A DNA stretch of 64,000 nt from Zhihengliuella flava (GTDB lineage: Bacteria; Actinomycetota; Actinomycetes; Actinomycetales; Micrococcaceae). Positions 1 to 64,000 of the stretch are shown here, in pieces; the first letter of the stretch is position 1; each line of letters begins with the position of its first letter. The notes beneath the pieces are model-generated. The model worked only from the letters and a program-made list of their open reading frames with translations, made no database searches and was not told where the DNA came from. The position numbers and the translations under genes were made by a program. Location: assembly GCF_015751895.1 (NCBI RefSeq), contig NZ_JADOTZ010000001.1, positions 1,736,001-1,800,000 of the forward strand. The letters run 5' to 3'.

Positions 1-253
1 CGCCGCGCCCCCGCCGGTCGTACACATCAACGGCCCAGGCCTGACCGAGGGCCCCACTCAGGGCGACGGCGAAGGGGCGGTAGATCAGCGCGGTCAGGAA
101 GGCGCCGCCCACCACCAGCACACGCCGCTCGCCCGGAGCGTTCGCATAGCCATACGTGGCGAGGCCGAGCGCGCCGCCGTCGGGCGTCGAAATCAAGGCT
201 TCTTCAGGGCGTCCGAGCACACGCGGACCCGAGGAAAATTGGGGAATGATCAT
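1..253 (-). CDS. Alpha/beta hydrolase (serine aminopeptidase/lysophospholipase-like), N-terminal fragment
   Basis: The first 84 codons of a gene that runs off the left edge. The protein starts MIIPQFSSG, has a hydrophobic strand RVLVVGGAF and then the strand-turn VDVYDRRGRG, which fits the early core of an alpha/beta hydrolase of the serine aminopeptidase or lysophospholipase type. The nucleophile elbow and the His/Asp of the triad would lie beyond the window, so activity and substrate cannot be judged. The ATG lies 8 nt downstream of a TAGTCT hexamer (262-267, minus strand). It is divergent from lysS with about 60 bp between the starts. The start is reasonably clear; the family call is moderate. 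Confidence 0.6.
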   Translation of the reverse strand, partial: MIIPQFSSGPRVLGRPEEALISTPDGGALGLATYGYANAPGERRVLVVGGAFLTALIYRPFAVALSGALGQAWAVDVYDRRGRG

Positions 254-315
254 CACCTGCCAGACTAATGCGTGGGCGGCTTCGCGAATTGCGCACCACG
301 GTAGAATGGGGAAGC

Positions 316-1839
316 GTGACTGCAGATAACACTTCCTCCGGCCAGAGCCCCGCACACGAGACCAATGACCTGCGCCAGGTCCGCCTGGACAAGCGGGCGG
401 AACTGCTCCGCAGCGGTCGGGAGGCCTACCCGGTCAAGCTCCCATTGACGGACACCCTCGGTGGCGTACGCCAAGCCTACGGGCACTTGGAGGCCGGTGA
501 GGAAACGGACGACGTCGTCACGGTCGCGGGCCGTGTGGTGTTCGCCCGCAACACGGGCAAGCTCTGCTTCGCGACGCTGCAGGAATCCGGTCACGATGGC
601 CGCGCCGTGCGGCTGCAGGCGATGCTTTCCCTGGCCAACGTCGGCGAGGAGTCGTTGGCGGACTGGAAGAAGCTGACGGACCTCGGCGACCACGTCTACG
701 TGAGCGGCCGCGTGATTTCTTCCCGCCGCGGCGAGCTGTCCATCATGGTCTCGGAGTGGGGCATGGCCTCTAAGGCCATCCGGCCGATGCCGGTGCTGCA
801 CGCGGACTTGAACGAGGAAACGCGCGTGCGTCAGCGCTACGCGGACCTCATGGTGCGTGACGAGGCCCGGGAGATGATCTACCGCCGCGATGCCATCACC
901 CGTTCGGTGCGTGAGACCCTTCACGGCCACGGCTACGTGGAGGTGGAGACGCCGATGCTGCAGCTGATTCATGGTGGTGCCGCGGCGCGTCCGTTCGAGA
1001 CGCACCTCAACGCTTTCGGCCAGGACATGACCCTGCGTATTGCCACCGAGCTGTACTTGAAGCGAACGGTCGTCGGTGGCGTTCCTCGCGTTTTTGAAAT
1101 CGGGCGCATTTTCCGCAATGAAGGCGTCGACTCGACCCACTCGCCGGAATTTACGACCTTGGAATGCTATGAAATGTATGGCGACCAGTTCGTGATGGCC
1201 GAACGCATGCAGGAAATCATCCTCAATGCGGCCGATGCCGCCGGTGTGGGGCGCACGCTTGAAACCTCCAAGGGCACCATCAACTTGGACGGCGAATGGA
1301 AGTGGCTGAGCGTGTATCCGGGCCTCTCCGAGGCGGTGGGAGTGGAGATCACGCCGGATACCGAGGCATCGGTTCTGGTGGACCTCGCCGAAAAGCATGA
1401 GGTCAAGGTGGACCCCAAGTGGGGCGCGCAGAAATTGGTGATCGAACTCTTCGGGGAAATCGTCGAGCCGACGCTGATCGATCCGACCTTTGTTTACGAT
1501 TATCCGCCGGCTGCACAGCCCTTGGCCCGCCCGCACCGCGATCAGCCGGGCGTCATCGAGGCGTGGGACTTGATTATTGGGGGCATGGAGCGCGGTACGG
1601 CGTTTTCTGAGCTGATTGACCCGGTGATTCAGCGCGAGCGGCTCACGGAGCAATCGCGGTTGGCCGCGGATGGCGACGACGAGGCCATGGCCCTGGACGA
1701 GGACTTCCTGCGCGCCTTGGAATACGGTGCCCCGCCCATGGGTGGTATTGGTCTGGGTATTGATCGACTCGTGATGTTGTTCACTGACGCGGGAATTCGG
1801 GAAACCATTCTCTACCCGCTGCTTAAGCCGGAGGCATAA
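316..1839 (+). CDS. lysS: Lysyl-tRNA synthetase, class II
   Basis: Charges tRNA-Lys with lysine in the cytosol. The 507-residue product has an N-terminal OB-fold anticodon-binding domain (about residues 60-160) and the class II catalytic core. Motif 2 is visible at about 257-285 (FRNEGVDSTHSPEFTTLE) and motif 3 near the C-terminus (GIGLGIDRLVMLFTD, then ILYP), both typical of LysRS rather than AspRS or AsnRS. I chose the GTG at 316 rather than an upstream in-frame codon at 268. It follows GGGGAAG and lies 8 nt after a TAGAAT -10-like hexamer at 302-307, and the extra upstream residues do not resemble the family. A small membrane-protein gene follows after 2 nt, so the two are probably cotranscribed. 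Confidence 0.96.
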   Translation: MTADNTSSGQSPAHETNDLRQVRLDKRAELLRSGREAYPVKLPLTDTLGGVRQAYGHLEAGEETDDVVTVAGRVVFARNTGKLCFATLQESGHDGRAVRLQAMLSLANVGEESLADWKKLTDLGDHVYVSGRVISSRRGELSIMVSEWGMASKAIRPMPVLHADLNEETRVRQRYADLMVRDEAREMIYRRDAITRSVRETLHGHGYVEVETPMLQLIHGGAAARPFETHLNAFGQDMTLRIATELYLKRTVVGGVPRVFEIGRIFRNEGVDSTHSPEFTTLECYEMYGDQFVMAERMQEIILNAADAAGVGRTLETSKGTINLDGEWKWLSVYPGLSEAVGVEITPDTEASVLVDLAEKHEVKVDPKWGAQKLVIELFGEIVEPTLIDPTFVYDYPPAAQPLARPHRDQPGVIEAWDLIIGGMERGTAFSELIDPVIQRERLTEQSRLAADGDDEAMALDEDFLRALEYGAPPMGGIGLGIDRLVMLFTDAGIRETILYPLLKPEA

Positions 1840-1841
1840 TC

Positions 1842-2039
1842 GTGGAATATGTCCAAGTGTTGGCACCGACCATCGTTGTCGCCCTGATCTTTTGGTTTGT
1901 GGTTCGCACGCTGTTTCGCGTGGACCGGAACGAGCGTCTCGCGGAAGCAGAGGTGGAGCGAAATGCCTCACGTTCAGGCGAGGCGGTCTCCGGCGCAGAG
2001 CCCGATGATTCCTCCACCGATCATCAGAAAAACGAGTGA
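1842..2039 (+). CDS. Small single-pass membrane protein downstream of lysS
   Basis: A 65-residue protein that starts with GTG 2 nt after the lysS stop. It has one hydrophobic segment (about residues 7-24, LAPTIVVALIFWFVVRTLF), then a charged tail rich in Arg, Glu and Ser (EVERNASRSG, DDSSTDHQKNE). The topology is a short outside N-terminus and a cytosolic tail by the positive-inside rule. I recognise no domain. The close spacing and same strand indicate cotranscription with lysS, and small membrane proteins at this place are familiar from Arthrobacter-type genomes. Function unknown. Confidence 0.75.
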   Translation: MEYVQVLAPTIVVALIFWFVVRTLFRVDRNERLAEAEVERNASRSGEAVSGAEPDDSSTDHQKNE

Positions 2040-2041
2040 CT

Positions 2042-2097
2042 GAAACTCAAAGTTTCCAGCAGTATGCGGCGGAATTCTCAGGAGATTCCCATCTCCT
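2042..2097 (+). terminator. Two short hairpins downstream of the lysS operon
   Basis: Two perfect small inverted repeats lie after the stop codon at 2039: a 6-bp stem with a 3-nt loop at 2042-2056, and a 7-bp stem (AGGAGAT, loop TCCC) at 2080-2097. There is no U tract. Together they could end or attenuate transcription before the lsr2 promoter. Weak as terminators, clear as structures. Confidence 0.4.
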
Positions 2098-2101
2098 ACG
2101 G

Positions 2102-2138
2102 TGGTCATGAGATCAATTAAGCGTCTATTATTTGTTTC
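2102..2138 (+). promoter_or_regulatory. lsr2 promoter, predicted leaderless
   Basis: A TATTAT hexamer at 2126-2131 ends 7 nt before the lsr2 ATG at 2139, and no Shine-Dalgarno sequence is present in between. A weak -35 (TGGTCA, 2102-2107) lies 18 nt upstream. The segment 2108-2138 is unusually AT-rich for this window, which would suit Lsr2 binding and autoregulation; that part is inference. Confidence 0.5.
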
Positions 2139-2462
2139 ATGGCACGCAAAGTAGAAGTAACCTTGGTTGATGATCTAGATGGTTCCGCCGCCTCGGAGAG
2201 CGTGAAGTTTGCTCTCGACGGAAAGAACTACGAAATTGATCTGAGCGACGCAAACGCTCAGGCATTGCGGGAAAGCCTCGAGAAGTACGTTGAGGCCGGC
2301 CGCCGGGTTTCCGGACCTAAAGCAAAAAGCACGGGCGTGACGCGCAGCTCGAAGAATGACACCCCGGCCATTCGCGAATGGGCGCAGAAGAATGGCTACA
2401 ACGTCAGCTCGCGTGGGCGCATTCACAGCGACATCATTGACGCGTACTACGCCGCGCAGTAA
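2139..2462 (+). CDS. lsr2: Lsr2 nucleoid-associated protein
   Basis: H-NS-like bridging protein of Actinobacteria that binds the minor groove of AT-rich DNA and silences genes. The 107-residue length is typical. The N-terminal dimerisation domain begins [16 protein letters not shown], and the C-terminal DNA-binding domain (about residues 73-107) carries the AT-hook-like core RGR at 92-94 within [15 protein letters not shown] basic Lys/Ser/Thr-rich linker joins the two (about 58-72). The gene stands alone between the lysS operon and clpC, with its own AT-rich, probably leaderless promoter and a strong terminator. Nothing is truncated or unusual. Identification is secure. Confidence 0.96.
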
Positions 2463-2480
2463 CGCCGTCGTACAGCGCGT

Positions 2481-2516
2481 GACGACGCCGGCACCCCAGT
2501 GGGTGTCGGCGTCGTC
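2481..2516 (+). terminator. Rho-independent-like terminator after lsr2
   Basis: A 16-bp stem (2481-2496 paired with 2501-2516, one G-T wobble) closes on a CAGT loop and is followed by TTGCGTT. It begins 18 nt after the lsr2 stop codon. Confidence 0.8.
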
Positions 2517-2570
2517 TTGCGTTGTGCCGGTTATCCCCACGGCGAACATGCCCCACAGGCCAGCGGCCGG

Positions 2571-2596
2571 TGCGTAGCATCGAAGGACGCTACGCA
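2571..2596 (+). promoter_or_regulatory. Inverted repeat upstream of clpC, candidate operator
   Basis: A perfect 8-bp inverted repeat, TGCGTAGC at 2571-2578 and GCTACGCA at 2589-2596 with a 10-nt spacer, ends 20 nt before the clpC start. It could bind a dimeric regulator or fold in the 5' leader. A GCGAAC sequence near 2542 resembles a half-site of ClgR, the Clp regulator of Actinobacteria; this is a weak match. Confidence 0.4.
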
Positions 2597-2616
2597 TCAG
2601 CTAGGAGTGTGCCGCA

Positions 2617-5166
<2,550 letters not shown>

Positions 5167-5177
5167 CTACGGACGCT

Positions 5178-5219
5178 GCGGCGCCCGGCGAGTCCCAGTG
5201 CGGACTCGGCGGGCGCCGT
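5178..5219 (+). terminator. Terminator after clpC
   Basis: An 18-bp stem (5178-5195 with 5202-5219, one mismatch and one wobble) with a 6-nt loop starts 11 nt after the clpC stop codon. There is no long U tract, as is common in high-GC Actinobacteria. Confidence 0.75.
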
Positions 5220-5258
5220 CGTCGTGTGCGGGTGCGGGCGCGTCCTAGGATGGACAGC

Positions 5259-5765
5259 ATGACTGACTTCACCATTCGCCCCGCCCGCACGAGCGACGTC
5301 TCCGCGATTCGTTCCTTGGTGCGGCCCTTGGCGGATGAGCGCATCCTGCTGGAAAAGGAGGCCGTGGCCTACTTTGAGTCGCTGCAGGAATTCGTGGTGG
5401 CCGAGGATGTGGCCGGCCGCGTGATCGGCTGCGGGGCGCTGCATGTGATGTGGGAGGACATCGCTGAGGTGCGCACGCTGGCCACCGATGCCTCCGCGCG
5501 CGGTCGCGGCGTCGGCAAGGCGCTCCTCGAGGCCCTGATGGACAACGCGCGGGCCCTCGGCGTGGACCGCGTGTTCTGCTTGACGTTCGAGGTCGACTTC
5601 TTTGGCCGCCACGGGTTCACCGTCATGGAGGACCAGACGGCCGTGGACCCGGAGGTGTACATGGAGCTCCTGCGCTCGACCGACGACGGCGTGGCAGAGT
5701 TCCTCGACCTAGCGCGCGTCAAGCAGAACACCCTCGGCAATACCCGCATGATCGCCCGCCTCTAA
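5259..5765 (+). CDS. GNAT N-acetyltransferase, ArgA-like (amino-acid N-acetyltransferase)
   Basis: A 168-residue single GNAT domain. The CoA-binding motif A is VRTLATDASARGRGVGKALL, and the C-terminal signature NTLGNTRMIARL is shared with the short N-acetylglutamate synthases of Actinobacteria (the Rv2747 type), which make N-acetylglutamate for arginine biosynthesis without an amino-acid-kinase domain. I start at ATG 5259: a TAGGAT hexamer (5246-5251) ends 7 nt upstream, which suggests a leaderless transcript, and upstream codons give no family-like sequence. No other arginine biosynthesis gene is near. The function is inferred from family resemblance; another small-molecule acetyltransferase remains possible. 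Confidence 0.75.
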   Translation: MTDFTIRPARTSDVSAIRSLVRPLADERILLEKEAVAYFESLQEFVVAEDVAGRVIGCGALHVMWEDIAEVRTLATDASARGRGVGKALLEALMDNARALGVDRVFCLTFEVDFFGRHGFTVMEDQTAVDPEVYMELLRSTDDGVAEFLDLARVKQNTLGNTRMIARL

Positions 5766-5885
5766 CTAGCCAAAGTTTTGCCGCCTAACGGTAGACGTTG
5801 GGGCGCGGGCGTGCCTATGGTGTTGGCACCGGGCCGGCTGCCGGCGCGGTAGAACAGACGTTCACGCGAGGAGGAGGTGGTCAGG

Positions 5886-6065
5886 ATGGGTCTAGGAGAC
5901 GCTCTGAACAACCTGGGCAACAAGGCTCAGCAGCTGAAGGATGAACACGGCGACCAGATCAACGAGAAGATTGACAACCTGCAGGAGCAGCACAGCGACA
6001 AGCTGGGCAAGCACGCAGACAAGGTCAACAACGCCGTTGATAAGGGCCAGGAACACCTGAAGTAG
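5886..6065 (+). CDS. Small MT0933-like (Rv0909-type antitoxin family) protein
   Basis: A 59-residue, very polar, probably all-helical protein (MGLGDALNNLGNKAQQLKDE) rich in Lys, Gln, Asn, Asp and His with heptad-like spacing, ending DKGQEHLK. It resembles the short Rv0909/MT0933 family that is annotated as an antitoxin. A clear AGGAGG 8 nt upstream of ATG 5886 decides the start over GTG 5877. No toxin candidate lies on either side, and the neighbours are a GNAT gene and convergent arsC. The antitoxin role is therefore doubtful; a stress-linked small protein of the CsbD kind is an alternative. Confidence 0.65.
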   Translation: MGLGDALNNLGNKAQQLKDEHGDQINEKIDNLQEQHSDKLGKHADKVNNAVDKGQEHLK

Positions 6066-6083
6066 CCCCCAGCGCGAGAGCAC

Positions 6084-6120
6084 GAAAGGGCACCCACCGG
6101 CTGCTGGTGGGTGCCCTTTC
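6084..6120. terminator. Bidirectional terminator between the small protein gene and arsC
   Basis: A perfect 15-bp stem (6084-6098 with 6106-6120) with a 7-nt loop. The arms begin with GAAAGGG and end with CCCTTTC, so both strands have a short A/T run. It can serve both the plus-strand gene ending at 6065 and the minus-strand arsC ending at 6135. Confidence 0.8.
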
Positions 6121-6134
6121 CCGCGCCCGGGAGG

Positions 6135-6530
6135 TTACGGGAGCGACGCGATGAGCTCTTCGACGCGGCGCTTGATTTCATCCCGAATGGGGCGCACCGC
6201 GGCCACCCCCTGGCCAGCCGGATCCTCCAGTTTCCAATCCTCGTAGCGCTTGCCCGGGAAGAAGGGGCAGTCGTCCCCGCATCCCATGGTGATCACGACG
6301 TCGGACTCCTGCACCGCTGCGGTGGTCAAGACCTTGGGCACCTCCGCAGACATGTCGATTCCCACCTCCGCCATGGCCTCGACGGCGGCCGGATTGACGG
6401 CGTCGGCCGGCGCGGAGCCCGCGGAGCGGACCTCAATCCGGTCACCGGCCAAATGGGTGAGGAACGCGGCCGCCATCTGGGAGCGGCCGGCGTTGTGAAC
6501 ACAAACGAATAGGACGGACGACTGAGTCAT
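6135..6530 (-). CDS. arsC: Arsenate reductase, LMW-phosphatase family, three-cysteine (thioredoxin-linked) type
   Basis: Reduces arsenate to arsenite in the cytosol so that Acr3 can export it. The 131-residue protein has the LMW-PTPase P-loop CVHNAGRSQ with nucleophile Cys10 and the usual Arg. A second pair, Cys84 and Cys88, lies in MGCGDDCPFFPGK. Three cysteines in this arrangement are typical of the class in which an intramolecular disulfide is regenerated by thioredoxin. The start is ATG 6530 (MTQSSVLFVC); the longer in-frame extension is not family-like. It is the last gene of the ArsO-like - acr3 - arsC operon. A second, single-Cys ArsC lies at 9487-9900. Confidence 0.92.
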   Translation of the reverse strand: MTQSSVLFVCVHNAGRSQMAAAFLTHLAGDRIEVRSAGSAPADAVNPAAVEAMAEVGIDMSAEVPKVLTTAAVQESDVVITMGCGDDCPFFPGKRYEDWKLEDPAGQGVAAVRPIRDEIKRRVEELIASLP

Positions 6531-6541
6531 GGGTGGGCCTT

Positions 6542-7633
6542 TCAGGGGGTGCGGGTGGTGAAGAACTGGCGGGCCCACAGGGCCACGTAGACGAGCGCGA
6601 CGAGGATGGGGACCTCGATGAGGGGGCCGACGACGCCGGCGAGGGCTTGGCCGCTCGTGGCGCCGAACGTGGCAATCGCCACGGCGATCGCGAGCTCGAA
6701 GTTATTGCCGGAGGCGGTGAAGGCCAGCGTGGTGGTGCGTGCGTAGCCGAGGCCCAGGGCGCGGCCGATCAGCATCGAGGCGCCGAAGGTGACGAGGAAG
6801 TAGATCACGAGCGGCGCCGCGATCCGGGCGACGTCCAGCGGTTGGGCCATGATCTGTTCCCCCTGCAAGGCGAACAGGACGACGATCGTGAAGAGCAGGC
6901 CGTACAGTGCGAACGGGCCGATCTTCGGGAGCACCCGCTCCTCGTAGTAGGCGCGGCCGCGGACGCGTTCGCCCAGCGTGCGGGTGAGGTAGCCGGCCAC
7001 GAGCGGGATGCCGAGGAACACCAAGACGGACACGGTGATGGCCCACACGGAGAACTCCGCGCTCGTGGTGGGCAGGCCCAACCAGCCGGGCAGGACCTGC
7101 AGGTAGAACCAACCCAGCACGCCGAACATGAACACCTGGAACACGGAGTTGATGGCCACCAGGACCGCCGCGGCTTCACGGTCCCCGCAGGCGAGGTCGT
7201 TCCAAATCAGCACCATGGCAATGCATCGGGCCAGGCCCACAATGATCAGCCCCGTCCGGTACTCGGGCAGGTCCGCGAGGAAGATCCAGGCCAGGATGAA
7301 CATGAAGGCCGGCGCCAGCACCCAGTTGATCACCAGCGAGGTGACCATGAGCTTCTTGTCCCCGATCACGCGCTGGGTCTCGTTATAGCGGACCTTAGCC
7401 AGCACCGGGTACATCATCACCAGCAGGCCGATCGCGATCGGCAGGGAGACGCCGGCAATCTGCACGGATTCGAGTGCTGCCCCCAGCTGGGGTACGACGG
7501 CGCCGAGGCCCAGTCCCAGCGCCATCGCCGCGAGAATCCACACCGGGAGGAAACGGTCAAGGACGGACAGTTTGGCGACGACGTGCGCCGTCTCGGCGGC
7601 GTCCGGGCTCGTGCGAGTCTCGACAGGGGACAC
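6542..7633 (-). CDS. acr3: Arsenite efflux transporter, ACR3 family
   Basis: Ten-helix secondary transporter that expels arsenite. With GTG 7633 as start the protein has 363 residues, normal for the family. The functional segment FTASGNNFELAIAVAIATFG and the conserved Cys of WNDLACGD are present, as is LAINWVLAPAFMF-like sequence in the second helix region (VINWVLAPAFMF). GTG 7633 is preceded by GGAG with 8 nt spacing; a longer reading from TTG 7711 has no ribosome site. The gene lies between the ArsO-like flavoprotein gene (84-nt gap) and arsC (11-nt gap), consistent with one operon controlled by the ArsR across the divergent promoter. Confidence 0.92.
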   Translation of the reverse strand: MSPVETRTSPDAAETAHVVAKLSVLDRFLPVWILAAMALGLGLGAVVPQLGAALESVQIAGVSLPIAIGLLVMMYPVLAKVRYNETQRVIGDKKLMVTSLVINWVLAPAFMFILAWIFLADLPEYRTGLIIVGLARCIAMVLIWNDLACGDREAAAVLVAINSVFQVFMFGVLGWFYLQVLPGWLGLPTTSAEFSVWAITVSVLVFLGIPLVAGYLTRTLGERVRGRAYYEERVLPKIGPFALYGLLFTIVVLFALQGEQIMAQPLDVARIAAPLVIYFLVTFGASMLIGRALGLGYARTTTLAFTASGNNFELAIAVAIATFGATSGQALAGVVGPLIEVPILVALVYVALWARQFFTTRTP

Positions 7634-7717
7634 GGGGTGGGCTCCAAATCGTGGGGTGGCGGGTGCCGGGTGGTCAGGATCAATGCTTGGCGCCGCGCGG
7701 GCGCCGGTCAAGGGGCC

Positions 7718-9001
7718 TCAGGCGTTCGTGGAGCAGACTCCGGTGGCCGGGAGTTCGAGCTCCACGTGCTCCGCTGCGGGCTGGTCGCCGGCGAGGTGCG
7801 CTGCGATGGAGCGGACTTGCTCGTACCCGGTGGCCATGAGGAAGGTGGGGGCGCGGCCGTAGCTTTTCATGCCGACGATGAAGAAGTTCGGTTCAGGGTG
7901 GGCCAAGAGGGTGGCGCCGTGGGCCGGCACGGTGCCGCAGCTATGGAACTGCGGGTCGATCAGCGGTCCCAGCTCGCGCGGGGCCTCCATCACGGGGTCG
8001 AGTTCGAGCTGTAGCTCGCGCAGCAGCCCCAGGTTAGGGCGGAAGCCGGTCGCCGGGACCAGCGCGGCGACGTCGAACTCCTCGACCCCGTGCGGCGTGT
8101 GGGCGTGGACGGTGAGCCCGGAGGTGTGGGGGTGCACTGAGGCGACGGTGAATTGGGTGCGGAGCTCGATCCGGCCCGACTCCACCATGTTCTTCAGGCG
8201 AGTACCGAGGGCGCCGCGTTCCGGCAGGCCGTCGGCATCCCCGCCGCCATAGACGCGGGCCGGGCTGGGCGCGCGCAGGCCCCAGGTCACCCGCGTGCCG
8301 GGAACCTGGTCCACAAGCCGGCCGAGCGCCAGCAGCGTGTTTGCGGCCGAGTGTCCGCCGCCGATGACCAACGTGTGCTGCCCGGCGAAGCGGTCACGCT
8401 CTGCCCCTAGCACGTCCGGCAGGGCGGAGGTGACGACTCCTGCCGCGCGCGCCTCCTGCTCGCCGGGGACTTCCAGCCCGGACGCGCCGACGGGGTTCGG
8501 CTGTGCCCACGTTCCGGAGGCGTCGATCACGGCGCGGGCGGTGAGGTGGACGACGCCGTCGGCCGTCTCGGAGACGATGAGGAACGGGGCGTCGGCGCGG
8601 CCGAGGGTGCGCGTCGTATCCAGGCCGAGGCGGGACACGGCCGTCACGCGGTGGCCCGTGCGGAGCGAAGCGGCGATGGGCTCGGTGCCGGCCAGCGGTG
8701 CGAGGTACTGTTCCACGAGGTCGGTGCCGGTCGGCAGGCGCTTGGGGTGCGGTGGTTCCCAGCCGTGGGCGGCGAGCAGGCGCGCCGCGGCAGCGTCGAT
8801 GTTGTAGCGCCACGTGGAGAACGTCTTGATGTGGCCCCACTCGGCCACGGCGGCTCCGGCGGAGGGTCCCGCCTCCAGCAGCACGACGTCGATCCCACGC
8901 TCGATCAGGTGGGCGGCGGCGGCCAGGCCCACGGGGCCGGCGCCGATGATCGCGACCGGCAGCGCGGCGGCGTCGTGCTGATCTGTCCGCGGATGATCCA
9001 C
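7718..9001 (-). CDS. ArsO-like FAD/NAD(P)-dependent oxidoreductase of the ars operon
   Basis: A 427-residue flavoprotein with two dinucleotide folds: FAD-binding GAGPVGLAAAAHL near the N-terminus (about 20-32) and NAD(P)-binding GGGHSAANT near residue 215. This two-fold layout is that of flavin monooxygenases and of ArsO, a flavin-binding protein seen in Streptomyces ars clusters. The biochemical role of ArsO in arsenic metabolism is not well settled. It is the first gene of the ars operon, starting about 45 nt from the predicted -10, with AAAGGAG upstream of the ATG. Substrate is unknown; oxidation or reduction of an arsenic or thiol compound is a guess from context. Confidence 0.8.
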   Translation of the reverse strand: MDHPRTDQHDAAALPVAIIGAGPVGLAAAAHLIERGIDVVLLEAGPSAGAAVAEWGHIKTFSTWRYNIDAAAARLLAAHGWEPPHPKRLPTGTDLVEQYLAPLAGTEPIAASLRTGHRVTAVSRLGLDTTRTLGRADAPFLIVSETADGVVHLTARAVIDASGTWAQPNPVGASGLEVPGEQEARAAGVVTSALPDVLGAERDRFAGQHTLVIGGGHSAANTLLALGRLVDQVPGTRVTWGLRAPSPARVYGGGDADGLPERGALGTRLKNMVESGRIELRTQFTVASVHPHTSGLTVHAHTPHGVEEFDVAALVPATGFRPNLGLLRELQLELDPVMEAPRELGPLIDPQFHSCGTVPAHGATLLAHPEPNFFIVGMKSYGRAPTFLMATGYEQVRSIAAHLAGDQPAAEHVELELPATGVCSTNA

Positions 9002-9021
9002 CGACGGCTCCTTTCACCTAG

Positions 9022-9075
9022 GCATCGACGTTCATCGATGCTTCGAGTATGATCGGATTCATCGATACCTGTCAA
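9022..9075. promoter_or_regulatory. Divergent ars promoter/operator region
   Basis: For the minus-strand operon there is a perfect TTGACA -35 (9075-9070), an 18-nt spacer and CATACT (9051-9046). For arsR there is TATGAT (9048-9053) with a weak -35, TCGACG, 17 nt upstream (9025-9030). Overlapping these are an inverted repeat GCATCGA-N6-TCGATGC (9022-9041) and two copies of TTCATCGAT (9031-9039 and 9058-9066). These repeats are the best candidates for ArsR binding to both promoters. Confidence 0.65.
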
Positions 9076-9109
9076 TCTATCCGGCGTGGCCGGATCTGAA
9101 GGGAGGGCC

Positions 9110-9490
9110 ATGGTCCAGGTCATGACGGACCACGCCGCGCCGTGCTGTGTACCCGCCCCCGCGGCGGGAGCGCTGGCCGCGGAGGACGCGGCGCAGCTGG
9201 CGGCGCGATTCAAGGCGCTCGCCGACCCTAACCGGGTTCGCCTGCTGTCCCTCGTGGCCGCCGGTGAGTCGGGCGAGGCCTGCGTGTGTGACCTGACCGA
9301 GCCGCTACAGCTGGGCCAGCCCACCGTTTCCCACCACCTGAAAATTCTGGTCGACGCCGGTCTGCTCGCCCGCGAGAAGCGTGGGGTGTGGTCCTACTAT
9401 TCGGTGCTCCCCGCGGCCCTAGAGGACCTCGCGGGAGCTCTCCGGGGATTTGGCGCCGTCCCTCCCGCGCTCGGAAAGGATGCCTCATGA
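9110..9490 (+). CDS. arsR: ArsR-family arsenic-responsive repressor
   Basis: A 126-residue winged-helix repressor. The DNA-recognition helix lies in QPTVSHHLKIL (about 70-80). Candidate As(III) ligands are Cys58 and Cys60 in EACVCDL, the position of the classic ArsR metalloid site, and an extra N-terminal pair Cys12-Cys13 (APCCVPAP). I start at ATG 9110 because GGGAGG lies just upstream; an in-frame GTG at 9086 has no such site. It is divergent from the ArsO-like-acr3-arsC operon, and its stop overlaps the start of a second arsC (ATGA). Arsenite binding should release it from the shared operator at 9022-9075. Confidence 0.93.
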   Translation: MVQVMTDHAAPCCVPAPAAGALAAEDAAQLAARFKALADPNRVRLLSLVAAGESGEACVCDLTEPLQLGQPTVSHHLKILVDAGLLAREKRGVWSYYSVLPAALEDLAGALRGFGAVPPALGKDAS

Positions 9491-9900
9491 GCCACGACCG
9501 TCCCGCCGTCCTCTTTGTCTGTTCGAAGAACGGCGGCAAGTCCCAGATGGCCGCCGGATTGATGCGGCGTGAGGCCGGGGACGCCGTCGACGTCAGCAGT
9601 GCGGGAACCGCGCCGGGTTCGGCGATCAACGGCCTCTCGGCCGAGGTGCTCCTGGACCTGGGCGTCGATATTCGCGCTGAGACCCCGCGGCAGCTGACCG
9701 AGGAGGCGATGCGCGCGGCAGGGCTCGTGGTCATTCTGGGCACCGAGGCGCAGGTGGACCCGGTCGACGGCGTCGTGATCGAACGGTGGGAAACTGACGA
9801 GCCCAGCCTGCGCGGGATCGGCGGCCGTGAGCGGATGGAACTGGTCCGCGATGACATCCATGCCCGCGTGCAGAACCTGAAGGAGCGGTTGCTCGGTTAG
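9487..9900 (+). CDS. Arsenate reductase, single-cysteine (mycothiol transferase-like) type
   Basis: A 137-residue LMW-PTPase-fold protein. Its P-loop is CSKNGGKSQ: Cys12 is the only cysteine in the protein, and Lys18 stands where canonical CX5R enzymes have Arg. The downstream WETDEPS keeps the general-acid Asp region. One-Cys ArsC proteins of Actinobacteria (C. glutamicum ArsC1/ArsC2) form an arsenate-mycothiol adduct that is resolved by mycoredoxin, and the GGKSQ form of the loop is familiar in that group. It overlaps arsR by 4 nt and is thus arsenic-induced with it. Its stop overlaps that of the convergent gene at 9897. It complements the three-Cys ArsC at 6135-6530. Confidence 0.87.
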   Translation: MSHDRPAVLFVCSKNGGKSQMAAGLMRREAGDAVDVSSAGTAPGSAINGLSAEVLLDLGVDIRAETPRQLTEEAMRAAGLVVILGTEAQVDPVDGVVIERWETDEPSLRGIGGRERMELVRDDIHARVQNLKERLLG

Positions 9901-10478
9901 TGCTCCGCGTGGTGCGGCTCGGCGGAGGCGACCTCCGTCGGGGCGGGGCCCCTCGCCTCAGGTGCCGCGGAGTCCGTGGGATTGAGCTCGCCGCGCAGTT
10001 CCAGCAGAGTGGATCGGTAGGCCTCTGGGGCGAAGGAGAGCGCCTGGGCCCCGGCGACCGGGGTGAAGCGTGGTGCACCCTTGACGGTGTCCTCCCACGC
10101 GAAGTGGTCCCACGTGACCGCCTCCTGGTCGAAGTGGAGTTCGCAGGAGAGGTAGCCGCACGCCTCGGAGCGGCACAGCGGGCAAAACAGCAGTCCCACC
10201 CGGTGCGGGCCCGGACCCTGTTCGAGCCCCAGCAGGTGGTCAATCCGCAGGAGCCCGGCGGCCGGGAAGGTGGAGCGAAGATCCGCCATTTCTGCCGGCA
10301 TGTCCAGCGCCCCGGACCAGTCCCGCACCCATTGCTGGAGCGGTTGGTCGTTGATCTGGATGTTCCAGATGGTGAAGTGCTCCGGCTTCGTCGGCCGGCG
10401 GAACAGGCCGCGGCGCTTCTGCGCGCGGCGCGTTCCGGCCATCTCCTTGAAGGAGAGCACGTGTGGGCCGTCCATCAT
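9897..10478 (-). CDS. Conserved hypothetical protein with four-cysteine cluster
   Basis: A 193-residue protein of unknown function. A compact cluster, Cys99, Cys102, Cys107 and Cys112 in CPLCRSEACGYLSC, looks like a zinc knuckle. The N-terminus is basic (RRAQKRRGLFRRP), the middle is Trp-rich (FTIWNIQINDQ, QQWVRDWSG), and an Ala/Pro/Glu tail follows. The motif WDHFAWED and the repeated aromatic residues suggest a folded cytosolic domain. It overlaps the convergent arsC by 4 nt. ATG 10478 is preceded at 6 nt by CATACT (10485-10490, minus strand), so a leaderless transcript is likely; ATG 10475 is an alternative start. I cannot assign a function. Confidence 0.7.
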   Translation of the reverse strand: MMDGPHVLSFKEMAGTRRAQKRRGLFRRPTKPEHFTIWNIQINDQPLQQWVRDWSGALDMPAEMADLRSTFPAAGLLRIDHLLGLEQGPGPHRVGLLFCPLCRSEACGYLSCELHFDQEAVTWDHFAWEDTVKGAPRFTPVAGAQALSFAPEAYRSTLLELRGELNPTDSAAPEARGPAPTEVASAEPHHAEH

Positions 10479-10554
10479 TCACCTAGTATGCGTCCGACCG
10501 CCGGCAGAAGTGGGTTATTACGGCAGAAAAGTTCCGGTGGTTCCCCGCGCCGGC

Positions 10555-11781
10555 TCACCGGGACTCGCGGCCGACCCAAGCCAGCAGGCTCGCGACGGCG
10601 GCGCGTGTCGCCGTCGTCAGCGTCGGCTCCGGGACGGGGCCGAAGAAGGGCGAGTGGTTGATGGGCAGGTCCGTCTCCCCCTCGAAACCACCGAACATCC
10701 AGTAGACCGTCGGCACGCCGATCGCCGCCCCGAGATGGCCGAAGTCCTCCGACCCCATGAGCGGGCCGCTGCGGCGCACGTTCTCGCCGCCGAGGGCGTG
10801 CTCCAGCGCGGTCGTCACGCGCTCCGCCGCAGCCGGCTGATTATAGTTCTCCGGGAAGTCGTACAACGCTTCGATGAGCGGAGGCTCGGCGCCGGAGGCC
10901 GTGGCCTCGGCCTGCACGATTCGCTCGACCGCCGCCAGCACCTGGGCGCGCACCTCGGGTGTGAGCGTGCGGATGTTGAGGGTGAATTCGGCCTGATCGG
11001 GAATGATGTTCTCCTTCAGGCCAGCGTGGAATGTGCCGACGGTGACGACGGCCGGGCTCATCGGGTCCAGCTCGCGGGAGACGATCGTTTGCAGGCGGGT
11101 CACCATGGCCGCGCCCAGCACGATCGGGTCGATCGATTGCTGCGGTTGTGAACCGTGGGACTGCCGCCCGCGCACCACGACGCGGAGGGCGTCCGCCATG
11201 GCCATCGCGGTGCCGTGGCTGATGCTGATGGTTCCCGCGCGCTGCGGCATGACGTGCTGGCCGAGGACGACGGCGGGCCGGGGCGCCCGGTCCCAGAGGC
11301 CGTCGTCGACCATGGCTCGGGCCCCCGCGGCCGTCTCTTCACCGGGCTGGAAGATCAGGACCACGGTGCCGGACCACGCGCTGCGGTCGGCGTCGAGCAA
11401 GCGCGCGGCGGTGAGCAGAGCGGTCACGTGAGTGTCGTGGCCGCACCCATGCATGACGGGGACCTCGGTGCCGTCGGGCAGCGTGCCGGTGGCCGTGGAG
11501 GCGTACTCCAGCCCGGTGTCCTCGGCAATCGGGAGGCCGTCTGTATCGGCGCGGAAGGCCACCACGGGGCCCTCGCCTTCGCGGAGGATGCCGACGACGC
11601 CGGTGCCTCCGCAGCGGAAGTTCTCCACGCCAAAGGAATCGAGTTCTGCCGCGATGAAATCGGCGGTGGCGTGCTCCTGCATGCTCAGCTCGGGGTGTGC
11701 GTGCAGATGCCGGTACACGCCCAGCAGCTGCTCCACCGTGCTGGCGTCGAGGGGGCGAGTGGGATCACAAGTCATAGACAT
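10555..11781 (-). CDS. M20-family amidohydrolase (hippurate hydrolase/N-acyl-amino-acid deacylase-like)
   Basis: A 408-residue metallohydrolase of the M20D group, which cleaves the amide of N-acyl amino acids or indole-acetyl conjugates. Metal-site motifs are HGCGHD at 111-116 (with the characteristic Cys113), the preceding FRADTDGLP at about 76-84, and the catalytic Glu of QPGEETAAGA at about 150. The lid domain follows in the middle. AGGAG lies 9 nt upstream of the ATG. The gene is 16 nt behind two membrane-protein genes on the same strand, suggesting that these import its substrate. A divergent amidase and an Lrp-type regulator lie next to them. The exact substrate cannot be read from the sequence. 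Confidence 0.9.
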   Translation of the reverse strand: MSMTCDPTRPLDASTVEQLLGVYRHLHAHPELSMQEHATADFIAAELDSFGVENFRCGGTGVVGILREGEGPVVAFRADTDGLPIAEDTGLEYASTATGTLPDGTEVPVMHGCGHDTHVTALLTAARLLDADRSAWSGTVVLIFQPGEETAAGARAMVDDGLWDRAPRPAVVLGQHVMPQRAGTISISHGTAMAMADALRVVVRGRQSHGSQPQQSIDPIVLGAAMVTRLQTIVSRELDPMSPAVVTVGTFHAGLKENIIPDQAEFTLNIRTLTPEVRAQVLAAVERIVQAEATASGAEPPLIEALYDFPENYNQPAAAERVTTALEHALGGENVRRSGPLMGSEDFGHLGAAIGVPTVYWMFGGFEGETDLPINHSPFFGPVPEPTLTTATRAAVASLLAWVGRESR

Positions 11782-11797
11782 GTAGAGCTTCTCCTAT

Positions 11798-12490
11798 TCA
11801 GCCGCGCGGGCGCGCGAACCATGAAATGACGGCGGTGGCGACCACGCCGAGGGCGGTACCGAAGTAGGTGAGGGCCGGGACGGCGGGGACTACCACAAAG
11901 ACCACGACGACGGCGACGGCGAGCGAGATCAGGGTGGGGCGCAGTTGCTTGACGCTAGCGATGGCCTGCACCAGCACGGCGCCAACAATCGAGGGCAGGA
12001 TGTAGAGCCGAGCCACCTCGGTGACGGACTCCGGGATGGCGCTGAGCAGCCAGGTGCCGAGAATGCCCACGAACACCAAGAGTGAGGTCAGGTGGACGAT
12101 CGCGGCTCCGCAGATGCCCATGACGGCCGCCAAGTCTCCTTGCTTGGTACCGGGCTTGGCGTCGATGCGGCCCTGCGCGCAGATGGCGGCCGGCAGCAAC
12201 TTGTTGGCGATGTTCCCGATCATGAAGGCCTGATACATAGCGGCCGGGCCAAGAATGGGGAAGTAGGTGATGGGCTCGACGATGGCGAAGACGAGGAACG
12301 TGGTGGCCACGGCAAGGTAGGCCGTGATGACGTGTGCCAGCGTGATGCCGAGATCCATGAAGAGGGCGATGTAGAGCGGGCCAGCAAGAGAGAGGAGCAG
12401 TCCTGCCACCATGGTGATTCGTCCCCAGCGGGACGTGGTGCGCTCGAACTCGTGCAGTCCTGCCGGGCGGGTGATCGTTGAGGTTGTCAC
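11798..12490 (-). CDS. Multi-pass membrane protein paired with the DUF5058-like protein
   Basis: About 230 residues with six or seven hydrophobic helices (such as MVAGLLLSLAGPLYIAL and AVAVVVVFVVVPAVPAL) and a short Thr-rich N-terminus. A loop ICAQGRIDAKPGTKQGDLAA lies between helices. I chose GTG 12490, which is preceded by AAGGA at 7 nt; a longer reading from GTG 12520 would overlap the upstream stop by 4 nt and is also possible. The gene is between a DUF5058-like gene and the M20 amidohydrolase, so it is probably one half of a two-component importer. I do not recognise a named family with confidence. Confidence 0.75.
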   Translation of the reverse strand: MTTSTITRPAGLHEFERTTSRWGRITMVAGLLLSLAGPLYIALFMDLGITLAHVITAYLAVATTFLVFAIVEPITYFPILGPAAMYQAFMIGNIANKLLPAAICAQGRIDAKPGTKQGDLAAVMGICGAAIVHLTSLLVFVGILGTWLLSAIPESVTEVARLYILPSIVGAVLVQAIASVKQLRPTLISLAVAVVVVFVVVPAVPALTYFGTALGVVATAVISWFARPRG

Positions 12491-12516
12491 GGGGTGTCCT
12501 TCGGCGAAAGTGGGGC

Positions 12517-13272
12517 TCACGCAGTGGTGGCCGTGTGGGCGAAGTAGGCGAAGACCAGGGCCACGCTAATGGCGATTCCCAGCGCCCACTCCTTGAGCCA
12601 GCCCGCATTGAGCTTCTTGGCGAGCAGGAGCAAGGCGGCCATGACGATCGTGGAAACGAGGATGGTCAGGGCGCCGAGCGCGGATTTGGGCAGTTCTGAA
12701 ACCACCAGCGTGGAAAAGGCGCCCAAAAGCGCCGCTCCGGGAATCAACGCCATCACGGCGGGGTTGACCTCCGAGAGCTTGTTCCCGCCGCGTTTCATCA
12801 GCGGGGTGAGGATCAGCGTCGCGAGCATCCACGCCCCGCCGCTGAGGCTCATGGCGATCAAGGCGACCGCGAAGACCTGTTGCGTGTAGTCGGGCCCGCC
12901 GAGGTCCGCGCCGAGAGCGGCGGAGGCGATCGTTGCGGAGGCGACCTCCGTTTGAACGGATCCGATGAGGCCGATACGCACCAGGACCGCGGGCGTGCCG
13001 AACAGGGCCAACAAGGCGATCGCGACGAGGACGACCGCGAGGGACGGGCCGATCGAGGAAATGGCCCCGGAGCGCAGGGCCCGGTTGAGGTCCTTCCGCT
13101 CCAGGCCCACCGTTGACCCTGCAGTGCGGGCGGCCTTCATGTAGATCAGCGTCTGAACGAAGATCACGGCGAAGACGCCGAGGGCGAAGACCCAGAGGAT
13201 GGGCGAGTTCGCCACGGCGCCGATGTCCGTGGACGCACCGTTGGCGGCGGCGGCCGCAAAAGTGCTGCTCAT
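12517..13272 (-). CDS. DUF5058-like multi-pass membrane protein
   Basis: A 251-residue integral membrane protein with about six helices. The N-terminal pattern, a hydrophobic helix ILWVFALGVFAVIFVQTLIY followed by MKAARTAGSTVGL, resembles DUF5058 proteins. These are often encoded beside another small membrane protein and an M20 amidohydrolase, as here. The ATG at 13272 is preceded by AAGGACCCCTC (GGA about 8 nt upstream); the longer in-frame extension to 13545 is the antisense of the amidase leader and is not protein-like. The likely role is transport of the amidohydrolase substrate; that is inferred from neighbours only. Confidence 0.75.
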   Translation of the reverse strand: MSSTFAAAAANGASTDIGAVANSPILWVFALGVFAVIFVQTLIYMKAARTAGSTVGLERKDLNRALRSGAISSIGPSLAVVLVAIALLALFGTPAVLVRIGLIGSVQTEVASATIASAALGADLGGPDYTQQVFAVALIAMSLSGGAWMLATLILTPLMKRGGNKLSEVNPAVMALIPGAALLGAFSTLVVSELPKSALGALTILVSTIVMAALLLLAKKLNAGWLKEWALGIAISVALVFAYFAHTATTA

Positions 13273-13295
13273 GAGGGGTCCTTCCGATGCGATGC

Positions 13296-13317
13296 GAATG
13301 TGATGTCCACAACATTC
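13296..13317. promoter_or_regulatory. Inverted repeat in the divergent promoter region, candidate operator
   Basis: GAATGT (13296-13301) and ACATTC (13312-13317) form a perfect 6-bp inverted repeat over 22 bp, 24 nt upstream of the DUF5058-like start. It lies in the 230-bp gap between divergent operons. It may bind the Lrp-type regulator encoded at 14910-15869. The arm is short, so chance is possible. Confidence 0.3.
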
Positions 13318-13502
13318 ACACTTGCGGGGGCCCGGTTCAATGATTGGCGGATTCGGACGGCGAGTTGTCGATATCCGCCACTGGTGCCCAAAAGCCCCCG
13401 CCAGCTTCCCTCGATCAGTGGCCTCCATCACACTCAAGGGAGTGCGGCTGTGGGCGGGATGCCCGCAGCACCCCGAGCCCGCCCGCCTACCCAGGAGAAA
13501 TG

Positions 13503-14981
13503 ATGACCGATCTGCTCGAACAGTCCGCGACCGAACTGACGGCACTGCTGGCTGCCGGCGAGGTGTCCTCGCGCGAACTCACGCAGGCACAGCTGGACCG
13601 CATCGCGGCGGTCAACCCGTCCCTCAACGCAATCGTCACCGTGGATGAGGAGGGGGCCATGGAGCGGGCCCATGCGGCGGACCAGGCGCTGACGCGCGGT
13701 GGCCCGACCGGTCCGCTGCACGGCCTGCCGATGACGCACAAGGACACCCACCTCGTCGCGGGCATGCGGTCGACGAACGGCTCTCCCGCGCTCGCCGATC
13801 ACATGCCGGGGCGCGACGACGTCATCGTGGCCCGGCTGCGCGCGGCCGGCGTCGTCGCGACCGGCAAGTCCAACGTGCCCGAGTTCGGCGCCGGCTCCCA
13901 CACATTCAACGAGGTCTTCGGCACTACGGTTAATCCGTATGCGCCCACGCGCAGCGCGGGTGGCTCCAGCGGGGGGCTGGCCGCGGCCCTGGCCGCGCGG
14001 ATTCAGCCGCTCGGCGAGGGCAGTGACATGGGCGGTTCGGTGCGGATTCCAGCCTCTTTTTGCAACGTTTTCGGGTTTCGCCCCTCCGTGGGCGTGATCC
14101 CGATGCCGAGCGACCGCAACGCGTGGGCGTGGTTGGGGCGCGTGGGGCCGATGGCCCGGTCGGTGGAAGACCTGGAACTCTTCATGCGGGCCACGGCGGG
14201 CCCGGCTCCCGAGCTCCAGTTGCAGGCTCCGTTGGACGCTGCGGCCTTCGGTGGGCCGGCGCCGGAAGACCTGCGAGGGGTACGCATTGGCGTGAGCTAC
14301 GACTTCGGGCTGGGAGTTCCCGTGGAGGCGCCCATGCTGGAGGCGTTGGACCGGACCATCGCGACCTTCGAGGCGCTCGGTGCCACCGTGGAGCAGGCCT
14401 CCCCCGATCTGGGCGAGGCGGACCGGGTCTTCGGCAATACCCGGGCCTTCGATTTTGCCAACAGCCTAGGGAGCCTCGTGGATTCGCGCCCCGAGCTCGT
14501 CAAGCCAGAGGTGATCTGGAACGTGGAAAAGGGGTGGGCACTGAGCGCCCGCGAGATCATGGAGACCACGGCGGCCGCCACGCGGTTGCAGGCCAAGGTG
14601 CGGACCTACTTCGCCTCGTACGACTACTTCCTGAGCCCCGGCGCTCAGGTTCTGCCGTTTGATGCCACGCTGCGCTATCCCCAGCAGGTGGCCGGCGTCG
14701 AGTCCCAGACTTATCTGGACTGGATGCGTTCCGCGTGCCTCATCTCGGCGACCGGACTGCCGACGGTCGCGATGCCCGCCGGTTTTAGCGCCTCGGGGCT
14801 CCCCACCGGCGTGCAACTGACGGGCTATCACTACCGAGACCCGCAGCTGTTGCGCGTGGCCCGGTGCTATGAGGAGGCGACGGGCTACGCGCGGCGTGCG
14901 CCGGAGGGCCTAGGCCAGGGCCGTGTCGTTGAGACGGCCCCCGCGCTTGCGGGCGCGCATCACCATGGTGAGGTCGAATGA
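13503..14981 (+). CDS. Amidase (amidase signature family)
   Basis: A 492-residue amidase-signature enzyme that hydrolyses a carboxamide. The Ser-cisSer-Lys triad is complete: Lys80 in THKD, Ser155 in GGSSGG, and Ser179 in GSDMGGSVRIPA. These match the usual spacing of GatA-type enzymes to within one residue. The C-terminal region contains the family's late conserved part (TGLPTVAMPAGFSASGLPTGVQ). ATG 13503 follows AGGAG at 5 nt. It is divergent from the membrane-protein and M20 genes and is not beside gatB or gatC, so a catabolic amidase is more likely than tRNA amidotransferase. Its last 72 nt overlap the convergent regulator gene. Confidence 0.92.
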   Translation: MTDLLEQSATELTALLAAGEVSSRELTQAQLDRIAAVNPSLNAIVTVDEEGAMERAHAADQALTRGGPTGPLHGLPMTHKDTHLVAGMRSTNGSPALADHMPGRDDVIVARLRAAGVVATGKSNVPEFGAGSHTFNEVFGTTVNPYAPTRSAGGSSGGLAAALAARIQPLGEGSDMGGSVRIPASFCNVFGFRPSVGVIPMPSDRNAWAWLGRVGPMARSVEDLELFMRATAGPAPELQLQAPLDAAAFGGPAPEDLRGVRIGVSYDFGLGVPVEAPMLEALDRTIATFEALGATVEQASPDLGEADRVFGNTRAFDFANSLGSLVDSRPELVKPEVIWNVEKGWALSAREIMETTAAATRLQAKVRTYFASYDYFLSPGAQVLPFDATLRYPQQVAGVESQTYLDWMRSACLISATGLPTVAMPAGFSASGLPTGVQLTGYHYRDPQLLRVARCYEEATGYARRAPEGLGQGRVVETAPALAGAHHHGEVE

Positions 14982-15869
14982 GTCGACGCCGGAGGCCCAC
15001 TCGGACTGCGTGACAAACTCGTAGAGCTCAGAGCTCGTCGCCAGCGTGACATCGACGACGATTTGCGAACTCCCCGCCAGGGCGGCCGCGTAGCGCACCC
15101 GCTCATCGCGGCGGAGGGATTCGCCGATCCGATCGATCTTGTCCGGCGCGATGCGCAACCAGACGAGGGCTTCCACGGGCAGCCCCACGGCCGCGGGCTC
15201 CACCAAGAGGCGCAGGTGCACGCTGTCGCTGCGGAGGAGCCACTCGACGCGGCGCCGGGCCGTGGTTTCGGAGACGCCCGCGCGACGGGAAATTTCCTCG
15301 TAGCTCATGCGGGCGTTGCTGATGAGGCAATCGACGATGTCCTGATCCTGCGCTGAGAGGTTCGGTTCAGTCAGCGTGCCGTCGGCTTGGGGCGGCCGGG
15401 AGCCGATCAGCTGGTCGGCTTCGTCCCGGGTCAGTGCGCCGATCCGCCAGGAGCGTATGGTGCGGAAATACTTCAGGATCGGCAGCGTTTCCGCGTGCGC
15501 AATCCCTGGCGTGGTGGCGAGCTCGATGGAGACCAGATGGGCGAGCCGATCCCGGCTGGTGACGATTTCGGCGACCACGTCCGTGGAGCCCGTCACCATG
15601 TAGGCAAAGCTGGTGTCGGCCCGGGCCGCGAGGGCTTCGGTGGTCACCGGAGTGGATCCGGGAGCGCACTGCGTGCGCACCAGAAGCGACGCGGCGCGGG
15701 AGCGAATCCCGACGGCGGCGATCCGCCCTCCCGCTAGCAACTCGGAGCCCCGGCGGGCGATCGTCCTCTCGTTTTCGTTCAGAACCTGCGCGACCGTGCG
15801 CCATGACGCGCGCGGATTGAGCTGCAGAGCGGCGGTGATCCGCCGCTCTAACTCGTCGAGAACGTCCAT
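14910..15869 (-). CDS. Lrp/AsnC-family regulator with two HTH-sensor modules
   Basis: A 319-residue fusion of two Lrp/AsnC units. The first HTH is near 15-45 (LNPRASWRTVAQVLNENERT) and its ligand domain at about 65-145. The second HTH is near 175-205 (DCLISNARMSYEEISRRAGV) with a second ligand domain to about 305. Single-unit Lrp proteins have about 150 residues, so this is a tandem form known in Actinobacteria. It is convergent with the amidase and overlaps it by 72 nt. Lrp proteins respond to amino acids, so it probably controls the amidase and the M20/transport operon according to amino-acid supply. Confidence 0.85.
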   Translation of the reverse strand: MDVLDELERRITAALQLNPRASWRTVAQVLNENERTIARRGSELLAGGRIAAVGIRSRAASLLVRTQCAPGSTPVTTEALAARADTSFAYMVTGSTDVVAEIVTSRDRLAHLVSIELATTPGIAHAETLPILKYFRTIRSWRIGALTRDEADQLIGSRPPQADGTLTEPNLSAQDQDIVDCLISNARMSYEEISRRAGVSETTARRRVEWLLRSDSVHLRLLVEPAAVGLPVEALVWLRIAPDKIDRIGESLRRDERVRYAAALAGSSQIVVDVTLATSSELYEFVTQSEWASGVDSFDLTMVMRARKRGGRLNDTALA

Positions 15870-15953
15870 CCTGTCAGTACCCTTTGCCCGGCGGTGATCT
15901 TGGAGGGAAGCCTAGCGGAGCTCGCCCGCGGCGTGCCCGGTGTGACGACGAGC

Positions 15954-16844
15954 TCAGTGGGGCAGGGAGACGCCTGTGGGTCCCTCGTGGGCGAGCCCGT
16001 CGGCCAGCAGAGATCCTAGGCACCGGAGGCGCTGCTCCTCCGGCGCCCCGGTGGACTGCACGACGTCGGCCCGCAGGAGGGCCTCTCGTGGCACCGGCGC
16101 CTCGGCGTCCCGGAGCGCGGCCATGAACGCCCCGCGCACTTGGCGGTCAGTCCCCGCCCACGGCTGACCCTTGGGGGTGTAGTGCGGGGCCGGCTGGCCG
16201 GCGGCGATCCACGCGCACGATGCGGCTACCGGACAGGCGTCGCATTTCGGTGATCGCGCGGTGCAGACCAACGCGCCCAGCTCCATGACCGCGGCGTTCC
16301 AGCGGCAGGCGAGCGCGTCGTCGTCGGGCATGAGATCCGCGGCGAGCCGTGCCTCGGCGGCGGTGTAGCTCGGCTCAGGCAAGGCGCGGCCAGTGAAGAG
16401 CCGGGCGTGGACGCGGCGGATGTTGGTGTCGACCACGACCTCGGGCTGGTTGAACGCGAAGCAGGCGACCGCGGCGGCGGTGTACGTTCCGACGCCGGGT
16501 AGGGCCAATAGCTCGTCGGGGGTGCGTGGCACGGCGCCGTCGTGTTCCTCGACGATGCGCGTGGCCGCGGCGTGCAGGCGCAGCGCGCGGCGCGGATAGC
16601 CGAGCCGGCCCCAGGCGCGCAACGCCTCGCCGGCGGGTTCTGCGGCCAGATCGGCAGGGGTGGGCCAGCGCTGCATCCACTCCTCCCACACGGGCAGGAC
16701 GCGCACCACCGGGGTTTGCTGCAGCATAAATTCGCTCACCATGACGCTCCACGCGCTGGCCTCGGGGTGACGCCATGGCAGATCGCGACCGTTCTGGGCG
16801 AACCAGTCGGTGATCGCGTGGTGAAGCTGGCGGATCTGTGGCAC
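15954..16844 (-). CDS. mutY: A/G-specific adenine glycosylase
   Basis: Base-excision repair enzyme that removes adenine paired with 8-oxoguanine. In the 296-residue protein Glu38 (SEFMLQQTPV) and Asp139 (VVVDTNIRRV) match the catalytic residues of E. coli MutY. The helix-hairpin-helix is LPGVGTYTAAAV at 115-126, and the 4Fe-4S motif is CTARSPKCDACPVAASC. The C-terminal region after the cluster is only about 80 residues, so the full NUDIX-like 8-oxoG recognition domain is reduced, as in many actinobacterial MutY. The start is GTG 16844, with TAGGGT 6 nt upstream (16851-16856, minus strand) and no Shine-Dalgarno, so probably leaderless. Confidence 0.93.
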   Translation of the reverse strand: MPQIRQLHHAITDWFAQNGRDLPWRHPEASAWSVMVSEFMLQQTPVVRVLPVWEEWMQRWPTPADLAAEPAGEALRAWGRLGYPRRALRLHAAATRIVEEHDGAVPRTPDELLALPGVGTYTAAAVACFAFNQPEVVVDTNIRRVHARLFTGRALPEPSYTAAEARLAADLMPDDDALACRWNAAVMELGALVCTARSPKCDACPVAASCAWIAAGQPAPHYTPKGQPWAGTDRQVRGAFMAALRDAEAPVPREALLRADVVQSTGAPEEQRLRCLGSLLADGLAHEGPTGVSLPH

Positions 16845-16907
16845 CCGAATACCCTAACGCGGCGCGTGTCATCCCGGCTCGCGCGGGGACGGTTATACGC
16901 TGGGCTC

Positions 16908-17543
16908 ATGAGTGCCCCTCGCCGCCCCAGCCCGGCCGTTTATCGGCGCCGGCGCCTTGTTGTGCTGTTGGCTGCCCTCGTCGTGGTCGCGCTTCTCGTG
17001 TGGGGTGGATTCGCCGGGGTGAGTGCGTTGCGCGCCATGACAGCCGAGGGGCGGTCTGACGCTTCGGCGCAGCCCTCGGCCTCGGCGGACTCTCCCGCCT
17101 CCGGCGCCGAATCCGGCGCCGATTCCAGTGCGGAGCCCACCGAGTCCGCGGATCCGAGCAGCTGTCAGCCGGGGGATGTATCTGTCAGCGCGTCAACGGA
17201 GAAACGGGTTCACGGAACGGATGAGGACCCCGTCCTGATCATGACGGTGGAGAACACGGGCGACTTCGATTGCGACGTGAATGTGGGCACGCGGGAGCAG
17301 GAATTCCTGATCGAGAGCGGCGATGACCGCATCTATTCCACGAAGGACTGCCTGAAGGACAGCACGGTGCTGGATATCACCATGGAGCCGGGTCAGAAGG
17401 AGACGGCCCGTTTCACGTGGGAGCGGGTGCGCAGCGCGCCGGGATGCCCCGGCGTCTCGGCCCATCCGCGGCCTGGTACGTACGTGTTCATCGCCAAGCT
17501 GGGCAACCGCACGTCGGACAAAGCGGTCTTCGAACTGCAGTAG
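16908..17543 (+). CDS. Exported, membrane-anchored protein with Ser/Ala-rich stalk
   Basis: A 211-residue protein with a basic N-terminus, one membrane helix (about 20-40, LVVLLAALVVVALLVWGGF), a low-complexity Ser/Ala/Glu/Asp stalk (about 50-85) and a C-terminal extracellular beta-rich domain of about 125 residues. That domain has four cysteines (SCQPG, DFDCDV, KDCLKD, APGCPG), probably two disulfides, and the pattern VENTGDFDCDVNVG recalls Ig-like domains. Function is unknown. The ATG at 16908 lies 6 nt after TACGCT (16896-16901) without a ribosome site, so the transcript is probably leaderless. It is divergent from mutY. Confidence 0.75.
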   Translation: MSAPRRPSPAVYRRRRLVVLLAALVVVALLVWGGFAGVSALRAMTAEGRSDASAQPSASADSPASGAESGADSSAEPTESADPSSCQPGDVSVSASTEKRVHGTDEDPVLIMTVENTGDFDCDVNVGTREQEFLIESGDDRIYSTKDCLKDSTVLDITMEPGQKETARFTWERVRSAPGCPGVSAHPRPGTYVFIAKLGNRTSDKAVFELQ

Positions 17544-17573
17544 CTCCGGCGTGCCGGCCGTGCGGGCATTCCC

Positions 17574-17609
17574 TTGACAGGCAAATTTCTACTTGCCTAT
17601 TCTGAGGGC
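17574..17609 (+). promoter_or_regulatory. Leaderless promoter with embedded operator for the arsR-VOC pair
   Basis: A perfect TTGACA (17574-17579), an 18-nt spacer and TATTCT (17598-17603), then 6 nt to the ATG at 17610, so transcription should start at the ATG itself. An inverted repeat AGGCAA-N8-TTGCCT (17579-17598) fills the spacer exactly, which suits repression by the ArsR-type protein encoded directly downstream. Confidence 0.75.
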
Positions 17610-17903
17610 ATGGCCGCAGATCTCTTCAAAGCGCTCGCGGATCCCACGCGCCGGGCGATTCTCGATGAACTGGTGGACCGCGACGGGCAGACGCTCTTTG
17701 AAATCTGCACCCGGCTGGTCACGCAGCATCAGCTGGACCTGTCGCGGCAAGGCGTCAGCGCGCACCTCGCGGTGTTGGAAGAGGCGGATCTGGTTCGCAC
17801 TCGGCGGAGTGGCCGCTATAAGTTTCACGATCTCAATACCCAGCCCCTCGAGTCGCTGGCCACGCGCTGGCTGCGGCCCCCTCATTCCGGAGGTACATCA
17901 TGA
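17610..17903 (+). CDS. ArsR/SmtB-family transcriptional regulator
   Basis: A 97-residue winged-helix repressor beginning MAADLFKALADPTRRAILDEL, the common opening of the family. The recognition helix is near LSRQGVSAHLAVLEEADL, and the wing is RTRRSGRYKFHDL. It has a single Cys (EICTRL) and no metal-site cysteine pair, so it is not an obvious metal sensor; many such proteins, located next to VOC or START-domain genes, sense other signals. Its stop overlaps the VOC gene start by 4 nt, giving a two-gene operon from the leaderless promoter at 17574-17609, where the probable operator lies. The cognate signal is unknown. Confidence 0.85.
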   Translation: MAADLFKALADPTRRAILDELVDRDGQTLFEICTRLVTQHQLDLSRQGVSAHLAVLEEADLVRTRRSGRYKFHDLNTQPLESLATRWLRPPHSGGTS

Positions 17904-18295
17904 GAGTTCACGTTCTGAGCGTTTTTGTTGCGGATCAAGCCGCCGCTTTGGAGTTTTACACGGGAAAGCTCGGCTTCGTTCTGCGCCACGACATCCCGTT
18001 GGGTGCGGACCGGTGGCTCACCGTCGTCGCCCCCGATCAGCCGGAGGGGCCGGAGGTGTTGCTGGAGCCGAACCGGCACCCGGCTGCGCAGCAGTATCAG
18101 GAGGCGCTGGCGGAAGACGGTATCCCTGCGGTCTCTTTTGCGGTGGACGACGTCGCCGCCGAACATGCGCGCCTGACGGAACTCGGTGTGGATTTCACGC
18201 AGGCCCCCGTGGAGATGGGCCCGACGACGACGGCGGTGTTCGACGATACGTGCGGCAACCTGGTGCAGCTGGTCCAGATGAACGAGGCCGCCTAG
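17900..18295 (+). CDS. VOC-superfamily (glyoxalase-like) protein
   Basis: A 131-residue protein with the paired beta-alpha-beta-beta-beta units of the vicinal oxygen chelate fold. It opens MRVHVLSVFVADQAAALEFY (the LSVFV strand usually holds the first metal ligand) and continues TGKLGFVLRHDIPLGADRW. The second unit is VSFAVDDVAAEHARLTELGV, and it ends with GNLVQLVQ, where a Glu is common in active glyoxalases but Gln is present here. The substrate is unknown; such proteins act as dioxygenases, glyoxalases, or drug-binding proteins. Translationally coupled to the ArsR-type regulator, hence inducible by its ligand. Confidence 0.85.
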   Translation: MRVHVLSVFVADQAAALEFYTGKLGFVLRHDIPLGADRWLTVVAPDQPEGPEVLLEPNRHPAAQQYQEALAEDGIPAVSFAVDDVAAEHARLTELGVDFTQAPVEMGPTTTAVFDDTCGNLVQLVQMNEAA

Positions 18296-18313
18296 CGCGC
18301 CTCGCGCGCTAGG
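18291..18313. terminator. Bidirectional hairpin containing both stop codons
   Basis: A perfect 9-bp stem (18291-18299 with 18305-18313, loop CCTCG). The TAG stop of the VOC gene (18293-18295) and the TAG stop of disA on the other strand (18311-18309) sit at mirror positions in the two arms. It probably separates the convergent transcripts. Confidence 0.6.
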
Positions 18314-19385
18314 AGAACTGCTCCAGCAGGCTGGTTTCGGCGACGCGGGACAGGTTCTCCCGGACGGTTTTGGCGCGTTGCTCGCCGATGCCGTCGACGT
18401 GCATGAGGTCCGCGATGTCTGCGGCCATGAGTTGTTGCAGGTCGTCGAAGTTTTCGACGAGGCGGGCCGCGACCGCGCGGGGCAGTGCTTTAACGCCGGC
18501 CAGCAGCCGGTACCCCTTGGGGATCAGCGTGGTTTCTAGGGTGTCCGGGTGGGACGCGCAGCCGAGGATGCCGGAAATGCGGGTGAGGTCGATCAGCTCG
18601 GCGGAGTCGAGCCCGCGCAATTCACTCAACGTGGATTCGAGTGCGTCCGGCGTCGTGCCTCGTTGTGAGTAGTCCTGGAGTAAAACGTCACTGCCGGGGC
18701 CGAGCCCGGCGGCGAGCTCATCGAGCTGTAGGGACAGCAGCCGGCCGTCGCTGCCGAGTTCCAAGACGTACTGATCGATCTCCGTTCTGATGCGGCGCAC
18801 CATTTCTTGGCGTTGGAGGACCACGGCGACGTCCCGGACGGTGACGATTCCCTCGATTTCGAGGGAGGAGAGCTGGCCGGTGACTTGGTCCAACCGGGCT
18901 CGGTAGCGCTCTAGCGTGGCGAGCGCTTGGTTGGCCTTGGCGAGGACGGGTTGGGAGCCTTCGAGAACATGGCGCAGGCCCTGAACGTAGATGGCGATGG
19001 TCTGCATGGACTGGGAAACCGAGATGACGGGGAAGCCGGTTTGGACGGCAACGCGTTCTGCGGTGCGGTGGCGGGTGCCGGATTCCTGCGTGGCAATAGT
19101 GGGGTCCGGGACGAGCTGGACGGCGGCGCGGAGGATGCGGCCGGAGTCTTTGTCCGTGACGATGGCTCCGTCCATTTTGGCGAGTTCGCGCAGGCGGGTG
19201 GGGGAGAAGTCAATGTTGATGTCGAACCCGCCGGAGCAGATGGAATCGACCGTTTTGTCGAACCCCAGCACCATGAGGCCACCGGTGCGCCCGCGCAAAA
19301 TGCGCTCGAGGCCATCGCGCAGCGCAGTGCCGGGGGCCACCCGGGCCAGGGTGGAGCGGAGGGCGTCCTCTGGACTCTTCGTCAT
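18309..19385 (-). CDS. disA: DNA integrity scanning diadenylate cyclase DisA
   Basis: Makes the second messenger c-di-AMP from two ATP and scans DNA for branched structures. The 358-residue protein has the DAC domain first (about 10-145), with the catalytic motifs DGA at 72-74 and GTRHRTAER at 103-111. A helical spine follows (about 150-285), and the C-terminal helix-hairpin-helix DNA-binding domain contains LMHVDGIGEQRAKTVRENL. The ATG is preceded by GAGGAG at a good distance. It lies 83 nt downstream of radA on the same strand, the conserved actinobacterial arrangement; RadA is known to interact with DisA and modulate it in mycobacteria and Bacillus. Confidence 0.96.
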   Translation of the reverse strand: MTKSPEDALRSTLARVAPGTALRDGLERILRGRTGGLMVLGFDKTVDSICSGGFDINIDFSPTRLRELAKMDGAIVTDKDSGRILRAAVQLVPDPTIATQESGTRHRTAERVAVQTGFPVISVSQSMQTIAIYVQGLRHVLEGSQPVLAKANQALATLERYRARLDQVTGQLSSLEIEGIVTVRDVAVVLQRQEMVRRIRTEIDQYVLELGSDGRLLSLQLDELAAGLGPGSDVLLQDYSQRGTTPDALESTLSELRGLDSAELIDLTRISGILGCASHPDTLETTLIPKGYRLLAGVKALPRAVAARLVENFDDLQQLMAADIADLMHVDGIGEQRAKTVRENLSRVAETSLLEQFS

Positions 19386-19468
19386 GGCGGGCTCCTCACG
19401 CTGGTGCGGCCGTGGTGGTGAGTGGTGTTGGTCCGCTTAGTTTATGCCCGTCGCGCCCAGCATGGCTT

Positions 19469-20851
19469 CTAGGAGTCTGCTGCGGGGAACAGCATGGTGA
19501 GGGCGTCGGCGAGCGTGGTGACTTCGCGGTAGTTGATGCCCTCGGGAACGCCACTGAGCGCTTCGGTGGTTTTCGGCACAATGGCGTGGGTGAAGCCGAG
19601 GCGTTCGGCCTCGTTGAGGCGGCGGGCGATGTCCGGTACGCGGCGAACCTCTCCCGCGAGGCCGACCTCGCCAAACACCACGAGCCTCCGGGAGACGGGC
19701 CGGTCCAAGTAAGAACTCGCCATCGCCACGGCCGAGGCGAGGTCGACGGCGGGCTCGGTGAGCTTCACGCCGCCGACCGTGGCGAGGTAGGAGTCCATTT
19801 GGGACACGTCCATGCCGATGCGGGCCTGCAGGACGGCCAAGATCATGGACATGCGGGACGAATCGAGTCCCGTGACCGAGCGCCGGGCTTGCCCGGAGAG
19901 GTTCTTCGCGAGCAGCGCCTGGATCTCGGCGAGCAGTGGCCGACGCCCTTCGACGGAAACGGTCACGCAGGTGCCGGGGACTTGGTCGATGCTGCCGGCG
20001 ACGAACAGTCCACTGGGATCGCTGAGGCCTTCGATTCCGTTTTCCGTCAGATCAAAGCACCCCACTTCATCGGTGGGGCCGTAGCGATTCTTGATGGCCC
20101 GCAGCAGGCGCAGCCTCGAATGGCGTTCGCCGTCGAATTGGCAGACCACATCCACGAGGTGCTCTAACAGGCGTGGCCCCGCGATCGAGCCGTCTTTGGT
20201 GACGTGACCGACCATGATGGTGGTCATGTCCCGCTTCTTCGCGGCGCTGATCAGGGATGCTGCTACTTCCCGCACCTGCGTCACTCCGCCGGCAGCGCCG
20301 TCGACCTCTGACGATGACAGTGTCTGCACGGAGTCGACGATCAGCACGTCGGGATCGAGGGCTTCCACGTGGCCCAGTGCCGTGGCGAGGTCCGATTCGG
20401 CGGTGAGGTGCAGCGTGTCCGCTAGCGCTCCGATGCGCTCAGCGCGGCGCTTGACCTGCGCGGCAGATTCCTCGCCCGTCACGTACAGAACCTTGTTGTT
20501 GCTCACGGCGGCGCGGGACGCGACGTCGAGTAGCAGGGTGGATTTGCCGACTCCGGGCTCGCCCGCCAACAGAATCACGGCACCCGGGACTAGACCGCCG
20601 CCGAGCACGCGGTCCAGTTCCCCCACAAAGGTGGGCCGGAATTCGGCGGTGGAGGCGTCAACATCGCCGATGGCCGGGGCGGGGTTGGCAACGCTGACCG
20701 CTTGAGTCCTTGCGGAGACCTGCCCGATTTCTGCGACGGTGCCCCATTCTTGGCACTCGGCGCAGCGCCCGACCCACTTCACAGTGGTCCAGCCGCAGGA
20801 CGCGCACTTATAACCGGGAGCCTTGCTGCGCGATGTCGATTTGGTGGCCAT
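19469..20851 (-). CDS. radA: DNA repair protein RadA (Sms)
   Basis: RecA-like helicase/branch-migration protein of homologous recombination. The 460-residue product begins with a zinc finger (Cys16, Cys19, Cys30, Cys33 in CASCGWTTVKWVGRCAEC), followed by a RecA-type ATPase with Walker A GEPGVGKST, the RadA-specific KNRYG motif (AIKNRYGPTDEVG) and a C-terminal Lon-protease-like domain (AVDLASAVAMASSYLDRPV). ATG 20851 is chosen because TAAAGT ends 7 nt upstream (20859-20864, minus strand), a likely leaderless start, and the zinc finger then has its usual distance from the N-terminus. disA follows after 83 nt. Confidence 0.96.
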   Translation of the reverse strand: MATKSTSRSKAPGYKCASCGWTTVKWVGRCAECQEWGTVAEIGQVSARTQAVSVANPAPAIGDVDASTAEFRPTFVGELDRVLGGGLVPGAVILLAGEPGVGKSTLLLDVASRAAVSNNKVLYVTGEESAAQVKRRAERIGALADTLHLTAESDLATALGHVEALDPDVLIVDSVQTLSSSEVDGAAGGVTQVREVAASLISAAKKRDMTTIMVGHVTKDGSIAGPRLLEHLVDVVCQFDGERHSRLRLLRAIKNRYGPTDEVGCFDLTENGIEGLSDPSGLFVAGSIDQVPGTCVTVSVEGRRPLLAEIQALLAKNLSGQARRSVTGLDSSRMSMILAVLQARIGMDVSQMDSYLATVGGVKLTEPAVDLASAVAMASSYLDRPVSRRLVVFGEVGLAGEVRRVPDIARRLNEAERLGFTHAIVPKTTEALSGVPEGINYREVTTLADALTMLFPAADS

Positions 20852-20983
20852 GCTGACTACTTTATCGGCCGGGTCCTCACACAATGGGGGGCGCTAGGGG
20901 GCTGTGGATAACTTTTTCGGAGTTATTCAATCCTTGGTACTTTGGATGGCGGGGGATGATATTCGGGCGACGAAAGAGCGGAC

Positions 20984-21628
20984 ATGCAGAGTTCACCGAG
21001 CAAGCGCGGCACGCTGGCCGCGCTGGGAATGGCGGCACTCCTCGCGCTGAGCGCGTGTGGGGGAGAGGGGACGACGCCGGAGCCGTCGAGCTCCGGGGCT
21101 AGTCCCAGTGCTTCGCAGACCACCGAGTCGCCCTCCAGCTCTGAACCCCAGGAAGCCACGCCGGAACATCCGGCCCGCAACCTCACTCCGCCAGAGATGC
21201 CGGAAGAGGCCAAGGAGTTCACCGAAGAAGGATTCGCGGCGTTCATTGAGTACTGGTTCGAAGCGCAGAATTATGGAATTGCTACCGGTGACGGATCCTA
21301 CGTAGAGGATGTCTCGCACGAGGAATGTCGCGGTTGTAACTCCGCCTTGGTGGTCATCGATGAGGTTGCCCAAGGTGGCGGGGAAGCATGGATTGTTGGT
21401 GGAACCATGCGAGCCACTGATGTGGTGTCAAAGCTTCACGGCGATGAATCGCAGATGCAGCGCGCGTATCTAACTTGGCGTCAGATCAACGGAGACGCAT
21501 ACAACGTCGACGGCTTAATGGAGGGTGGTCGCGATGTCATTACCGACGCTGTAGAACCGTTCATTTTCGAAGCCTATTACGCAGATGGTGGATGGACTGC
21601 TACTCGCATTGAGGCACGAGAGTCATGA
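20984..21628 (+). CDS. DUF6318-like lipoprotein
   Basis: A 214-residue secreted lipoprotein. The signal peptide ends with the lipobox LSAC (Cys25), then a Ser/Pro/Thr/Glu-rich linker to about residue 65. The conserved part, PPEMPEEAKEFTEEGFAAF, EYWFEAQNYGIATGD and HEECRGC, followed by YNVDGL-type sequence, resembles DUF6318 proteins of Micrococcaceae. CRGC may form a disulfide. The 3' third has clearly lower GC (about 53% over 21421-21620 by my count) than the surroundings. The stop overlaps the start of the next exported protein (ATGA), so the two are coexpressed. Function unknown. Confidence 0.75.
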   Translation: MQSSPSKRGTLAALGMAALLALSACGGEGTTPEPSSSGASPSASQTTESPSSSEPQEATPEHPARNLTPPEMPEEAKEFTEEGFAAFIEYWFEAQNYGIATGDGSYVEDVSHEECRGCNSALVVIDEVAQGGGEAWIVGGTMRATDVVSKLHGDESQMQRAYLTWRQINGDAYNVDGLMEGGRDVITDAVEPFIFEAYYADGGWTATRIEARES

Positions 21629-22707
21629 TTTCCCAGCCGAAGGCACTTATGCACTCTCTAGCGGCGCTTCTGACCGCATGCTTCTTTCTGGTCATGCCAT
21701 CTGACGCGAGTGAAGCCACAGGGGTAAACGGAAAGTCTGATGGAGATGGTTTTGAACTATCCAAGATTGAGGAGGGCTCGCAAGGATTTCGCCAGCCGGT
21801 TCCTGAGGACGCGCATAGCCCGGTTATCCATGTGCCAGGCATAGACTCGCAGCCTCCAGCCGATTCGGGGAATCCGCCCGCCATCGGCGGCGCGTACTGC
21901 GCGGACAACGAGCAATGGGATATTGCCGAAGGCTGCGTTGCGGCAACGGCGGACATTTGTGGGCCTGACGAAGTTCTCATGTCGATTGAGAACGCCCCCG
22001 GCGCCGAAGTTGTCCGCGGTGACCCGTGTGCCGACTTCTCCGTTGACCGTCCGGACCTTACCGCCAGCGGTCCGCCCGCCGAGGAGCAGGTCGACATTAC
22101 GGAACGCCCCGACCTCGTCGCCCGCGAGTTTGCTCGGATTACCATGCCCCTGCCCGAGCCCCACTTCCAAGACGAGGTGGAGGATGAGGTGGTGGCCGGG
22201 CGTATGTGGGGCGCCGGATGGCGGCAAACCGACGTGAACATGTGGGCTGCAGCCGAGGATCATACGGCCACCGTGACTCTGCTCGGCACCGAGGTCACCA
22301 TCCGCGCCACGCCCCTGAAATACACCTGGGACTACGGTGACGGCCAAACCCGCACCACTGCCTTTGCGGGGAAACAGCTGCACGTCGATGCCGCCGCAGC
22401 TGATACGGAAACCGCAACGAGTCACTACTACGAGGACACCGGCTTCTACCCCGTCTCCGTGACCACCATTTACGCCGGTCAGTTCCGCACACCCACCTCA
22501 GACTGGTTGCCGATTCCCGGAGTCGCCGTCGTCGACAGTGCACCCAAGACCATGACCATCTGGAAATCCGAAACCCGGCTCGTCGCCAGCGACTGTGGCG
22601 ATGACCGCAGCGCCTGGGGGTGCGCGCAGATTCCCTTCCCGTGGGAAGGCGGGCCGCAAACCAGCGAGGCGTACGCGGCAGAACGTGCGCGACGTGCTGG
22701 GCCGTAA
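21625..22707 (+). CDS. Exported protein with PKD-like domain
   Basis: A 360-residue protein with a signal peptide (about 1-29, AALLTACFFLVMPSDASEA), a long polar linker with PPADSGNPPA-type sequence and a Cys-containing middle part (YCADNEQWDIAEGCVAA, ADICGPDE, GDPCADF). It ends in a region with the PKD-type pattern YTWDYGDGQTRTT ... HYYEDTGFYPVSVTTIYAGQF (about 233-295). PKD-like domains usually mediate surface protein interactions. It is translationally coupled to the DUF6318-like lipoprotein gene and shares its lower-GC first part. The pair probably acts at the cell envelope; nothing more specific can be said. Confidence 0.72.
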   Translation: MISQPKALMHSLAALLTACFFLVMPSDASEATGVNGKSDGDGFELSKIEEGSQGFRQPVPEDAHSPVIHVPGIDSQPPADSGNPPAIGGAYCADNEQWDIAEGCVAATADICGPDEVLMSIENAPGAEVVRGDPCADFSVDRPDLTASGPPAEEQVDITERPDLVAREFARITMPLPEPHFQDEVEDEVVAGRMWGAGWRQTDVNMWAAAEDHTATVTLLGTEVTIRATPLKYTWDYGDGQTRTTAFAGKQLHVDAAAADTETATSHYYEDTGFYPVSVTTIYAGQFRTPTSDWLPIPGVAVVDSAPKTMTIWKSETRLVASDCGDDRSAWGCAQIPFPWEGGPQTSEAYAAERARRAGP

Positions 22708-23835
22708 CTACAGCGTCGGCAGGTAGCCGCGCGCCTCCTCCGGCTCCATGCCGGCGGCCTCCATGAGGTCCACCATCATGGGGCGCAAGATCATGACGAT
22801 CGACTCGCACTCCATCCCCGTCACCCCGAACTCTCGAGGATCCAACTGCGCTGCACAGTCCGCCAAATCGACCCGCGCCTGATGCTCGGCCCGGGATCGC
22901 GCCGCCGCACTCGTTTCCGCCACTGATCCCTTCAACGGCGCGATGGCATCCGCCAGAGAGTCCATAAACGTGGACAGCGCCTCCGCATCATTGGTCCCCA
23001 CCGCGCCATGCGTGATCGCAGAAGCCATCCGCCGCGCCAGCACGCGCACATTGCGCACCGCCAAATCCGTCTGCTCAGCCACCCGGGCAATACGCTTCAG
23101 CTCACCGCGTTGCCCGCGATACGCCGGGGACATGGTGGCGATCTCCCGCGCGCCCCGCAGCACCGGCGGCAAGGCGTCGACCTTCTTCTGCGTACCCCGT
23201 GCCAAAACGAGGGCGTGCCAGGCCAGCGTCGAATCGCCCGTGCGCGCCGCCGTCGCACACTCCCGCAGCACCGACGCGAGGTCATCAAAAAGCGTCTCCA
23301 ACTGGCGCGACGGCTCGTGCCGCGGATTACGCGGCGTCAACAAGGCCACCAGCAAGGCGGCCAAACCGCCGACGACGGCGTCGAGGCTGCGGGTGAACAC
23401 GCCGCCGTCGGGCGCCGGCAGCAACACCACCAACAGCGATTGCAGGCCCAGCTGCGTACTAAAAATGGTGCCCGAATCGATAAACCGGGCGATCGTCAGG
23501 GAAATAAACACCACGACGGCGGCCTGCCAAACGCCCGCGCCCACCGCGTGCAAGAGCAGATCCCCCACCAGAATTCCGAGCGTGCAGCCGGCAGCGACCT
23601 CCACGGTGCGCCGCAGGTGCGTGTCATGCCCAAAACCCAGGGCAATCATGGCGCTCGTCGCGGCGAACAGCGGGCCCTGATGGCCCAAGAGCTCCTCCGC
23701 CACCCAGTAAGCGCCCACGGCGCACAGGGTGATTTGCAGGATCTTCCACACCGAGGACCTCACCCGCAGCGAGCCCACCACTATGCGACGCTTGGCGAAG
23801 CGTGCGCTGCGGCCTAGATGGTCAGTCAATCCCAC
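22708..23835 (-). CDS. FUSC-family (aromatic acid exporter-like) membrane protein
   Basis: About 375 residues with six hydrophobic helices in the first half (LQITLCAVGAYWVAEELLG, AATSAMIALGFG, LRRTVEVAAGCTLGILVGDLL, VVVFISLTIARFID and others) and a long cytosolic helical half. The motif RTVEVAAGCTLGILVG and TPRNPRHEPSRQLETLFDDL resemble FUSC/ArAE proteins, proposed exporters of aromatic acids. The start is uncertain: GTG 23835 gives a good N-terminus, with GAGACT 6 nt upstream, while a longer frame reaches back to 23949. It is divergent from pstS and probably unrelated to phosphate. Substrate unknown. Confidence 0.75.
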   Translation of the reverse strand: MGLTDHLGRSARFAKRRIVVGSLRVRSSVWKILQITLCAVGAYWVAEELLGHQGPLFAATSAMIALGFGHDTHLRRTVEVAAGCTLGILVGDLLLHAVGAGVWQAAVVVFISLTIARFIDSGTIFSTQLGLQSLLVVLLPAPDGGVFTRSLDAVVGGLAALLVALLTPRNPRHEPSRQLETLFDDLASVLRECATAARTGDSTLAWHALVLARGTQKKVDALPPVLRGAREIATMSPAYRGQRGELKRIARVAEQTDLAVRNVRVLARRMASAITHGAVGTNDAEALSTFMDSLADAIAPLKGSVAETSAAARSRAEHQARVDLADCAAQLDPREFGVTGMECESIVMILRPMMVDLMEAAGMEPEEARGYLPTL

Positions 23836-23901
23836 GCGTATAGTCTCGCATGGAGGCCAACCGTGTGATGTGCCTCTCACATGGTGGAAGATGCAAGTAC
23901 C

Positions 23902-23923
23902 GTTAACCCTCCGTTCACCTTTA
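23902..23923 (+). promoter_or_regulatory. Candidate PHO box upstream of pstS
   Basis: Two adjacent 11-nt direct repeats, GTTAACCCTCC and GTTCACCTTTA. Actinobacterial PhoP (Streptomyces) binds 11-nt direct repeats with a GTTCACC core. The site is 80 nt upstream of the pstS start, so phosphate-starvation induction of pstSCAB is likely. Confidence 0.6.
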
Positions 23924-24002
23924 ACGGCCGGAGGCTTTACCTGGCCCACCTAGTTTCGAGACTGGTCCTGATACGCACCCATCAACTTACAAGGGGAACC
24001 AC

Positions 24003-25115
24003 GTGAAGAAGCTGAGCTTCGCCAAGTCCGCGGCAGTACTTTCCGTCGCCGCTCTGGCCCTGACCGCCTGCGGCGGCTCGAACAACCCGACGCCCGAAAA
24101 CACTGGCGGCGAGGCCAACGGCGGCGGCTCGCTGTCCGGCACCATCAGCGGCGGCGGCGCTTCCTCGCAGGAAGCGGCCATGACCGCGTGGATCGACGGC
24201 TTCCGCTCCGTCGAGTCCGGCGCGACCGTTCAGTACAACCCCGTCGGCTCCGGCTCCGGCCGCGAGGGCTTCCTGGCCGAGCAGTACATCTTCGCAGGCT
24301 CCGACGCCGCCATGGACGCCGAGGAGCTGGAAGCCTCGCAGCAGGTCTGCGGCCCCGACGGCGCCTTCCACATCCCGGGCTACATCTCCCCGGTGGCCGT
24401 GGCCTTCAACCTCGAGGGCATTGACTCCCTGAACCTCGACGCCGAGACCATCGCGGGCATCTTCGCCGGCGAGATCACCACCTGGAACGACGCCGCCATC
24501 GCGGACCAGAACCCGGACGCCGACCTGCCGGACACCCCGATCACCGTGGTGCACCGCGCTGACTCCTCCGGCACCACCGAGAACTTCACCGACTACCTGG
24601 CCGCTGCCGCCGCCGACACCTGGACGTGGGGCGTCGTTGAGGACTGGCCGCAGGAGATCGTCGCTGAGAACGCCCAGGGCACCCAGGGCGTCGTCGGCCA
24701 GGTCACCGCCACGGACGGTGCGATCACCTACTCCGACGCCTCCGCCGTGGGCGATCTGGGCACCGTCGCCGTCAAGGTCGGCGAAGAGTACGTCCCGTAC
24801 TCCGCCGAGGCCGCGGCCAAGGCCGTGGAGAACTCCAACCCGGTCGAGGGCGCTGCCGAGAACGACATGGCCGTGGAACTGGACCGCAACACCACCGCCG
24901 AGGGCTCCTACCCGATCGTGCTGGTTTCCTACCACATCTACTGCAACGAGTACGCGGATCAGGAAACCGCCGACTTGGTGAAGGCCTTCGCCGAGTACGT
25001 CGTGTCCGAGGACGGCCAGAGCACCGCCGAGGGATCCGCCGGCAACGCGCCGATCTCCGACTCCCTCCGCGAGCGCGCTCTCGAGTCCATCTCGGGCATC
25101 GGCGTCCAGGGCTAA
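24003..25115 (+). CDS. pstS: Phosphate ABC transporter substrate-binding lipoprotein PstS
   Basis: Surface lipoprotein that captures phosphate for the PstCAB importer. The 370-residue product has a signal peptide with lipobox LTAC (Cys23), a Gly/Asn-rich linker, then the PstS fold. Ligand motifs are visible: GGGASSQEAAMTAWI, YNPVGSGSGREGF, FAGSDAAM and HRADSSGTTENFTDYL. The GTG start follows AAGGGG. It is the first gene of pstSCAB with a candidate PHO box upstream. A strong hairpin lies between it and pstC, which may favour pstS mRNA over the distal genes. Confidence 0.97.
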   Translation: MKKLSFAKSAAVLSVAALALTACGGSNNPTPENTGGEANGGGSLSGTISGGGASSQEAAMTAWIDGFRSVESGATVQYNPVGSGSGREGFLAEQYIFAGSDAAMDAEELEASQQVCGPDGAFHIPGYISPVAVAFNLEGIDSLNLDAETIAGIFAGEITTWNDAAIADQNPDADLPDTPITVVHRADSSGTTENFTDYLAAAAADTWTWGVVEDWPQEIVAENAQGTQGVVGQVTATDGAITYSDASAVGDLGTVAVKVGEEYVPYSAEAAAKAVENSNPVEGAAENDMAVELDRNTTAEGSYPIVLVSYHIYCNEYADQETADLVKAFAEYVVSEDGQSTAEGSAGNAPISDSLRERALESISGIGVQG

Positions 25116-25148
25116 GTTCGTCAGGCCACGCCTAGCGCAACACCACCC

Positions 25149-25190
25149 AATGGTCTCCGTGGCATCCCCCTCAGCCGCGGAGACCATTGC
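25149..25190 (+). other. Intercistronic hairpin between pstS and pstC
   Basis: A perfect 12-bp stem (25149-25160 with 25179-25190) with an 18-nt loop lies 33 nt after the pstS stop and 50 nt before the pstC start. It lacks a U tract. It probably acts as a partial terminator or as a 3' stabiliser of pstS mRNA, so that the binding protein is made in excess. Confidence 0.65.
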
Positions 25191-25240
25191 GTGCGTTCGC
25201 TACCCTTGATCAAGTCATTCCTACCGTTCAAAGGAATCTC

Positions 25241-26191
25241 GTGACTACAACCACCTCGCAGTCCTCGCTGCATGATCCCAAAGCGGCGGGTGGCCGCGCC
25301 GGAGACAAGATCTTCTCCGGCACAGCGCTCACCGCGGGCATCATCATCTTGGCCATTCTGGCCTTCGTCGCGCTGTACCTCGTCATCGAATCCCTCCCCG
25401 CGCTGACCGCGGGCGAAGGCGAGCTCTCCCACGGCAAGACGAGCTTCTGGTCCTACGTCGGCCCCATGGTGGTCGGCACTATCCTCGCTTCCGGCGTCGC
25501 CCTCCTGATCGCTACTCCCGTGGCCGTCGGCGTCGCCCTCTTCATCTCCCACTACGCGCCGAAGAAGCTGAGCCAGCCCATCGGCTACGTCATCGACCTC
25601 CTCGCCGCCATCCCCTCCGTGGTCTACGGCGCTTGGGGCATGACCTTCCTCGGCCCGCTGCTGGTGCCGCTCTATGAGTGGCTGCACGAGTACGCCGGGT
25701 GGATCCCGATCTTCGGCGGTGAGCCCTCCCAGACGGGCCGAACCCTCTTTACGGCTTCCGTAGTGCTGGCCGTCATGGTGCTGCCGATCATCACCAGCCT
25801 GTGCCGCGAGATCTTCGTGCAAACCCCGAAGCTGCATGAGGAGGCCGCCCTGGCCCTGGGCGCCACCCGCTGGGAGATGGTCAAGATGGCCGTCTTCCCC
25901 TTCGCCCGCGCCGGCATCGTTTCCGCCGTCATGCTGGGCCTTGGGCGCGCGTTGGGTGAAACCATGGCCGTGGCCCTGGTGCTCTCCCCGGGCGCACTGC
26001 AGGCCAGCCTCATCTCCGCGGGTAACCAGACGATCCCCGCCGAAATCGCCCTCAACTTCCCGGAGGCCTTCGGCATGCGCCAGAACGAGCTGATTGCGGC
26101 CGGCCTGGTCCTGTTCGTCATCACCCTGGTGGTCAACATGATCGCCCGCTGGATCGTCAGCCGCCACAAGGAATTCTCGGGAGCGAACTAA
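25241..26191 (+). CDS. pstC: Phosphate ABC transporter permease PstC
   Basis: Inner-membrane subunit of the high-affinity phosphate importer. The 316-residue protein has six helices and the typical opening KIFSGTALTAGIIILAILAF. The permease coupling region is EEAALALGATRWEMVKMAVFPFARAGI, followed by GLGRALGETMAVALVLS. I start at GTG 25241, preceded by AAGGAATCTC; the in-frame ATG-like codon at 25187 lies inside the pstS-pstC hairpin and has no ribosome site. The pstC stop and pstA start overlap (TAATG), indicating translational coupling. Confidence 0.95.
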   Translation: MTTTTSQSSLHDPKAAGGRAGDKIFSGTALTAGIIILAILAFVALYLVIESLPALTAGEGELSHGKTSFWSYVGPMVVGTILASGVALLIATPVAVGVALFISHYAPKKLSQPIGYVIDLLAAIPSVVYGAWGMTFLGPLLVPLYEWLHEYAGWIPIFGGEPSQTGRTLFTASVVLAVMVLPIITSLCREIFVQTPKLHEEAALALGATRWEMVKMAVFPFARAGIVSAVMLGLGRALGETMAVALVLSPGALQASLISAGNQTIPAEIALNFPEAFGMRQNELIAAGLVLFVITLVVNMIARWIVSRHKEFSGAN

Positions 26192-27315
26192 TGAGCACCA
26201 TGACGAATACCGACCTCGAGAACAAGGGCCGTTCCAAGCTCACCGCAGGCCAGAAGCCCACGTGGACCTGGATCGCGTGCCTCGCTGGCGCCGCCGTCGT
26301 GGCCGCTGCCATCATGACCGTCATCGGCTTCAACGTCGCCGGCTGGGTCATCACCACCGCCATTGGCTACGTGCTGGCGATGTATGTGACCACCCGCGTC
26401 ATCGAAAACGGGCGCAAGGCTACCGACGGCCTGTGGACCAACTTGGTGGTGGCCGCCTTCCTGATCGCCCTCCTGCCCCTGGTCTCCGTGATTTGGACCG
26501 TGCTCTCGATCGGCCTGCCGGGTCTCGTCGAGCAGGGCTTCCTCGCCTCGGACATGCTCGGCATCACCGGCGCCGTTGACCAGCAGACGGCGGCGGAGGG
26601 CACCAACGTCCTCGGCGGCGTGAAGCACGCGCTCATCGGCTCGCTGCTCATCACCCTCGGCGCCACCGTCATTTCGGTGCCGATCGGTCTGCTGACCTCG
26701 ATCTACCTCGTGGAGTACAGCCGCGGCGGAGCGTTCGCCCGCGCCATCACGTTCTTTGTGGACGTGATGACGGGCATCCCGTCCATCGTCGCAGGCCTCT
26801 TCGCCGCCGGCCTCATGATGACCCTGGTGGGCCCCGGCGACAACGTGATGGGCTTCTCCGCGGTCATCGCGCTGTCCGTGTTGATGATTCCCGTGGTGGT
26901 CCGCTCCACCGAGGAAATGCTGCGTGTGGTGCCGAACGAGCTCCGCGAAGCGTCCTACGCTCTGGGCGTGCGCAAGTGGCGCACCATCCTCAAGGTGGTG
27001 ATTCCGACGGCGATCTCCGGCATTGCCTCCGGCGTCACCTTGGCCATCGCCCGCGTGATCGGCGAGACCGCGCCGATCCTTGTCACCGCAGGCGTGGCGA
27101 TCCAGACCAACTGGAACCTCTTCAAGGACTGGATGATGTCCCTGCCGGTCTACATTTACCGGCAGATGATGTTCCCGACCGCCCCGGCCGCTCCGGATCC
27201 CTCGGAGCAGCGCGCGTGGGGCGCGGCACTCCTGCTGATCATCATCGTCATGCTCCTCAACCTGCTGGCCCGCGTTATCGCCAAGGTCTTCGCCCCGAAG
27301 AAGACCGGCCGCTGA
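26191..27315 (+). CDS. pstA: Phosphate ABC transporter permease PstA
   Basis: Second membrane subunit of the phosphate importer. At 374 residues it is longer than the common 280-300: the N-terminus carries about 85 extra residues with two more hydrophobic segments (WIACLAGAAVVAAAIMTVIG and WVITTAIGYVLAMYV) before the standard part. The transporter core is normal: KHALIGSLLITLGATVISVPIGL, then the coupling loop RSTEEMLRVVPNELREASYALG and VIGETAPILVTAG. It overlaps pstC by one base and precedes pstB by 29 nt. The N-terminal extension is also found in other actinobacterial PstA proteins. Confidence 0.95.
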   Translation: MSTMTNTDLENKGRSKLTAGQKPTWTWIACLAGAAVVAAAIMTVIGFNVAGWVITTAIGYVLAMYVTTRVIENGRKATDGLWTNLVVAAFLIALLPLVSVIWTVLSIGLPGLVEQGFLASDMLGITGAVDQQTAAEGTNVLGGVKHALIGSLLITLGATVISVPIGLLTSIYLVEYSRGGAFARAITFFVDVMTGIPSIVAGLFAAGLMMTLVGPGDNVMGFSAVIALSVLMIPVVVRSTEEMLRVVPNELREASYALGVRKWRTILKVVIPTAISGIASGVTLAIARVIGETAPILVTAGVAIQTNWNLFKDWMMSLPVYIYRQMMFPTAPAAPDPSEQRAWGAALLLIIIVMLLNLLARVIAKVFAPKKTGR

Positions 27316-27344
27316 TCCCCTCGAGATTTTTGTAAAGGAACACC

Positions 27345-28124
27345 ATGTCTAAGCGTATTGACGCCATTGACCTCAACGTCTACTACGGCAAGTTCCGTGC
27401 CGTTGAAGACGTCAACATCAACATTGACCCCAAGTCCGTCACCGCGTTCATCGGCCCGTCCGGCTGCGGCAAGACGACCTTCCTGCGCACCCTGAACCGG
27501 ATGCACGAGGTCCTGCCCGGTGCCCACGTGGACGGCAAGCTGCTGCTCGACGGCGACGACATTTACGGCCCTGGAGTGGACCCGGTGAGCGTGCGTTCCA
27601 TGGTGGGCATGGTCTTCCAGCGCCCCAACCCGTTCCCCACGATGTCCATCCGGGAGAACGTGTTGGCCGGCCTGAAGCTCAATGGCAAGCGGATCTCCAA
27701 GGGCGATGCCGACGCCGTCGTGGAGAAGTCCCTGCGCGGCGCCAACCTGTGGAAAGAGGTCAAGGATCGGCTGGATAAGCCGGGCTCCGGCCTCTCCGGC
27801 GGCCAGCAGCAGCGCCTCTGCATCGCCCGGACGATCGCGGTGGAGCCCGAGGTCATCCTGATGGATGAGCCGTGTTCGGCGCTGGATCCGATCTCCACGC
27901 TGGCCGTGGAGGACCTGATCGCCGAGCTCAAGGAGCAGTACACGGTGGTCATCGTCACCCACAACATGCAGCAGGCGGCCCGCGTCTCGGACAAGACGGC
28001 GTTCTTCAACATCGCCGGCACCGGCAAGCCGGGCAAGCTGATCGAGTACGCCGAAACCTCGCAGATCTTCAACAATCCGCAGGAGAAGGCCACGGAGGAT
28101 TACGTCTCCGGCCGCTTTGGATAG
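27345..28124 (+). CDS. pstB: Phosphate ABC transporter ATPase PstB
   Basis: Cytosolic ATPase that drives PstCA. The 259-residue length is standard. Walker [10 protein letters not shown] (about 36-44), Q-loop in [19 protein letters not shown], signature [27 protein letters not shown] with Walker B, and the switch His in [20 protein letters not shown] are all present. The C-terminus [25 protein letters not shown] is diagnostic of PstB. AAAGGAA lies upstream of the ATG. It is the last gene of the operon; phoU is not adjacent, and a PhoU-like DUF47 protein lies instead in the convergent PiT operon. Confidence 0.97.
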
Positions 28125-28208
28125 ACCGAAGACCCAAGTTTCCCTGCGGCGGTGAACGGACGCTGCAGGGGTGGCCCCGGACTTCTCCGGGGGATCTTGA
28201 GGGGATCG

Positions 28209-28252
28209 ACGGCGGGGGCCTGGCACCAGCGATGGTGCGAGGCCCCCGCCGT
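28209..28252. terminator. Bidirectional terminator between pstB and the PiT gene
   Basis: A 20-bp stem with one mismatch (28209-28228 with 28233-28252) and a GCGA loop, placed between the convergent stops at 28124 and 28266. A smaller 6-bp hairpin precedes it at 28175-28192. Confidence 0.8.
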
Positions 28253-28265
28253 TCCAGTTAAACGC

Positions 28266-29288
28266 TCAGCCCGTCAGGGGGTGCAGCGCGAGATAGAGGA
28301 CCCAGCCGCCGACGGCGCAGAGCGCGGGACCCACCACCCAGTAGCCGAGGAGGCGCCCGATGCGCCCCCAGTGCACGGATTCAAAGCGCTGGTTGGCACC
28401 CGCGCCGACGACGGCGCTGGTCACCGCCTGCGTGGTGGAGAGCGGCAGGTGCAGGACGAGCGAGCCGGCAAACAGCATCGTCGCGGACACGCCTTGGGCC
28501 ACGGCGCCGCGCAGCGGGTCGAACCGAACCATGCGGTACCCGATGGTGTGGGCGATCCGCCAGCCGCCACCGAGCGCCCCGAGCCCCATGCACATAGCCG
28601 CGGCGAGTGGGGCCCAGAAGGGGATGGTGGCCTCGGCCGCCGTGCCGGAGGTGTACATGACGGCGGCCAACGTCATCACGGCGGCGTTCCGCTGGCCGTC
28701 CTGGAGTCCGTTGCCGAGGGCGACGGCCATGGACATGATCGACTGGCCGGCGCGGCTCATGGTGGTCACGCGCGCCGACGTGGAGTGACGGACCAGCCAC
28801 GTGGCCGGGATGGTCAGGAGGAAGGAGGCGCCAAAAGCGAGCGCTGGCGTCAGCACGATGGGGATCAGCACGCCGCCGAGCAGGATCAGCGGGACGCCGA
28901 GGGCGTCGTGCGGATGGATCATGGCCGAGCCCAAGAGCGCCCCGGCCAGCGCCGCGAACAGTGCGTGTGTGGAGGAATGCGGGATGCCCCGGGACCAGCA
29001 CCACACCAGCCAGACGCCGGCGGCGATCAGCGCCGCGGCCAACGTGCCCAGGCCCTCCGCGGGGGAGTGGTAATTGAAATTGGCGAAGTCCAGCAGGGCG
29101 AGGGAGAAGGAGGACGTGAGCAGGGTGCCCAGAGCCGAGAACAGGGCTGCGGAGATCACCGCAATCTTGGGGCGCAGCGCGCCGGTCCGCACGGCCCCGG
29201 CAATGGAATTGGCGGCGTCGCGAAACCCGTTGAGGAACGTGAAGGCGCACGCCAGCAGGATCACGACGCCGAAGAGCAGGGTCAGCAT
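28266..29288 (-). CDS. Inorganic phosphate transporter, PiT family
   Basis: A 340-residue low-affinity phosphate symporter with about ten helices. The repeated PiT signature is present but divergent: GFRDAANSIAGAVRTGAL in the first half, where many PiT have G-x-N-D-x-A-N, and MAVALGNGLQDGQRNAAVM in the second. HSSTHALFAALAGALLGS and HLPLSTTQAVTSAVVGAG are the matching half-repeats that follow. ATG 29288 is chosen because it gives a family-like N-terminus right at the first helix; upstream codons overlap the DUF47 gene, whose stop is at 29293. The pair DUF47-PiT is a common operon. Confidence 0.9.
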   Translation of the reverse strand: MLTLLFGVVILLACAFTFLNGFRDAANSIAGAVRTGALRPKIAVISAALFSALGTLLTSSFSLALLDFANFNYHSPAEGLGTLAAALIAAGVWLVWCWSRGIPHSSTHALFAALAGALLGSAMIHPHDALGVPLILLGGVLIPIVLTPALAFGASFLLTIPATWLVRHSTSARVTTMSRAGQSIMSMAVALGNGLQDGQRNAAVMTLAAVMYTSGTAAEATIPFWAPLAAAMCMGLGALGGGWRIAHTIGYRMVRFDPLRGAVAQGVSATMLFAGSLVLHLPLSTTQAVTSAVVGAGANQRFESVHWGRIGRLLGYWVVGPALCAVGGWVLYLALHPLTG

Positions 29289-29292
29289 CGGG

Positions 29293-29910
29293 TCAGGACT
29301 CTTTGACGAGGACGCGTCCGAGGTGGTCGGCGACAGCGTGGAGGCGAGACGCCGCGGCGAGCATCTGGTCCGCGACGGCGCGATGCCGGATGATCGTGGA
29401 GGAGCGCTGCAGCTCGGCGGTTTCGCCCACCCACGCATGGTGGGTGCGCCCGACGCGCTTGTTGAGTCGCATCAGCTGCAGCCACGTGTCTTCGAGGTCA
29501 TCGAGCCGGTCCAGGCTGCCCAGCGCCGTGGTGGTCAGGGAGGCCTGCCGGCCCATCAGCTCCAGCTGCTCGGCGGCGCGGTGGGAGATCCACTTCAGGT
29601 CCGTGCTGGTCATCAGATCGCCCACGCTGCGCAGCTCGCCGACCGTGTCATGGAGCAGGCGGGAGAAGGTGTAGAGGTCCTCGCGGGGGACCGGCGTGAC
29701 GTAGCTGGTGCGCAGCTGGGTCAGGAGCGCATAGTGGGTATCGAGTGCGTGGAGATCCGCCCGGTCCAACACGGCGAGCTGGGCCTCGTTGTCAGAGGAC
29801 AAGACGCCGAGGATCTCTGACAGCGCCTGCACGCAGTCCTGAATAGTGGTGCACAGCTCGCCCAGCAGCTCGAGGCTGCGGGTCTCCTGCGGGAAGAGGC
29901 TGAATTTCAC
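29293..29910 (-). CDS. DUF47 (PhoU-like) protein
   Basis: A 205-residue all-helical protein of the DUF47 family, related to PhoU, that is usually encoded just before a PiT transporter and thought to regulate it. The start VKFSLFPQETRSLELLGEL matches the typical DUF47 opening, which supports GTG 29910 over ATG 29958. No Shine-Dalgarno is seen; a TATGAT hexamer lies at 29954-29959 on the minus strand, which fits a promoter just upstream of the GTG but not of the ATG. It is almost contiguous with the PiT gene. Confidence 0.87.
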   Translation of the reverse strand: MKFSLFPQETRSLELLGELCTTIQDCVQALSEILGVLSSDNEAQLAVLDRADLHALDTHYALLTQLRTSYVTPVPREDLYTFSRLLHDTVGELRSVGDLMTSTDLKWISHRAAEQLELMGRQASLTTTALGSLDRLDDLEDTWLQLMRLNKRVGRTHHAWVGETAELQRSSTIIRHRAVADQMLAAASRLHAVADHLGRVLVKES

Positions 29911-29959
29911 GTGTCGAACCGCCGATGTGGTGCCAGATGGGTCATCGGGCAACATCATA

Positions 29960-30189
29960 CGTGGCTCAGGTGACGCAGAGTGCCGTCGATGAACCGGAGC
30001 GGACCGCTCCAGCAGGCCAGCGGCGAAGAAGATTTAATGGCGCCGAACCGGGAACGCCTCTCGGCGGAAGGCCGCTCGAAGCGGCTGAGTGTTGGAGCCC
30101 GGGGTTACCTCGGCCCGACGCCTGACCCTAGTTTTCTCCTCCCGCGCAGCCGTGTCAACAAGCACGGCCGGCGTGGGACGATTCGCGGA
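29960..30189. other. Intergenic stretch without recognised gene
   Basis: The 230-bp gap between DUF47 and the gene ending at 30190. It holds only a short palindrome (GGAGCGG-A-CCGCTCC at 29997-30011). I see no coding signal, repeat or RNA. Confidence 0.4.
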
Positions 30190-30849
30190 TTAGTCGAGTT
30201 CCTCGCGGCGCCACAGCTTGGCCGAGGTCTCCAGATCCTCGGCGGTCTTGATGAGCTGTCCGGCCTGCTGGGTGAGCTTGCGGGCATGGTTCTCATTGCT
30301 CGGTTCCAGCTCGTGAGCATGCTCGGTCTGGCCTAGAGCGATCACCCGGCAGAACGCCGCGGTGCGCTCGAGCGCCACGTCGAAGTCGCCGTCGAACGCC
30401 CCCGAGAGAATCGAGTCCGCCATGGTGCGCAGCTCGTCTGCACCGGGTGGCTCGGCCACCCCGGCGACCGCGTGGGAGACCTGCGCCGTGCTGCGCCCGG
30501 CGGAAAAGTAGGCGGCCATGCGCTCGGGATCACGCACGACGGCGGAGCGCAGCGCGTACAGCCGCCAGAGGGCGCCGGGGAGCGAATGGGCGGGGGACTC
30601 GCTCCAGAGCTCGGCAATGGCCTCGAGCCCCTCCTTGTCCGCGAGTGCCACGAGGCGCTCGGTAACCTGCGGGTCCTCCGAGTCACGGCCGTGGTGCACC
30701 AGCGCGTGCGCGGCGAGGTGCGCGGCCTCGGAAACCCGTGCGGGATCCGGGCCCCCGGGGAATGGCTCGAAGTCCAACGGTTCGAACGGCTTCGGCTTGT
30801 GGTGCCGGAACGGGGCGACCTGATGCTGGCGAGCTGGATGCGCGTTCAT
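30190..30849 (-). CDS. Conserved actinobacterial protein of unknown function
   Basis: A 219-residue, mostly helical soluble protein. The N-terminus is rich in His, Lys and Pro (HQVAPFRHHKPKPFEPLDFEPFPGG), the middle has DPARVSEAAHLAAHALVHHGRDSEDPQVTERLVALADKEGLEAIAELW, and the C-terminal half is a long Ala/Glu/Leu-rich helical region. Similar proteins occur in Arthrobacter-type genomes, sometimes mislabelled as RNA polymerase subunits; I see no polymerase motif. ATG 30849 lies 7 nt after TATCGT (30857-30862, minus strand), so the transcript is probably leaderless. The tRNA-Lys gene is divergent. Function unknown. Confidence 0.72.
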   Translation of the reverse strand: MNAHPARQHQVAPFRHHKPKPFEPLDFEPFPGGPDPARVSEAAHLAAHALVHHGRDSEDPQVTERLVALADKEGLEAIAELWSESPAHSLPGALWRLYALRSAVVRDPERMAAYFSAGRSTAQVSHAVAGVAEPPGADELRTMADSILSGAFDGDFDVALERTAAFCRVIALGQTEHAHELEPSNENHARKLTQQAGQLIKTAEDLETSAKLWRREELD

Positions 30850-30975
30850 GGCGCACACGATACTCCGGTGGGGGCCAATGCGCGACGGCCCGGCGGGCGC
30901 GCTCGCGGCCCGGCTGGTCGGCGGTCGCGATGGGTGTGCGGTAGCATGTTTAGCGGTCCTTTTTGCAAGGGCCAC

Positions 30976-31048
30976 GGGCCTTTAGCTCAGTTGGTAGAGC
31001 ACTGGACTTTTAATCCATTGGTCGCGGGTTCGAGCCCCGCAGGGCCCA
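30976..31048 (+). tRNA. tRNA-Lys (anticodon TTT)
   Basis: A complete cloverleaf of 73 nt. The acceptor stem is GGGCCTT with AGGGCCC (one G-T pair), the D arm AGCTC...GAGC, the anticodon loop CTTTTAA with TTT, and the T arm GCGGG-TTCGAGC-CCCGC. The discriminator is A. The anticodon stem has a C-T mismatch at its top (position 27-43), where many tRNA-Lys have a G-T wobble. CCA is not fully encoded (ACCC follows). It is a single gene between divergent or unrelated coding genes. Confidence 0.96.
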
Positions 31049-31061
31049 CCCATACCCCATT

Positions 31062-31104
31062 TCGCCCCGCGTGCGGCCGCCATCCCGGTCCGCCCGCGGG
31101 GCGA
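31062..31104 (+). terminator. Possible terminator after tRNA-Lys
   Basis: A perfect 10-bp stem (31062-31071 with 31095-31104) that starts 14 nt after the tRNA, with a GC-rich 23-nt loop. No U tract. Transcription of the next gene appears to start separately. Confidence 0.45.
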
Positions 31105-31155
31105 GTGCGTTGGCGCCTCACTAGACTGGGCGGCACAACGAAAGGGAGGCTACTG

Positions 31156-31701
31156 GTGTCCGGATTGCTCGGGATCACCTGGTTGGAGGCCGGCGCCGTC
31201 GCGCTGGCCACCGTCGGAATGTACGTGGCGTTGATCGTGCTGGTTCGGTTACTCGGCCAGCGCATGCTCTCGTCGATGTCCAGCTATGATCTGGCCGCCG
31301 TGATCGCCTTCGGCGGCATTATTGCCCGCGCCTCGCTCGGCGATGCGCCCCGGCTGGGCGGGGGCGTCGTCGCCCTCGTGACCCTGGTGGCGCTCCAAGC
31401 GCTCTCCGGCCTCGTGCGGCGCACCCGTTGGGGGTTCGCGCTGATTGTGAATCGCCCCGTCCTCATCATGGCTGGGCCCGAGGTCATCGAGGCGCACCTG
31501 CGCCGCTGCCACATCACGCGGCGCGAGCTGAACTCCCGCCTGCGGCAGTCCGGGATCTCCCACCCTTCTCAAGTCGGCGCCGTGGTGTTTGAGGCCTCCG
31601 GGGCGCTGAGTGTGATTCGCGCCGGTCAGCCGATTGACCCCGAGCTCTTCGAGACCGTCATCGGGGGCGAGGCGCTGCTCGGGTCCGCCGCGCGCGACTA
31701 A
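31156..31701 (+). CDS. YetF/DUF421-like membrane protein
   Basis: A 181-residue protein with three N-terminal helices (GAVALATVGMYVALIVLVRLLG, the segment AAVIAFGGIIARASLG, and GGGVVALVTLVALQALSG) and a C-terminal cytosolic domain. That domain has the family pattern NRPVLIMAGPEVIEAHLRRCHITRRELNSRLRQSGISHPSQVGAVVFEASGALSV. GTG 31156 is chosen because GGGAGG lies about 6 nt upstream and the membrane segment then starts at the usual place. DUF421 proteins are small membrane proteins of unsettled function, linked in Bacillus to spores and the envelope. Next to a ChrA-like gene 85 nt downstream, but not obviously linked. Confidence 0.87.
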   Translation: MSGLLGITWLEAGAVALATVGMYVALIVLVRLLGQRMLSSMSSYDLAAVIAFGGIIARASLGDAPRLGGGVVALVTLVALQALSGLVRRTRWGFALIVNRPVLIMAGPEVIEAHLRRCHITRRELNSRLRQSGISHPSQVGAVVFEASGALSVIRAGQPIDPELFETVIGGEALLGSAARD

Positions 31702-31786
31702 TCGCCGCGACCACCGAAGCGGCGGACCCCAAAAATTCACCCGGCGAACCTCGACTCCGCCGAGCGGCCGGGCGAAGATGGTGCGG

Positions 31787-33001
31787 ATGAGCACCCGTGA
31801 ACGCGACCCCAGCCTCCCGCTCCCGCCCGGAACGGTGCGGGAGGTCTTCGGAGCTTTCCTGCTCCTAGGGTTGACCTCCTTTGGTGGCCCGGTCGCGCAC
31901 TTGGGGTACTTCCGCGAGGCGTTCGTCGAGCGTCGCCGCTGGCTCACGGACGCCGCCTATGCGGACGTCGTGGCCCTCTGTCAGTTCCTGCCCGGCCCGG
32001 CGTCCAGCCAAGTGGGTATGGCCCTGGGTTTGCAGCGGGCGGGGCTGCCCGGGCTGATCGCCGCGTGGGTCGGCTTCACGCTGCCCTCGGCCGTGCTGCT
32101 CGTGGCGTTCGCGTTTGGCGTCGCGGCGCTGGGAGACGCCGCGGGGACCGGTTGGATAGCGGGCTTGAAGGCCGCCGCGGTCGCCGTCGTCGCCCACGCG
32201 GTCATCGCGATGGCGCGCACGCTGGCCCCCGACGCGCGGCGCGCGGGCCTCGCCGCTGCCGGCGCCGTCGTCGTCCTCCTCGCCCCTCACCCGGGCGTTC
32301 AGGTGGCCGTGATCGTGGCCGGAGCGCTCGCCGGGCTGGCCCTGATGCGCGGGCCTGCGGCGCCCGACGCCGGGACGCTCGGGGTGCACGTGAGCCGTCC
32401 CGTCGCCGTGGGCGCGCTGGCGCTCTTTGCTGTTCTGCTCGCGGGGCTGCCGATCGCGGCGGCCGTGACCGGAAATGGGGCCGTGGCGCTGGCGGAGACG
32501 TTCTACCGCGCGGGCTCGCTTGTGTTCGGCGGAGGCCACGTGGTGCTGCCCCTGTTGGAGGCGGACATGGTGCCCACGTCGCTCGTGGACCGGGACGCGT
32601 TCTTGGCGGGATATGGTGCGGCCCAAGCCGTGCCGGGCCCGCTCTTCACGTTCGCCGGGTTCTTGGGTGCCAGCACGACGACGGGGCCCACCGGCCTGCT
32701 CGGAGCCGGGATCGCGCTGCTGGCGATCTTCCTGCCCGCCGCCCTGCTTACGGTGGGCGTTCTGCCCTTCTGGGATCGGTTGCGGCAGGCGCCAAAGGCC
32801 CGTGCCGCGCTCGCCGGAGTCAACGCGGTGGTGGTGGGGATTCTCGGCGCTGCCCTCTATGACCCGGTGTTTACGGCCGGGATCACCTCGGCGGCCACGA
32901 TGGCGCTGGCGGTGGCGGTCTTCGCCGCGCAGCGGGTGTTCTCCCTGCCCGCCTGGGCCGCCGTCCTCGGGGCGGGGCTGGTGGGGTGGGTGTTCCTCTG
33001 A
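31787..33001 (+). CDS. ChrA-family chromate transporter-like protein
   Basis: About 404 residues with 10-12 helices arranged as two homologous CHR halves: the first with FGAFLLLGLTSFGGPVAHLGYFREAFVERRRWL and CQFLPGPASSQVGMALG, the second with FYRAGSLVFGGGHVVLPLLEADMV and GYGAAQAVPGPLFTFAGFLGA. The paired FGGP/FGGGH and PGP motifs are the hallmark of ChrA, which exports chromate. The start is uncertain: ATG 31787 is used, and ATG 31778 is nine nt upstream in frame; neither has a strong ribosome site. Family membership is clear, substrate is inferred. Chromate or another oxyanion is possible. Confidence 0.88.
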   Translation: MSTRERDPSLPLPPGTVREVFGAFLLLGLTSFGGPVAHLGYFREAFVERRRWLTDAAYADVVALCQFLPGPASSQVGMALGLQRAGLPGLIAAWVGFTLPSAVLLVAFAFGVAALGDAAGTGWIAGLKAAAVAVVAHAVIAMARTLAPDARRAGLAAAGAVVVLLAPHPGVQVAVIVAGALAGLALMRGPAAPDAGTLGVHVSRPVAVGALALFAVLLAGLPIAAAVTGNGAVALAETFYRAGSLVFGGGHVVLPLLEADMVPTSLVDRDAFLAGYGAAQAVPGPLFTFAGFLGASTTTGPTGLLGAGIALLAIFLPAALLTVGVLPFWDRLRQAPKARAALAGVNAVVVGILGAALYDPVFTAGITSAATMALAVAVFAAQRVFSLPAWAAVLGAGLVGWVFL

Positions 33002-33016
33002 AAACCATTCCGCCGC

Positions 33017-33388
33017 CTACATCCAGCCGATGCCGTCCCGCTCATGCTCGGCGATCCGGTGCTGGATCATGCGGGTGAGCAGTTCGGTGGGCAGCGGTTC
33101 CGCGTAGGGAACTTGGACGGTGCCCTTGCCGACCTTTCGGGTCCCCATCTCCGGCCGAAACTCCTCCAGCGTGCTCGGTGTGAAGGCCATGTTGGCGTGG
33201 GCCCGGTGACCGGAGAACATGAACAGGATGGTGCCGCTGGCGTGCAGGTAGGCGGGCTGATTCCACCGCACATCCTCGGCGGCTTTCGGTGCCGCCCGCC
33301 GGCTCAGGTCCCGCAGTTCCTGCAGCCGGGCGCGGGCCGGGCCGTCGAATCCGGAGAGAAACTCGTCCACGCTTGAGATGTTCGCCAT
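33017..33388 (-). CDS. DUF1801 (YdhG-like) domain protein
   Basis: A 123-residue protein of the DUF1801/YdhG family, small alpha-beta proteins of unknown biochemical role. Recognisable parts are [28 protein letters not shown], ISWxxPAY-type sequence as [19 protein letters not shown], and the end [31 protein letters not shown] 33388 is preceded at 6 nt by GAGAAT on the minus strand. It is convergent with the ChrA-like gene (15 nt between stops) and divergent from the DrrA-like gene. Confidence 0.85.
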
Positions 33389-33538
33389 GGCTCGATTCTC
33401 GCCCCTGCACGGGTTCGCGTCGAGTGGATGGCTTGGGGTTCTTCTGGTGAGGCGCCCTCACTACGATGGAAGAAACGTCCCGCGGGTGCGGCGCCGTCGT
33501 GCGCACGTGCCCCCGCTGAAACAACCTCAGGGAGCACC

Positions 33539-34534
33539 ATGGACGCAGAACTGGCCGTTGAGGCCCACGGCCTCGTGAAACGCTTCGGCGCCACCACGGC
33601 CGTCGACGGCATTGACCTGCTGATCCCGCGCGGCGGGATCTACGGCGTCCTCGGCCCCAACGGGGCCGGGAAGACGACGGCGTTGCGCATGCTCGCGACG
33701 CTCCTGAAGCCGGACGGAGGAAGCGCCCGCGTGCTGGGGCATGACGTGTTCACCGACCCGCAGCGGATCCGCGAGGAGGTGGCCCTGACCGGACAGTTCG
33801 CCTCCCTCGACGAGGATCTGACCGGCCTCGAGAACCTCGTGCTCTTGGGGCGTCTCTACGGCTTCCAGGCCGCCGCGGCCAAGGCCCGCGGGCTGGACCT
33901 GCTGGAGGCCTTCGGTCTCACCGAGGCGGCGAACCGCCAAGTCAAGAAGTACTCGGGCGGGATGCGGCGGCGGCTGGACATTGCCGGCTCCCTCATCGTC
34001 ACCCCCAAGCTCATGTTCCTCGATGAGCCCACCACGGGCATCGATCCGCGCAGTCGCAATCAGATGTGGGACATCATCCGCACGCTGGTGGATGGTGGCA
34101 CCACGATCCTGCTCACCACCCAATACCTCGAAGAGGCGGACCAGCTGGCCAATCGCCTCGCGGTGATCGACCACGGCCGCGTCATTGCCGAGGGCACGCC
34201 AGGCCAGCTCAAGGCTCAGGTGGGCTCCGGGGCCCTCACGGTGCGCGTCATCGATCCCGATGACCGGCCGCGCGCGGAGGCGGTTCTGGACGCGGCGCTG
34301 GGCGTCGACGTCGTCCGGGAGTCTGATCCGGCGGCCCTCTCCACCACCATCACGGCGGGGCAGAGCCCCGCCAAGGCCCTCGCCGCACTGGAGGAGGCCG
34401 GTCTGGAGATCGAATCCTTTGCCCTCGGCCAACCCAGCCTGGACGAGGTGTTTCTGGCGCTCACCGGCAAACCTGCCGAGGAGCGCACCCCTGCCGAATC
34501 CCACGAGTCCGCCGCAACGCAGGAGGGGCGATGA
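33539..34534 (+). CDS. ABC transporter ATPase, DrrA-like (drug export)
   Basis: A 331-residue ATP-binding subunit of the DrrA group, which powers export of antibiotics or lipids. Walker [10 protein letters not shown], the signature [15 protein letters not shown], Walker [14 protein letters not shown] and the switch [17 protein letters not shown] are intact. The ATPase is followed by the DrrA-type C-terminal extension (about 230-310), with [25 protein letters not shown] at the end. ATG 33539 follows GGAG closely. It overlaps the permease gene by 4 nt (ATGA), so the two form a transporter unit. The substrate is unknown; self-resistance or drug export is inferred from the family. Confidence 0.92.
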
Positions 34535-35361
34535 GCACCGAGACCCATCACGAGGCCGCCCGGGTCAGCAGCGTCCTGCTCCCCGAGGCGGAACGGCCAC
34601 GGCCGGCCGGCGCCATCAGCTCCTCCATCACGTACGGCTGGCGCGCCCTCCTGAAAATCAAACACATTCCGGAGCAGCTGTTCGACGTCACGGTCTTCCC
34701 CATCATGATGACCGTCATGTTCTCCACCATCTTTGGCGGGGCACTGGCCGGCGGCATCGGCGACTACATTCAGTGGCTCATCCCCGGCGTCTTCGTCCAA
34801 ACGCTGGTGATGATCACCATGTACACGGGCCTGACCCTGAACCGGGACATCTCCAAGGGAGTCTTCGACCGGTTCCGCTCCCTGCCGGTGTGGCGTCCCT
34901 CCCAGTTAGTCGGGGCGTTGCTGGGGGATCAAGTGCGGTACACCATCGCCGGCGTCATCATCTTGGTGGTCGGCTTCCTCATGGGCTTCCGTCCGGCAGG
35001 CGGTCTCACCGGAGTCGTCCTTTCCTTCCTGTTGCTGTTGGTGTTCAGCTTCTGCCTGTCCTGGGTCTGGACCATGGTGGCGTTGTTGATGCGCACGGAA
35101 CAGGCGGCCATGGGGGTGTCCATGTTCATCCTCATGCCGCTGACCTTCGTTTCCAACATCTTCGTGGATCCGCGCACCATGCCGGACTGGCTGCAGGGAT
35201 TCGTCGAGGTCAACCCGGTGAGCGTGATCGTCGCGACGATTCGGGACCTCATGGGCGGTGTGTACGACGCCGGTTCGATCCTGCTGGTTCTGGTCTACTG
35301 CGCGGTCTTGGTGGCGGTCTTTGGCCCCATTTCGATGTACCTCTATAACCGCAAGAGCTGA
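34531..35361 (+). CDS. ABC-2-type permease, DrrB-like
   Basis: A 276-residue permease with six helices. The N-terminal cytosolic part includes [29 protein letters not shown], and the domain continues [33 protein letters not shown]-type coupling sequence as [24 protein letters not shown], and ends with [17 protein letters not shown]. All are typical of DrrB partners of DrrA ATPases. It is translationally coupled to the ATPase gene at 33539. The two proteins would form a dimeric exporter in the cytoplasmic membrane. Confidence 0.92.
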
Positions 35362-35378
35362 CGGCGTAGCCTGCCTGC

Positions 35379-35828
35379 ATGAACGCCCTTGGCCAGCAGG
35401 CCCACTTCATCACCCTGTCGACCCCTGATCTGGAGGCCGCCCGTGATTTCTACGTGGTGGGCCTCGGTTGGGAGCCCCTGCTGGATGTCCCCGGGGAGAT
35501 CATCTTCTTTCAAATCGCCCCGGGCACGGTGCTGGGGTTCTTCGACGCCCTGAAGTTCGGTCAGGACCTAGGCCACGAGCCGGCCACGCAGGGTGCCCAC
35601 GGAGCCAGCGGCATGACGCTGGCGCACAACGTGGGCACGCGTGGCGAGGTGGCCGGCGTCGTGCGGACGATGCAGGCCGCCGGAGGGCGGGTGGTGACCT
35701 CGCCGCGGGAGGGGGCCTTCGGCGGGATTTTCCATGCGCACGTGGCAGACCCCAACGGCGTCATCTGGGAGGTGGCCCACAACCCGGGCTGGTCAATCGA
35801 CGACGACGGCGGCGTTAACCTCAGCTGA
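35379..35828 (+). CDS. VOC-superfamily protein
   Basis: A 149-residue glyoxalase-like protein. The first half starts [47 protein letters not shown]; the second half has [29 protein letters not shown] and ends [21 protein letters not shown]. Candidate metal ligands are His in QAHFITL, His in LAHNV and Glu in IWEVAHNP. The ATG lies 6 nt after TAGCCT (35367-35372) with no ribosome site, so it may have its own leaderless transcript although it follows the DrrB-like gene by only 17 nt. Substrate unknown. Confidence 0.85.
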
Positions 35829-35879
35829 CGCGGCGGGTCGCAGTCGGGGCTCCGCGTGGAAGGCGGGAGAGTATTAGGT

Positions 35880-37052
35880 ATGCCGTCCTATTCCTTGCGC
35901 CGCGCCCGCGTGTCCGCCATGCTCGCCTTCGCCACAAACGGCGCCCTGCCGGCGTCGTTCCTGGCCCGCTATGCGGAGGTTAAGGAGCAGTTGGGGGTCG
36001 GCGACGGCCTGTTCGGTCTCCTCGTCGTTGGCATGACCATCGGCGGCGCGGCGGCGTTCCACCTCCCGGCGGTGGTGTTGCGCCGTTTCGGCACGCCGAG
36101 GACCACGGCCTGGGGCACCGTCTGGGTGGCGCTTGCCGTGTTGCTCGCGGCCACGGGCGTGGTGACGGGCCATGCGTGGCTGTTCTTTGTGGGGCTTTTC
36201 TGTGCCGGGCTCGGGGACGCCTGCGTGGACGTGGGTCAGAATTCCCAAGGCCTGCGGGTGCAGGAGGGGTATGGACGTTCGCTCCTGAACTTCATGCACG
36301 CTGGCTGGAGCATTGGTGCGGCCGTCGGCGGCGCCGTCGGTACCGTGCTGGCCATCATCGATGTGCCCCTGCTGGCCCACGTCGCCCTGTGGGGAGGCCT
36401 CTGCGTGGTGGCCATGTTCGTGGCAGCCAGTGGCTTCATACCGGAGGCCGGTCCCGCGGCGGAGGAGGCGCCCGCCTCCGGCTTGAGCCGCAGGGCGATT
36501 GTGAAGTTCCTCGTCCCGTTGGCGCTCGTGGCCCTCGCGGGGATCACCGTGGAGGATCTCGGCAACAACTGGTCCGCCGTGCTGCTGGCGACGGAGCGCG
36601 ACGTGCCGATCGCGTCCGCGGGAATCGCCTTGTCCGTGATGTTGGGTGCGCAGTTTATTGGGCGGCTGCTCGGTGATCGCGTGGTGGATCGGATCGGCGA
36701 CAGCGCCGCGCTGCGCATCAGCCTCGTCATGATCCTCGTGGGCGTCCTTGGGGCGGCGTGGGCGCCAAACATGGCGCTGACGCTCGTGGCCTTCGCCCTA
36801 GCCGGGCTGGGTTGCGCCGTGACCGTGCCGATTGCCTTCGCCCGGGCCGATGCCGTGCCGGGGCTCCCTCCGCATTCTGGGGTGACGTGGGTCAGCTGGG
36901 CGATGCGTGCAGCGACGATTTGCCTGAGCCCGTTGACCGGCGGGCTGAGTGCGGCCTTCTCACTGCCGCTCGCCATGAGCGTCCTGAGCCTGATCGCCGT
37001 GGTGGCGCTCATCTTCCAGCTGCGCGAGCGGCGCGCGAGCGCGACGAGCTAG
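35880..37052 (+). CDS. MFS transporter
   Basis: A 390-residue protein with 12 predicted helices of the major facilitator superfamily, most like the YbjJ-type group. The first half has MLAFATNGALPASFLARYAEVKEQLGVGDGLFGLLVVGMTIGG, then GFGTPRTTAWGTV-like loop as RRFGTPRTTAWG, and QGLRVQEGYGRSLLNFMHAGWSIGAAVGG. The second half begins near ALVALAGITVEDLGNNWSAVLL. The ATG at 35880 is chosen by the hydrophobic start; the ribosome site is weak. Substrate cannot be inferred from the neighbours. It is followed by a 324-bp gap. Confidence 0.85.
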   Translation: MPSYSLRRARVSAMLAFATNGALPASFLARYAEVKEQLGVGDGLFGLLVVGMTIGGAAAFHLPAVVLRRFGTPRTTAWGTVWVALAVLLAATGVVTGHAWLFFVGLFCAGLGDACVDVGQNSQGLRVQEGYGRSLLNFMHAGWSIGAAVGGAVGTVLAIIDVPLLAHVALWGGLCVVAMFVAASGFIPEAGPAAEEAPASGLSRRAIVKFLVPLALVALAGITVEDLGNNWSAVLLATERDVPIASAGIALSVMLGAQFIGRLLGDRVVDRIGDSAALRISLVMILVGVLGAAWAPNMALTLVAFALAGLGCAVTVPIAFARADAVPGLPPHSGVTWVSWAMRAATICLSPLTGGLSAAFSLPLAMSVLSLIAVVALIFQLRERRASATS

Positions 37053-37376
37053 CGGATGCGGGCTGGCGGCGCTGGGCTGTTCCCATCGCGGGTTTATCGA
37101 TATTTATGATCCATAAGGGTCACATCCAGCCGCTAGATGACGCGCCGCGCACGCTCGTGAAAGATATCAATCAGGCAACAATGGGTGCCGCTGGACCAAA
37201 GTGCCAGCTGGGAAGAGGCTGAGAGTAGGGCTGCCGGGGGGCGGCTGGATCCGCATGATTCAGCGGATGTGTCGATTCGGCTGCTTGGCGTGCGCGGCTG
37301 ATTCGTTTCATTTCCGTGATCCACAGGATGCGCAACGACTGTTCCAGATGGTGCGAACTCCTTTACGCTGGGGGTC
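37053..37376. other. 324-bp intergenic stretch, no gene recognised
   Basis: Between the MFS gene and the EEP-family gene. It has an AT-rich patch at 37091-37120 (TTTATCGATATTTATG...), unusual here, and otherwise mixed composition with frequent stops in all frames. No hairpin terminator, tRNA or repeat was found. The downstream end holds the predicted -10 (TACGCT, 37364-37369) of the next gene. Confidence 0.5.
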
Positions 37377-38687
37377 ATGCATTCGTTGAAGCGGGCGCTC
37401 GCCGCCGTCATGACCTCCGCTGCCCTCGCGGCTGCGTCCGTCATGCCTGCGCACGCGGCAGCCCCCGCTTCTGCTCCGGCGTCCCATGGAACGGCCGTCC
37501 TCGCCAACCATGATCTGGGCACGCTGCAGACGGCCTCGGTGACCAGCCGGGCGGTTCAAACAGAGGAACCCATGCGCATCGCGACCTACAACGCCTCGCT
37601 CTTCCGCGAGGCGCCCGGCGCGCTCATCGCGGACCTCTCCAGCCGGAACAACTCCCAGGCGCAGGCCGTGGCGGAAATTATCCAGCGTTCCGCACCGGAC
37701 GTGCTGCTGGTCAACGAGTTTGATTACGACGCCGAGCAGGAAGCCGCCACCCTCTTCCGGGACAACTACCTGACCGTCTCCCAGAACGGCCAGAAAGCGC
37801 TGGAGTACCCGTACATCTACACCGCGCCGTCGAACACGGGCGTGCCCACCGGTGCGGACCTCAACGGGGACGGCACCATCGGCGGCCCGGATGACGCGTT
37901 CGGCTACGGCGCCTTCGAGGGCCAGTACGGCATGGTGCTTTACTCGAAGTACCCCATCGACGTGGACTCCGTGCGCACCTTCCAGAACTTCCGGTGGGCG
38001 GATATGCCGGGCAATGTCATGCCGCGGGACTATTACGGCGAGCTCACCAGCAATGTGCTGCGCCTGTCCAGCAAGTCTCACTGGGATGTTCCGATCCGGA
38101 TCGGCGACCGGACGGTGCATGTCCTCGCCGCCCACCCCACCCCGCCCTCCTTTGATGGCGAGGAGCAGCGCAACGCACGCCGCAATCACGATGAGATCCG
38201 TTTTCTGGCAGACTACGTCGCCGGCGGCGAGACGGCCTCCTACATCTACGATGACGCCGGCGCGGCCGGGGGCCTGGCGGACGGCGAAGACTTTGTGATC
38301 GTGGGCGACATGAACGCCGATCCCCAGCGGGGAGATTCCTACGATTCAGCGATCATGCAACTGCTCGACAGCGAACAGATCACGGACCCGCAGCCTCGCG
38401 CCCGTGGCGCCATCATGAGCAACCAAGACGTCTTTAACTCGCTCTTGGGGCGTGCTACCAACAACTCGTCGGGGGACAATTCCAATGCGCTGCGCACCGC
38501 CGACTTCGGCGGCAGCACGGGCAGCCTGCGGGTGGACTACGTCCTGCCATCCACGAGCATGGACGTCACCAACTCAGGCGTCTTCTGGCCAGCACCCAAC
38601 CAGCCGGGCGCGGAGCTCATCCAGATGAACCCGGTCCGCAGCAGCGACCACCGGCTGGTCTGGGCCGACGTCTCCACGGGCGAGTAG
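37377..38687 (+). CDS. Secreted endonuclease/exonuclease/phosphatase-family protein
   Basis: A 436-residue exported protein. The signal peptide (MHSLKRALAAVMTSAALAAASVMPAHA) ends near residue 28. The EEP domain starts near residue 66 (MRIATYNASLFREAPG). It has the metal-binding Glu in DVLLVNEFDYD, the His in HVLAAHPTPPSFDG, DFVIVGDMNADPQRGD and the final SSDHRLVWADV, so the DNase I-like active site is complete. This family also includes phosphatases and phospholipases, so nuclease or phosphodiesterase activity outside the cell is inferred. The ATG follows TACGCT by 7 nt with no ribosome site. Confidence 0.85.
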   Translation: MHSLKRALAAVMTSAALAAASVMPAHAAAPASAPASHGTAVLANHDLGTLQTASVTSRAVQTEEPMRIATYNASLFREAPGALIADLSSRNNSQAQAVAEIIQRSAPDVLLVNEFDYDAEQEAATLFRDNYLTVSQNGQKALEYPYIYTAPSNTGVPTGADLNGDGTIGGPDDAFGYGAFEGQYGMVLYSKYPIDVDSVRTFQNFRWADMPGNVMPRDYYGELTSNVLRLSSKSHWDVPIRIGDRTVHVLAAHPTPPSFDGEEQRNARRNHDEIRFLADYVAGGETASYIYDDAGAAGGLADGEDFVIVGDMNADPQRGDSYDSAIMQLLDSEQITDPQPRARGAIMSNQDVFNSLLGRATNNSSGDNSNALRTADFGGSTGSLRVDYVLPSTSMDVTNSGVFWPAPNQPGAELIQMNPVRSSDHRLVWADVSTGE

Positions 38688-38773
38688 TCACCCGCCGCCG
38701 GCGTGGCGTGCTCGCCGTCCCTCTGGCGCTTCGAGATCGCCCGCGGGAGCGCCTAGTTCGTTAGGCTGGGCGA

Positions 38774-39565
38774 GTGAGCGAACAGCCGGAGAAAATTCTC
38801 GACGTTGACGGGCAACCCGTGCGAGGCCTCAAGGGGGCCCTGCTGAGGGCCCTCGGCGTCCAGCGCCCCCTCGTCATCCGCTACCTCGAATTCCTGCGCC
38901 GAAAGCATCCCGACGCGACGCCGCACGAGATCGCGCGGCTGGTGGAACGGGATTATCGGCTGGCCGTCACCGGCGGCGGTGCGGCCGTCGGCGCCACCGC
39001 GTCCGTCCCGGGGATCGGCACCGTCACCTCTTTGGGCCTTTCCTCCGCCGCCACCATCGGCTTCCTCGAAGCCAGCGCGCTCTACGCACAGTCGTTAGCG
39101 GAGCTGCACGGGATCGCCGTCGAAGACCCTGCCAAGGCGCGGGCACTGATCATGGCCGTGGTGATGGGGGACGAGGGCTCTTCCATGATTGCCTCGCTGA
39201 CCCAGCAGGCGAAGGGGCGGGGCAGCGGCCCCGTTCAAGGCTGGGGCGCCGTGTTCGGCTCGGCCACCCAGAAGGGGCTCTGGGGCAACATCGCGGCCCG
39301 AATGCAGAAGCGCTTCCTGCGCCGCTTGGCCGCAACCCAAGGCGCCTCCACGCTGGGCCGCGTGGTGCCCTTCGGCATTGGCGCCGCCATTGGTGGCGTC
39401 GGCAACCACATCCTGTCCGGCAAAATCATCGACGCTGCCAAGCTCGCCTTCGGCACGCTGCCGGAATCCATGCCAGCCGACGTCAACCAGCTCGTCGCTC
39501 AGCAGAGCCGGGCCATCGCGGATGTCGAGCGGGAGCTGGAGGCCGAGCGCCGGCGTCGTTCCTGA
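38774..39565 (+). CDS. Conserved protein with Gly/Ala-rich hydrophobic core (EcsC-like?)
   Basis: A 263-residue protein of unknown function. The N-terminal part is helical and basic (LRRKHPDATPHEIARLVERDY), then comes a long Gly/Ala-rich hydrophobic stretch (VTGGGAAVGATASVPGIGTVTSLGLSSAATIGFLEASALYAQ) and a second (GRVVPFGIGAAIGGVGNHILSG). A charged coiled end (DVERELEAERRRRS) follows. The Gly-rich pattern recalls EcsC-type proteins, but I am not sure. GTG 38774 lies 6 nt after TAGGCT (38762-38767), suggesting a leaderless transcript. It might associate with membranes. No partner is evident. Confidence 0.7.
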   Translation: MSEQPEKILDVDGQPVRGLKGALLRALGVQRPLVIRYLEFLRRKHPDATPHEIARLVERDYRLAVTGGGAAVGATASVPGIGTVTSLGLSSAATIGFLEASALYAQSLAELHGIAVEDPAKARALIMAVVMGDEGSSMIASLTQQAKGRGSGPVQGWGAVFGSATQKGLWGNIAARMQKRFLRRLAATQGASTLGRVVPFGIGAAIGGVGNHILSGKIIDAAKLAFGTLPESMPADVNQLVAQQSRAIADVERELEAERRRRS

Positions 39566-39675
39566 GGCGCGGCGCCACCCGCAGGTGACGGCTGCGCTAA
39601 ACATCACGCGCCGTTTTCCCTCATTTCACCTGCCGATGCTCGCGCGTTGGCACCGGTGACCGTACGGTGAGAGGC

Positions 39676-40539
39676 ATGTACACCGTCTACGCGCACCGCG
39701 GCTCCAGCGGCGAGTACCCCGAGCACACCCGGGCGGCCTACCTCCACGCCCTGGCCGAGCGCGCCGACGGGGTGGAATGCGACGTGCACTTGAGCGCCGA
39801 CGAGGTCCCCGTCTGCTTCCACGATTCCACGGTGGACCGCACGTCCAACGGTTCGGGATCTGTCGCCTCCAAGACGCTGAGCCAGCTCCGCCGCCTCGAC
39901 GTCGCCTCCTGGAAGGGCGTGCGCATCCCGGACCAGTATGGTGCGGCCAGCCAGCAGCTCATTACCCTCGAGGAACTGATTGACCTGCTGCGGCGGACGC
40001 AGCGGGAGATTGGTCTGGCGATTGAGCTCAAGCACCCCAGTCCGTTCGGCCGCCGGCTCGAGGAAAAGGTCCTTGCCGTGCTGATGCGCCAGGGATGGGA
40101 CCCGGAGACGTCCCGGATCGGCAACATCCGCGTTTCCCTCATGAGCTTTGACCCGGAGGCCATCGACTACCTGCTGGAGACGATCCCCGGCTATCACCTC
40201 TGCCAGCTGATCTCTGTCCTGGATACGGAGAAGACGCGCGAGCTCGGGCTGATCGCCCGCAACGCCGTGCGCTACCTCATGCGCCGGGTGCACCACAGCG
40301 CCGAGGCCCACCTCGACGCGGGTGCGGCCGGCATCGCCGGCCCCGGGGTCGACTTCGCCAAGGCGCACCCCGAGGCCGTGAAGCGATGGGTGGAACGCGG
40401 GCTGCGGGCGCGCGTCTGGACGGTGAACACGGAGGAGGACGCGGAGTTCTTGGCCGGGCTCGGCGTCACCGAATTTACCTCCGACTACCCCGGGCGAATC
40501 CGCCACTATCTGGACCATAAACTGGAGGCATGCGCCTAA
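39676..40539 (+). CDS. Glycerophosphodiester phosphodiesterase (GDPD) family protein
   Basis: A 287-residue GDPD-domain protein that would cleave glycerophosphodiesters to glycerol-3-phosphate and an alcohol. The catalytic pattern is complete: YAHRGSSGEYPEHTRAAY (His, Arg and Glu), GVECDVHLSADEVPVCFHDSTVDRTSNGSG (Glu, Asp and the second His), and IELKHPS. No signal peptide is visible, so it is cytosolic. The start is uncertain: ATG 39676 is used, with TACGGT 7 nt upstream (39663-39668), and GTG 39667 is possible. Its 3' end overlaps azlC by 10 nt. Confidence 0.9.
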   Translation: MYTVYAHRGSSGEYPEHTRAAYLHALAERADGVECDVHLSADEVPVCFHDSTVDRTSNGSGSVASKTLSQLRRLDVASWKGVRIPDQYGAASQQLITLEELIDLLRRTQREIGLAIELKHPSPFGRRLEEKVLAVLMRQGWDPETSRIGNIRVSLMSFDPEAIDYLLETIPGYHLCQLISVLDTEKTRELGLIARNAVRYLMRRVHHSAEAHLDAGAAGIAGPGVDFAKAHPEAVKRWVERGLRARVWTVNTEEDAEFLAGLGVTEFTSDYPGRIRHYLDHKLEACA

Positions 40540-41243
40540 CGTCCCTCTCGCTCAGGACCATCCCGCCCGTCGTCAGGGTCGCATTGTCGGTGTCCTTGGC
40601 GACGGGCCTCTATGGTGTTTCCTTCGGGGCGTTGGCCATCGCGGCGGGCCTGAATCTGTGGCAGACCGTGGCGCTGAGCGCCCTGATGTTCACCGGCGGC
40701 AGTCAGTTCGCGTTCATCGGCGTGATCGCCGGCGGCGGCACAGGTTCGGCCGCCTTCGGCGCGGCGACCCTGCTGGGGGTGCGCAATGCGCTCTACGGAA
40801 TGCAGATGAATGTCCTGTTGCGGCCCGGCCGGGCGCGCAAGTACGGCGCGGCACACGTGACGATTGACGAGTCCATCGCTGTGGCGGCATCGCAGGAACA
40901 TCCGGGTGAGGCCCGCCGCGGCTTTTGGTGGGCCGGGCTGGGCGTCTTCACGCTGTGGAACCTGTTCACGATCCTCGGCGCGGTGGTCGGCGATGCGCTG
41001 GGGGATCCCGCCGCGTGGGGCCTCGACGGCGCGGCGGTGGCCGCCTTCTTGGCGTTGCTGTGGCCGCGGTTGGCCAGTAGGGACCCGATCGCCCTCGCCG
41101 TGGCCGCCGCGGCCGTCACGCTGCTCACCATCCCCTGGGTGCCTTCGGGGGTGCCCATCATGATCGCGGCTCTCGTGGCCGGCCTCTGGGGTTGGCTCGG
41201 CGGGCGGGGCACGACGGCGGCACGTGAGGCGGCGCAGTCATGA
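40530..41243 (+). CDS. azlC: AzlC-family branched-chain amino acid exporter subunit
   Basis: The large subunit of an AzlCD-type (BrnFE) exporter of branched-chain amino acids and methionine. The 237-residue protein has about seven helices and opens VRVALSVSLATGLYGVSFGALAI. It continues with LMFTGGSQFAFIGVIAGGG, LLGVRNALYGMQMNVLL and TIDESIAVAASQEH, all typical of AzlC. It overlaps the GDPD gene by 10 nt and azlD by 4 nt, so the three are cotranscribed. Regulation by an Lrp-type protein is common for this system, but no such gene is adjacent here. Confidence 0.9.
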   Translation: MRLTSLSLRTIPPVVRVALSVSLATGLYGVSFGALAIAAGLNLWQTVALSALMFTGGSQFAFIGVIAGGGTGSAAFGAATLLGVRNALYGMQMNVLLRPGRARKYGAAHVTIDESIAVAASQEHPGEARRGFWWAGLGVFTLWNLFTILGAVVGDALGDPAAWGLDGAAVAAFLALLWPRLASRDPIALAVAAAAVTLLTIPWVPSGVPIMIAALVAGLWGWLGGRGTTAAREAAQS

Positions 41244-41560
41244 CCGAGGCGACGCTCTGGTGGTGGGTGCTCGCGGCGTGCGTGGCGGCCTACGGCATTA
41301 AACTGCTCGGCTATCTGGTCCCGGCTCGGGTCCTCGACAACCCGAGGATTCTGCGCGTGGCCGGGGCGGTGACCATCGGCCTCTTGGCCTCGTTGACGGC
41401 CGTGAACACGTTCGCCTCGGGCGCTCAGGTAGTGCTTGATGCGCGGATTGCGGCCCTGGTCGCTGCGGCGATTGCCCTGCTCTTGAGGGCTCCGTTCCTT
41501 CTCGTGGTCATCATCGGTGCGGCTGCCGCGGCAGGCGTGCGCCTGCTCGGGTGGGGGTAG
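41240..41560 (+). CDS. azlD: AzlD-family branched-chain amino acid exporter subunit
   Basis: The small partner of AzlC. The 106-residue protein has four helices (LWWWVLAACVAAYGIKLLGYLV, LRVAGAVTIGLLASLTAVNTFAS, IAALVAAAIALLLRAPFLLVVII and AAAAAGVRLLGW). The ATG overlaps the azlC stop, giving tight coupling expected for subunits of one exporter. The arrangement YLVPARVLDNPRILRVA matches AzlD. Nothing is truncated. Confidence 0.87.
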   Translation: MTEATLWWWVLAACVAAYGIKLLGYLVPARVLDNPRILRVAGAVTIGLLASLTAVNTFASGAQVVLDARIAALVAAAIALLLRAPFLLVVIIGAAAAAGVRLLGWG

Positions 41561-41720
41561 GCCTCGCCCCAAAAAGTGATCTGGATCTCCGGCACGCATG
41601 ATCCATGTCACATTTATACCCCCTTTTCGGGCTAGGCTCGTGAAATGACCCCCTGTCGGGGGACACCGCGGGGCGGAACCTGCTCTGCGGTGGATTGACT
41701 CGACCTAGAGGAGCAGAGCC

Positions 41721-43415
41721 ATGACCACCAGTGGCCAGACATCGCGCGGTGGGCGCCTCAAGCGCCGCGGCGCAGCCCTGACCGCCACGCTCGCGATCGG
41801 CGCGCTCGCGCTGTCCGCGTGCGCCGAAAGCCAGCGTGAGGAGGGGGAAGCGGGTGGCAACGACGCCGCCGTCGACTCCACCTTTATTTTCGCCGCCTCG
41901 GCGGACCCGGCCTCGTTGGACCCGGCGTTCGCCTCGGACGGCGAATCGTTCCGCGTTTCCCGCCAGATTTTTGAGGGGCTTATCGGCGTCGAGGCCGGCA
42001 GCGCCGACCCAGAGCCGCTGCTCGCCGAATCGTGGGAGCAGTCCGACGACGGCCTGAGCTACACCTTCCAGCTCAAGGAAGGCGTGATGTTCCACGACGG
42101 CACGGAATTCAACGCAGAAGCCGTGTGTGCCAACTTTGACCGCTGGTACAACTGGGAGGGCGTCAATCAGGCCAAGTCCGTCAGCTACTACTACAACTCG
42201 CTGTTCAAGGGGTTCGCCGACAGCCCGGAGAACGCTGTTTACGAGTCTTGCAGCGCTGACGACGAGCTGACGGCCACGGTCAATCTCACGGAGCCGTTCG
42301 CCGGCTTCATCGCGGCCCTGTCCCTGCCGTCCTTTGCCATGCAGTCGCCCACCGCACTCGAGGAATTCGGGGCCGATGAGGTGTCCGGCACCGCCGAGGC
42401 CCCGGTGCTCTCCGAGTACGCGATGGGCAATCCCGTGGGCACCGGACCGTTCGAATTCGTCTCCTGGGATTCCGGGCAGCAGATTGAGTTGACGGCCTAT
42501 CAGGATTACTGGGGCGAGCAGGGCCAGGTACAGGACATCATCTTCCGCGTGATCGATGACCCGACCACCCGCCGTCAGAGCCTCGAGGCCGGTGACATTG
42601 ACGGCTACGACCTCGTGGCCCCGGCGGACACCGCCGCTCTGGAGGAGAAGGGGTTCAAGATCATGGCGCGTGACCCGTTCACTATCCTCTACCTCGGTTT
42701 CAACCAGGAGATTGAACAGCTCGCGGACCTGAACGTGCGCCAGGCGATCGCCCACGCGATCGACAAGGACGCCCTGATCAGCCAGACCCTCCCGGAAGGC
42801 ACCAAGGCCGCCACCCAGTTCATCCCCGACTCCGTCAACGGCTACGCCGAGGACGTCGCCGAGTATGAGTACGATCCGGAGAAGGCTAAGGAATTGTTGG
42901 CCGAAGCCGGGTATGAGGACGGCTTTACGCTGGACTTCAACTACCCGACGGGCGTCTCCCGCCCCTACATGCCCACCCCGGAGCAGGTCTTCTCCAACAT
43001 CTCCGCCCAGCTGGAGGAGGTCGGCATCACGATCAACCCGCAGCCGAATAAGTGGAGCCCTGACTACCTGGACCGCATTCAGGGCGGCCCGGACCACGGC
43101 ATTCACCTGCTCGGCTGGACGGGCGACTACAACGACACGGACAACTTCGTCGGTGTCCACTTCGGCCAGCCTAAGGCGGACTTCGGGTTCGAGAACCAGG
43201 AGCTGTTCGACAAGCTGACCGAGGCCCGTGGCATCGCGGACGTCGAGGAGCAGACACCGCTGTATCAGGAGATCAACGCGGACATCATGGACTTCCTGCC
43301 GGTGGTCCCGCTGGCCCACCCGGCCCCGTCGCTCGGCTTCAGCCCGCGCGTGGAGTCCTACCCGACCAGCCCGGTGAACGACGAGGTCTTCAACCAGATC
43401 GTCCTGTCCGAGTAA
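41721..43415 (+). CDS. Peptide/dipeptide ABC transporter substrate-binding lipoprotein
   Basis: A 564-residue extracellular solute-binding protein of family 5 (OppA/DppA). The signal peptide ends with lipobox LSAC (Cys34). The family opening is FIFAASADPASLDPAFASDGESFRVSRQIFEGLIG, with later motifs LAESWEQSDDGLSYTFQLKEGVMFHDGTEFNAEAV, RVIDDPTTRRQSLEAGDIDGYDLV and LNVRQAIAHAIDKDALI. GAGGAGC lies upstream of the ATG. It heads an operon with two permeases; a strong hairpin separates it from the first permease gene. The probable ATPase lies on the opposite strand at 46405-48099. Confidence 0.93.
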   Translation: MTTSGQTSRGGRLKRRGAALTATLAIGALALSACAESQREEGEAGGNDAAVDSTFIFAASADPASLDPAFASDGESFRVSRQIFEGLIGVEAGSADPEPLLAESWEQSDDGLSYTFQLKEGVMFHDGTEFNAEAVCANFDRWYNWEGVNQAKSVSYYYNSLFKGFADSPENAVYESCSADDELTATVNLTEPFAGFIAALSLPSFAMQSPTALEEFGADEVSGTAEAPVLSEYAMGNPVGTGPFEFVSWDSGQQIELTAYQDYWGEQGQVQDIIFRVIDDPTTRRQSLEAGDIDGYDLVAPADTAALEEKGFKIMARDPFTILYLGFNQEIEQLADLNVRQAIAHAIDKDALISQTLPEGTKAATQFIPDSVNGYAEDVAEYEYDPEKAKELLAEAGYEDGFTLDFNYPTGVSRPYMPTPEQVFSNISAQLEEVGITINPQPNKWSPDYLDRIQGGPDHGIHLLGWTGDYNDTDNFVGVHFGQPKADFGFENQELFDKLTEARGIADVEEQTPLYQEINADIMDFLPVVPLAHPAPSLGFSPRVESYPTSPVNDEVFNQIVLSE

Positions 43416-43432
43416 CACCCACCAACGCGCTC

Positions 43433-43476
43433 GGTGAGGGGCGACGGCGGCCGTGTGCCGGCGTCGCCCCCTCACC
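43433..43476 (+). other. Intercistronic hairpin between the binding protein and permease genes
   Basis: A 14-bp stem with one bulged C (43433-43446 with 43462-43476) and further pairing in the loop starts 17 nt after the binding-protein stop and ends 32 nt before the permease start. No U tract. It resembles in position the pstS-pstC hairpin, and may cut transcription or protect the 3' end of the binding-protein mRNA. Confidence 0.65.
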
Positions 43477-43508
43477 GGGACGTTGAGATGCGACCGGGAG
43501 ACATCTCC

Positions 43509-44513
43509 GTGCTACGAACGATCGGCAAGCGGCTCGCGCTGCTGGTGCCTACCCTCTTTGGGCTCTCGCTCCTGCTCTTCTTGTGGGTGCGCAGCCTGCC
43601 CGGCGGTCCCGCGACCGCTTTGCTCGGCGATAAGGCGACGCCAGAGGCCGTCGAGCAGATCAACAAACTCTATGGCTTCGATAAGCCGCTGATTGAGCAG
43701 TACTTCACCTACATGGGCAAGCTGCTCACCGGCGATTTTGGCGTCAGCCTGCGCACCGCGCGCCCCGTGGTCGAGGAATTTGCCACACGCTTTCCGGCCA
43801 CGTTGGAGCTCACCGCCGTGGCGCTGGTGTTCGCCGTCGGGCTGGGCATTCCCTTGGGCTACTGGGCGGCCCGGCACGTCGGCAAGTGGCAGGACCACCT
43901 CTCCGTGTTCCTGTCCCTCGGCGGCGTGGTGGTGCCCGTCTTCTTCCTGGCCTTCATTCTCAAGTGGATCTTTGCGATCCAGCTGGGCTGGTTCCCCACC
44001 GACGGCCGGCAGGATCCGCGCATCAACGCCACGCACTACACCGACTTTTACATCCTCGACGGGCTGATGACCCAAGAGTGGGATGCCGCGTGGGACGCGT
44101 TCATGCACTTGGTGCTGCCGGGCATCGCGCTCGGCACGATCCCGCTGGCGATCATCGTGCGCATCACCCGTGCCTCCGTGCTGGAGGTGGTCAACGCGGA
44201 CTTTGTGCGCACCGCCCGCGCCAAGGGCATTAGCGGCCAGCTGATCCGCAAGCGGTACGTGCTGCGCAACGCCATGCTGCCGGTGACCACGACGATTGGC
44301 CTCCAGCTTGGCCTGCTGATCTCCGGCGCCGTGCTGACGGAGACCGTGTTTGCGTTCAACGGGATCGGCCGGTTCCTCCGTGACGCGATTTTCTACCTCG
44401 ATTACCCCGTCCTGCAGGGCTTCATCATTTTCATCGCGGTGATCTACTCGCTGGTGAACCTGCTGGTGGACGTCTCCTATAACCTGATCGACCCGAGGGT
44501 GCGTGTGCAATGA
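43509..44513 (+). CDS. Peptide ABC transporter permease (DppB/OppB-like)
   Basis: A 334-residue permease with six helices, opening VLRTIGKRLALLVPTLFGLSLLLFLWVRSLPGGPATALLG as is typical of the OppB group. The coupling loop is VLEVVNADFVRTARAKGISGQLIRKRYVLRNAMLPVTT, followed by ISGAVLTETVFAFNGIGRFL. I start at GTG 43509, which follows GGGAG at 8 nt; ATG 43488 is an alternative seven codons upstream. It overlaps the next permease gene by 4 nt. Confidence 0.92.
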   Translation: MLRTIGKRLALLVPTLFGLSLLLFLWVRSLPGGPATALLGDKATPEAVEQINKLYGFDKPLIEQYFTYMGKLLTGDFGVSLRTARPVVEEFATRFPATLELTAVALVFAVGLGIPLGYWAARHVGKWQDHLSVFLSLGGVVVPVFFLAFILKWIFAIQLGWFPTDGRQDPRINATHYTDFYILDGLMTQEWDAAWDAFMHLVLPGIALGTIPLAIIVRITRASVLEVVNADFVRTARAKGISGQLIRKRYVLRNAMLPVTTTIGLQLGLLISGAVLTETVFAFNGIGRFLRDAIFYLDYPVLQGFIIFIAVIYSLVNLLVDVSYNLIDPRVRVQ

Positions 44514-45469
44514 CCCAGAATCTCCCTGAAGGGCCAGCCGGCTCGGCCGTGCCAGCGGGAACGACGGCGACCGGCGGCCCGCAGCCTGCGAATGTCAAGG
44601 GCACCAGCGTGTGGGGTGAGGCGTTCATCCGCCTGCGCCGCAACCCGGCGGCGATCGCCGGCGCGGTGATCGTGTCCCTCTTCCTGCTGGTGGCGTTGTT
44701 CGCGCCGTTGCTGGCGCCCTACGGCGGTGAGGATCTGCCCGGCCGGACGGAAATTACGCCGACCTACATTCCCGGACCGGGGGAGGTGGAGGGCTACGTG
44801 CTGGGCCTCGACCGGTTCGGTGGCGACGTGCTCTCCAAGCTGATCTGGGGCGCCCAGTCCTCGCTCATGATCGGGATCGTCTCCACCGGGTTCGGCCTAG
44901 TCGGCGGCATGATTCTGGGCCTGCTAGCCGGCGGTATTGGCGGCTGGGTGGACAACGTCATCATGCGGTTCGTGGACATTCTGCTGTCCGTCCCGAACCT
45001 GCTGCTGGCGGTCTCCATCGCCGCGGTGCTGGGGCAGGGCGAGTACGCCATCATGATCGCCATCGGTGTCTCCGCGATCCCGATTTTCGCCCGCCTGCTG
45101 CGCTCCTCGATTCTGGCGCAGAAGGGCTCCGACTACGTGCTGGCCGCCCAGACCCTGGGGCTGAGTACACGCACGGTGACCATGAGCCACTTGCTGCCGA
45201 ACTCGATCGGCCCGGTGATCGTACAGGCCACGCTGACGCTCGCTACCGCCGTGATCGACGCGGCGGCCCTGTCCTTCCTAGGGCTTGGTGGCGGGGTGCC
45301 GTACGCGGCCGAGTGGGGCCGTATGCTCACCTATGCTCAGGCGGAGCTAAGCATCGCGCCGCAGCTGGCGTTCCTGCCGGGCCTCTGCATCGCCATCACC
45401 GCGCTGGGCTTCACGCTGCTCGGCGAGTCTCTGCGCGAGGCCCTCGACCCGAAGTCCCGCGCCAGGTAG
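44510..45469 (+). CDS. Peptide ABC transporter permease (DppC/OppC-like)
   Basis: A 319-residue permease. It has a cytosolic N-terminal tail of about 40 residues (rich in Gly, Ala and Pro), then GEAFIRLRRNPAAIAGAVIVSLFLLVALFAPLL, the OppC-type start. The extracellular loop has YVLGLDRFGGDVLSKLIWGAQSSLMIG, and the coupling motif is SILAQKGSDYVLAAQTLGLSTRTVTMSHLLPNSIG. The overlap with the upstream permease shows coupling. No ATPase gene follows; the convergent DUF4097 gene comes next, and a fused double ATPase lies beyond it. Confidence 0.92.
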   Translation: MTQNLPEGPAGSAVPAGTTATGGPQPANVKGTSVWGEAFIRLRRNPAAIAGAVIVSLFLLVALFAPLLAPYGGEDLPGRTEITPTYIPGPGEVEGYVLGLDRFGGDVLSKLIWGAQSSLMIGIVSTGFGLVGGMILGLLAGGIGGWVDNVIMRFVDILLSVPNLLLAVSIAAVLGQGEYAIMIAIGVSAIPIFARLLRSSILAQKGSDYVLAAQTLGLSTRTVTMSHLLPNSIGPVIVQATLTLATAVIDAAALSFLGLGGGVPYAAEWGRMLTYAQAELSIAPQLAFLPGLCIAITALGFTLLGESLREALDPKSRAR

Positions 45470-45491
45470 CTGACGGTCACACCCCCTGGCG

Positions 45492-46289
45492 TCAGGGCGA
45501 CGTGATGGTGACGGCTCCGTTGTTGGTGTTGACGCGGACAAAACGCGGGCTGGAGGCATCGGTGGGCACGTTGACGCGCTGGCTCCCGTTCCCAGTGTGG
45601 ACCTGGACGTCATAGGGGCCGCCCGGCAGCTGCAGGTCCACGGCTCCGTTGCGCGTCTCCACCTCGGCGTTGCGTGGCTCTGCGTTCAGCTGGGCGTCCA
45701 CCGAACCGTTATTGGTGCGCACGAACAGCACCTCCGCGGACGTGTCGCGAACCTGAACGTCGCCGTTGCGGCTGATCGTCTTGACCTCTGATTCCGCGCC
45801 CCGCACGTCGATGGCGCCGTTGTTCGTCTTGACGAAGACGTCGCCAGCGACCTCCTCTACCTCGACGCGGCCGTTGCGCGTGGTGACGTCCACGGAGCGA
45901 TCCAGCTGGGCCACCTGAATGGTCCCGTTGCGCCCGCTCACGTCCAGCTCCACGCCGAGGGGCACCACCACCTGGTAGGCCGTGCGGCAGGAGGAGAACA
46001 GGCCAGTGCACTGGCGTTCCAAATTCAGGCGGTCGCCGGAGAGGGACCAGTCCGCCGAGTCGGACCCGATCACCACGGTGCCGGTCAGCTCTCGGCGCAC
46101 CTGCACCTCGTCCACATCCCGGGCGGTGACCTGCAATGAGCTGTTGTGCGAGTCGATGGCGAGCCGATCGCCGTCGAACGTAAAACTGCGGGTCTCCGAG
46201 CCGTCGCCGATGACGGGGGCGGGCGCGGTGCAACCTGTGGTGACGGCGAGGAGGGCGACGGCGGCGAGGGCGGCGAGTGGGCGTTTCAT
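45492..46289 (-). CDS. DUF4097-like lipoprotein with repeated NG-turn beta strands
   Basis: A 265-residue secreted protein with a lipobox-type end of the signal peptide (AVTTGC, Cys near residue 19). The C-terminal half has about eight repeats of 18-22 residues, each with an Asn-Gly turn: GRNGTIQV, TRNGRVEV, TNNGAIDV, SRNGDVQV, TNNGSVDA, TRNGAVDL, TGNGSQRV and TNNGAVTI. This is the pattern of a parallel beta-solenoid, as in DUF4097/adhesin-like proteins. ATG 46289 is used, with TACGCT 7 nt upstream (46297-46302, minus strand); GTG 46295 is possible. Function unknown. Confidence 0.82.
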   Translation of the reverse strand: MKRPLAALAAVALLAVTTGCTAPAPVIGDGSETRSFTFDGDRLAIDSHNSSLQVTARDVDEVQVRRELTGTVVIGSDSADWSLSGDRLNLERQCTGLFSSCRTAYQVVVPLGVELDVSGRNGTIQVAQLDRSVDVTTRNGRVEVEEVAGDVFVKTNNGAIDVRGAESEVKTISRNGDVQVRDTSAEVLFVRTNNGSVDAQLNAEPRNAEVETRNGAVDLQLPGGPYDVQVHTGNGSQRVNVPTDASSPRFVRVNTNNGAVTITSP

Positions 46290-46361
46290 AGTCACCAGCG
46301 TAGGCGCCGCGGCCGGCGGAGAACCCCCGAATGCGGGGATCTCCGGGATGAATCAGGGTCA

Positions 46362-46385
46362 CCCCTGACCCTGAACGGTCAGGGG
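46362..46385 (-). terminator. Terminator after the double ATPase gene
   Basis: A perfect 9-bp stem (46362-46370 with 46377-46385, loop CTGAAC) located 20 nt past the stop of the minus-strand ATPase gene. It merges with a short tandem GGGGCA repeat (46382-46399). Confidence 0.6.
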
Positions 46386-46404
46386 CAGGGGCAGGGGCCA
46401 CCAC

Positions 46405-48099
46405 TCAGGCGGCGTCCCCGTCCAGATCGATCCCCAGCTCGTTGCCCGGGATGGAGGCCAGCAGCTTGCGCGTGTAGGGGTGGCGCGGGTTGGTGAAGAT
46501 CTCCTCGCTGGAGGCCGCCTCCACCAGTTCGCCGTCCTTCATGACACACACGAAGTCGCTGATGAGGCGGACCACCGCGAGGTCGTGGGAGATGAACAGG
46601 TAGCTCAACCCCATCTCCTGCTGCAGATCGCCCAAGAGCTTCAGGATCTGATCCTGCACCAGCACGTCCAGCGCGGAGACCGGCTCGTCGCACACCAGCA
46701 GCTCCGGCTTGAGGGCCAGCGCCCGAGCAATCGCCACGCGCTGTCGCTGGCCGCCGGAGAGTTCGGAGGGGTACCGGCGCAGCATCGCTTGCGGCAGGGC
46801 CACCTGATCCATGAGTTCGCGCACCCGCGCGGAGCGCTCGGCCGCCGTGCCGCGCTTGTAGGCCTTGAGGGGCTCCTCGATGATCTTTCCGACCGTGAAC
46901 ATCGGGTTCAGGGAGGAGTAGGGGTCCTGGAACACCGGCTGCACGCGCTGCCGGAAGTCCCGCAGGGCAGCCCGGTCCAGGGTCGCGATGTCCTGACCGT
47001 CGAACGTCATGGACCCGCTGGTGGGCTCGATGACCTTGAGCAGCATGCGCGCCGTCGTCGTCTTGCCGGAACCGGACTCGCCCACGACGGCGACCGTGGA
47101 CCCACGTGGGATCTGCAGGCTGACCTCCTTGGCCGCGTAAAAGTCCTCGCGCGAGCCGCGCTTCTTGTACACCTTGGTCAGATCCGTCAGCTCCACGATG
47201 TTGTCCGTCGCCTGCTCGTCCGCGACGACGTCGGCCGCGGCCTCCGCGCGTTCGGCGCGATCCCCGGCGTAGGCCCCCGGCAGGAGCCGGGCCGCGGCGA
47301 CCGACGGCGCCGCGCGCACCAACTGCTGCGTGTATTCGTGCTGCGGGTCCTCCAAGAGCTGCTGGGCATTCCCGGTTTCGACGACGCGACCGCGGTGCAT
47401 CACCACGAGGTCCGAGGCGCGCTCGGCGGCGAGGCCCAGATCATGCGTAATGAGGAGCACGGCCGTGCCGGCATCCTCAGTCATCTGCTGGATCTGATCG
47501 AGGATGACCTGCTGGACCGTCACGTCGAGGGCGGAGGTGGGCTCGTCCGCGATGAGGAGGCGGGGCTGGCACGCGAGGCCGATCGCGATCAGCGCGCGCT
47601 GGCGGAGGCCGCCGGAGAGCTCGTGCGGATACATCTTGGCTCGCTGCTTGGCCTCCGGGATCCCTGCGGCCTCGAGCGTGGCGACCACCTTGGCGTCCAC
47701 GTCCTTCTTGGTGGCCATGCCATGGGCCAGGAGCGCTTCGGCGACCTGAACGCCGATCTTGGAGACCGGGTTGAGGTTGGACATGGGATCCTGCGGGACC
47801 ATGCCGATGTGGCCGCCGCGGATCGTCTGCATCTGCGCCTCCGGCAGGCCCACCAGCTCGCGTCCGTCCAGCTGCACGCTCCCGCTCAGGTGCGCATTCT
47901 GGGGTAGGAGCCCGATCACCGCCATCGCCGTCGTGCTCTTCCCGGACCCGGACTCGCCCACAATGGCGAGCGTGCGCCCGGGTTGCAGCGAGAAGCTGGC
48001 GCTATGGACCGCCGGCACCGTGCCGTGCATGGTCTTGAAATTGACGGCGAGATCATTCAGTTGCAGCAACGGTGCTGCGTCAGGGCGCGAATCGGTCAT
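46405..48099 (-). CDS. Peptide ABC transporter, fused double ATPase (DppD-DppF-like)
   Basis: A 564-residue protein with two complete ABC domains in tandem. The first has Walker A GESGSGKST and signature LSGGLRQRALIAIGLA, and the second GESGSGKTT and LSGGQRQRVAIARALA; each has its own Walker B (IADEPTSALDV and VCDEPVSALDV). Each domain ends with a segment typical of the peptide/nickel class (HPYTRKLLASIPG at the C-terminus). The fused form replaces separate DppD and DppF. AGGA lies 8 nt upstream of ATG 48099. No permease is on this strand, so it most likely drives the permeases at 43509-45469, with the DUF4097 gene between. Confidence 0.92.
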   Translation of the reverse strand: MTDSRPDAAPLLQLNDLAVNFKTMHGTVPAVHSASFSLQPGRTLAIVGESGSGKSTTAMAVIGLLPQNAHLSGSVQLDGRELVGLPEAQMQTIRGGHIGMVPQDPMSNLNPVSKIGVQVAEALLAHGMATKKDVDAKVVATLEAAGIPEAKQRAKMYPHELSGGLRQRALIAIGLACQPRLLIADEPTSALDVTVQQVILDQIQQMTEDAGTAVLLITHDLGLAAERASDLVVMHRGRVVETGNAQQLLEDPQHEYTQQLVRAAPSVAAARLLPGAYAGDRAERAEAAADVVADEQATDNIVELTDLTKVYKKRGSREDFYAAKEVSLQIPRGSTVAVVGESGSGKTTTARMLLKVIEPTSGSMTFDGQDIATLDRAALRDFRQRVQPVFQDPYSSLNPMFTVGKIIEEPLKAYKRGTAAERSARVRELMDQVALPQAMLRRYPSELSGGQRQRVAIARALALKPELLVCDEPVSALDVLVQDQILKLLGDLQQEMGLSYLFISHDLAVVRLISDFVCVMKDGELVEAASSEEIFTNPRHPYTRKLLASIPGNELGIDLDGDAA

Positions 48100-48167
48100 G
48101 CGTCCATCCTGCCTCAAAAGCCGTGCTGATGTGTTCTACATCACGTGCGCGTGGCGGGTTAAACGAC

Positions 48168-48202
48168 GGAATCCCGCCGCCCCAGCGGGGCGACGGGATT
48201 CC
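48168..48202 (-). terminator. Terminator after katG
   Basis: A 15-bp stem with one mismatch (48168-48183 with 48187-48202) and a 3-nt AGC loop. It is 30 nt past the katG stop codon on the minus strand. It also lies upstream of the ATPase gene start, so it insulates that gene from katG read-through. Confidence 0.75.
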
Positions 48203-48231
48203 CGGGCGGGCGTCAGTCGACGCTGCCGGCC

Positions 48232-50430
<2,199 letters not shown>

Positions 50431-50865
50431 TTATGGGGCAGTGGTTGTGGCGGAGCATGCGGGACACAGGCCCCAGTAGATGACCTCGGCCTCGTCAATG
50501 GCGAAGCCGTGATCGTCGGGAGCGTGCAGGCACGGGGCCTTGCCGCGGGTGCAGTCCACGTCAACGACGACGCCGCACTCCCGGCAGACCAAATGGTGGT
50601 GATTGTCCCCCACCCGGGCCTCGTACCGGGCCAAGGAGCCCGCCGGTTGGATGCTGCGCAGCACCCCGGCGTGCGTCAGGGCCCGCAGGGCGTCGTACAC
50701 GGCCTGCCGGGAAACCTCCGGCCGGATCGCGTGCACGGCGCCGAGTACGGTGTCCGTGTTCGCATGCGGGTGTGCCTCGACGGCCTGCAGGACGGCTACC
50801 CGGGGACGGGTAACGCGCAGGCCAGCATCACGCAGCTGGTGCTCGTGATCAGTCTCGGTCCGCAT
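50431..50865 (-). CDS. Fur-family regulator (FurA/CatR-like)
   Basis: A 144-residue Fur-fold repressor. The winged helix covers about 15-80 (GLRVTRPRVAVLQAVEAHPHAN, and DTVLGAVHAIRPEVSRQAVYDAL). The dimerisation domain has the metal ligands HHHLVCRECGVVVDVDC and CPAC near the C-terminus, forming the CXXC pairs of the structural zinc site. Encoded immediately before katG, it probably senses peroxide or iron and represses both genes. The promoter TTGACT - 16 nt - TAGATT ends 7 nt before the ATG, so the transcript is probably leaderless, as described for furA-katG in mycobacteria. Confidence 0.92.
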   Translation of the reverse strand: MRTETDHEHQLRDAGLRVTRPRVAVLQAVEAHPHANTDTVLGAVHAIRPEVSRQAVYDALRALTHAGVLRSIQPAGSLARYEARVGDNHHHLVCRECGVVVDVDCTRGKAPCLHAPDDHGFAIDEAEVIYWGLCPACSATTTAP

Positions 50866-50872
50866 GCCTCAC

Positions 50873-50900
50873 AATCTACCCGTTTTCTGGACACAGTCAA
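50873..50900 (-). promoter_or_regulatory. Promoter of the fur-katG operon
   Basis: On the minus strand, TTGACT (50900-50895), a 16-nt spacer and TAGATT (50878-50873) are followed by 7 nt and the ATG at 50865. No ribosome site fits, so translation probably starts at the 5' end of the mRNA. The spacer contains an A-run, GAAAA, where a Fur-type protein could bind. Confidence 0.65.
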
Positions 50901-50947
50901 GATTAGCTACCGAGTTGTTGCCGAGCGTTCACCCCGGCGTCGCTGAG

Positions 50948-51475
50948 CTAACGGACCGCCGCGAGGAGGGATTCGGCCTGTTCGGCGAGGTCCTCCGGGG
51001 CCGTATGGCGGGAGTCCAGGGTGTGCCGTGGCTCCTTCCACAGGGCCAGCTGGAAGCGCCGTCGATTCAACGACATCCACGTGGGAGCGCCGATGATGGG
51101 GTCCTCGATCCGCTTGCGTTGCTGAAGGCGCATGCGGTGCACCGTCGGGTCTGAGCACACCACTTCGAACCAGATCAGCTCCGCCGACGTGCGCTCGGCC
51201 AGGCGGGTCCACTGGCTGCGGGCCTCGGCCGAGTCGTTCACCGCGTCAATCACCACGTCCAAGCCGTGACGCAGCTGCGGCTCAGCGGCCGCCTCCACCG
51301 CGGCGTACGCGGCGTGCCCCGTCGGTTGCCGTTTTTGGTCCACCCCCGCCGAGATGATGGCCGCCTCGAACGGGTCGACGCCCAGCACGACGGCGCCGAG
51401 GCGCGCGGCGAGGGCCTGCGCCGTCGTACTTTTTCCCGTTCCGGGCAACCCCGCAAAAGCGATCAGTCGAGGCAC
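50948..51475 (-). CDS. P-loop kinase-like AAA protein
   Basis: A 175-residue protein with Walker A AGLPGTGKSTTAQ at about 8-20 and a short nucleoside-kinase-like fold (DVVIDAVNDSAEARSQWTRLAE is the strand and loop that follow). The LID-like part has CSDPTVHRMRLQQRKRIE. Proteins of this size and pattern phosphorylate small molecules such as gluconate, shikimate, zeta toxins or antibiotics, but the specificity residues give me no firm assignment. The GTG start is preceded by GGAGG at about 6 nt. It lies 97 nt upstream of the APC permease stop on the same strand and probably belongs to a separate unit. Confidence 0.8.
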   Translation of the reverse strand: MPRLIAFAGLPGTGKSTTAQALAARLGAVVLGVDPFEAAIISAGVDQKRQPTGHAAYAAVEAAAEPQLRHGLDVVIDAVNDSAEARSQWTRLAERTSAELIWFEVVCSDPTVHRMRLQQRKRIEDPIIGAPTWMSLNRRRFQLALWKEPRHTLDSRHTAPEDLAEQAESLLAAVR

Positions 51476-51572
51476 GGCAATCCTCCGTCAGCTACGGGCC
51501 CAGCGGTCAGTGCGCGCACCAGCGCGCTGGGACCGATTCTGCCACGCCCCGGCGGGGAATCGTCTGACGCGG

Positions 51573-53000
51573 CTAGTGCGACTCTGGGGCCTGCCGCACC
51601 GGCAGCTCCAGCCGGGTGCGGCCCGCGGCGCCGACGAAGTACCGGTACCCGAGCAGCAGCAGGGTCAGCCAGACCGCGCCGACGATGAGGGCCATGCGGC
51701 CGGAATCGGAGAAGGCCAAGATGATGACCACGCCAGCCATGAACGCTAGGCCCGCGTAGTTCAGCACGGGCCACAGGGGGGACTTGAAGCCGGCCGAGGG
51801 CAGCCCGTCCCGCACCATTTCCCGGCGCATGTTCAGGTGAGCCAGCAGGATGGAGGACCACGTGAAGACCGTGGCAAACGTCGCGATTGAGGCCACCAGC
51901 ACAAAGAGCTGATCCGGGATCCACAGGTACACGAACAACCCGATGACCAGACAGACGGCCACCACGGCCATGGGCCAGACGGGGACGCCCGTCTTGGAGA
52001 CGCGGGTGAAGGACTTGGGGGCGTGCCCCTGATCCGCCAGGCCATACATCATGCGGGAGGCGGCGTAGGTGATGGAGTTCATCGCCGAGAGGGCGGCCGT
52101 GAGCACCACTGCGTTGATGACGTGGGCTGCTCCGGGCAGGCCCAGCACGGCAAAGACCTGGACGAAGGGGGATTCGCCGGTGCCGAGCTCGGTCCACGGG
52201 ATCAGCATGAGCATCACGGCGATCGTCAGGATGTAGAACAACAGGATGCGTACGGGAACCGTGTTGACGGCCTTCGGGATGGCCCGCTCCGGCTGGTCGG
52301 CTTCCCCGGCCGTCATACCCAAGGTCTCCACGCCGCCGAAGGAGAACACGACGATCCCGAGGCTCATCACGATGCCCCAGACGCCGAACGGGGCGAACCC
52401 GGAATGGTCGAAGAGGTTGTGTGGCCCCGGGGTGAACCCGCCGAGGCTGACGCCGCCAATGATGAGTGCCAGCCCGCCCACGATCATGGCCACGATGGTG
52501 GTGATCTTGATGAGCGTGAACCAGAACTCCAGCTCGCCGAAGACCTTCACCTGCATCAGGTTCAGGCCGCAGATCAGCAGCAGGGCGGCAACCATCCACA
52601 CCCACCCGGGAGTGTCCGGGTACCACATCCCCATATACGCGGCGGCGGCGGTCATATCCGCGATGGCGACGATGACCATCTCAAACGCAAACGTCCACCC
52701 GGTGAGGAAACCAGCCCGGGGGGAAATGTAGCGGTTGGAGTACTGCGCGAAGGATCCGGCCACGGGGTGGCGCACCGCCATCTCACCCAGCGCCCGCATC
52801 ACCGCATAGACCACGGCGCCGGCGATCAGGTAGGCAATCAGGACGGCGGGGCCGGCGGCCTGAATGGTCTCCGAGGAGCCGTAGAAGAGCCCGGTGCCAA
52901 TGGCGGAACCAAAGGCGATGAAGCGGATGTGCCGCAGCGAAAGCTTGCGGTCGAGTCCGCCGGACGATGGCGGTGCGGTGGGGGCGGTGGTGGAGGTCAA
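51573..53000 (-). CDS. Amino acid permease, APC superfamily (AAT family)
   Basis: A 475-residue transporter with 12 helices. The AAT-type start is LDRKLSLRHIRFIAFGSAIGTGLFYGSSETIQAAGPAVLIAYLIAG, with the next conserved parts RALGEMAVRHPVAGSFAQYSNRYISPRAGF and FSFGGVETLGMTAGEADQPERAIPKAVNTVP. This group carries Gly, Ala, Pro, aromatic or basic amino acids; the substrate cannot be told here. The start is TTG 53000, preceded by GAGGA at about 6 nt. A longer reading is not supported. It is divergent from the thiamine-binding-like gene. Confidence 0.9.
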   Translation of the reverse strand: MTSTTAPTAPPSSGGLDRKLSLRHIRFIAFGSAIGTGLFYGSSETIQAAGPAVLIAYLIAGAVVYAVMRALGEMAVRHPVAGSFAQYSNRYISPRAGFLTGWTFAFEMVIVAIADMTAAAAYMGMWYPDTPGWVWMVAALLLICGLNLMQVKVFGELEFWFTLIKITTIVAMIVGGLALIIGGVSLGGFTPGPHNLFDHSGFAPFGVWGIVMSLGIVVFSFGGVETLGMTAGEADQPERAIPKAVNTVPVRILLFYILTIAVMLMLIPWTELGTGESPFVQVFAVLGLPGAAHVINAVVLTAALSAMNSITYAASRMMYGLADQGHAPKSFTRVSKTGVPVWPMAVVAVCLVIGLFVYLWIPDQLFVLVASIATFATVFTWSSILLAHLNMRREMVRDGLPSAGFKSPLWPVLNYAGLAFMAGVVIILAFSDSGRMALIVGAVWLTLLLLGYRYFVGAAGRTRLELPVRQAPESH

Positions 53001-53158
53001 GGTGGTCCTCAGCAGTTGGTGGCGCGCGGGTAGTGCGCCGGGAACATCGGGTTGCTCGGATAGAGCGCCAACTAGTGTTGCACGCCACGGTGAGATTGCG
53101 CACGTTGAGCCCCTCCGCCGGTCTGGCCCCGGGGCGCCGCAAGTGGCACAGTGGGAGC

Positions 53159-53476
53159 ATGATCGTAGCCTTCTCTGTCGCCCCCGCCGCGGCTCAGGTC
53201 GCAGACGGATCGGTGCACGACGCCGTGGCCGCCGCCGTCGCCGTCGTCCGTGCCTCCGGCCTGCCCAACCGCACGTCCTCCATGTTCACGGAGATCGAGG
53301 GGGAGTGGGACGAGGTGATGGACGTGGTCAAGCGCGCCACCGAGGCCGTGACCGCCGTCAGCGACCGCGTCTCACTGGTCCTCAAGGCGGACATCCGCGC
53401 GGGCCGCACCGGCGAGCTCGACGGCAAGGTCGAGCGGCTTGAGCAAGCGCTCGCCGAGCGGGAACGCGGCGCCTGA
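53159..53476 (+). CDS. MTH1187/YkoF-type thiamine-binding-like protein
   Basis: A 105-residue ferredoxin-fold protein of the MTH1187/DUF77 family. It opens MIVAFSVAPAAAQVADGSVHDAVAAAVAVV, then LPNRTSSMFTEIEGEWDEVMDVVKRATEAV, the pattern typical of the family, some members of which bind thiamine or its pyrimidine. The first ATG at 53159 gives the standard N-terminus; GGGAG is only 1 nt from it, too near to be a normal ribosome site. A CACAGT hexamer 6 nt upstream may be a -10. The next gene, a GNAT, follows after 2 nt. No thiamine gene or TPP riboswitch is near. Confidence 0.82.
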   Translation: MIVAFSVAPAAAQVADGSVHDAVAAAVAVVRASGLPNRTSSMFTEIEGEWDEVMDVVKRATEAVTAVSDRVSLVLKADIRAGRTGELDGKVERLEQALAERERGA

Positions 53477-53478
53477 GG

Positions 53479-54030
53479 ATGCAAGCGTCGTACGTGATCC
53501 GCCAGGCCGGTCCCGAGGACATCCGGGCCACGCTGCAGATGAAGCTGGACGCCTGGCGGGAGACCTATTCCGATCAGCGCCCCGAATCCTTCTTTGCCGC
53601 CGAGGCCGCGCGCCGCGAGGAGCTCGTGGCGTGGTGGACCAACGGCCTGGAGGCCGGGGCGGAGTTCTGGATTGCCGTCGATCCCGAGGGCGAGGTTGTC
53701 GGATGTGCCGGCGGCGCGCCGGTCACGGACGATGACGCGGACACCGGCGCCCGCCTGGAACTGCAGATGCTGTACGTGCGCGCGTTCGCGTATGGGACCG
53801 GGTTGGGCGAGCGGCTCATGGCCACGGTCCTCGGGGACGACTCCGCCGTTGCGTGGGTGCTGGAAGGCAACGGCCGGGCCACCCGCTTCTATGAGAAACA
53901 CGGGTTCGTCGCCGATGGGCGCGTCGAGGCCCTCGGGGACGAGGGTGGCGGCCTGGACTGGACCGGGCTCAACGAAATCCGGATGGTGCGCCGGCCGATT
54001 ACCGGGACCGTCGCGTCCCCCGCCGCGTAG
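53479..54030 (+). CDS. GNAT-family N-acetyltransferase
   Basis: A 183-residue acetyltransferase. The N-terminal helix and strand (YVIRQAGPEDIRATLQMKLDAWRETYSDQ) and the CoA-binding region ELQMLYVRAFAYGTGLGERLMATVLGD are clear. The third motif is AWVLEGNGRATRFYEKHGFVADG. In motif A the usual Q/R-x-x-G-x-G/A occurs as AYGTGLGE. The ATG is 2 nt after the thiamine-binding-like gene stop, with TGAGG upstream, so the three genes from 53159 to 54867 form an operon. Substrate unknown. Confidence 0.85.
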   Translation: MQASYVIRQAGPEDIRATLQMKLDAWRETYSDQRPESFFAAEAARREELVAWWTNGLEAGAEFWIAVDPEGEVVGCAGGAPVTDDDADTGARLELQMLYVRAFAYGTGLGERLMATVLGDDSAVAWVLEGNGRATRFYEKHGFVADGRVEALGDEGGGLDWTGLNEIRMVRRPITGTVASPAA

Positions 54031-54039
54031 GAGCGGCCG

Positions 54040-54867
54040 GTGGGCGGACGGCGTCGGACCCGACACCGCGAGACGACGGGGCCGGCGGGTGGCCCGGCCG
54101 AGGGTGAGTACCCGATCTCGACGGGCACGGCGCGCCTTGAGCGGGACCCGTACAGCGACACGGGATGGATTCTGCACGTCAACGGCGTGCCCTCCTCCCA
54201 CGTCGACACGGCCGACCCGGCGCGCTTGGACTTTGAATACATGCGCTGGATGGCGGCGCTGATTCGGGCGCGGTGGGCGTCCGATGAGCGCCTGCGCGTC
54301 CTCCACCTCGGCGGTGGCGCGTGCTCCATGGCCCGCTGGGTGCACGCGGAGTATGACGCACGGCAGGTGGTGGTGGAGTTGGACGGGAAGCTCGCCGACT
54401 ACGTCCGCGAGTGGTTCGATCTGCCGCGCGCACCGCTGCTGCGCATTCGGCAGGGCGAGGCCCTTGACGTCCTCTCCTCCCTGACGGACGGCACGCGCGA
54501 GCTGATCATCCGGGACGTTTTTGCCGGGGACGCGACCCCGGCGGCCCTGACCACCCGGGAGGCGGCCGAGCAGGCGCTGCGGGTGCTCGCGCCCGGCGGC
54601 GTCTATCTGGTCAATTGCGGCGACGGGCCGGATCTGGCCCATTTCCGGCGCGAGGCCGGCGTGCTGGGCTCCGTCTTTCGGCACGTGGTGGCCGTCGCGG
54701 ACCCGGCCATGTTCCGCGGGCGGCGGCGCGGGAACGTGGTCATCGCGTGCTCGCAGGAGCCGGTGGTCGCGGACGCCGCGCAGGGGCCGTTGCGGCGCGA
54801 GCTGCTTGGCGGCGGGGTGCCCGCGACGTACTGGGATGCGCAGACGGTGCGGGAGTTCGCCGGCTAG
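54040..54867 (+). CDS. Spermidine synthase-like methyltransferase-fold protein
   Basis: A 275-residue protein of the spermidine-synthase-like Rossmann fold. After a basic N-terminal tail (GGRRRTRHRETTG) comes a short beta domain with GWILHVNGVPSSHVDTADPARLDFEYMRWMAALI. The nucleotide-binding loop is LRVLHLGGGACSMARWV, then the acidic strand end QVVVELDGKLADYVREWF. IIRDVFAGDATPAALTT marks the D-loop. Such spermidine-synthase-like proteins in Actinobacteria are common and often do not make polyamines. GTG 54040 follows TAGGAG at about 6 nt. Third gene of the run that starts at 53159. Confidence 0.85.
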   Translation: MGGRRRTRHRETTGPAGGPAEGEYPISTGTARLERDPYSDTGWILHVNGVPSSHVDTADPARLDFEYMRWMAALIRARWASDERLRVLHLGGGACSMARWVHAEYDARQVVVELDGKLADYVREWFDLPRAPLLRIRQGEALDVLSSLTDGTRELIIRDVFAGDATPAALTTREAAEQALRVLAPGGVYLVNCGDGPDLAHFRREAGVLGSVFRHVVAVADPAMFRGRRRGNVVIACSQEPVVADAAQGPLRRELLGGGVPATYWDAQTVREFAG

Positions 54868-54924
54868 CGTCTCGGTGTACCGGCCAGCCCAAGATCAGCG
54901 GCGCCCGTTCGAGGCCGTTGCGGA

Positions 54925-55791
54925 TCATGCCTTGTCAGCGAGGTGCGCACTCGCGTCCGGAGGGTTCGGGGCCGCGAAAGTGGGCTGGTTGGTACGCAAG
55001 ACCGTCTGCAGCGTCTGGAACACGGTGTCCGCGCGCCAGAGCACGTCGCTGGCGGTGAACCGGAGGGTGTGGAAGCCGCGCCTCGCCGCGTTCTGCCCGC
55101 GGAGCGCGTCGTTCTGCCACGCCTGCTGGTTTCCGTGCCAAGCCCAGCCATCGACCTCCACGATGAGCCAGCCCTCGACGAGAAAATCGACGCGTCCGAC
55201 GTCGCGGAGCATGACCTGCTCCTCGAACGCGATGGCCCGGTGCATCAGCCCTGCCCGGACCACCACCTCCACGGGCGAATCCGCGATACCCCGGACGAGG
55301 CGGAGCACCTCCCGCGCTTGCCCGCCGCGGGACTCGAGGCGAGCGGACAGGCCCGCCAGCGAGGCTTGACCGGAGGCCACGGCACTCTCCAACACCACAG
55401 CCGCCTCGAGGACGGGCAGGCAGGTGGCCGCGTGAAAACACAGGTCCGCAATGCTGGTGCTCAGCAGACCATCGGCAGCCCCACGGTGCCGAATGATGCG
55501 AAACGTCGAGGCCGGAAGGCGGCGGCCGTGCGTGGTGGCCACGTGGAGCGCGCTGGGCCGCCGGAGTAACCACAGCCCATGATGCGCGGCGGCGGAGGCG
55601 CACGTCAGTGACCCGCCGAGGCGCAGGGCCTCCAACGCTGGAGCGGGCAAATCCGGCGCAGCGATGATCCCGCGCCGCGGCGTAGGGTACGCGCGGAAGG
55701 CGGCATCGATGGCGCGGCGAGGCATCGACGCCGCCACGAGGTGGGCACGTTTCAGCGCCCCGTGCTCACGGAGGAGGCGTTCAAGGTCCAT
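54925..55791 (-). CDS. DUF559 (PD-(D/E)XK-like) protein with AbiEi-like N-terminus
   Basis: A 288-residue protein. The C-terminal part is a DUF559 domain, related to the Vsr nuclease fold, with RVDFLVEGWLIVEVDGWAWHGNQQAW (the Asp, then Glu-Val-Asp, fit a PD-(D/E)XK site) and ALRGQNAARRGFHTLRFTASDVL. The N-terminus (LLREHGALKRAHLVAASMPRRAIDAAFRAY) resembles the AbiEi-type antitoxin/regulator fold seen in type IV toxin-antitoxin systems. Such fusions are frequent in Actinobacteria and of unknown function. ATG 55791 is the best start; the upstream frame to 55920 has no support. It is convergent with the spermidine-synthase-like gene. Confidence 0.8.
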   Translation of the reverse strand: MDLERLLREHGALKRAHLVAASMPRRAIDAAFRAYPTPRRGIIAAPDLPAPALEALRLGGSLTCASAAAHHGLWLLRRPSALHVATTHGRRLPASTFRIIRHRGAADGLLSTSIADLCFHAATCLPVLEAAVVLESAVASGQASLAGLSARLESRGGQAREVLRLVRGIADSPVEVVVRAGLMHRAIAFEEQVMLRDVGRVDFLVEGWLIVEVDGWAWHGNQQAWQNDALRGQNAARRGFHTLRFTASDVLWRADTVFQTLQTVLRTNQPTFAAPNPPDASAHLADKA

Positions 55792-56034
55792 GGACAGATG
55801 CTGGCCGAGGGACGCTCCGGCGCGCGGGCCCGCCCGTCGCCGTGTGGACAAGTTCGCCCACGAGCCATGGTGTGGACGACGAGGGCCGCTCCCACGCGAT
55901 CCCCAGCCTTTTCCCGGCAAGTTCTGCGCTGCTGGCCCCTTGAGCGGCGCGGAACGGCCGTGCTAGCAATGCAGTGAGGCGTTGTCGCGATTCTCGCCAG
56001 GAGGCGCCTCACCTCGTCGAAAGGAAGCAACACC

Positions 56035-56604
56035 ATGGCATCCGCATCGAATCTCACCGGACGCAAGGTCCTGATCATCACCACCAATTACGGCACGGAA
56101 TCGGACGAGCTCACCAGCCCCGCCGAGGCCCTCCGCGCGGCCGGTGCCGACGTGACCATCGCGGCCCCGGAGGCCACCTCCGTGCAGACGCTCACCGCGG
56201 ACAAGGATCCCGGGCCCGAGGTGCCCGCCGACGCCACGCTCGACGACGTGGACCCGGACGCCTTCGACGCGCTGGTCATCCCCGGCGGCACGCTTAATGC
56301 GGATCAGCTCCGGGTCAACGACCGCGCGCAGGGCCTCGCAGCCTCGATCGCGAAGGCGGGCAAGCCGGTCGCCGCGATCTGCCACGGTCCGTGGCTCCTC
56401 ATCGAGGCCGGCCTCGCCTCCGGCAAGCGCCTGACCTCCTACCCCTCCCTCGCCACGGATCTGAAGAACGACGGCGCCACGTGGGTGGACGAGCAGGTGG
56501 TGGTGGACTCGTCGGGCGGCTTTGCGCTGATTACCTCCCGCAACCCGGGCGACCTCGACGCGTTCAACGCCGCGATCATCGAGCAGACCGCCGGCGCCGC
56601 GTAG
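56035..56604 (+). CDS. DJ-1/PfpI-family protein
   Basis: A 189-residue class I glutamine amidotransferase-like protein of the PfpI group. The nucleophile Cys is in VAAICHGPWLLIEAGLASGKRLTSYPSLATDL (the AICHGP elbow followed by the typical helix), and a Glu in TNYGTESDEL corresponds to the conserved Glu. This group includes deglycases, chaperones and proteases. AAGGAAG precedes the ATG. It is monocistronic with a strong terminator after it. No role is obvious from neighbours. Confidence 0.9.
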   Translation: MASASNLTGRKVLIITTNYGTESDELTSPAEALRAAGADVTIAAPEATSVQTLTADKDPGPEVPADATLDDVDPDAFDALVIPGGTLNADQLRVNDRAQGLAASIAKAGKPVAAICHGPWLLIEAGLASGKRLTSYPSLATDLKNDGATWVDEQVVVDSSGGFALITSRNPGDLDAFNAAIIEQTAGAA

Positions 56605-56629
56605 GCGAAGCGCAGGCCCCTTAACACGA

Positions 56630-56677
56630 GCTCCCGCGGTGGGTGGGCTGAAAATTCAGCCCACCCACCGCGGGAGC
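56630..56677. terminator. Bidirectional terminator between the PfpI and permease genes
   Basis: A perfect 22-bp stem (56630-56651 with 56656-56677) closed by AAAT. It is between the convergent ends at 56604 and 56738 and is the strongest hairpin in the window. Confidence 0.85.
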
Positions 56678-56737
56678 AGTTGTGTGTCGCCGGGCCGGGA
56701 GCCGGTCTGCTGGGGTCCCGTCCGCGGCACGGAGTAG

Positions 56738-58165
56738 CTAGCTAAAGGCGTGCTCGATCACGCCGACGCCGAAGAACAGGACGAACGCCGCGGAGACCAC
56801 CCACATGAGGGGGTGGACGTCCTTGGCCCGGCCCTGGACCGTGCGCAGGAAGACGTAGGAGATGAAGCCGGCGCCGATGCCGTCCGCGATGGAGTAGGTG
56901 AACGGCATGAGGGTGAACGTCAGGAAGGCCGGCAGGGCCACGCCCCAGTCGGACCAATCGATCTTGGTCACCTGGGTGATCATCATGAAGCCGACGACGA
57001 CGAGCGCCGGGGCGACGGCCTCGAACGGCACCAGGTAGATGAGCGGGGTCAGGAACATCGCCAAGATGAACAGGACGCCGGTCACGATCGAGGCGAGGCC
57101 GGTGCGCGCGCCCTCTCCGATGCCCGTGCCGGATTCGACGTAGATCTGGTTGGACGACACGGAGGCGCCGCCGCCCGCGATGGCGCCCGCCGCGTCGACC
57201 AGCAGTACGCGGTCAACGTTCGGGATGTTGCCGTCCTTGTCCACGCTGCCGGCCTCGTTGGCGAGGCCCACCATGGTGCCCATGGCGTCGAAGAAGATGG
57301 ACAGCAGAATGACGAACGCGAGGAGGCCGGCGGCGGTGACGCCGAGGCTGGAGAAGGCGCCGAAGAGGGACACCTCGCCGATGAGGGAGAGGTCCGGGGT
57401 GCTCCATTCCGGCATGGACGGCACTACGAGGGACCAGCCCTGAGGATTGTCGACGCTGGAGCCGATGTTGAAGGCGGCCTCGAGAATATTGGCGAAGATC
57501 GCGGAGACGACGATGCCGATCAGCACGGCGCCGCGCACCTTGCGCACCACGAGGGCCGCGGTCAGCAGCAGGCCCACGATGAACACAAGGAGGGGCCAGC
57601 CCACCAGCTCGCCGTCGACGCCGAGGCGCAGCGGAACGGTGGTCCCCGCCTCATCCGGCATGCGGCGGACGAACCCGGCGTTGACGAGGCCGATCAGCGC
57701 AATGAACATGCCGATGCCCACGACGATCGCGGTCTTCAGCGACGGGGGAACCGCCTTGAAGACGGCGGTCCGGAATCCCGTGAGCACCAGAATCAGCATG
57801 GTGATGCCGGCGATGACCACGAGGCCCATGACCTCAGGCCACGTCAGGGACGGGTTGGTGGCGACGGTGATGGCAAGGAACGCGTTGACGCCGAGGCCCG
57901 TGGCCATGGCGAACGGATGCTTGGCCCAAGCACCCATGAGAATGGTCATCACGCCAGCGACGAGCGCCGTCGCGGCGGCGACGCGGGCCGGCCCGAGCTC
58001 GGCCCCCGTGGCGTCCGCCCCGGACAGGATGAGGGGGTTGAGCACCACGATGTAGCTCATCGCGAAGAAGGTGGCGACGCCGCCACGAATTTCTCGCGAA
58101 ATCGACGAGCCGCGCTCAGAGATCAAAAAATAGCGGTCCAGCAGACCAGTTCCCGATTTTGGCAT
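56738..58165 (-). CDS. NCS2-family purine permease (AzgA-like)
   Basis: A 475-residue transporter with 12-14 helices of the AzgA group of NCS2, which takes up adenine, guanine or hypoxanthine. It opens FLISERGSSISREIRGGVATFFAMSYIVVLNPLILSGAD, with later motifs ATGLGVNAFLAITVATNPSLTW, VGIGMFIALIGLVNAGFV, DAMGTMVGLANEAGSVDKDGN and SSNQIYVESGTGIGEGARTGLASIVTGVLF. ATG 58165 is chosen: TATCAT (58177-58172, minus strand) ends 6 nt upstream and there is no ribosome site, so it is probably leaderless. The longer in-frame extension to 58537 is antisense to the stress protein gene. Confidence 0.9.
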   Translation of the reverse strand: MPKSGTGLLDRYFLISERGSSISREIRGGVATFFAMSYIVVLNPLILSGADATGAELGPARVAAATALVAGVMTILMGAWAKHPFAMATGLGVNAFLAITVATNPSLTWPEVMGLVVIAGITMLILVLTGFRTAVFKAVPPSLKTAIVVGIGMFIALIGLVNAGFVRRMPDEAGTTVPLRLGVDGELVGWPLLVFIVGLLLTAALVVRKVRGAVLIGIVVSAIFANILEAAFNIGSSVDNPQGWSLVVPSMPEWSTPDLSLIGEVSLFGAFSSLGVTAAGLLAFVILLSIFFDAMGTMVGLANEAGSVDKDGNIPNVDRVLLVDAAGAIAGGGASVSSNQIYVESGTGIGEGARTGLASIVTGVLFILAMFLTPLIYLVPFEAVAPALVVVGFMMITQVTKIDWSDWGVALPAFLTFTLMPFTYSIADGIGAGFISYVFLRTVQGRAKDVHPLMWVVSAAFVLFFGVGVIEHAFS

Positions 58166-58264
58166 AAAAACATGATATGGCGAGCCTTTTTGCGTTCTAG
58201 ACCACATCTGGGGAAAGGTGAACAATATAACTATGGCGCAAGGCCACCCGTGAAGGAGTGAGAG

Positions 58265-59245
58265 ATGACCGAGAACTTCGATCGCACGAACGCCGATGAG
58301 GCGGGCGCGGGACAAAAAGCTGACGGGATCCTCGTGGGAATCGACGGCTCCGAGGCCGGTAAATGCGCTTTGAGCTGGGCTGCCGACGAGGCGCGACGCC
58401 GCAATTGCCCGCTCAATATCGTGACCGCTTACACCATTCCCGTCTTCGCCGCCTCCAGCATGGATGCCGGCTACGCCACGCTTGACGACGACGTCATTCG
58501 TGAGGGCGCCGAAGAAGTGCTGCGTGAGGCAATTCACGCCGCAGACCTCTCGGGGCTCGACGTCCGCCAGCGCATCGAATCCGGTGACCCGTCGGGCGTG
58601 CTGCTGGATCTGAGCGAGGACGCGGACCTCGTCGTGGTGGGCACCCGGGGCCGCGGCGGATTCGTGGGCCGCATGCTCGGATCAGTCAGCTCGGCCCTGC
58701 CGGCCCACGCGAAGTGCCCCACCGTGGTGGTGCCGCAGTGCGTGGCGGAGGTTCCGGCGGATGCTCCGCAGCGGCGCGACGTCGTCGTGGTGGGTGTGGA
58801 CGGTTCCGACCGGGCCCGGCACGCCGTGTTGGTGGCGGCCGAGCGCGCGCAGCAGCGCGGCGTGCCGCTGCGCGTGGTGTGCGGGATCCCTCCGGTCAGC
58901 GGCGCGCTGGCCTGGATGCCCGCGACGGTGGATCAGGAGGCGCTCGTGGCGGACATCGAGGTCCAGCTGGGCAACGGCAAGCGGTGGCTGCAGAGCCATT
59001 TCCCGGAGCTGACCATCGAGACGGAGGCCGTGAGTGGCCCGCCCATCGAGATGCTGCTGGAGGAGTCCGAGCGGTCCCGGCTCACCGTGGTGGGCACCCG
59101 CGGCCGCGGCGGGTTCGCGGGCATGCTGCTCGGGTCCACGAGCCAGGGCGTGCTGCATCATGCGCGCGGCCCGGTGATGGTGGTGCCGGACCGAGAGGAT
59201 CCGCGGCTCGCTTCCCGCGCCGACTTCGACACCCCGGCCGCATAG
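58265..59245 (+). CDS. Universal stress protein, two UspA domains
   Basis: A 326-residue tandem Usp protein. Domain 1 (about 20-155) starts GILVGIDGSEAGKCALSWAADEARRR and ends GTRGRGGFVGRMLGSVSSALPAHAKCPTVVVP. Domain 2 (about 170-310) starts VVVGVDGSDRARHAVLVAAE and ends GTRGRGGFAGMLLGSTSQGVLHHARGPVMVVP. Both carry the ATP-binding G-x-x-G-x9-G(S/T) motif, as in mycobacterial tandem Usps induced by stress and hypoxia. GAAGGAG lies upstream of the ATG. It is divergent from the purine permease with about 100 nt between starts, and followed by a terminator. Confidence 0.94.
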   Translation: MTENFDRTNADEAGAGQKADGILVGIDGSEAGKCALSWAADEARRRNCPLNIVTAYTIPVFAASSMDAGYATLDDDVIREGAEEVLREAIHAADLSGLDVRQRIESGDPSGVLLDLSEDADLVVVGTRGRGGFVGRMLGSVSSALPAHAKCPTVVVPQCVAEVPADAPQRRDVVVVGVDGSDRARHAVLVAAERAQQRGVPLRVVCGIPPVSGALAWMPATVDQEALVADIEVQLGNGKRWLQSHFPELTIETEAVSGPPIEMLLEESERSRLTVVGTRGRGGFAGMLLGSTSQGVLHHARGPVMVVPDREDPRLASRADFDTPAA

Positions 59246-59262
59246 CGCGGCTGGGGTGGCCC

Positions 59263-59299
59263 GTGCGGTGGGCCTGACCTGCGGGCCGGCCCACCGCAC
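59263..59299 (+). terminator. Terminator after the universal stress protein gene
   Basis: A perfect 12-bp stem (59263-59274 with 59288-59299) with a 13-nt loop, 17 nt after the stop codon. Confidence 0.7.
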
Positions 59300-59393
59300 C
59301 GGCGCCTGAGCAGCGGCTGGGAGTTTGGGGTGGTGGCCGCTGATCTGGGACGCAGCTGTTGTCTTCGGTGTCACGCGCACCACACAATGAACT

Positions 59394-60530
59394 ATGACAG
59401 CGCTGATGAGGTCCCTTGAAACAGCAGTTCCACCCACCGTGATGGTTCAGACCGAAGTCCGCGATGTGTTCAAGTCCCAGCCGGGGCTGACGCGGCTGGG
59501 GCAGCGGCTGGTGTCCGCGGCCTTCGATTCCTCCGGGATTGATACCCGCTACACCGCGGTGGAGGAACTGACCGTGGACGACCGGCGGGAGAATCCCGTC
59601 TTCTTTGACGGGTCCACGCAGCAGATCCTGAACCCGGGAACGAAGGCCCGCAACGAGGTCTACGCGGAGGCCGGCACCGACCTCTTCGTCACCGCCGCGC
59701 GGCAAGCGCTCGACGCCGCCGAGGGCGTCGGCCCCGAGGACATCACCCACGTCGTCACGGTCTCCTGCACCGGTTTTTTCAATCCGGGCCCCGACTACAA
59801 GATCGTCCGCGCGCTCGGATTGCGCCCCTCCGCCCAGCGTTACCACCTCGGCTTCATGGGGTGCTACGCCGCCTTCCCGGCCCTGCGCTCGGCCGCCGCC
59901 TACTGCGCGGCGGACCCGAACGCCGTCGTCCTCGTGGTCAGCGCCGAGCTGTGCTCGCTGCACGTGCGCTCCTCCAACGACCCGGACACGATTGTGGGCA
60001 CCTCCCTGTTCGCCGACGGCGCCGCGGCCGCCGTGATCTCCGCGCGGGAGGACCTGCCGGCGCCCGCCGGCTCCTACCTCACTCTGGATTACTTCGAAAC
60101 GACCCTCACGCCCGTGGGCGAGGACTCGATGGCGTGGAACATTGGCGACGAGGGATTCGAGATGGTCCTCGGCAACTACGTCCCGCACATCATCGACGAT
60201 CACATTGTGGGCGCGCTCGAGCCGCTGCTGGCCCGCGATGAGTCCCTCCGCGGCGTCGACTACCCGGAGATTGAGCACTGGGGCATCCACCCCGGCGGGC
60301 GCAGCATCCTGGATAAGGTCCAGGCCCGGCTGGGCCTCAGCGACGGGCAGCTGGAGCCGGCGCGGCAGACGCTGCGGGCCTACGGGAACATGAGTAGCGC
60401 CACCGTGATGTTTGTCCTGAAGAACATCCTCTCCGCACCCAGCGAGCCGGGCGCGGAGCGGGTGTGCTCCATGGCGTTCGGGCCCGGCCTCACGGTCGAA
60501 ACCGCGCTCCTGACCAAGGTCACCGCTTGA
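59394..60530 (+). CDS. Type III polyketide synthase
   Basis: A 378-residue chalcone-synthase-fold enzyme that condenses malonyl-CoA with a starter acyl group. The catalytic triad is complete: Cys157 (YHLGFMGCYAAFPAL), His299 (WGIHPGGRS) and Asn332 (AYGNMSSATV); the C-terminal loop is AFGPGLTVE. Its form resembles the bacterial alkylresorcinol/alkylpyrone group, which uses a fatty acyl starter. The methyltransferase and FAD monooxygenase genes follow at once, like the srsABC operon of Streptomyces griseus, so the product is probably a methylated, hydroxylated phenolic lipid or quinone. The ATG lies 5 nt after CACAAT (59383-59388, weak -35 TTGTCT), possibly leaderless. Confidence 0.93.
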   Translation: MTALMRSLETAVPPTVMVQTEVRDVFKSQPGLTRLGQRLVSAAFDSSGIDTRYTAVEELTVDDRRENPVFFDGSTQQILNPGTKARNEVYAEAGTDLFVTAARQALDAAEGVGPEDITHVVTVSCTGFFNPGPDYKIVRALGLRPSAQRYHLGFMGCYAAFPALRSAAAYCAADPNAVVLVVSAELCSLHVRSSNDPDTIVGTSLFADGAAAAVISAREDLPAPAGSYLTLDYFETTLTPVGEDSMAWNIGDEGFEMVLGNYVPHIIDDHIVGALEPLLARDESLRGVDYPEIEHWGIHPGGRSILDKVQARLGLSDGQLEPARQTLRAYGNMSSATVMFVLKNILSAPSEPGAERVCSMAFGPGLTVETALLTKVTA

Positions 60531-61217
60531 ATGGGCTTTCTGACCCGCCGCGACGAGCAGGCCACGGAGCAGATGGACCGGCCGGATTGCGACCCGGTGC
60601 TGCTGAACAACACCTACCGGCAGTTCCGCCTCATCAACGCCGTGGTGGCCGGGTGGCGGCGCACGTGGGCACGGCAGATTCGGCCCGTGCTCTCCACGTC
60701 CCGAACCACCCGGCTGCTCGACGTCGGCTCCGGGGCGGGGGACATCCCGCGCGCGTTCCTGCGGTGGGCCGCCCGGGACGGTGTGGCGCTGGAGGTCACG
60801 GCCATCGATCCCGACGAGCGCGCCCACGCGTACCTCGCGGCGCTGCCGCCGGCGCCCGGGTTCACGGTCCGCCGCGCGCACACGGCGGACCTGGTGGCCG
60901 AGGGGGCGGAGTACGACGTCGTCACGTCCAATCACGTACTCCACCACCTCAGTGCCACTGACTTGGCCTCGCTCCTGACGGATTCGGAGGCGCTCGCCGG
61001 GCGGCTGGCCGTCCACAGTGACATCGCGCGCACCCGGCTCGGCTACCCGGCGTTCTCCGTGGCGACGCTTCCGTTTCCGCGGTCCTTCATTCGCGAGGAC
61101 GGGCTGACGTCGATCCGCCGCAGCTACCGCCCCGAGGAACTACGCGCCGTCGTCCCCGCAGGCTGGCGCGTCGAGGCGCAGCGCCCCTTTCGGACCCTGC
61201 TGATCCACCGTGGCTGA
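60531..61217 (+). CDS. SAM-dependent methyltransferase of the type III PKS operon
   Basis: A 228-residue class I methyltransferase. Motif I is RLLDVGSGAGDIPRAFL, the acidic end of strand 2 is VTAIDPDERAHAYL, and motif post-I/II is EYDVVTSNHVLHHLSATDLASLL. The fold resembles UbiE-type enzymes and the protein lacks a membrane segment. The ATG directly follows the PKS stop with no gap, and it overlaps the monooxygenase gene by 8 nt, so it should act on the same pathway. In the related srs operon the methyltransferase O-methylates the resorcinol; C-methylation is also possible. The order of its action is unknown. Confidence 0.88.
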   Translation: MGFLTRRDEQATEQMDRPDCDPVLLNNTYRQFRLINAVVAGWRRTWARQIRPVLSTSRTTRLLDVGSGAGDIPRAFLRWAARDGVALEVTAIDPDERAHAYLAALPPAPGFTVRRAHTADLVAEGAEYDVVTSNHVLHHLSATDLASLLTDSEALAGRLAVHSDIARTRLGYPAFSVATLPFPRSFIREDGLTSIRRSYRPEELRAVVPAGWRVEAQRPFRTLLIHRG

Positions 61218-62391
61218 GCCCCGCCCGGCCGAACCGCGCCTGCCCGCACGCGTGGACGTGGCGGTGGTCGGCGCCGGCCCCGTGGGCCTTTATACGGCGA
61301 TCCTGCTGGCCGAGGCTGGCGTCCGCGTCGTCGTCCTGGAGCAGCGCAGGGAACCTGGCACGCAGTCGCGGGCCATCGGCATCCACCCGCCCGCGCTGGC
61401 GGCGCTGGATCGTGCCGGCGTCGCCGGCGACCTGGTGCGTCGCGGCGTGGCGATCCGCCACGGCGAGGCTCGCCGTCGCGGCCGGCTGATCGCGCCCTTG
61501 GCGTTTGAGGCCGTGCCTGGGGCGTTCCCTTTTGTCCTGGCGCTCCCGCAGCGGGAGACCGAACGCGTCCTGGCGGACCGTCTCGCCGCCGCCGGCGTGG
61601 TCCCGCTGCGCGGCGTTCAGGTGCACCAGCTGTGGCAGGAGCCGGGCGGGGTGCACGTGCGTTCGGCCCGCGGCGAGGTGGAGGCGAGGTTCGTGATCGG
61701 CGCGGATGGCGCCCGCAGCACCGTCCGGGCGGCGGCGGGGATTGGAGCCCGCGTCCGCGAATATCCGGACACGTACGTCATGGGCGATTTCCCGGACCAC
61801 GACCTCTCCGGGGCCGAGCGGCGGGCGGTGCTGTATCTGGAGCGCCAGGGCGTCGTCGAGTCCTTCCCCTTACCCGGCGGCGTCCGCCGCTGGGTGGTGC
61901 GCACGCCGCGGCTCGAGGGTGAACCCACGGCGGTGGCGCTCGCGAGGATGGTCGAACACCGCACCGGGGTCGGCATCGACCCGGCGGGAAACACCATGCT
62001 CAGCTCCTTCGCCGTGCGCCGCCGCATCGCGGACCGCTTGGTGTCCGGTCGGATCGCGCTGGTGGGGGACGCGGCCCACGAGGTCAGCCCCATCGGCGGG
62101 CAGGGCATGAACCTGGGATGGCTGGATGCGGCGCGGCTGGCCCCGCTGGTCTCCGCCGTGGTGGGCGAGGGGCTGGGGCACGACGCCACCCGTCGCCTCG
62201 AGCGGTACGGCGCCGAGCGCCGTCGTGCGGCCCAGCGCGCCGCGCGGCAGGCGCACGTGAACATGATGTTGGGCCGGCCGCTTCCGGCTCCCGCGGCCGC
62301 GGTCCGCGACGCGGCGCTGACCCGCCTCGCCGCTCACGGCCGGTGGCACGACGCCGTTGCGCGCGTGTTCACGATGAGCGAGCTGGCCTAG
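61210..62391 (+). CDS. FAD-dependent monooxygenase of the type III PKS operon
   Basis: A 393-residue aromatic hydroxylase of the PHBH-like group. FAD motif GAGPVGLYTAILLAEAG near the N-terminus, the DG motif GADGARSTVRAAAG, and the GD motif LVGDAAHEVSPIGGQGMNLGWLDAA are all present. It starts with GTG and overlaps the methyltransferase gene by 8 nt. In such operons the enzyme hydroxylates the ring made by the type III PKS, giving a hydroquinone that oxidises to a quinone. The stop lies 4 nt from that of the convergent oxidase gene. No resistance, transport or regulatory gene lies in the cluster. Confidence 0.9.
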   Translation: MAEPRPAEPRLPARVDVAVVGAGPVGLYTAILLAEAGVRVVVLEQRREPGTQSRAIGIHPPALAALDRAGVAGDLVRRGVAIRHGEARRRGRLIAPLAFEAVPGAFPFVLALPQRETERVLADRLAAAGVVPLRGVQVHQLWQEPGGVHVRSARGEVEARFVIGADGARSTVRAAAGIGARVREYPDTYVMGDFPDHDLSGAERRAVLYLERQGVVESFPLPGGVRRWVVRTPRLEGEPTAVALARMVEHRTGVGIDPAGNTMLSSFAVRRRIADRLVSGRIALVGDAAHEVSPIGGQGMNLGWLDAARLAPLVSAVVGEGLGHDATRRLERYGAERRRAAQRAARQAHVNMMLGRPLPAPAAAVRDAALTRLAAHGRWHDAVARVFTMSELA

Positions 62392-62395
62392 CGGT

Positions 62396-63493
62396 TCACG
62401 GCGAATCCGCCGCGCCGAGGCGGGACTCGGGCCGCAACAGCTCAGGTACGACGCCGGTCAACGCGGCCTCCGCCAGCGCCTCGCCCAGCGCGGGAGCCTG
62501 TTTGAAGAGATTGTGCCCGGCGATGGCGGTCACGGCGCCGTCGGACCATGCCCCCACGCCGTCGTCGCCCCACGGCACCGTCGTGACCCAGCAGTGCACG
62601 TGCCCCCTCGGCGTGGGGTCGAGGCCGGGCAGGGCGCGCCGGACGTAGGCGGCCGTGCGTTCGGTCAGCGCGTTCAGCTCCGCCGGATCGTCGAGTCCGC
62701 GGGGACCCGCCGGCCGCGTCGTGTCGCTGAGCCCGATTGAGTAGCGGCGGTTGTCCTGGCTGGGGGCACCGTAGACTCCGGACTCGCCGAAGGCGTCGCT
62801 GCCGTCCTGGAACGTGGGGAGCGGGTCTTTGCCCGGGTGGCGGACGGCGAAGGCGAGCCTGACGTGGGCGCTCAGCTGCACCGGGAGGTCGAGTCCGGCG
62901 CCGTGCGCTAGCTCGGCCGTGCCCCGTCCGGCGCACAGCACCACGTGATCGAACGTTTCGGCGCCGGTTCCCGTGCGCACCTCCGCGGCGCCGGTGGCAG
63001 TGCTACGGACGGAGAGGACGTGGTCGTGAACCACGTCGGCCCGGAGCGCGCCGGTCAGGGCGTCGATGGCGGCGAGCGTGTGGATGGTTCCGCCGTGCAG
63101 GTCGACCATGGCGGGGCCCGAGTAGTCGGCCACGAGCGGGAACCGCTCCTGCAGGGCCTCGCGGTTCAGCGGCGCCGTGGGCACGTGGTCCAGCTGGTCG
63201 AGGAGCTTCAGCTTTTCCGGCACCCCGGGGCCGATCGCGATGGCGCCGCCGGGGGAGATGAGTGGTTGGCCGAACACCTCGGACCACGTGCGCCACAGCT
63301 GCCGGCTGTGGCTGACGAACCGGGCCAGCCGGGCGTCGTCGTGCGCGTGCCGGAAGATGCGGGACTCGCCCGCGGATTGCCCGCCGCCGGGCGCCCCCGA
63401 TTCAAAAATGCGGACCTCGGCGCCGTGCTGGCGCAGCGCCCAGGCCGTTGCCAGCCCCACGATTCCTGCTCCGACTACTGCTATGCGCGTCAT
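62396..63493 (-). CDS. FAD-dependent amine oxidase (DAO family; sarcosine or N-methyltryptophan oxidase-like)
   Basis: A 365-residue DAO-type flavoenzyme that oxidises a secondary or primary amine. The dinucleotide fold is RIAVVGAGIVGLATAWALRQHGAEV, followed by the MSOX-like SAGESRIFRHAH. A Cys in GHVHCWVTTVP sits where monomeric sarcosine oxidase links FAD covalently. The end GHNLFKQAPALGEALAEAAL corresponds to the family's C-terminal FAD segment. ATG 63493 lies 7 nt after TAGGCT (63501-63506, minus strand) with no ribosome site. It is convergent with the PKS operon and is unlikely to belong to it. Confidence 0.87.
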   Translation of the reverse strand: MTRIAVVGAGIVGLATAWALRQHGAEVRIFESGAPGGGQSAGESRIFRHAHDDARLARFVSHSRQLWRTWSEVFGQPLISPGGAIAIGPGVPEKLKLLDQLDHVPTAPLNREALQERFPLVADYSGPAMVDLHGGTIHTLAAIDALTGALRADVVHDHVLSVRSTATGAAEVRTGTGAETFDHVVLCAGRGTAELAHGAGLDLPVQLSAHVRLAFAVRHPGKDPLPTFQDGSDAFGESGVYGAPSQDNRRYSIGLSDTTRPAGPRGLDDPAELNALTERTAAYVRRALPGLDPTPRGHVHCWVTTVPWGDDGVGAWSDGAVTAIAGHNLFKQAPALGEALAEAALTGVVPELLRPESRLGAADSP

Positions 63494-63541
63494 GCAGGCC
63501 AGCCTAGGGAGCTGCCGCGCGGGCGTCGAGGGGGAGGGAGG

Positions 63542-64000
63542 TCACACGGCGTCGCGGGAGATGGGGCACGTCATGCAGTGCCCGCCGCCGCGGCCGCGCC
63601 CCAGCTCGGCGCCAGCGATCTCGAGGACCTCGATTCCCGCCGAGCGGAGGCGGGCATTCGTCGTCGTATTGCGGTCATAGGTGAAGACGACGCCGGGGGA
63701 GACGGCGACGGCGTTGTTGCCGGAGTCCCACTGCTGCCGCTCGGACTCGAATTCGTCCCCGCCCGTGTCGATCGCGCGGATCGAGTCCAGCCCCATGGCG
63801 CGCGCGGCGACGTCGAGGAAGCGCTCCCCGCCGCGGGATTCGATCACCAGGTCATCCGCCGCCTCCCCGGGCCGGATGGTGAAGGGGTGCACGTCATCAA
63901 CAATCCGGGGGTACACGGTGGCCGCGTCCACGTCCACGAACGTCAGCACCGTGTCCAGGTGCATGGCCGAGCGGAGCTTGGGCATGCCAGCCACCACGAT
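63542..64000 (-). CDS. arcA: Arginine deiminase, C-terminal part (gene continues past the window)
   Basis: The last 152 codons of a gene that runs off the right edge. It has the C-terminal signature [14 protein letters not shown] with the catalytic Cys in GGHC, and [17 protein letters not shown] with the catalytic His in MHLDTV. Arginine deiminase hydrolyses L-arginine to citrulline and ammonia. The rest of the arc operon and the N-terminal part are outside the window. It is 48 nt downstream of the DAO-type gene start on the same strand, so it may be the upstream member of the same operon or a separate unit. Confidence 0.92.

Follow-up and report, generated by a model that had tools for sequence, protein, structure and literature searches.

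Organisation of the locus

We analysed a 64,000-nucleotide stretch of the Zhihengliuella flava genome, referred to here as the window. At positions 59394–62391 of its forward strand, three open reading frames lie head to tail and encode a type III polyketide synthase (PKS), a SAM methyltransferase and an FAD monooxygenase. The features are as follows.

59359–59364, + strand: -35-like promoter element TTGTCT; TTGT conserved in 23 of 23 loci
59383–59388, + strand: predicted -10-like element, 5 nt ahead of the start codon; CACAAT here, AAGAAT in many relatives; AAT in 20 of 23 loci
59394–60530, + strand: type III polyketide synthase, 378 aa, ATG start; Cys157, His299, Asn332; Trp248 at the resorcinol-associated position
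60531–61217, + strand: class I SAM methyltransferase of the NF004851/PRK06202 family, 228 aa, ATG start; 313 bits (cut-off 243); AlphaFold2 pLDDT 93.8
61210–62391, + strand: FAD aromatic monooxygenase (FAD_binding_3, UbiH/PnpA-like), 393 aa, GTG start; AlphaFold2 pLDDT 93.6

The PKS and methyltransferase genes adjoin with a 0-nt gap and the methyltransferase and FAD genes overlap by 8 nt; the ORF coordinates, domain matches and motifs confirm the three-gene set described in an earlier note on this DNA. Its statement that the operon has neither a transporter nor a regulator beside it holds for the immediate neighbours, which are a Usp gene lying 148 nt upstream of the PKS and, on the downstream side, a DAO oxidase gene in convergent orientation. 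The whole genome (2.9 Mb, 99.8% complete) contains one PKS match.

The start of the operon looks leaderless, as judged from a promoter pattern kept across nine Micrococcaceae genera. Among 23 loci from these genera, TTGT at −36 to −34 relative to the PKS ATG is present in all (mononucleotide shuffles: mean 1.7, maximum 7) and AAT at −8 to −6 in 20 (shuffles: mean 0.24, maximum 3), and a Shine-Dalgarno-like 4-mer precedes the PKS in none. The possibly leaderless start raised in the earlier note thus gains support at the sequence level. A generic sigma-70 scan of 59200–62500 returned no site, which counts against a consensus promoter. As the mark of a regulon the pattern was rejected: in five genomes it matched the PKS promoter once per genome, with one extra site each in genomes G053 and G099, and so few further sites indicate no clear regulon.

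The polyketide synthase

Both Chal_sti_synt domains (N and C, 95.7 and 86.6 bits) and the Cys157-His299-Asn332 triad identify the first enzyme as a type III PKS. In our tree it sits in a starred clade of 32 rows that contains no THNS, CHS or PKS18 rows. Its identity to every tree row outside its own 30-row clade is 39% or lower and no characterised member was seen inside that clade, so the starter and extender units are guesses. SrsA is represented in the tree by the SrsA-like protein of locus L151 only, and ArsB/C, HidC, FtpA and PhlD are not among the rows; this SrsA-like protein is about 31% identical to the window PKS and is placed apart from it, the SrsA-like and PKS11 rows lying across starred branches at 28–31% identity.

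The earlier note had read the operon as a phenolic-lipid or quinone pathway as opposed to one of the RppA type, and had named placement with the RppA-type enzymes as the outcome that would speak against it. A pathway to tetrahydroxynaphthalene or flaviolin pigments would suit a type III PKS and a monooxygenase in an actinobacterium, and the Pfam FAE1_CUT1_RppA model does match the PKS at 54 bits. The THNS chain 1u0m, however, is only 28% identical, lies across starred branches (although the THNS row is itself a long branch) and has Tyr at the position of Trp248. RppA/THNS identity is ruled out on these grounds, the earlier reading is upheld on this point, and we consider the pigment pathway very improbable. 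DpgA identity was also rejected, the NF042429 model giving 154 bits against a cut-off of 425.

A chalcone or flavonoid pathway is suggested by the Deinococcus literature: the accessible text of PMC10386165 attributes to Deinococcus sp. 43 a CHS whose gene may belong to the clade of the window PKS, and the CHS primer given there, as we read it, encodes MSSVTV, a string that occurs in a few rows of our PKS alignment A1 without being specific to the clade. The plant chalcone synthase 7bur is nevertheless 32% identical to the window PKS and has Gly in place of Trp248, which rules out chalcone synthase identity, and the partner genes are a methyltransferase and a UbiH-type hydroxylase; such a pathway is the least probable of all those weighed here.

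Trp248 aligns with Trp230 of PKS11, a position that PMC5916927 and PMC9927152, in the passages concerned, tie to the ArsB Trp that determines resorcinol formation. All 26 rows of A1 have Trp here. This residue should be taken as a weak marker for resorcinol formation, because it is present in 52 of 59 tree rows (one via an uncertain alignment), including PKS11, which is labelled an alpha-pyrone synthase in the PDB, while CylI, listed in PMC8086630 among the alkylresorcinol-forming enzymes, has Leu. MMAR_2474, which bears this Trp, yields pyrone, resorcinol and phloroglucinol according to the relevant part of PMC5916927.

These residues bear on the possibility that the PKS forms long-chain alpha-pyrones, which the methyltransferase would O-methylate and the flavoprotein hydroxylate. 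The type III PKS and methyltransferase pair of Bacillus is the model for such an alkylpyrone pathway. The Trp shared with PKS11 speaks for it, and PKS18 and 4b0n, the latter being the best PDB sequence match of the window PKS, are nearer in the tree than the SrsA-like rows. Both have Leu rather than Trp at the position in question, however, and a partner of the phenol hydroxylase type suits a phenol better than a pyrone; we therefore regard the alkylpyrone pathway as unlikely.

Tailoring enzymes and comparison with known operons

The methyltransferase matches NF004851 well above the curated cut-off, has an intact SAM motif (DVGSGAG) and is matched by four class I Pfam models, ICMT not being among those listed. 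Foldseek with its model gave mixed class I matches, and the sequence and fold searches did not discriminate between C- and O-methylation. In the FAD enzyme (FAD_binding_3, 179.9 bits; PRK08244, 163 bits, below the cut-off of 644) the motifs GAGPVG, DGARS and GDAAH are all intact. The best Foldseek match of its AlphaFold2 model is PnpA (TM 0.87), and the 50 rows listed include PgaE and PHBH as well; the enzyme resembles Baeyer-Villiger and rifampin monooxygenases too.

According to the earlier note, the same set of genes occurs as srsABC in Streptomyces. The comparison with srsABC of S. griseus and pkqABC of Mycobacterium smegmatis, both represented here by srs-type loci, bears this out for the order PKS–methyltransferase–flavoprotein, the PKS Trp, the general SAM and FAD chemistry and the phenolic-lipid or quinone type of gene set, but not for the PKS clade, the methyltransferase family or the FAD subfamily. 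PMC6669644, in the part available, describes srsB as an ICMT, and among six short ORFs neighbouring the PKS an ICMT (PF04140) was found in three (L145, L147 and L151) and not in L136, L142 or L144, whereas the window enzyme is a class I NF004851 protein. The flavoprotein of L151, through which SrsC was judged, is best matched by GG-reductases (GG-red-SF 112 bits, under the cut-off of 158.8), in contrast to the UbiH/PnpA-like enzyme of the window; common to both is the broad Pfam FAD_binding_3 model (52 bits in L151, 180 bits in the window). Orthology of the tailoring genes to those of srsABC is thus rejected, the methyltransferase belonging to another family and the FAD enzyme to another subfamily.

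The comparison with hidABC was drawn from papers and planctomycete loci, without HidA, HidB or HidC sequences. The planctomycete (Paludisphaera) operon also has three genes, and its methyltransferase reaches 232 bits with NF004851, just below the cut-off. At planctomycete locus L157, however, the order is methyltransferase–FAD–PKS with the PKS last, the FAD enzyme is GG-reductase-like and the PKS is 38% identical to ours; an order hidC>hidA>hidB has also been reported (PMC8086630). The available portion of PMC10896814 states that PKSs of Planctomycetota methyltransferase–FAD–PKS operons and cyanobacterial HidC make alkylresorcinols, and there the authors leave the role of the planctomycete oxidoreductase undecided. 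The sole IMG/VR match (L238) lies amid PSCyt2, DUF1501 and ribonucleotide reductase genes and, because of these neighbours, looks like planctomycete chromosome.

Operons of this kind also lie on Deinococcus plasmids. Both loci fetched have the window order, the same methyltransferase family (318–335 bits) and a UbiH-like FAD enzyme, and the PKSs of seven plasmid records are 55–60% identical to ours; unlike the window, the D. radiodurans operon has extra downstream genes, glycosyltransferase and phospholipase D-like. We found no characterisation of these operons in the literature searched.

Conservation of the operon and loci lacking a tailoring gene

The operon is not peculiar to the Z. flava genome and is common in Arthrobacter-related soil bacteria. 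Sampling 197 genomes of the family gave a PKS match at E ≤ 1e-3 in 138 (six weak, E > 1e-8), and the operon was found in Micrococcaceae, Microbacteriaceae, Deinococcus and Balneolota. The exact order is kept in 41 of 50 chosen Micrococcaceae loci, in 69 of 80 named loci (the sets partly overlap) and in all five loci of family f4, and the three proteins are correlated in their pairwise distances (Spearman 0.77–0.84, 22–26 loci; none of 2000 permutations reached such values), which together place the arrangement far beyond chance. The literature searched reports no product or function for it.

Some genera, such as Sinomonas, have no methyltransferase gene and others no FAD gene in the operon; in Tersicoccus, one of the latter, a nitroreductase gene lies 3.3 kb away. 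For the former, a search for a relocated methyltransferase in genus g7 (11 genomes) gave a best match of only 37.6 bits. In 11 genomes of the latter kind, the profile of the FAD enzyme (A3), on which intact operon copies mostly score 380–545 bits and frameshifted or partial ones less, found full-length matches of up to 186 bits elsewhere in some, and another monooxygenase could therefore replace the operon enzyme there. Two FAD-less Herbiconiux operons are flanked by FMN reductase genes, one with a luciferase-like gene as well; a replacement two-component monooxygenase was rejected because Herbiconiux solani (L184) has both and keeps the FAD gene, so that they look like neighbours typical of the genus. 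A nitroreductase-family gene lies in the fetched stretch at 9 of 14 FAD-less loci, within 2.5 kb at six of these; the Fisher value of 4e-7 for this link is unreliable since the loci are related and partly duplicate.

This last link concerns a possible role for the product of the pathway proposed below. A respiratory polyketide quinone acting at low oxygen has been reported for M. smegmatis and Streptomyces sp. MNU77, and the window operon may, tentatively, serve the same role through other tailoring enzymes. The gene order and general chemistry are alike (PMC9927152, in the text available), and the nitroreductase-family gene appears as if an oxidation step had been retained. On the other hand, the tailoring enzymes are unlike those of srs-type loci, and the nitroreductase link comes from few lineages, seven genomes of the family having the gene far from the PKS. 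We hold this role to be doubtful.

Proposed pathway

The reading that we favour, with some confidence, is a three-enzyme membrane-lipid pathway expressed from a leaderless mRNA, its product most likely being a methylated, ring-hydroxylated alkylresorcinol or alkylquinone. The PKS would load a fatty acyl-CoA, extend it with malonyl-type units and cyclise the resulting tetraketide through an aldol condensation, giving an alkylresorcinol or alkylresorcylic acid. The class I methyltransferase would then methylate a ring carbon or oxygen, and the UbiH/PnpA-like flavoprotein would use NAD(P)H and O2 to hydroxylate the phenol ring to a hydroquinone, which could autoxidise to the alkylquinone. Promoter conservation suggests a putative single leaderless mRNA that starts at the PKS ATG and carries all three genes. 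Such a pathway would work like srs/pkq and hid, yet form a separate branch with other tailoring enzymes.

This reading is argued for by the complete motifs, Trp248, the lack of THNS, CHS and PKS18 rows in the clade, the PnpA-like fold, the conserved operon, the co-varying distances and the conserved promoter lacking a Shine-Dalgarno-like 4-mer in the nine genera, and by the alkylresorcinols of the planctomycete operon PKSs and HidC, one planctomycete methyltransferase being near NF004851. Counted against it are the wide occurrence of the Trp, the low PKS identity outside the clade, the likeness to Baeyer-Villiger and rifampin monooxygenases, the undecided role of the planctomycete oxidoreductase, the genera without a methyltransferase or FAD gene and the mixed fold matches of the methyltransferase.

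The abundance of type III PKS clusters in Micrococcaceae is already known, and PMC11078813, in the part seen, counts them among the six predominant cluster types of the family. The sequence comparison adds that the tailoring enzymes of this operon are distinct from those of srs. More speculatively, the operon may represent a separate, horizontally shared polyketide-lipid or quinone lineage in Micrococcales, Deinococcus and Balneolota. Expressed from a conserved leaderless promoter, it would reach an srs/pkq-like end product, an alternative respiratory quinone, with a methyltransferase that is not homologous to the srs/pkq one and with another oxidase, whose place a BluB/Acg-like nitroreductase-family enzyme could take. 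On the basis of cluster similarity, type III PKS clusters are sometimes called alkylresorcinol clusters (PMC6669644 and PMC11078813, in the sections available). The version widespread in Micrococcaceae carries finishing enzymes other than those of srs, and its end product should therefore not be inferred from srs. Should that product prove to be a quinone, it would be a second membrane redox lipid for Deinococcus and for a large group of soil bacteria, one that is unreported in the literature searched.

Gene Organization and Translation Start

The three reading frames described in the earlier note lie at the right positions and are intact, with a 0-nt gap and then an 8-nt overlap between them:

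directly upstream of the PKS, + strand, putative promoter read from the sequence: TTGTCT, 18 nt, CACAAT, 5 nt, PKS ATG
59394–60530, + strand, type III PKS
60531–61217, + strand, methyltransferase (MT)
61210–62391, + strand, FAD monooxygenase (FAD)

The catalytic and cofactor motifs of all three proteins are complete, as had been claimed for the PKS. Pfam and NCBIfam assign the first to the type III PKSs and the last to the FAD_binding_3 monooxygenases, neither attaining an NCBIfam cut-off among the matches listed. The MT is a class I methyltransferase that scores 313 bits with NCBIfam NF004851, above the model's cut-off of 243. The operon is flanked upstream by a universal stress protein gene and downstream by a convergent DAO oxidase; the genome has one PKS match. 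GC content climbs through the operon (PKS 68%, MT 72%, FAD 75%; window 67.5%).

Promoter conservation was counted in 23 loci of nine genera, selected after a wider alignment was seen. TTGT stands at −36 to −34 in all 23 and AAT at −8 to −6 in 20, against means of 1.7 (maximum 7) and 0.24 (maximum 3) in mononucleotide shuffles, which ignore kinship between loci. This pair of elements is not seen in many remaining genera of the family, and TANNNT occurs near the start in 13 of 51 Micrococcaceae rows. A Shine-Dalgarno-like 4-mer is found in 10 of 139 rows overall, in 2 of 51 Micrococcaceae rows over a narrower stretch, and in none of the 23 loci. The proposal of a possibly leaderless start is thus favoured by the conserved elements and the missing 4-mer in nine genera, while a generic sigma-70 scan found no site; the simplest reading would place the transcript start at the PKS ATG itself. 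At one locus (L081) the −35 and −10 regions upstream of the PKS form, by eye, an inverted repeat CCATTGT...ACAATGG, which could serve as operator as well as promoter.

Distribution of the Operon

A PKS match at E ≤ 1e-3 was obtained in 138 of 197 sampled genomes and 24 of 32 genera of the family, six of the 138 being weak (E > 1e-8; counted by reading the list). Fifty loci picked across the PKS-positive genera comprised 41 PKS-MT-FAD, 6 PKS-MT and 3 PKS-FAD arrangements. All five loci from another family of the order, inferred to be Microbacteriaceae, had the complete operon; the MT was missing at all 25 loci taken from elsewhere in the phylum, four of which had a weak FAD match (55–61 bits). 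Relatives are encoded on at least 594 stretches of the genome collection, of which the best 80, partly overlapping the 50 loci, held 69 complete operons, one more with an extra FAD, 8 PKS-MT and 2 PKS-FAD. The complete operons of these 80 include Arthrobacter, Pseudarthrobacter, Cryobacterium, Agromyces, Microbacterium, Clavibacter and Kineococcus as well as two Balneolota and one Bacteroidetes MAG; the eight lacking FAD belong to Brevibacterium, Kocuria, Motilibacter, Tersicoccus, Herbiconiux (two) and Microbacteriaceae (two). The PKS is also present, at 55–60% identity, in seven plasmid records of Deinococcus, and both plasmid loci examined have PKS-MT-FAD. On D. radiodurans plasmid 3 the operon is followed, 13 nt on, by genes for a glycosyltransferase and a phospholipase D-like protein (L153, 7974–10714), perhaps for lipid glycosylation or export.

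Six cluster types predominate in Micrococcaceae, T3PKS among them (PMC11078813). Type III PKSs occur in 79% of Microbacterium genomes analysed (70 by the abstract), where FadD15 ligases are named as likely starter suppliers (PMC7438953).

PKS Phylogeny and Trp248

The tree compares 59 rows, and 12 of its 56 inner branches are open. In it the window PKS groups with its own genus (support 100/97), inside a support-marked 30-row clade (100/98) that also holds other actinobacteria, Deinococcus and Balneolota; adding a Psychrobacter plasmid and L238 gives a marked clade of 32 rows (99/87). Placement among the RppA-type synthases (THNS), named in the earlier note as refuting its reading, was not found: THNS, at 28% identity and on a long branch, lies beyond the marked branches, as do PKS11 (28%), CylI and SrsA-like rows (31% for L151). 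PKS18 (29%), the best PDB match 4b0n, Steely1, plant CHS (32%) and a rice chain are nearer, yet outside the 32-row clade. Paludisphaera reaches 38%, and no row outside the 30-row clade exceeds 39%. CylI, Steely1, L128, L147 and L152 are, like THNS, long branches of unsure placement according to the tree tool. The tree was built without S. griseus SrsA, ArsB/C and HidC; L151, whose PKS gene precedes genes for an ICMT and a flavoprotein, was therefore used in place of SrsA. The L238 PKS (IMGVR_UViG_3300021425_004462, 5001–6071) is on a contig filed as viral, with PSCyt2, DUF1501 and ribonucleotide reductase genes as neighbours; it is probably a misfiled planctomycete chromosome.

Window Trp248 aligns, by position counted on the alignment, with Trp230 of PKS11. 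According to PMC5916927, Trp230 of M. marinum MMAR_2474 corresponds to the ArsB Trp required for resorcinols, which is also present in SrsA, FtpA, PKS10 and PKS11; PMC9927152 numbers this Trp W281. The position is Trp in 26/26 rows of alignment A1, and 52 of the 59 rows in the tree share it, although the alignment of L152 there is uncertain. It sets the window PKS apart from PKS18, 4b0n and CylI (Leu), THNS (Tyr), CHS (Gly), the rice chain (Met) and L150 (Val); it does not distinguish it from the pyrone-forming PKS11. Since CylI is a resorcinol enzyme with Leu, Trp is not required in every such enzyme.

Tailoring Enzymes

The operon had been described as the same set as srsABC. A PKS, a methyltransferase and a flavoprotein are indeed shared, but the two tailoring enzymes differ. 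PF04140 (ICMT) adjoins the PKS in L145, L147 and L151, and the MT of the window is a class I enzyme; three more short ORFs (L136, L142, L144) had no Pfam match. The L151 flavoprotein has its top match in the geranylgeranyl reductase family, under that model's cut-off, whereas for that of the window the top models are PRK08244, rifampin-monooxygenase and UbiH, and the structure predicted for it comes nearest to p-nitrophenol 4-monooxygenase PnpA (TM 0.87). Both fall within the broad Pfam FAD_binding_3 and are therefore distant relatives. Marisediminicola belongs to Microbacteriaceae. Its srsB is, according to PMC6669644, an isoprenylcysteine carboxyl methyltransferase (ICMT), so one family may host both srs-type and window-type operons. 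One planctomycete operon has an MT close to the family of the window MT (232 bits to NF004851, cut-off 243). In PMC10896814, PKSs of such operons yielded alkylresorcinols when expressed; for G. maris the MT is presumed to act on carbon, and cyanobacterial HidA on oxygen, while the authors left open what the oxidoreductase of G. maris does.

Some lineages lack a tailoring gene. Genus g7 has PKS-FAD at 3/3 examined loci, with a best MT match of 37.6 bits over 11 genomes. All 11 PKS-bearing genomes of genera g6 and g16 have a nitroreductase-family gene (PF00881; BluB/Acg-like, scores under cut-offs). Its distance to the PKS match is at most 0.9 kb for seven of them, at most 3.5 kb for three and 68 kb for one, and none of the 11 has a FAD match at E ≤ 1e-60; weaker full-length FAD-type proteins do exist in FAD-less genomes. 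In seven other genomes of the 197 the nitroreductase is distant from the PKS: six have a FAD match at E ≤ 1e-60, and the seventh (G118) has one in two pieces, 2.5 kb past the MT. Among 14 FAD-less loci the gene lies within 2.5 kb in 6 and further off in 3, and L197, L227, L230, L232 and L234 have none; it is within 2.5 kb in 0 of 121 loci with FAD. In Kocuria coralli and Motilibacter it shares the strand of the MT and follows it after ~0.35 kb. The nitroreductase-family protein near the PKS-MT pair (L113–L116, L222, L226) is well conserved. Because the gene is convergent at the g6 loci examined and FAD-less lineages are few, its taking over from the FAD oxidase is a lead and no result.

Product and Meaning

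In the open-licence literature searched, as far as its text was accessible, neither a product nor a function is given for the operon. The chalcone synthase behind the flavonoid claim for Deinococcus sp. 43, a candidate from its primer, may belong to the window PKS clade (PMC10386165). A pathway to a methylated, hydroxylated alkylresorcinol or quinone is, with moderate confidence, the most likely assignment, and a respiratory role of the operon's product is a possibility of low confidence. The operon is real and intact and occurs widely in its family; its chemistry is of a known type, and its combination of tailoring enzymes is its own.
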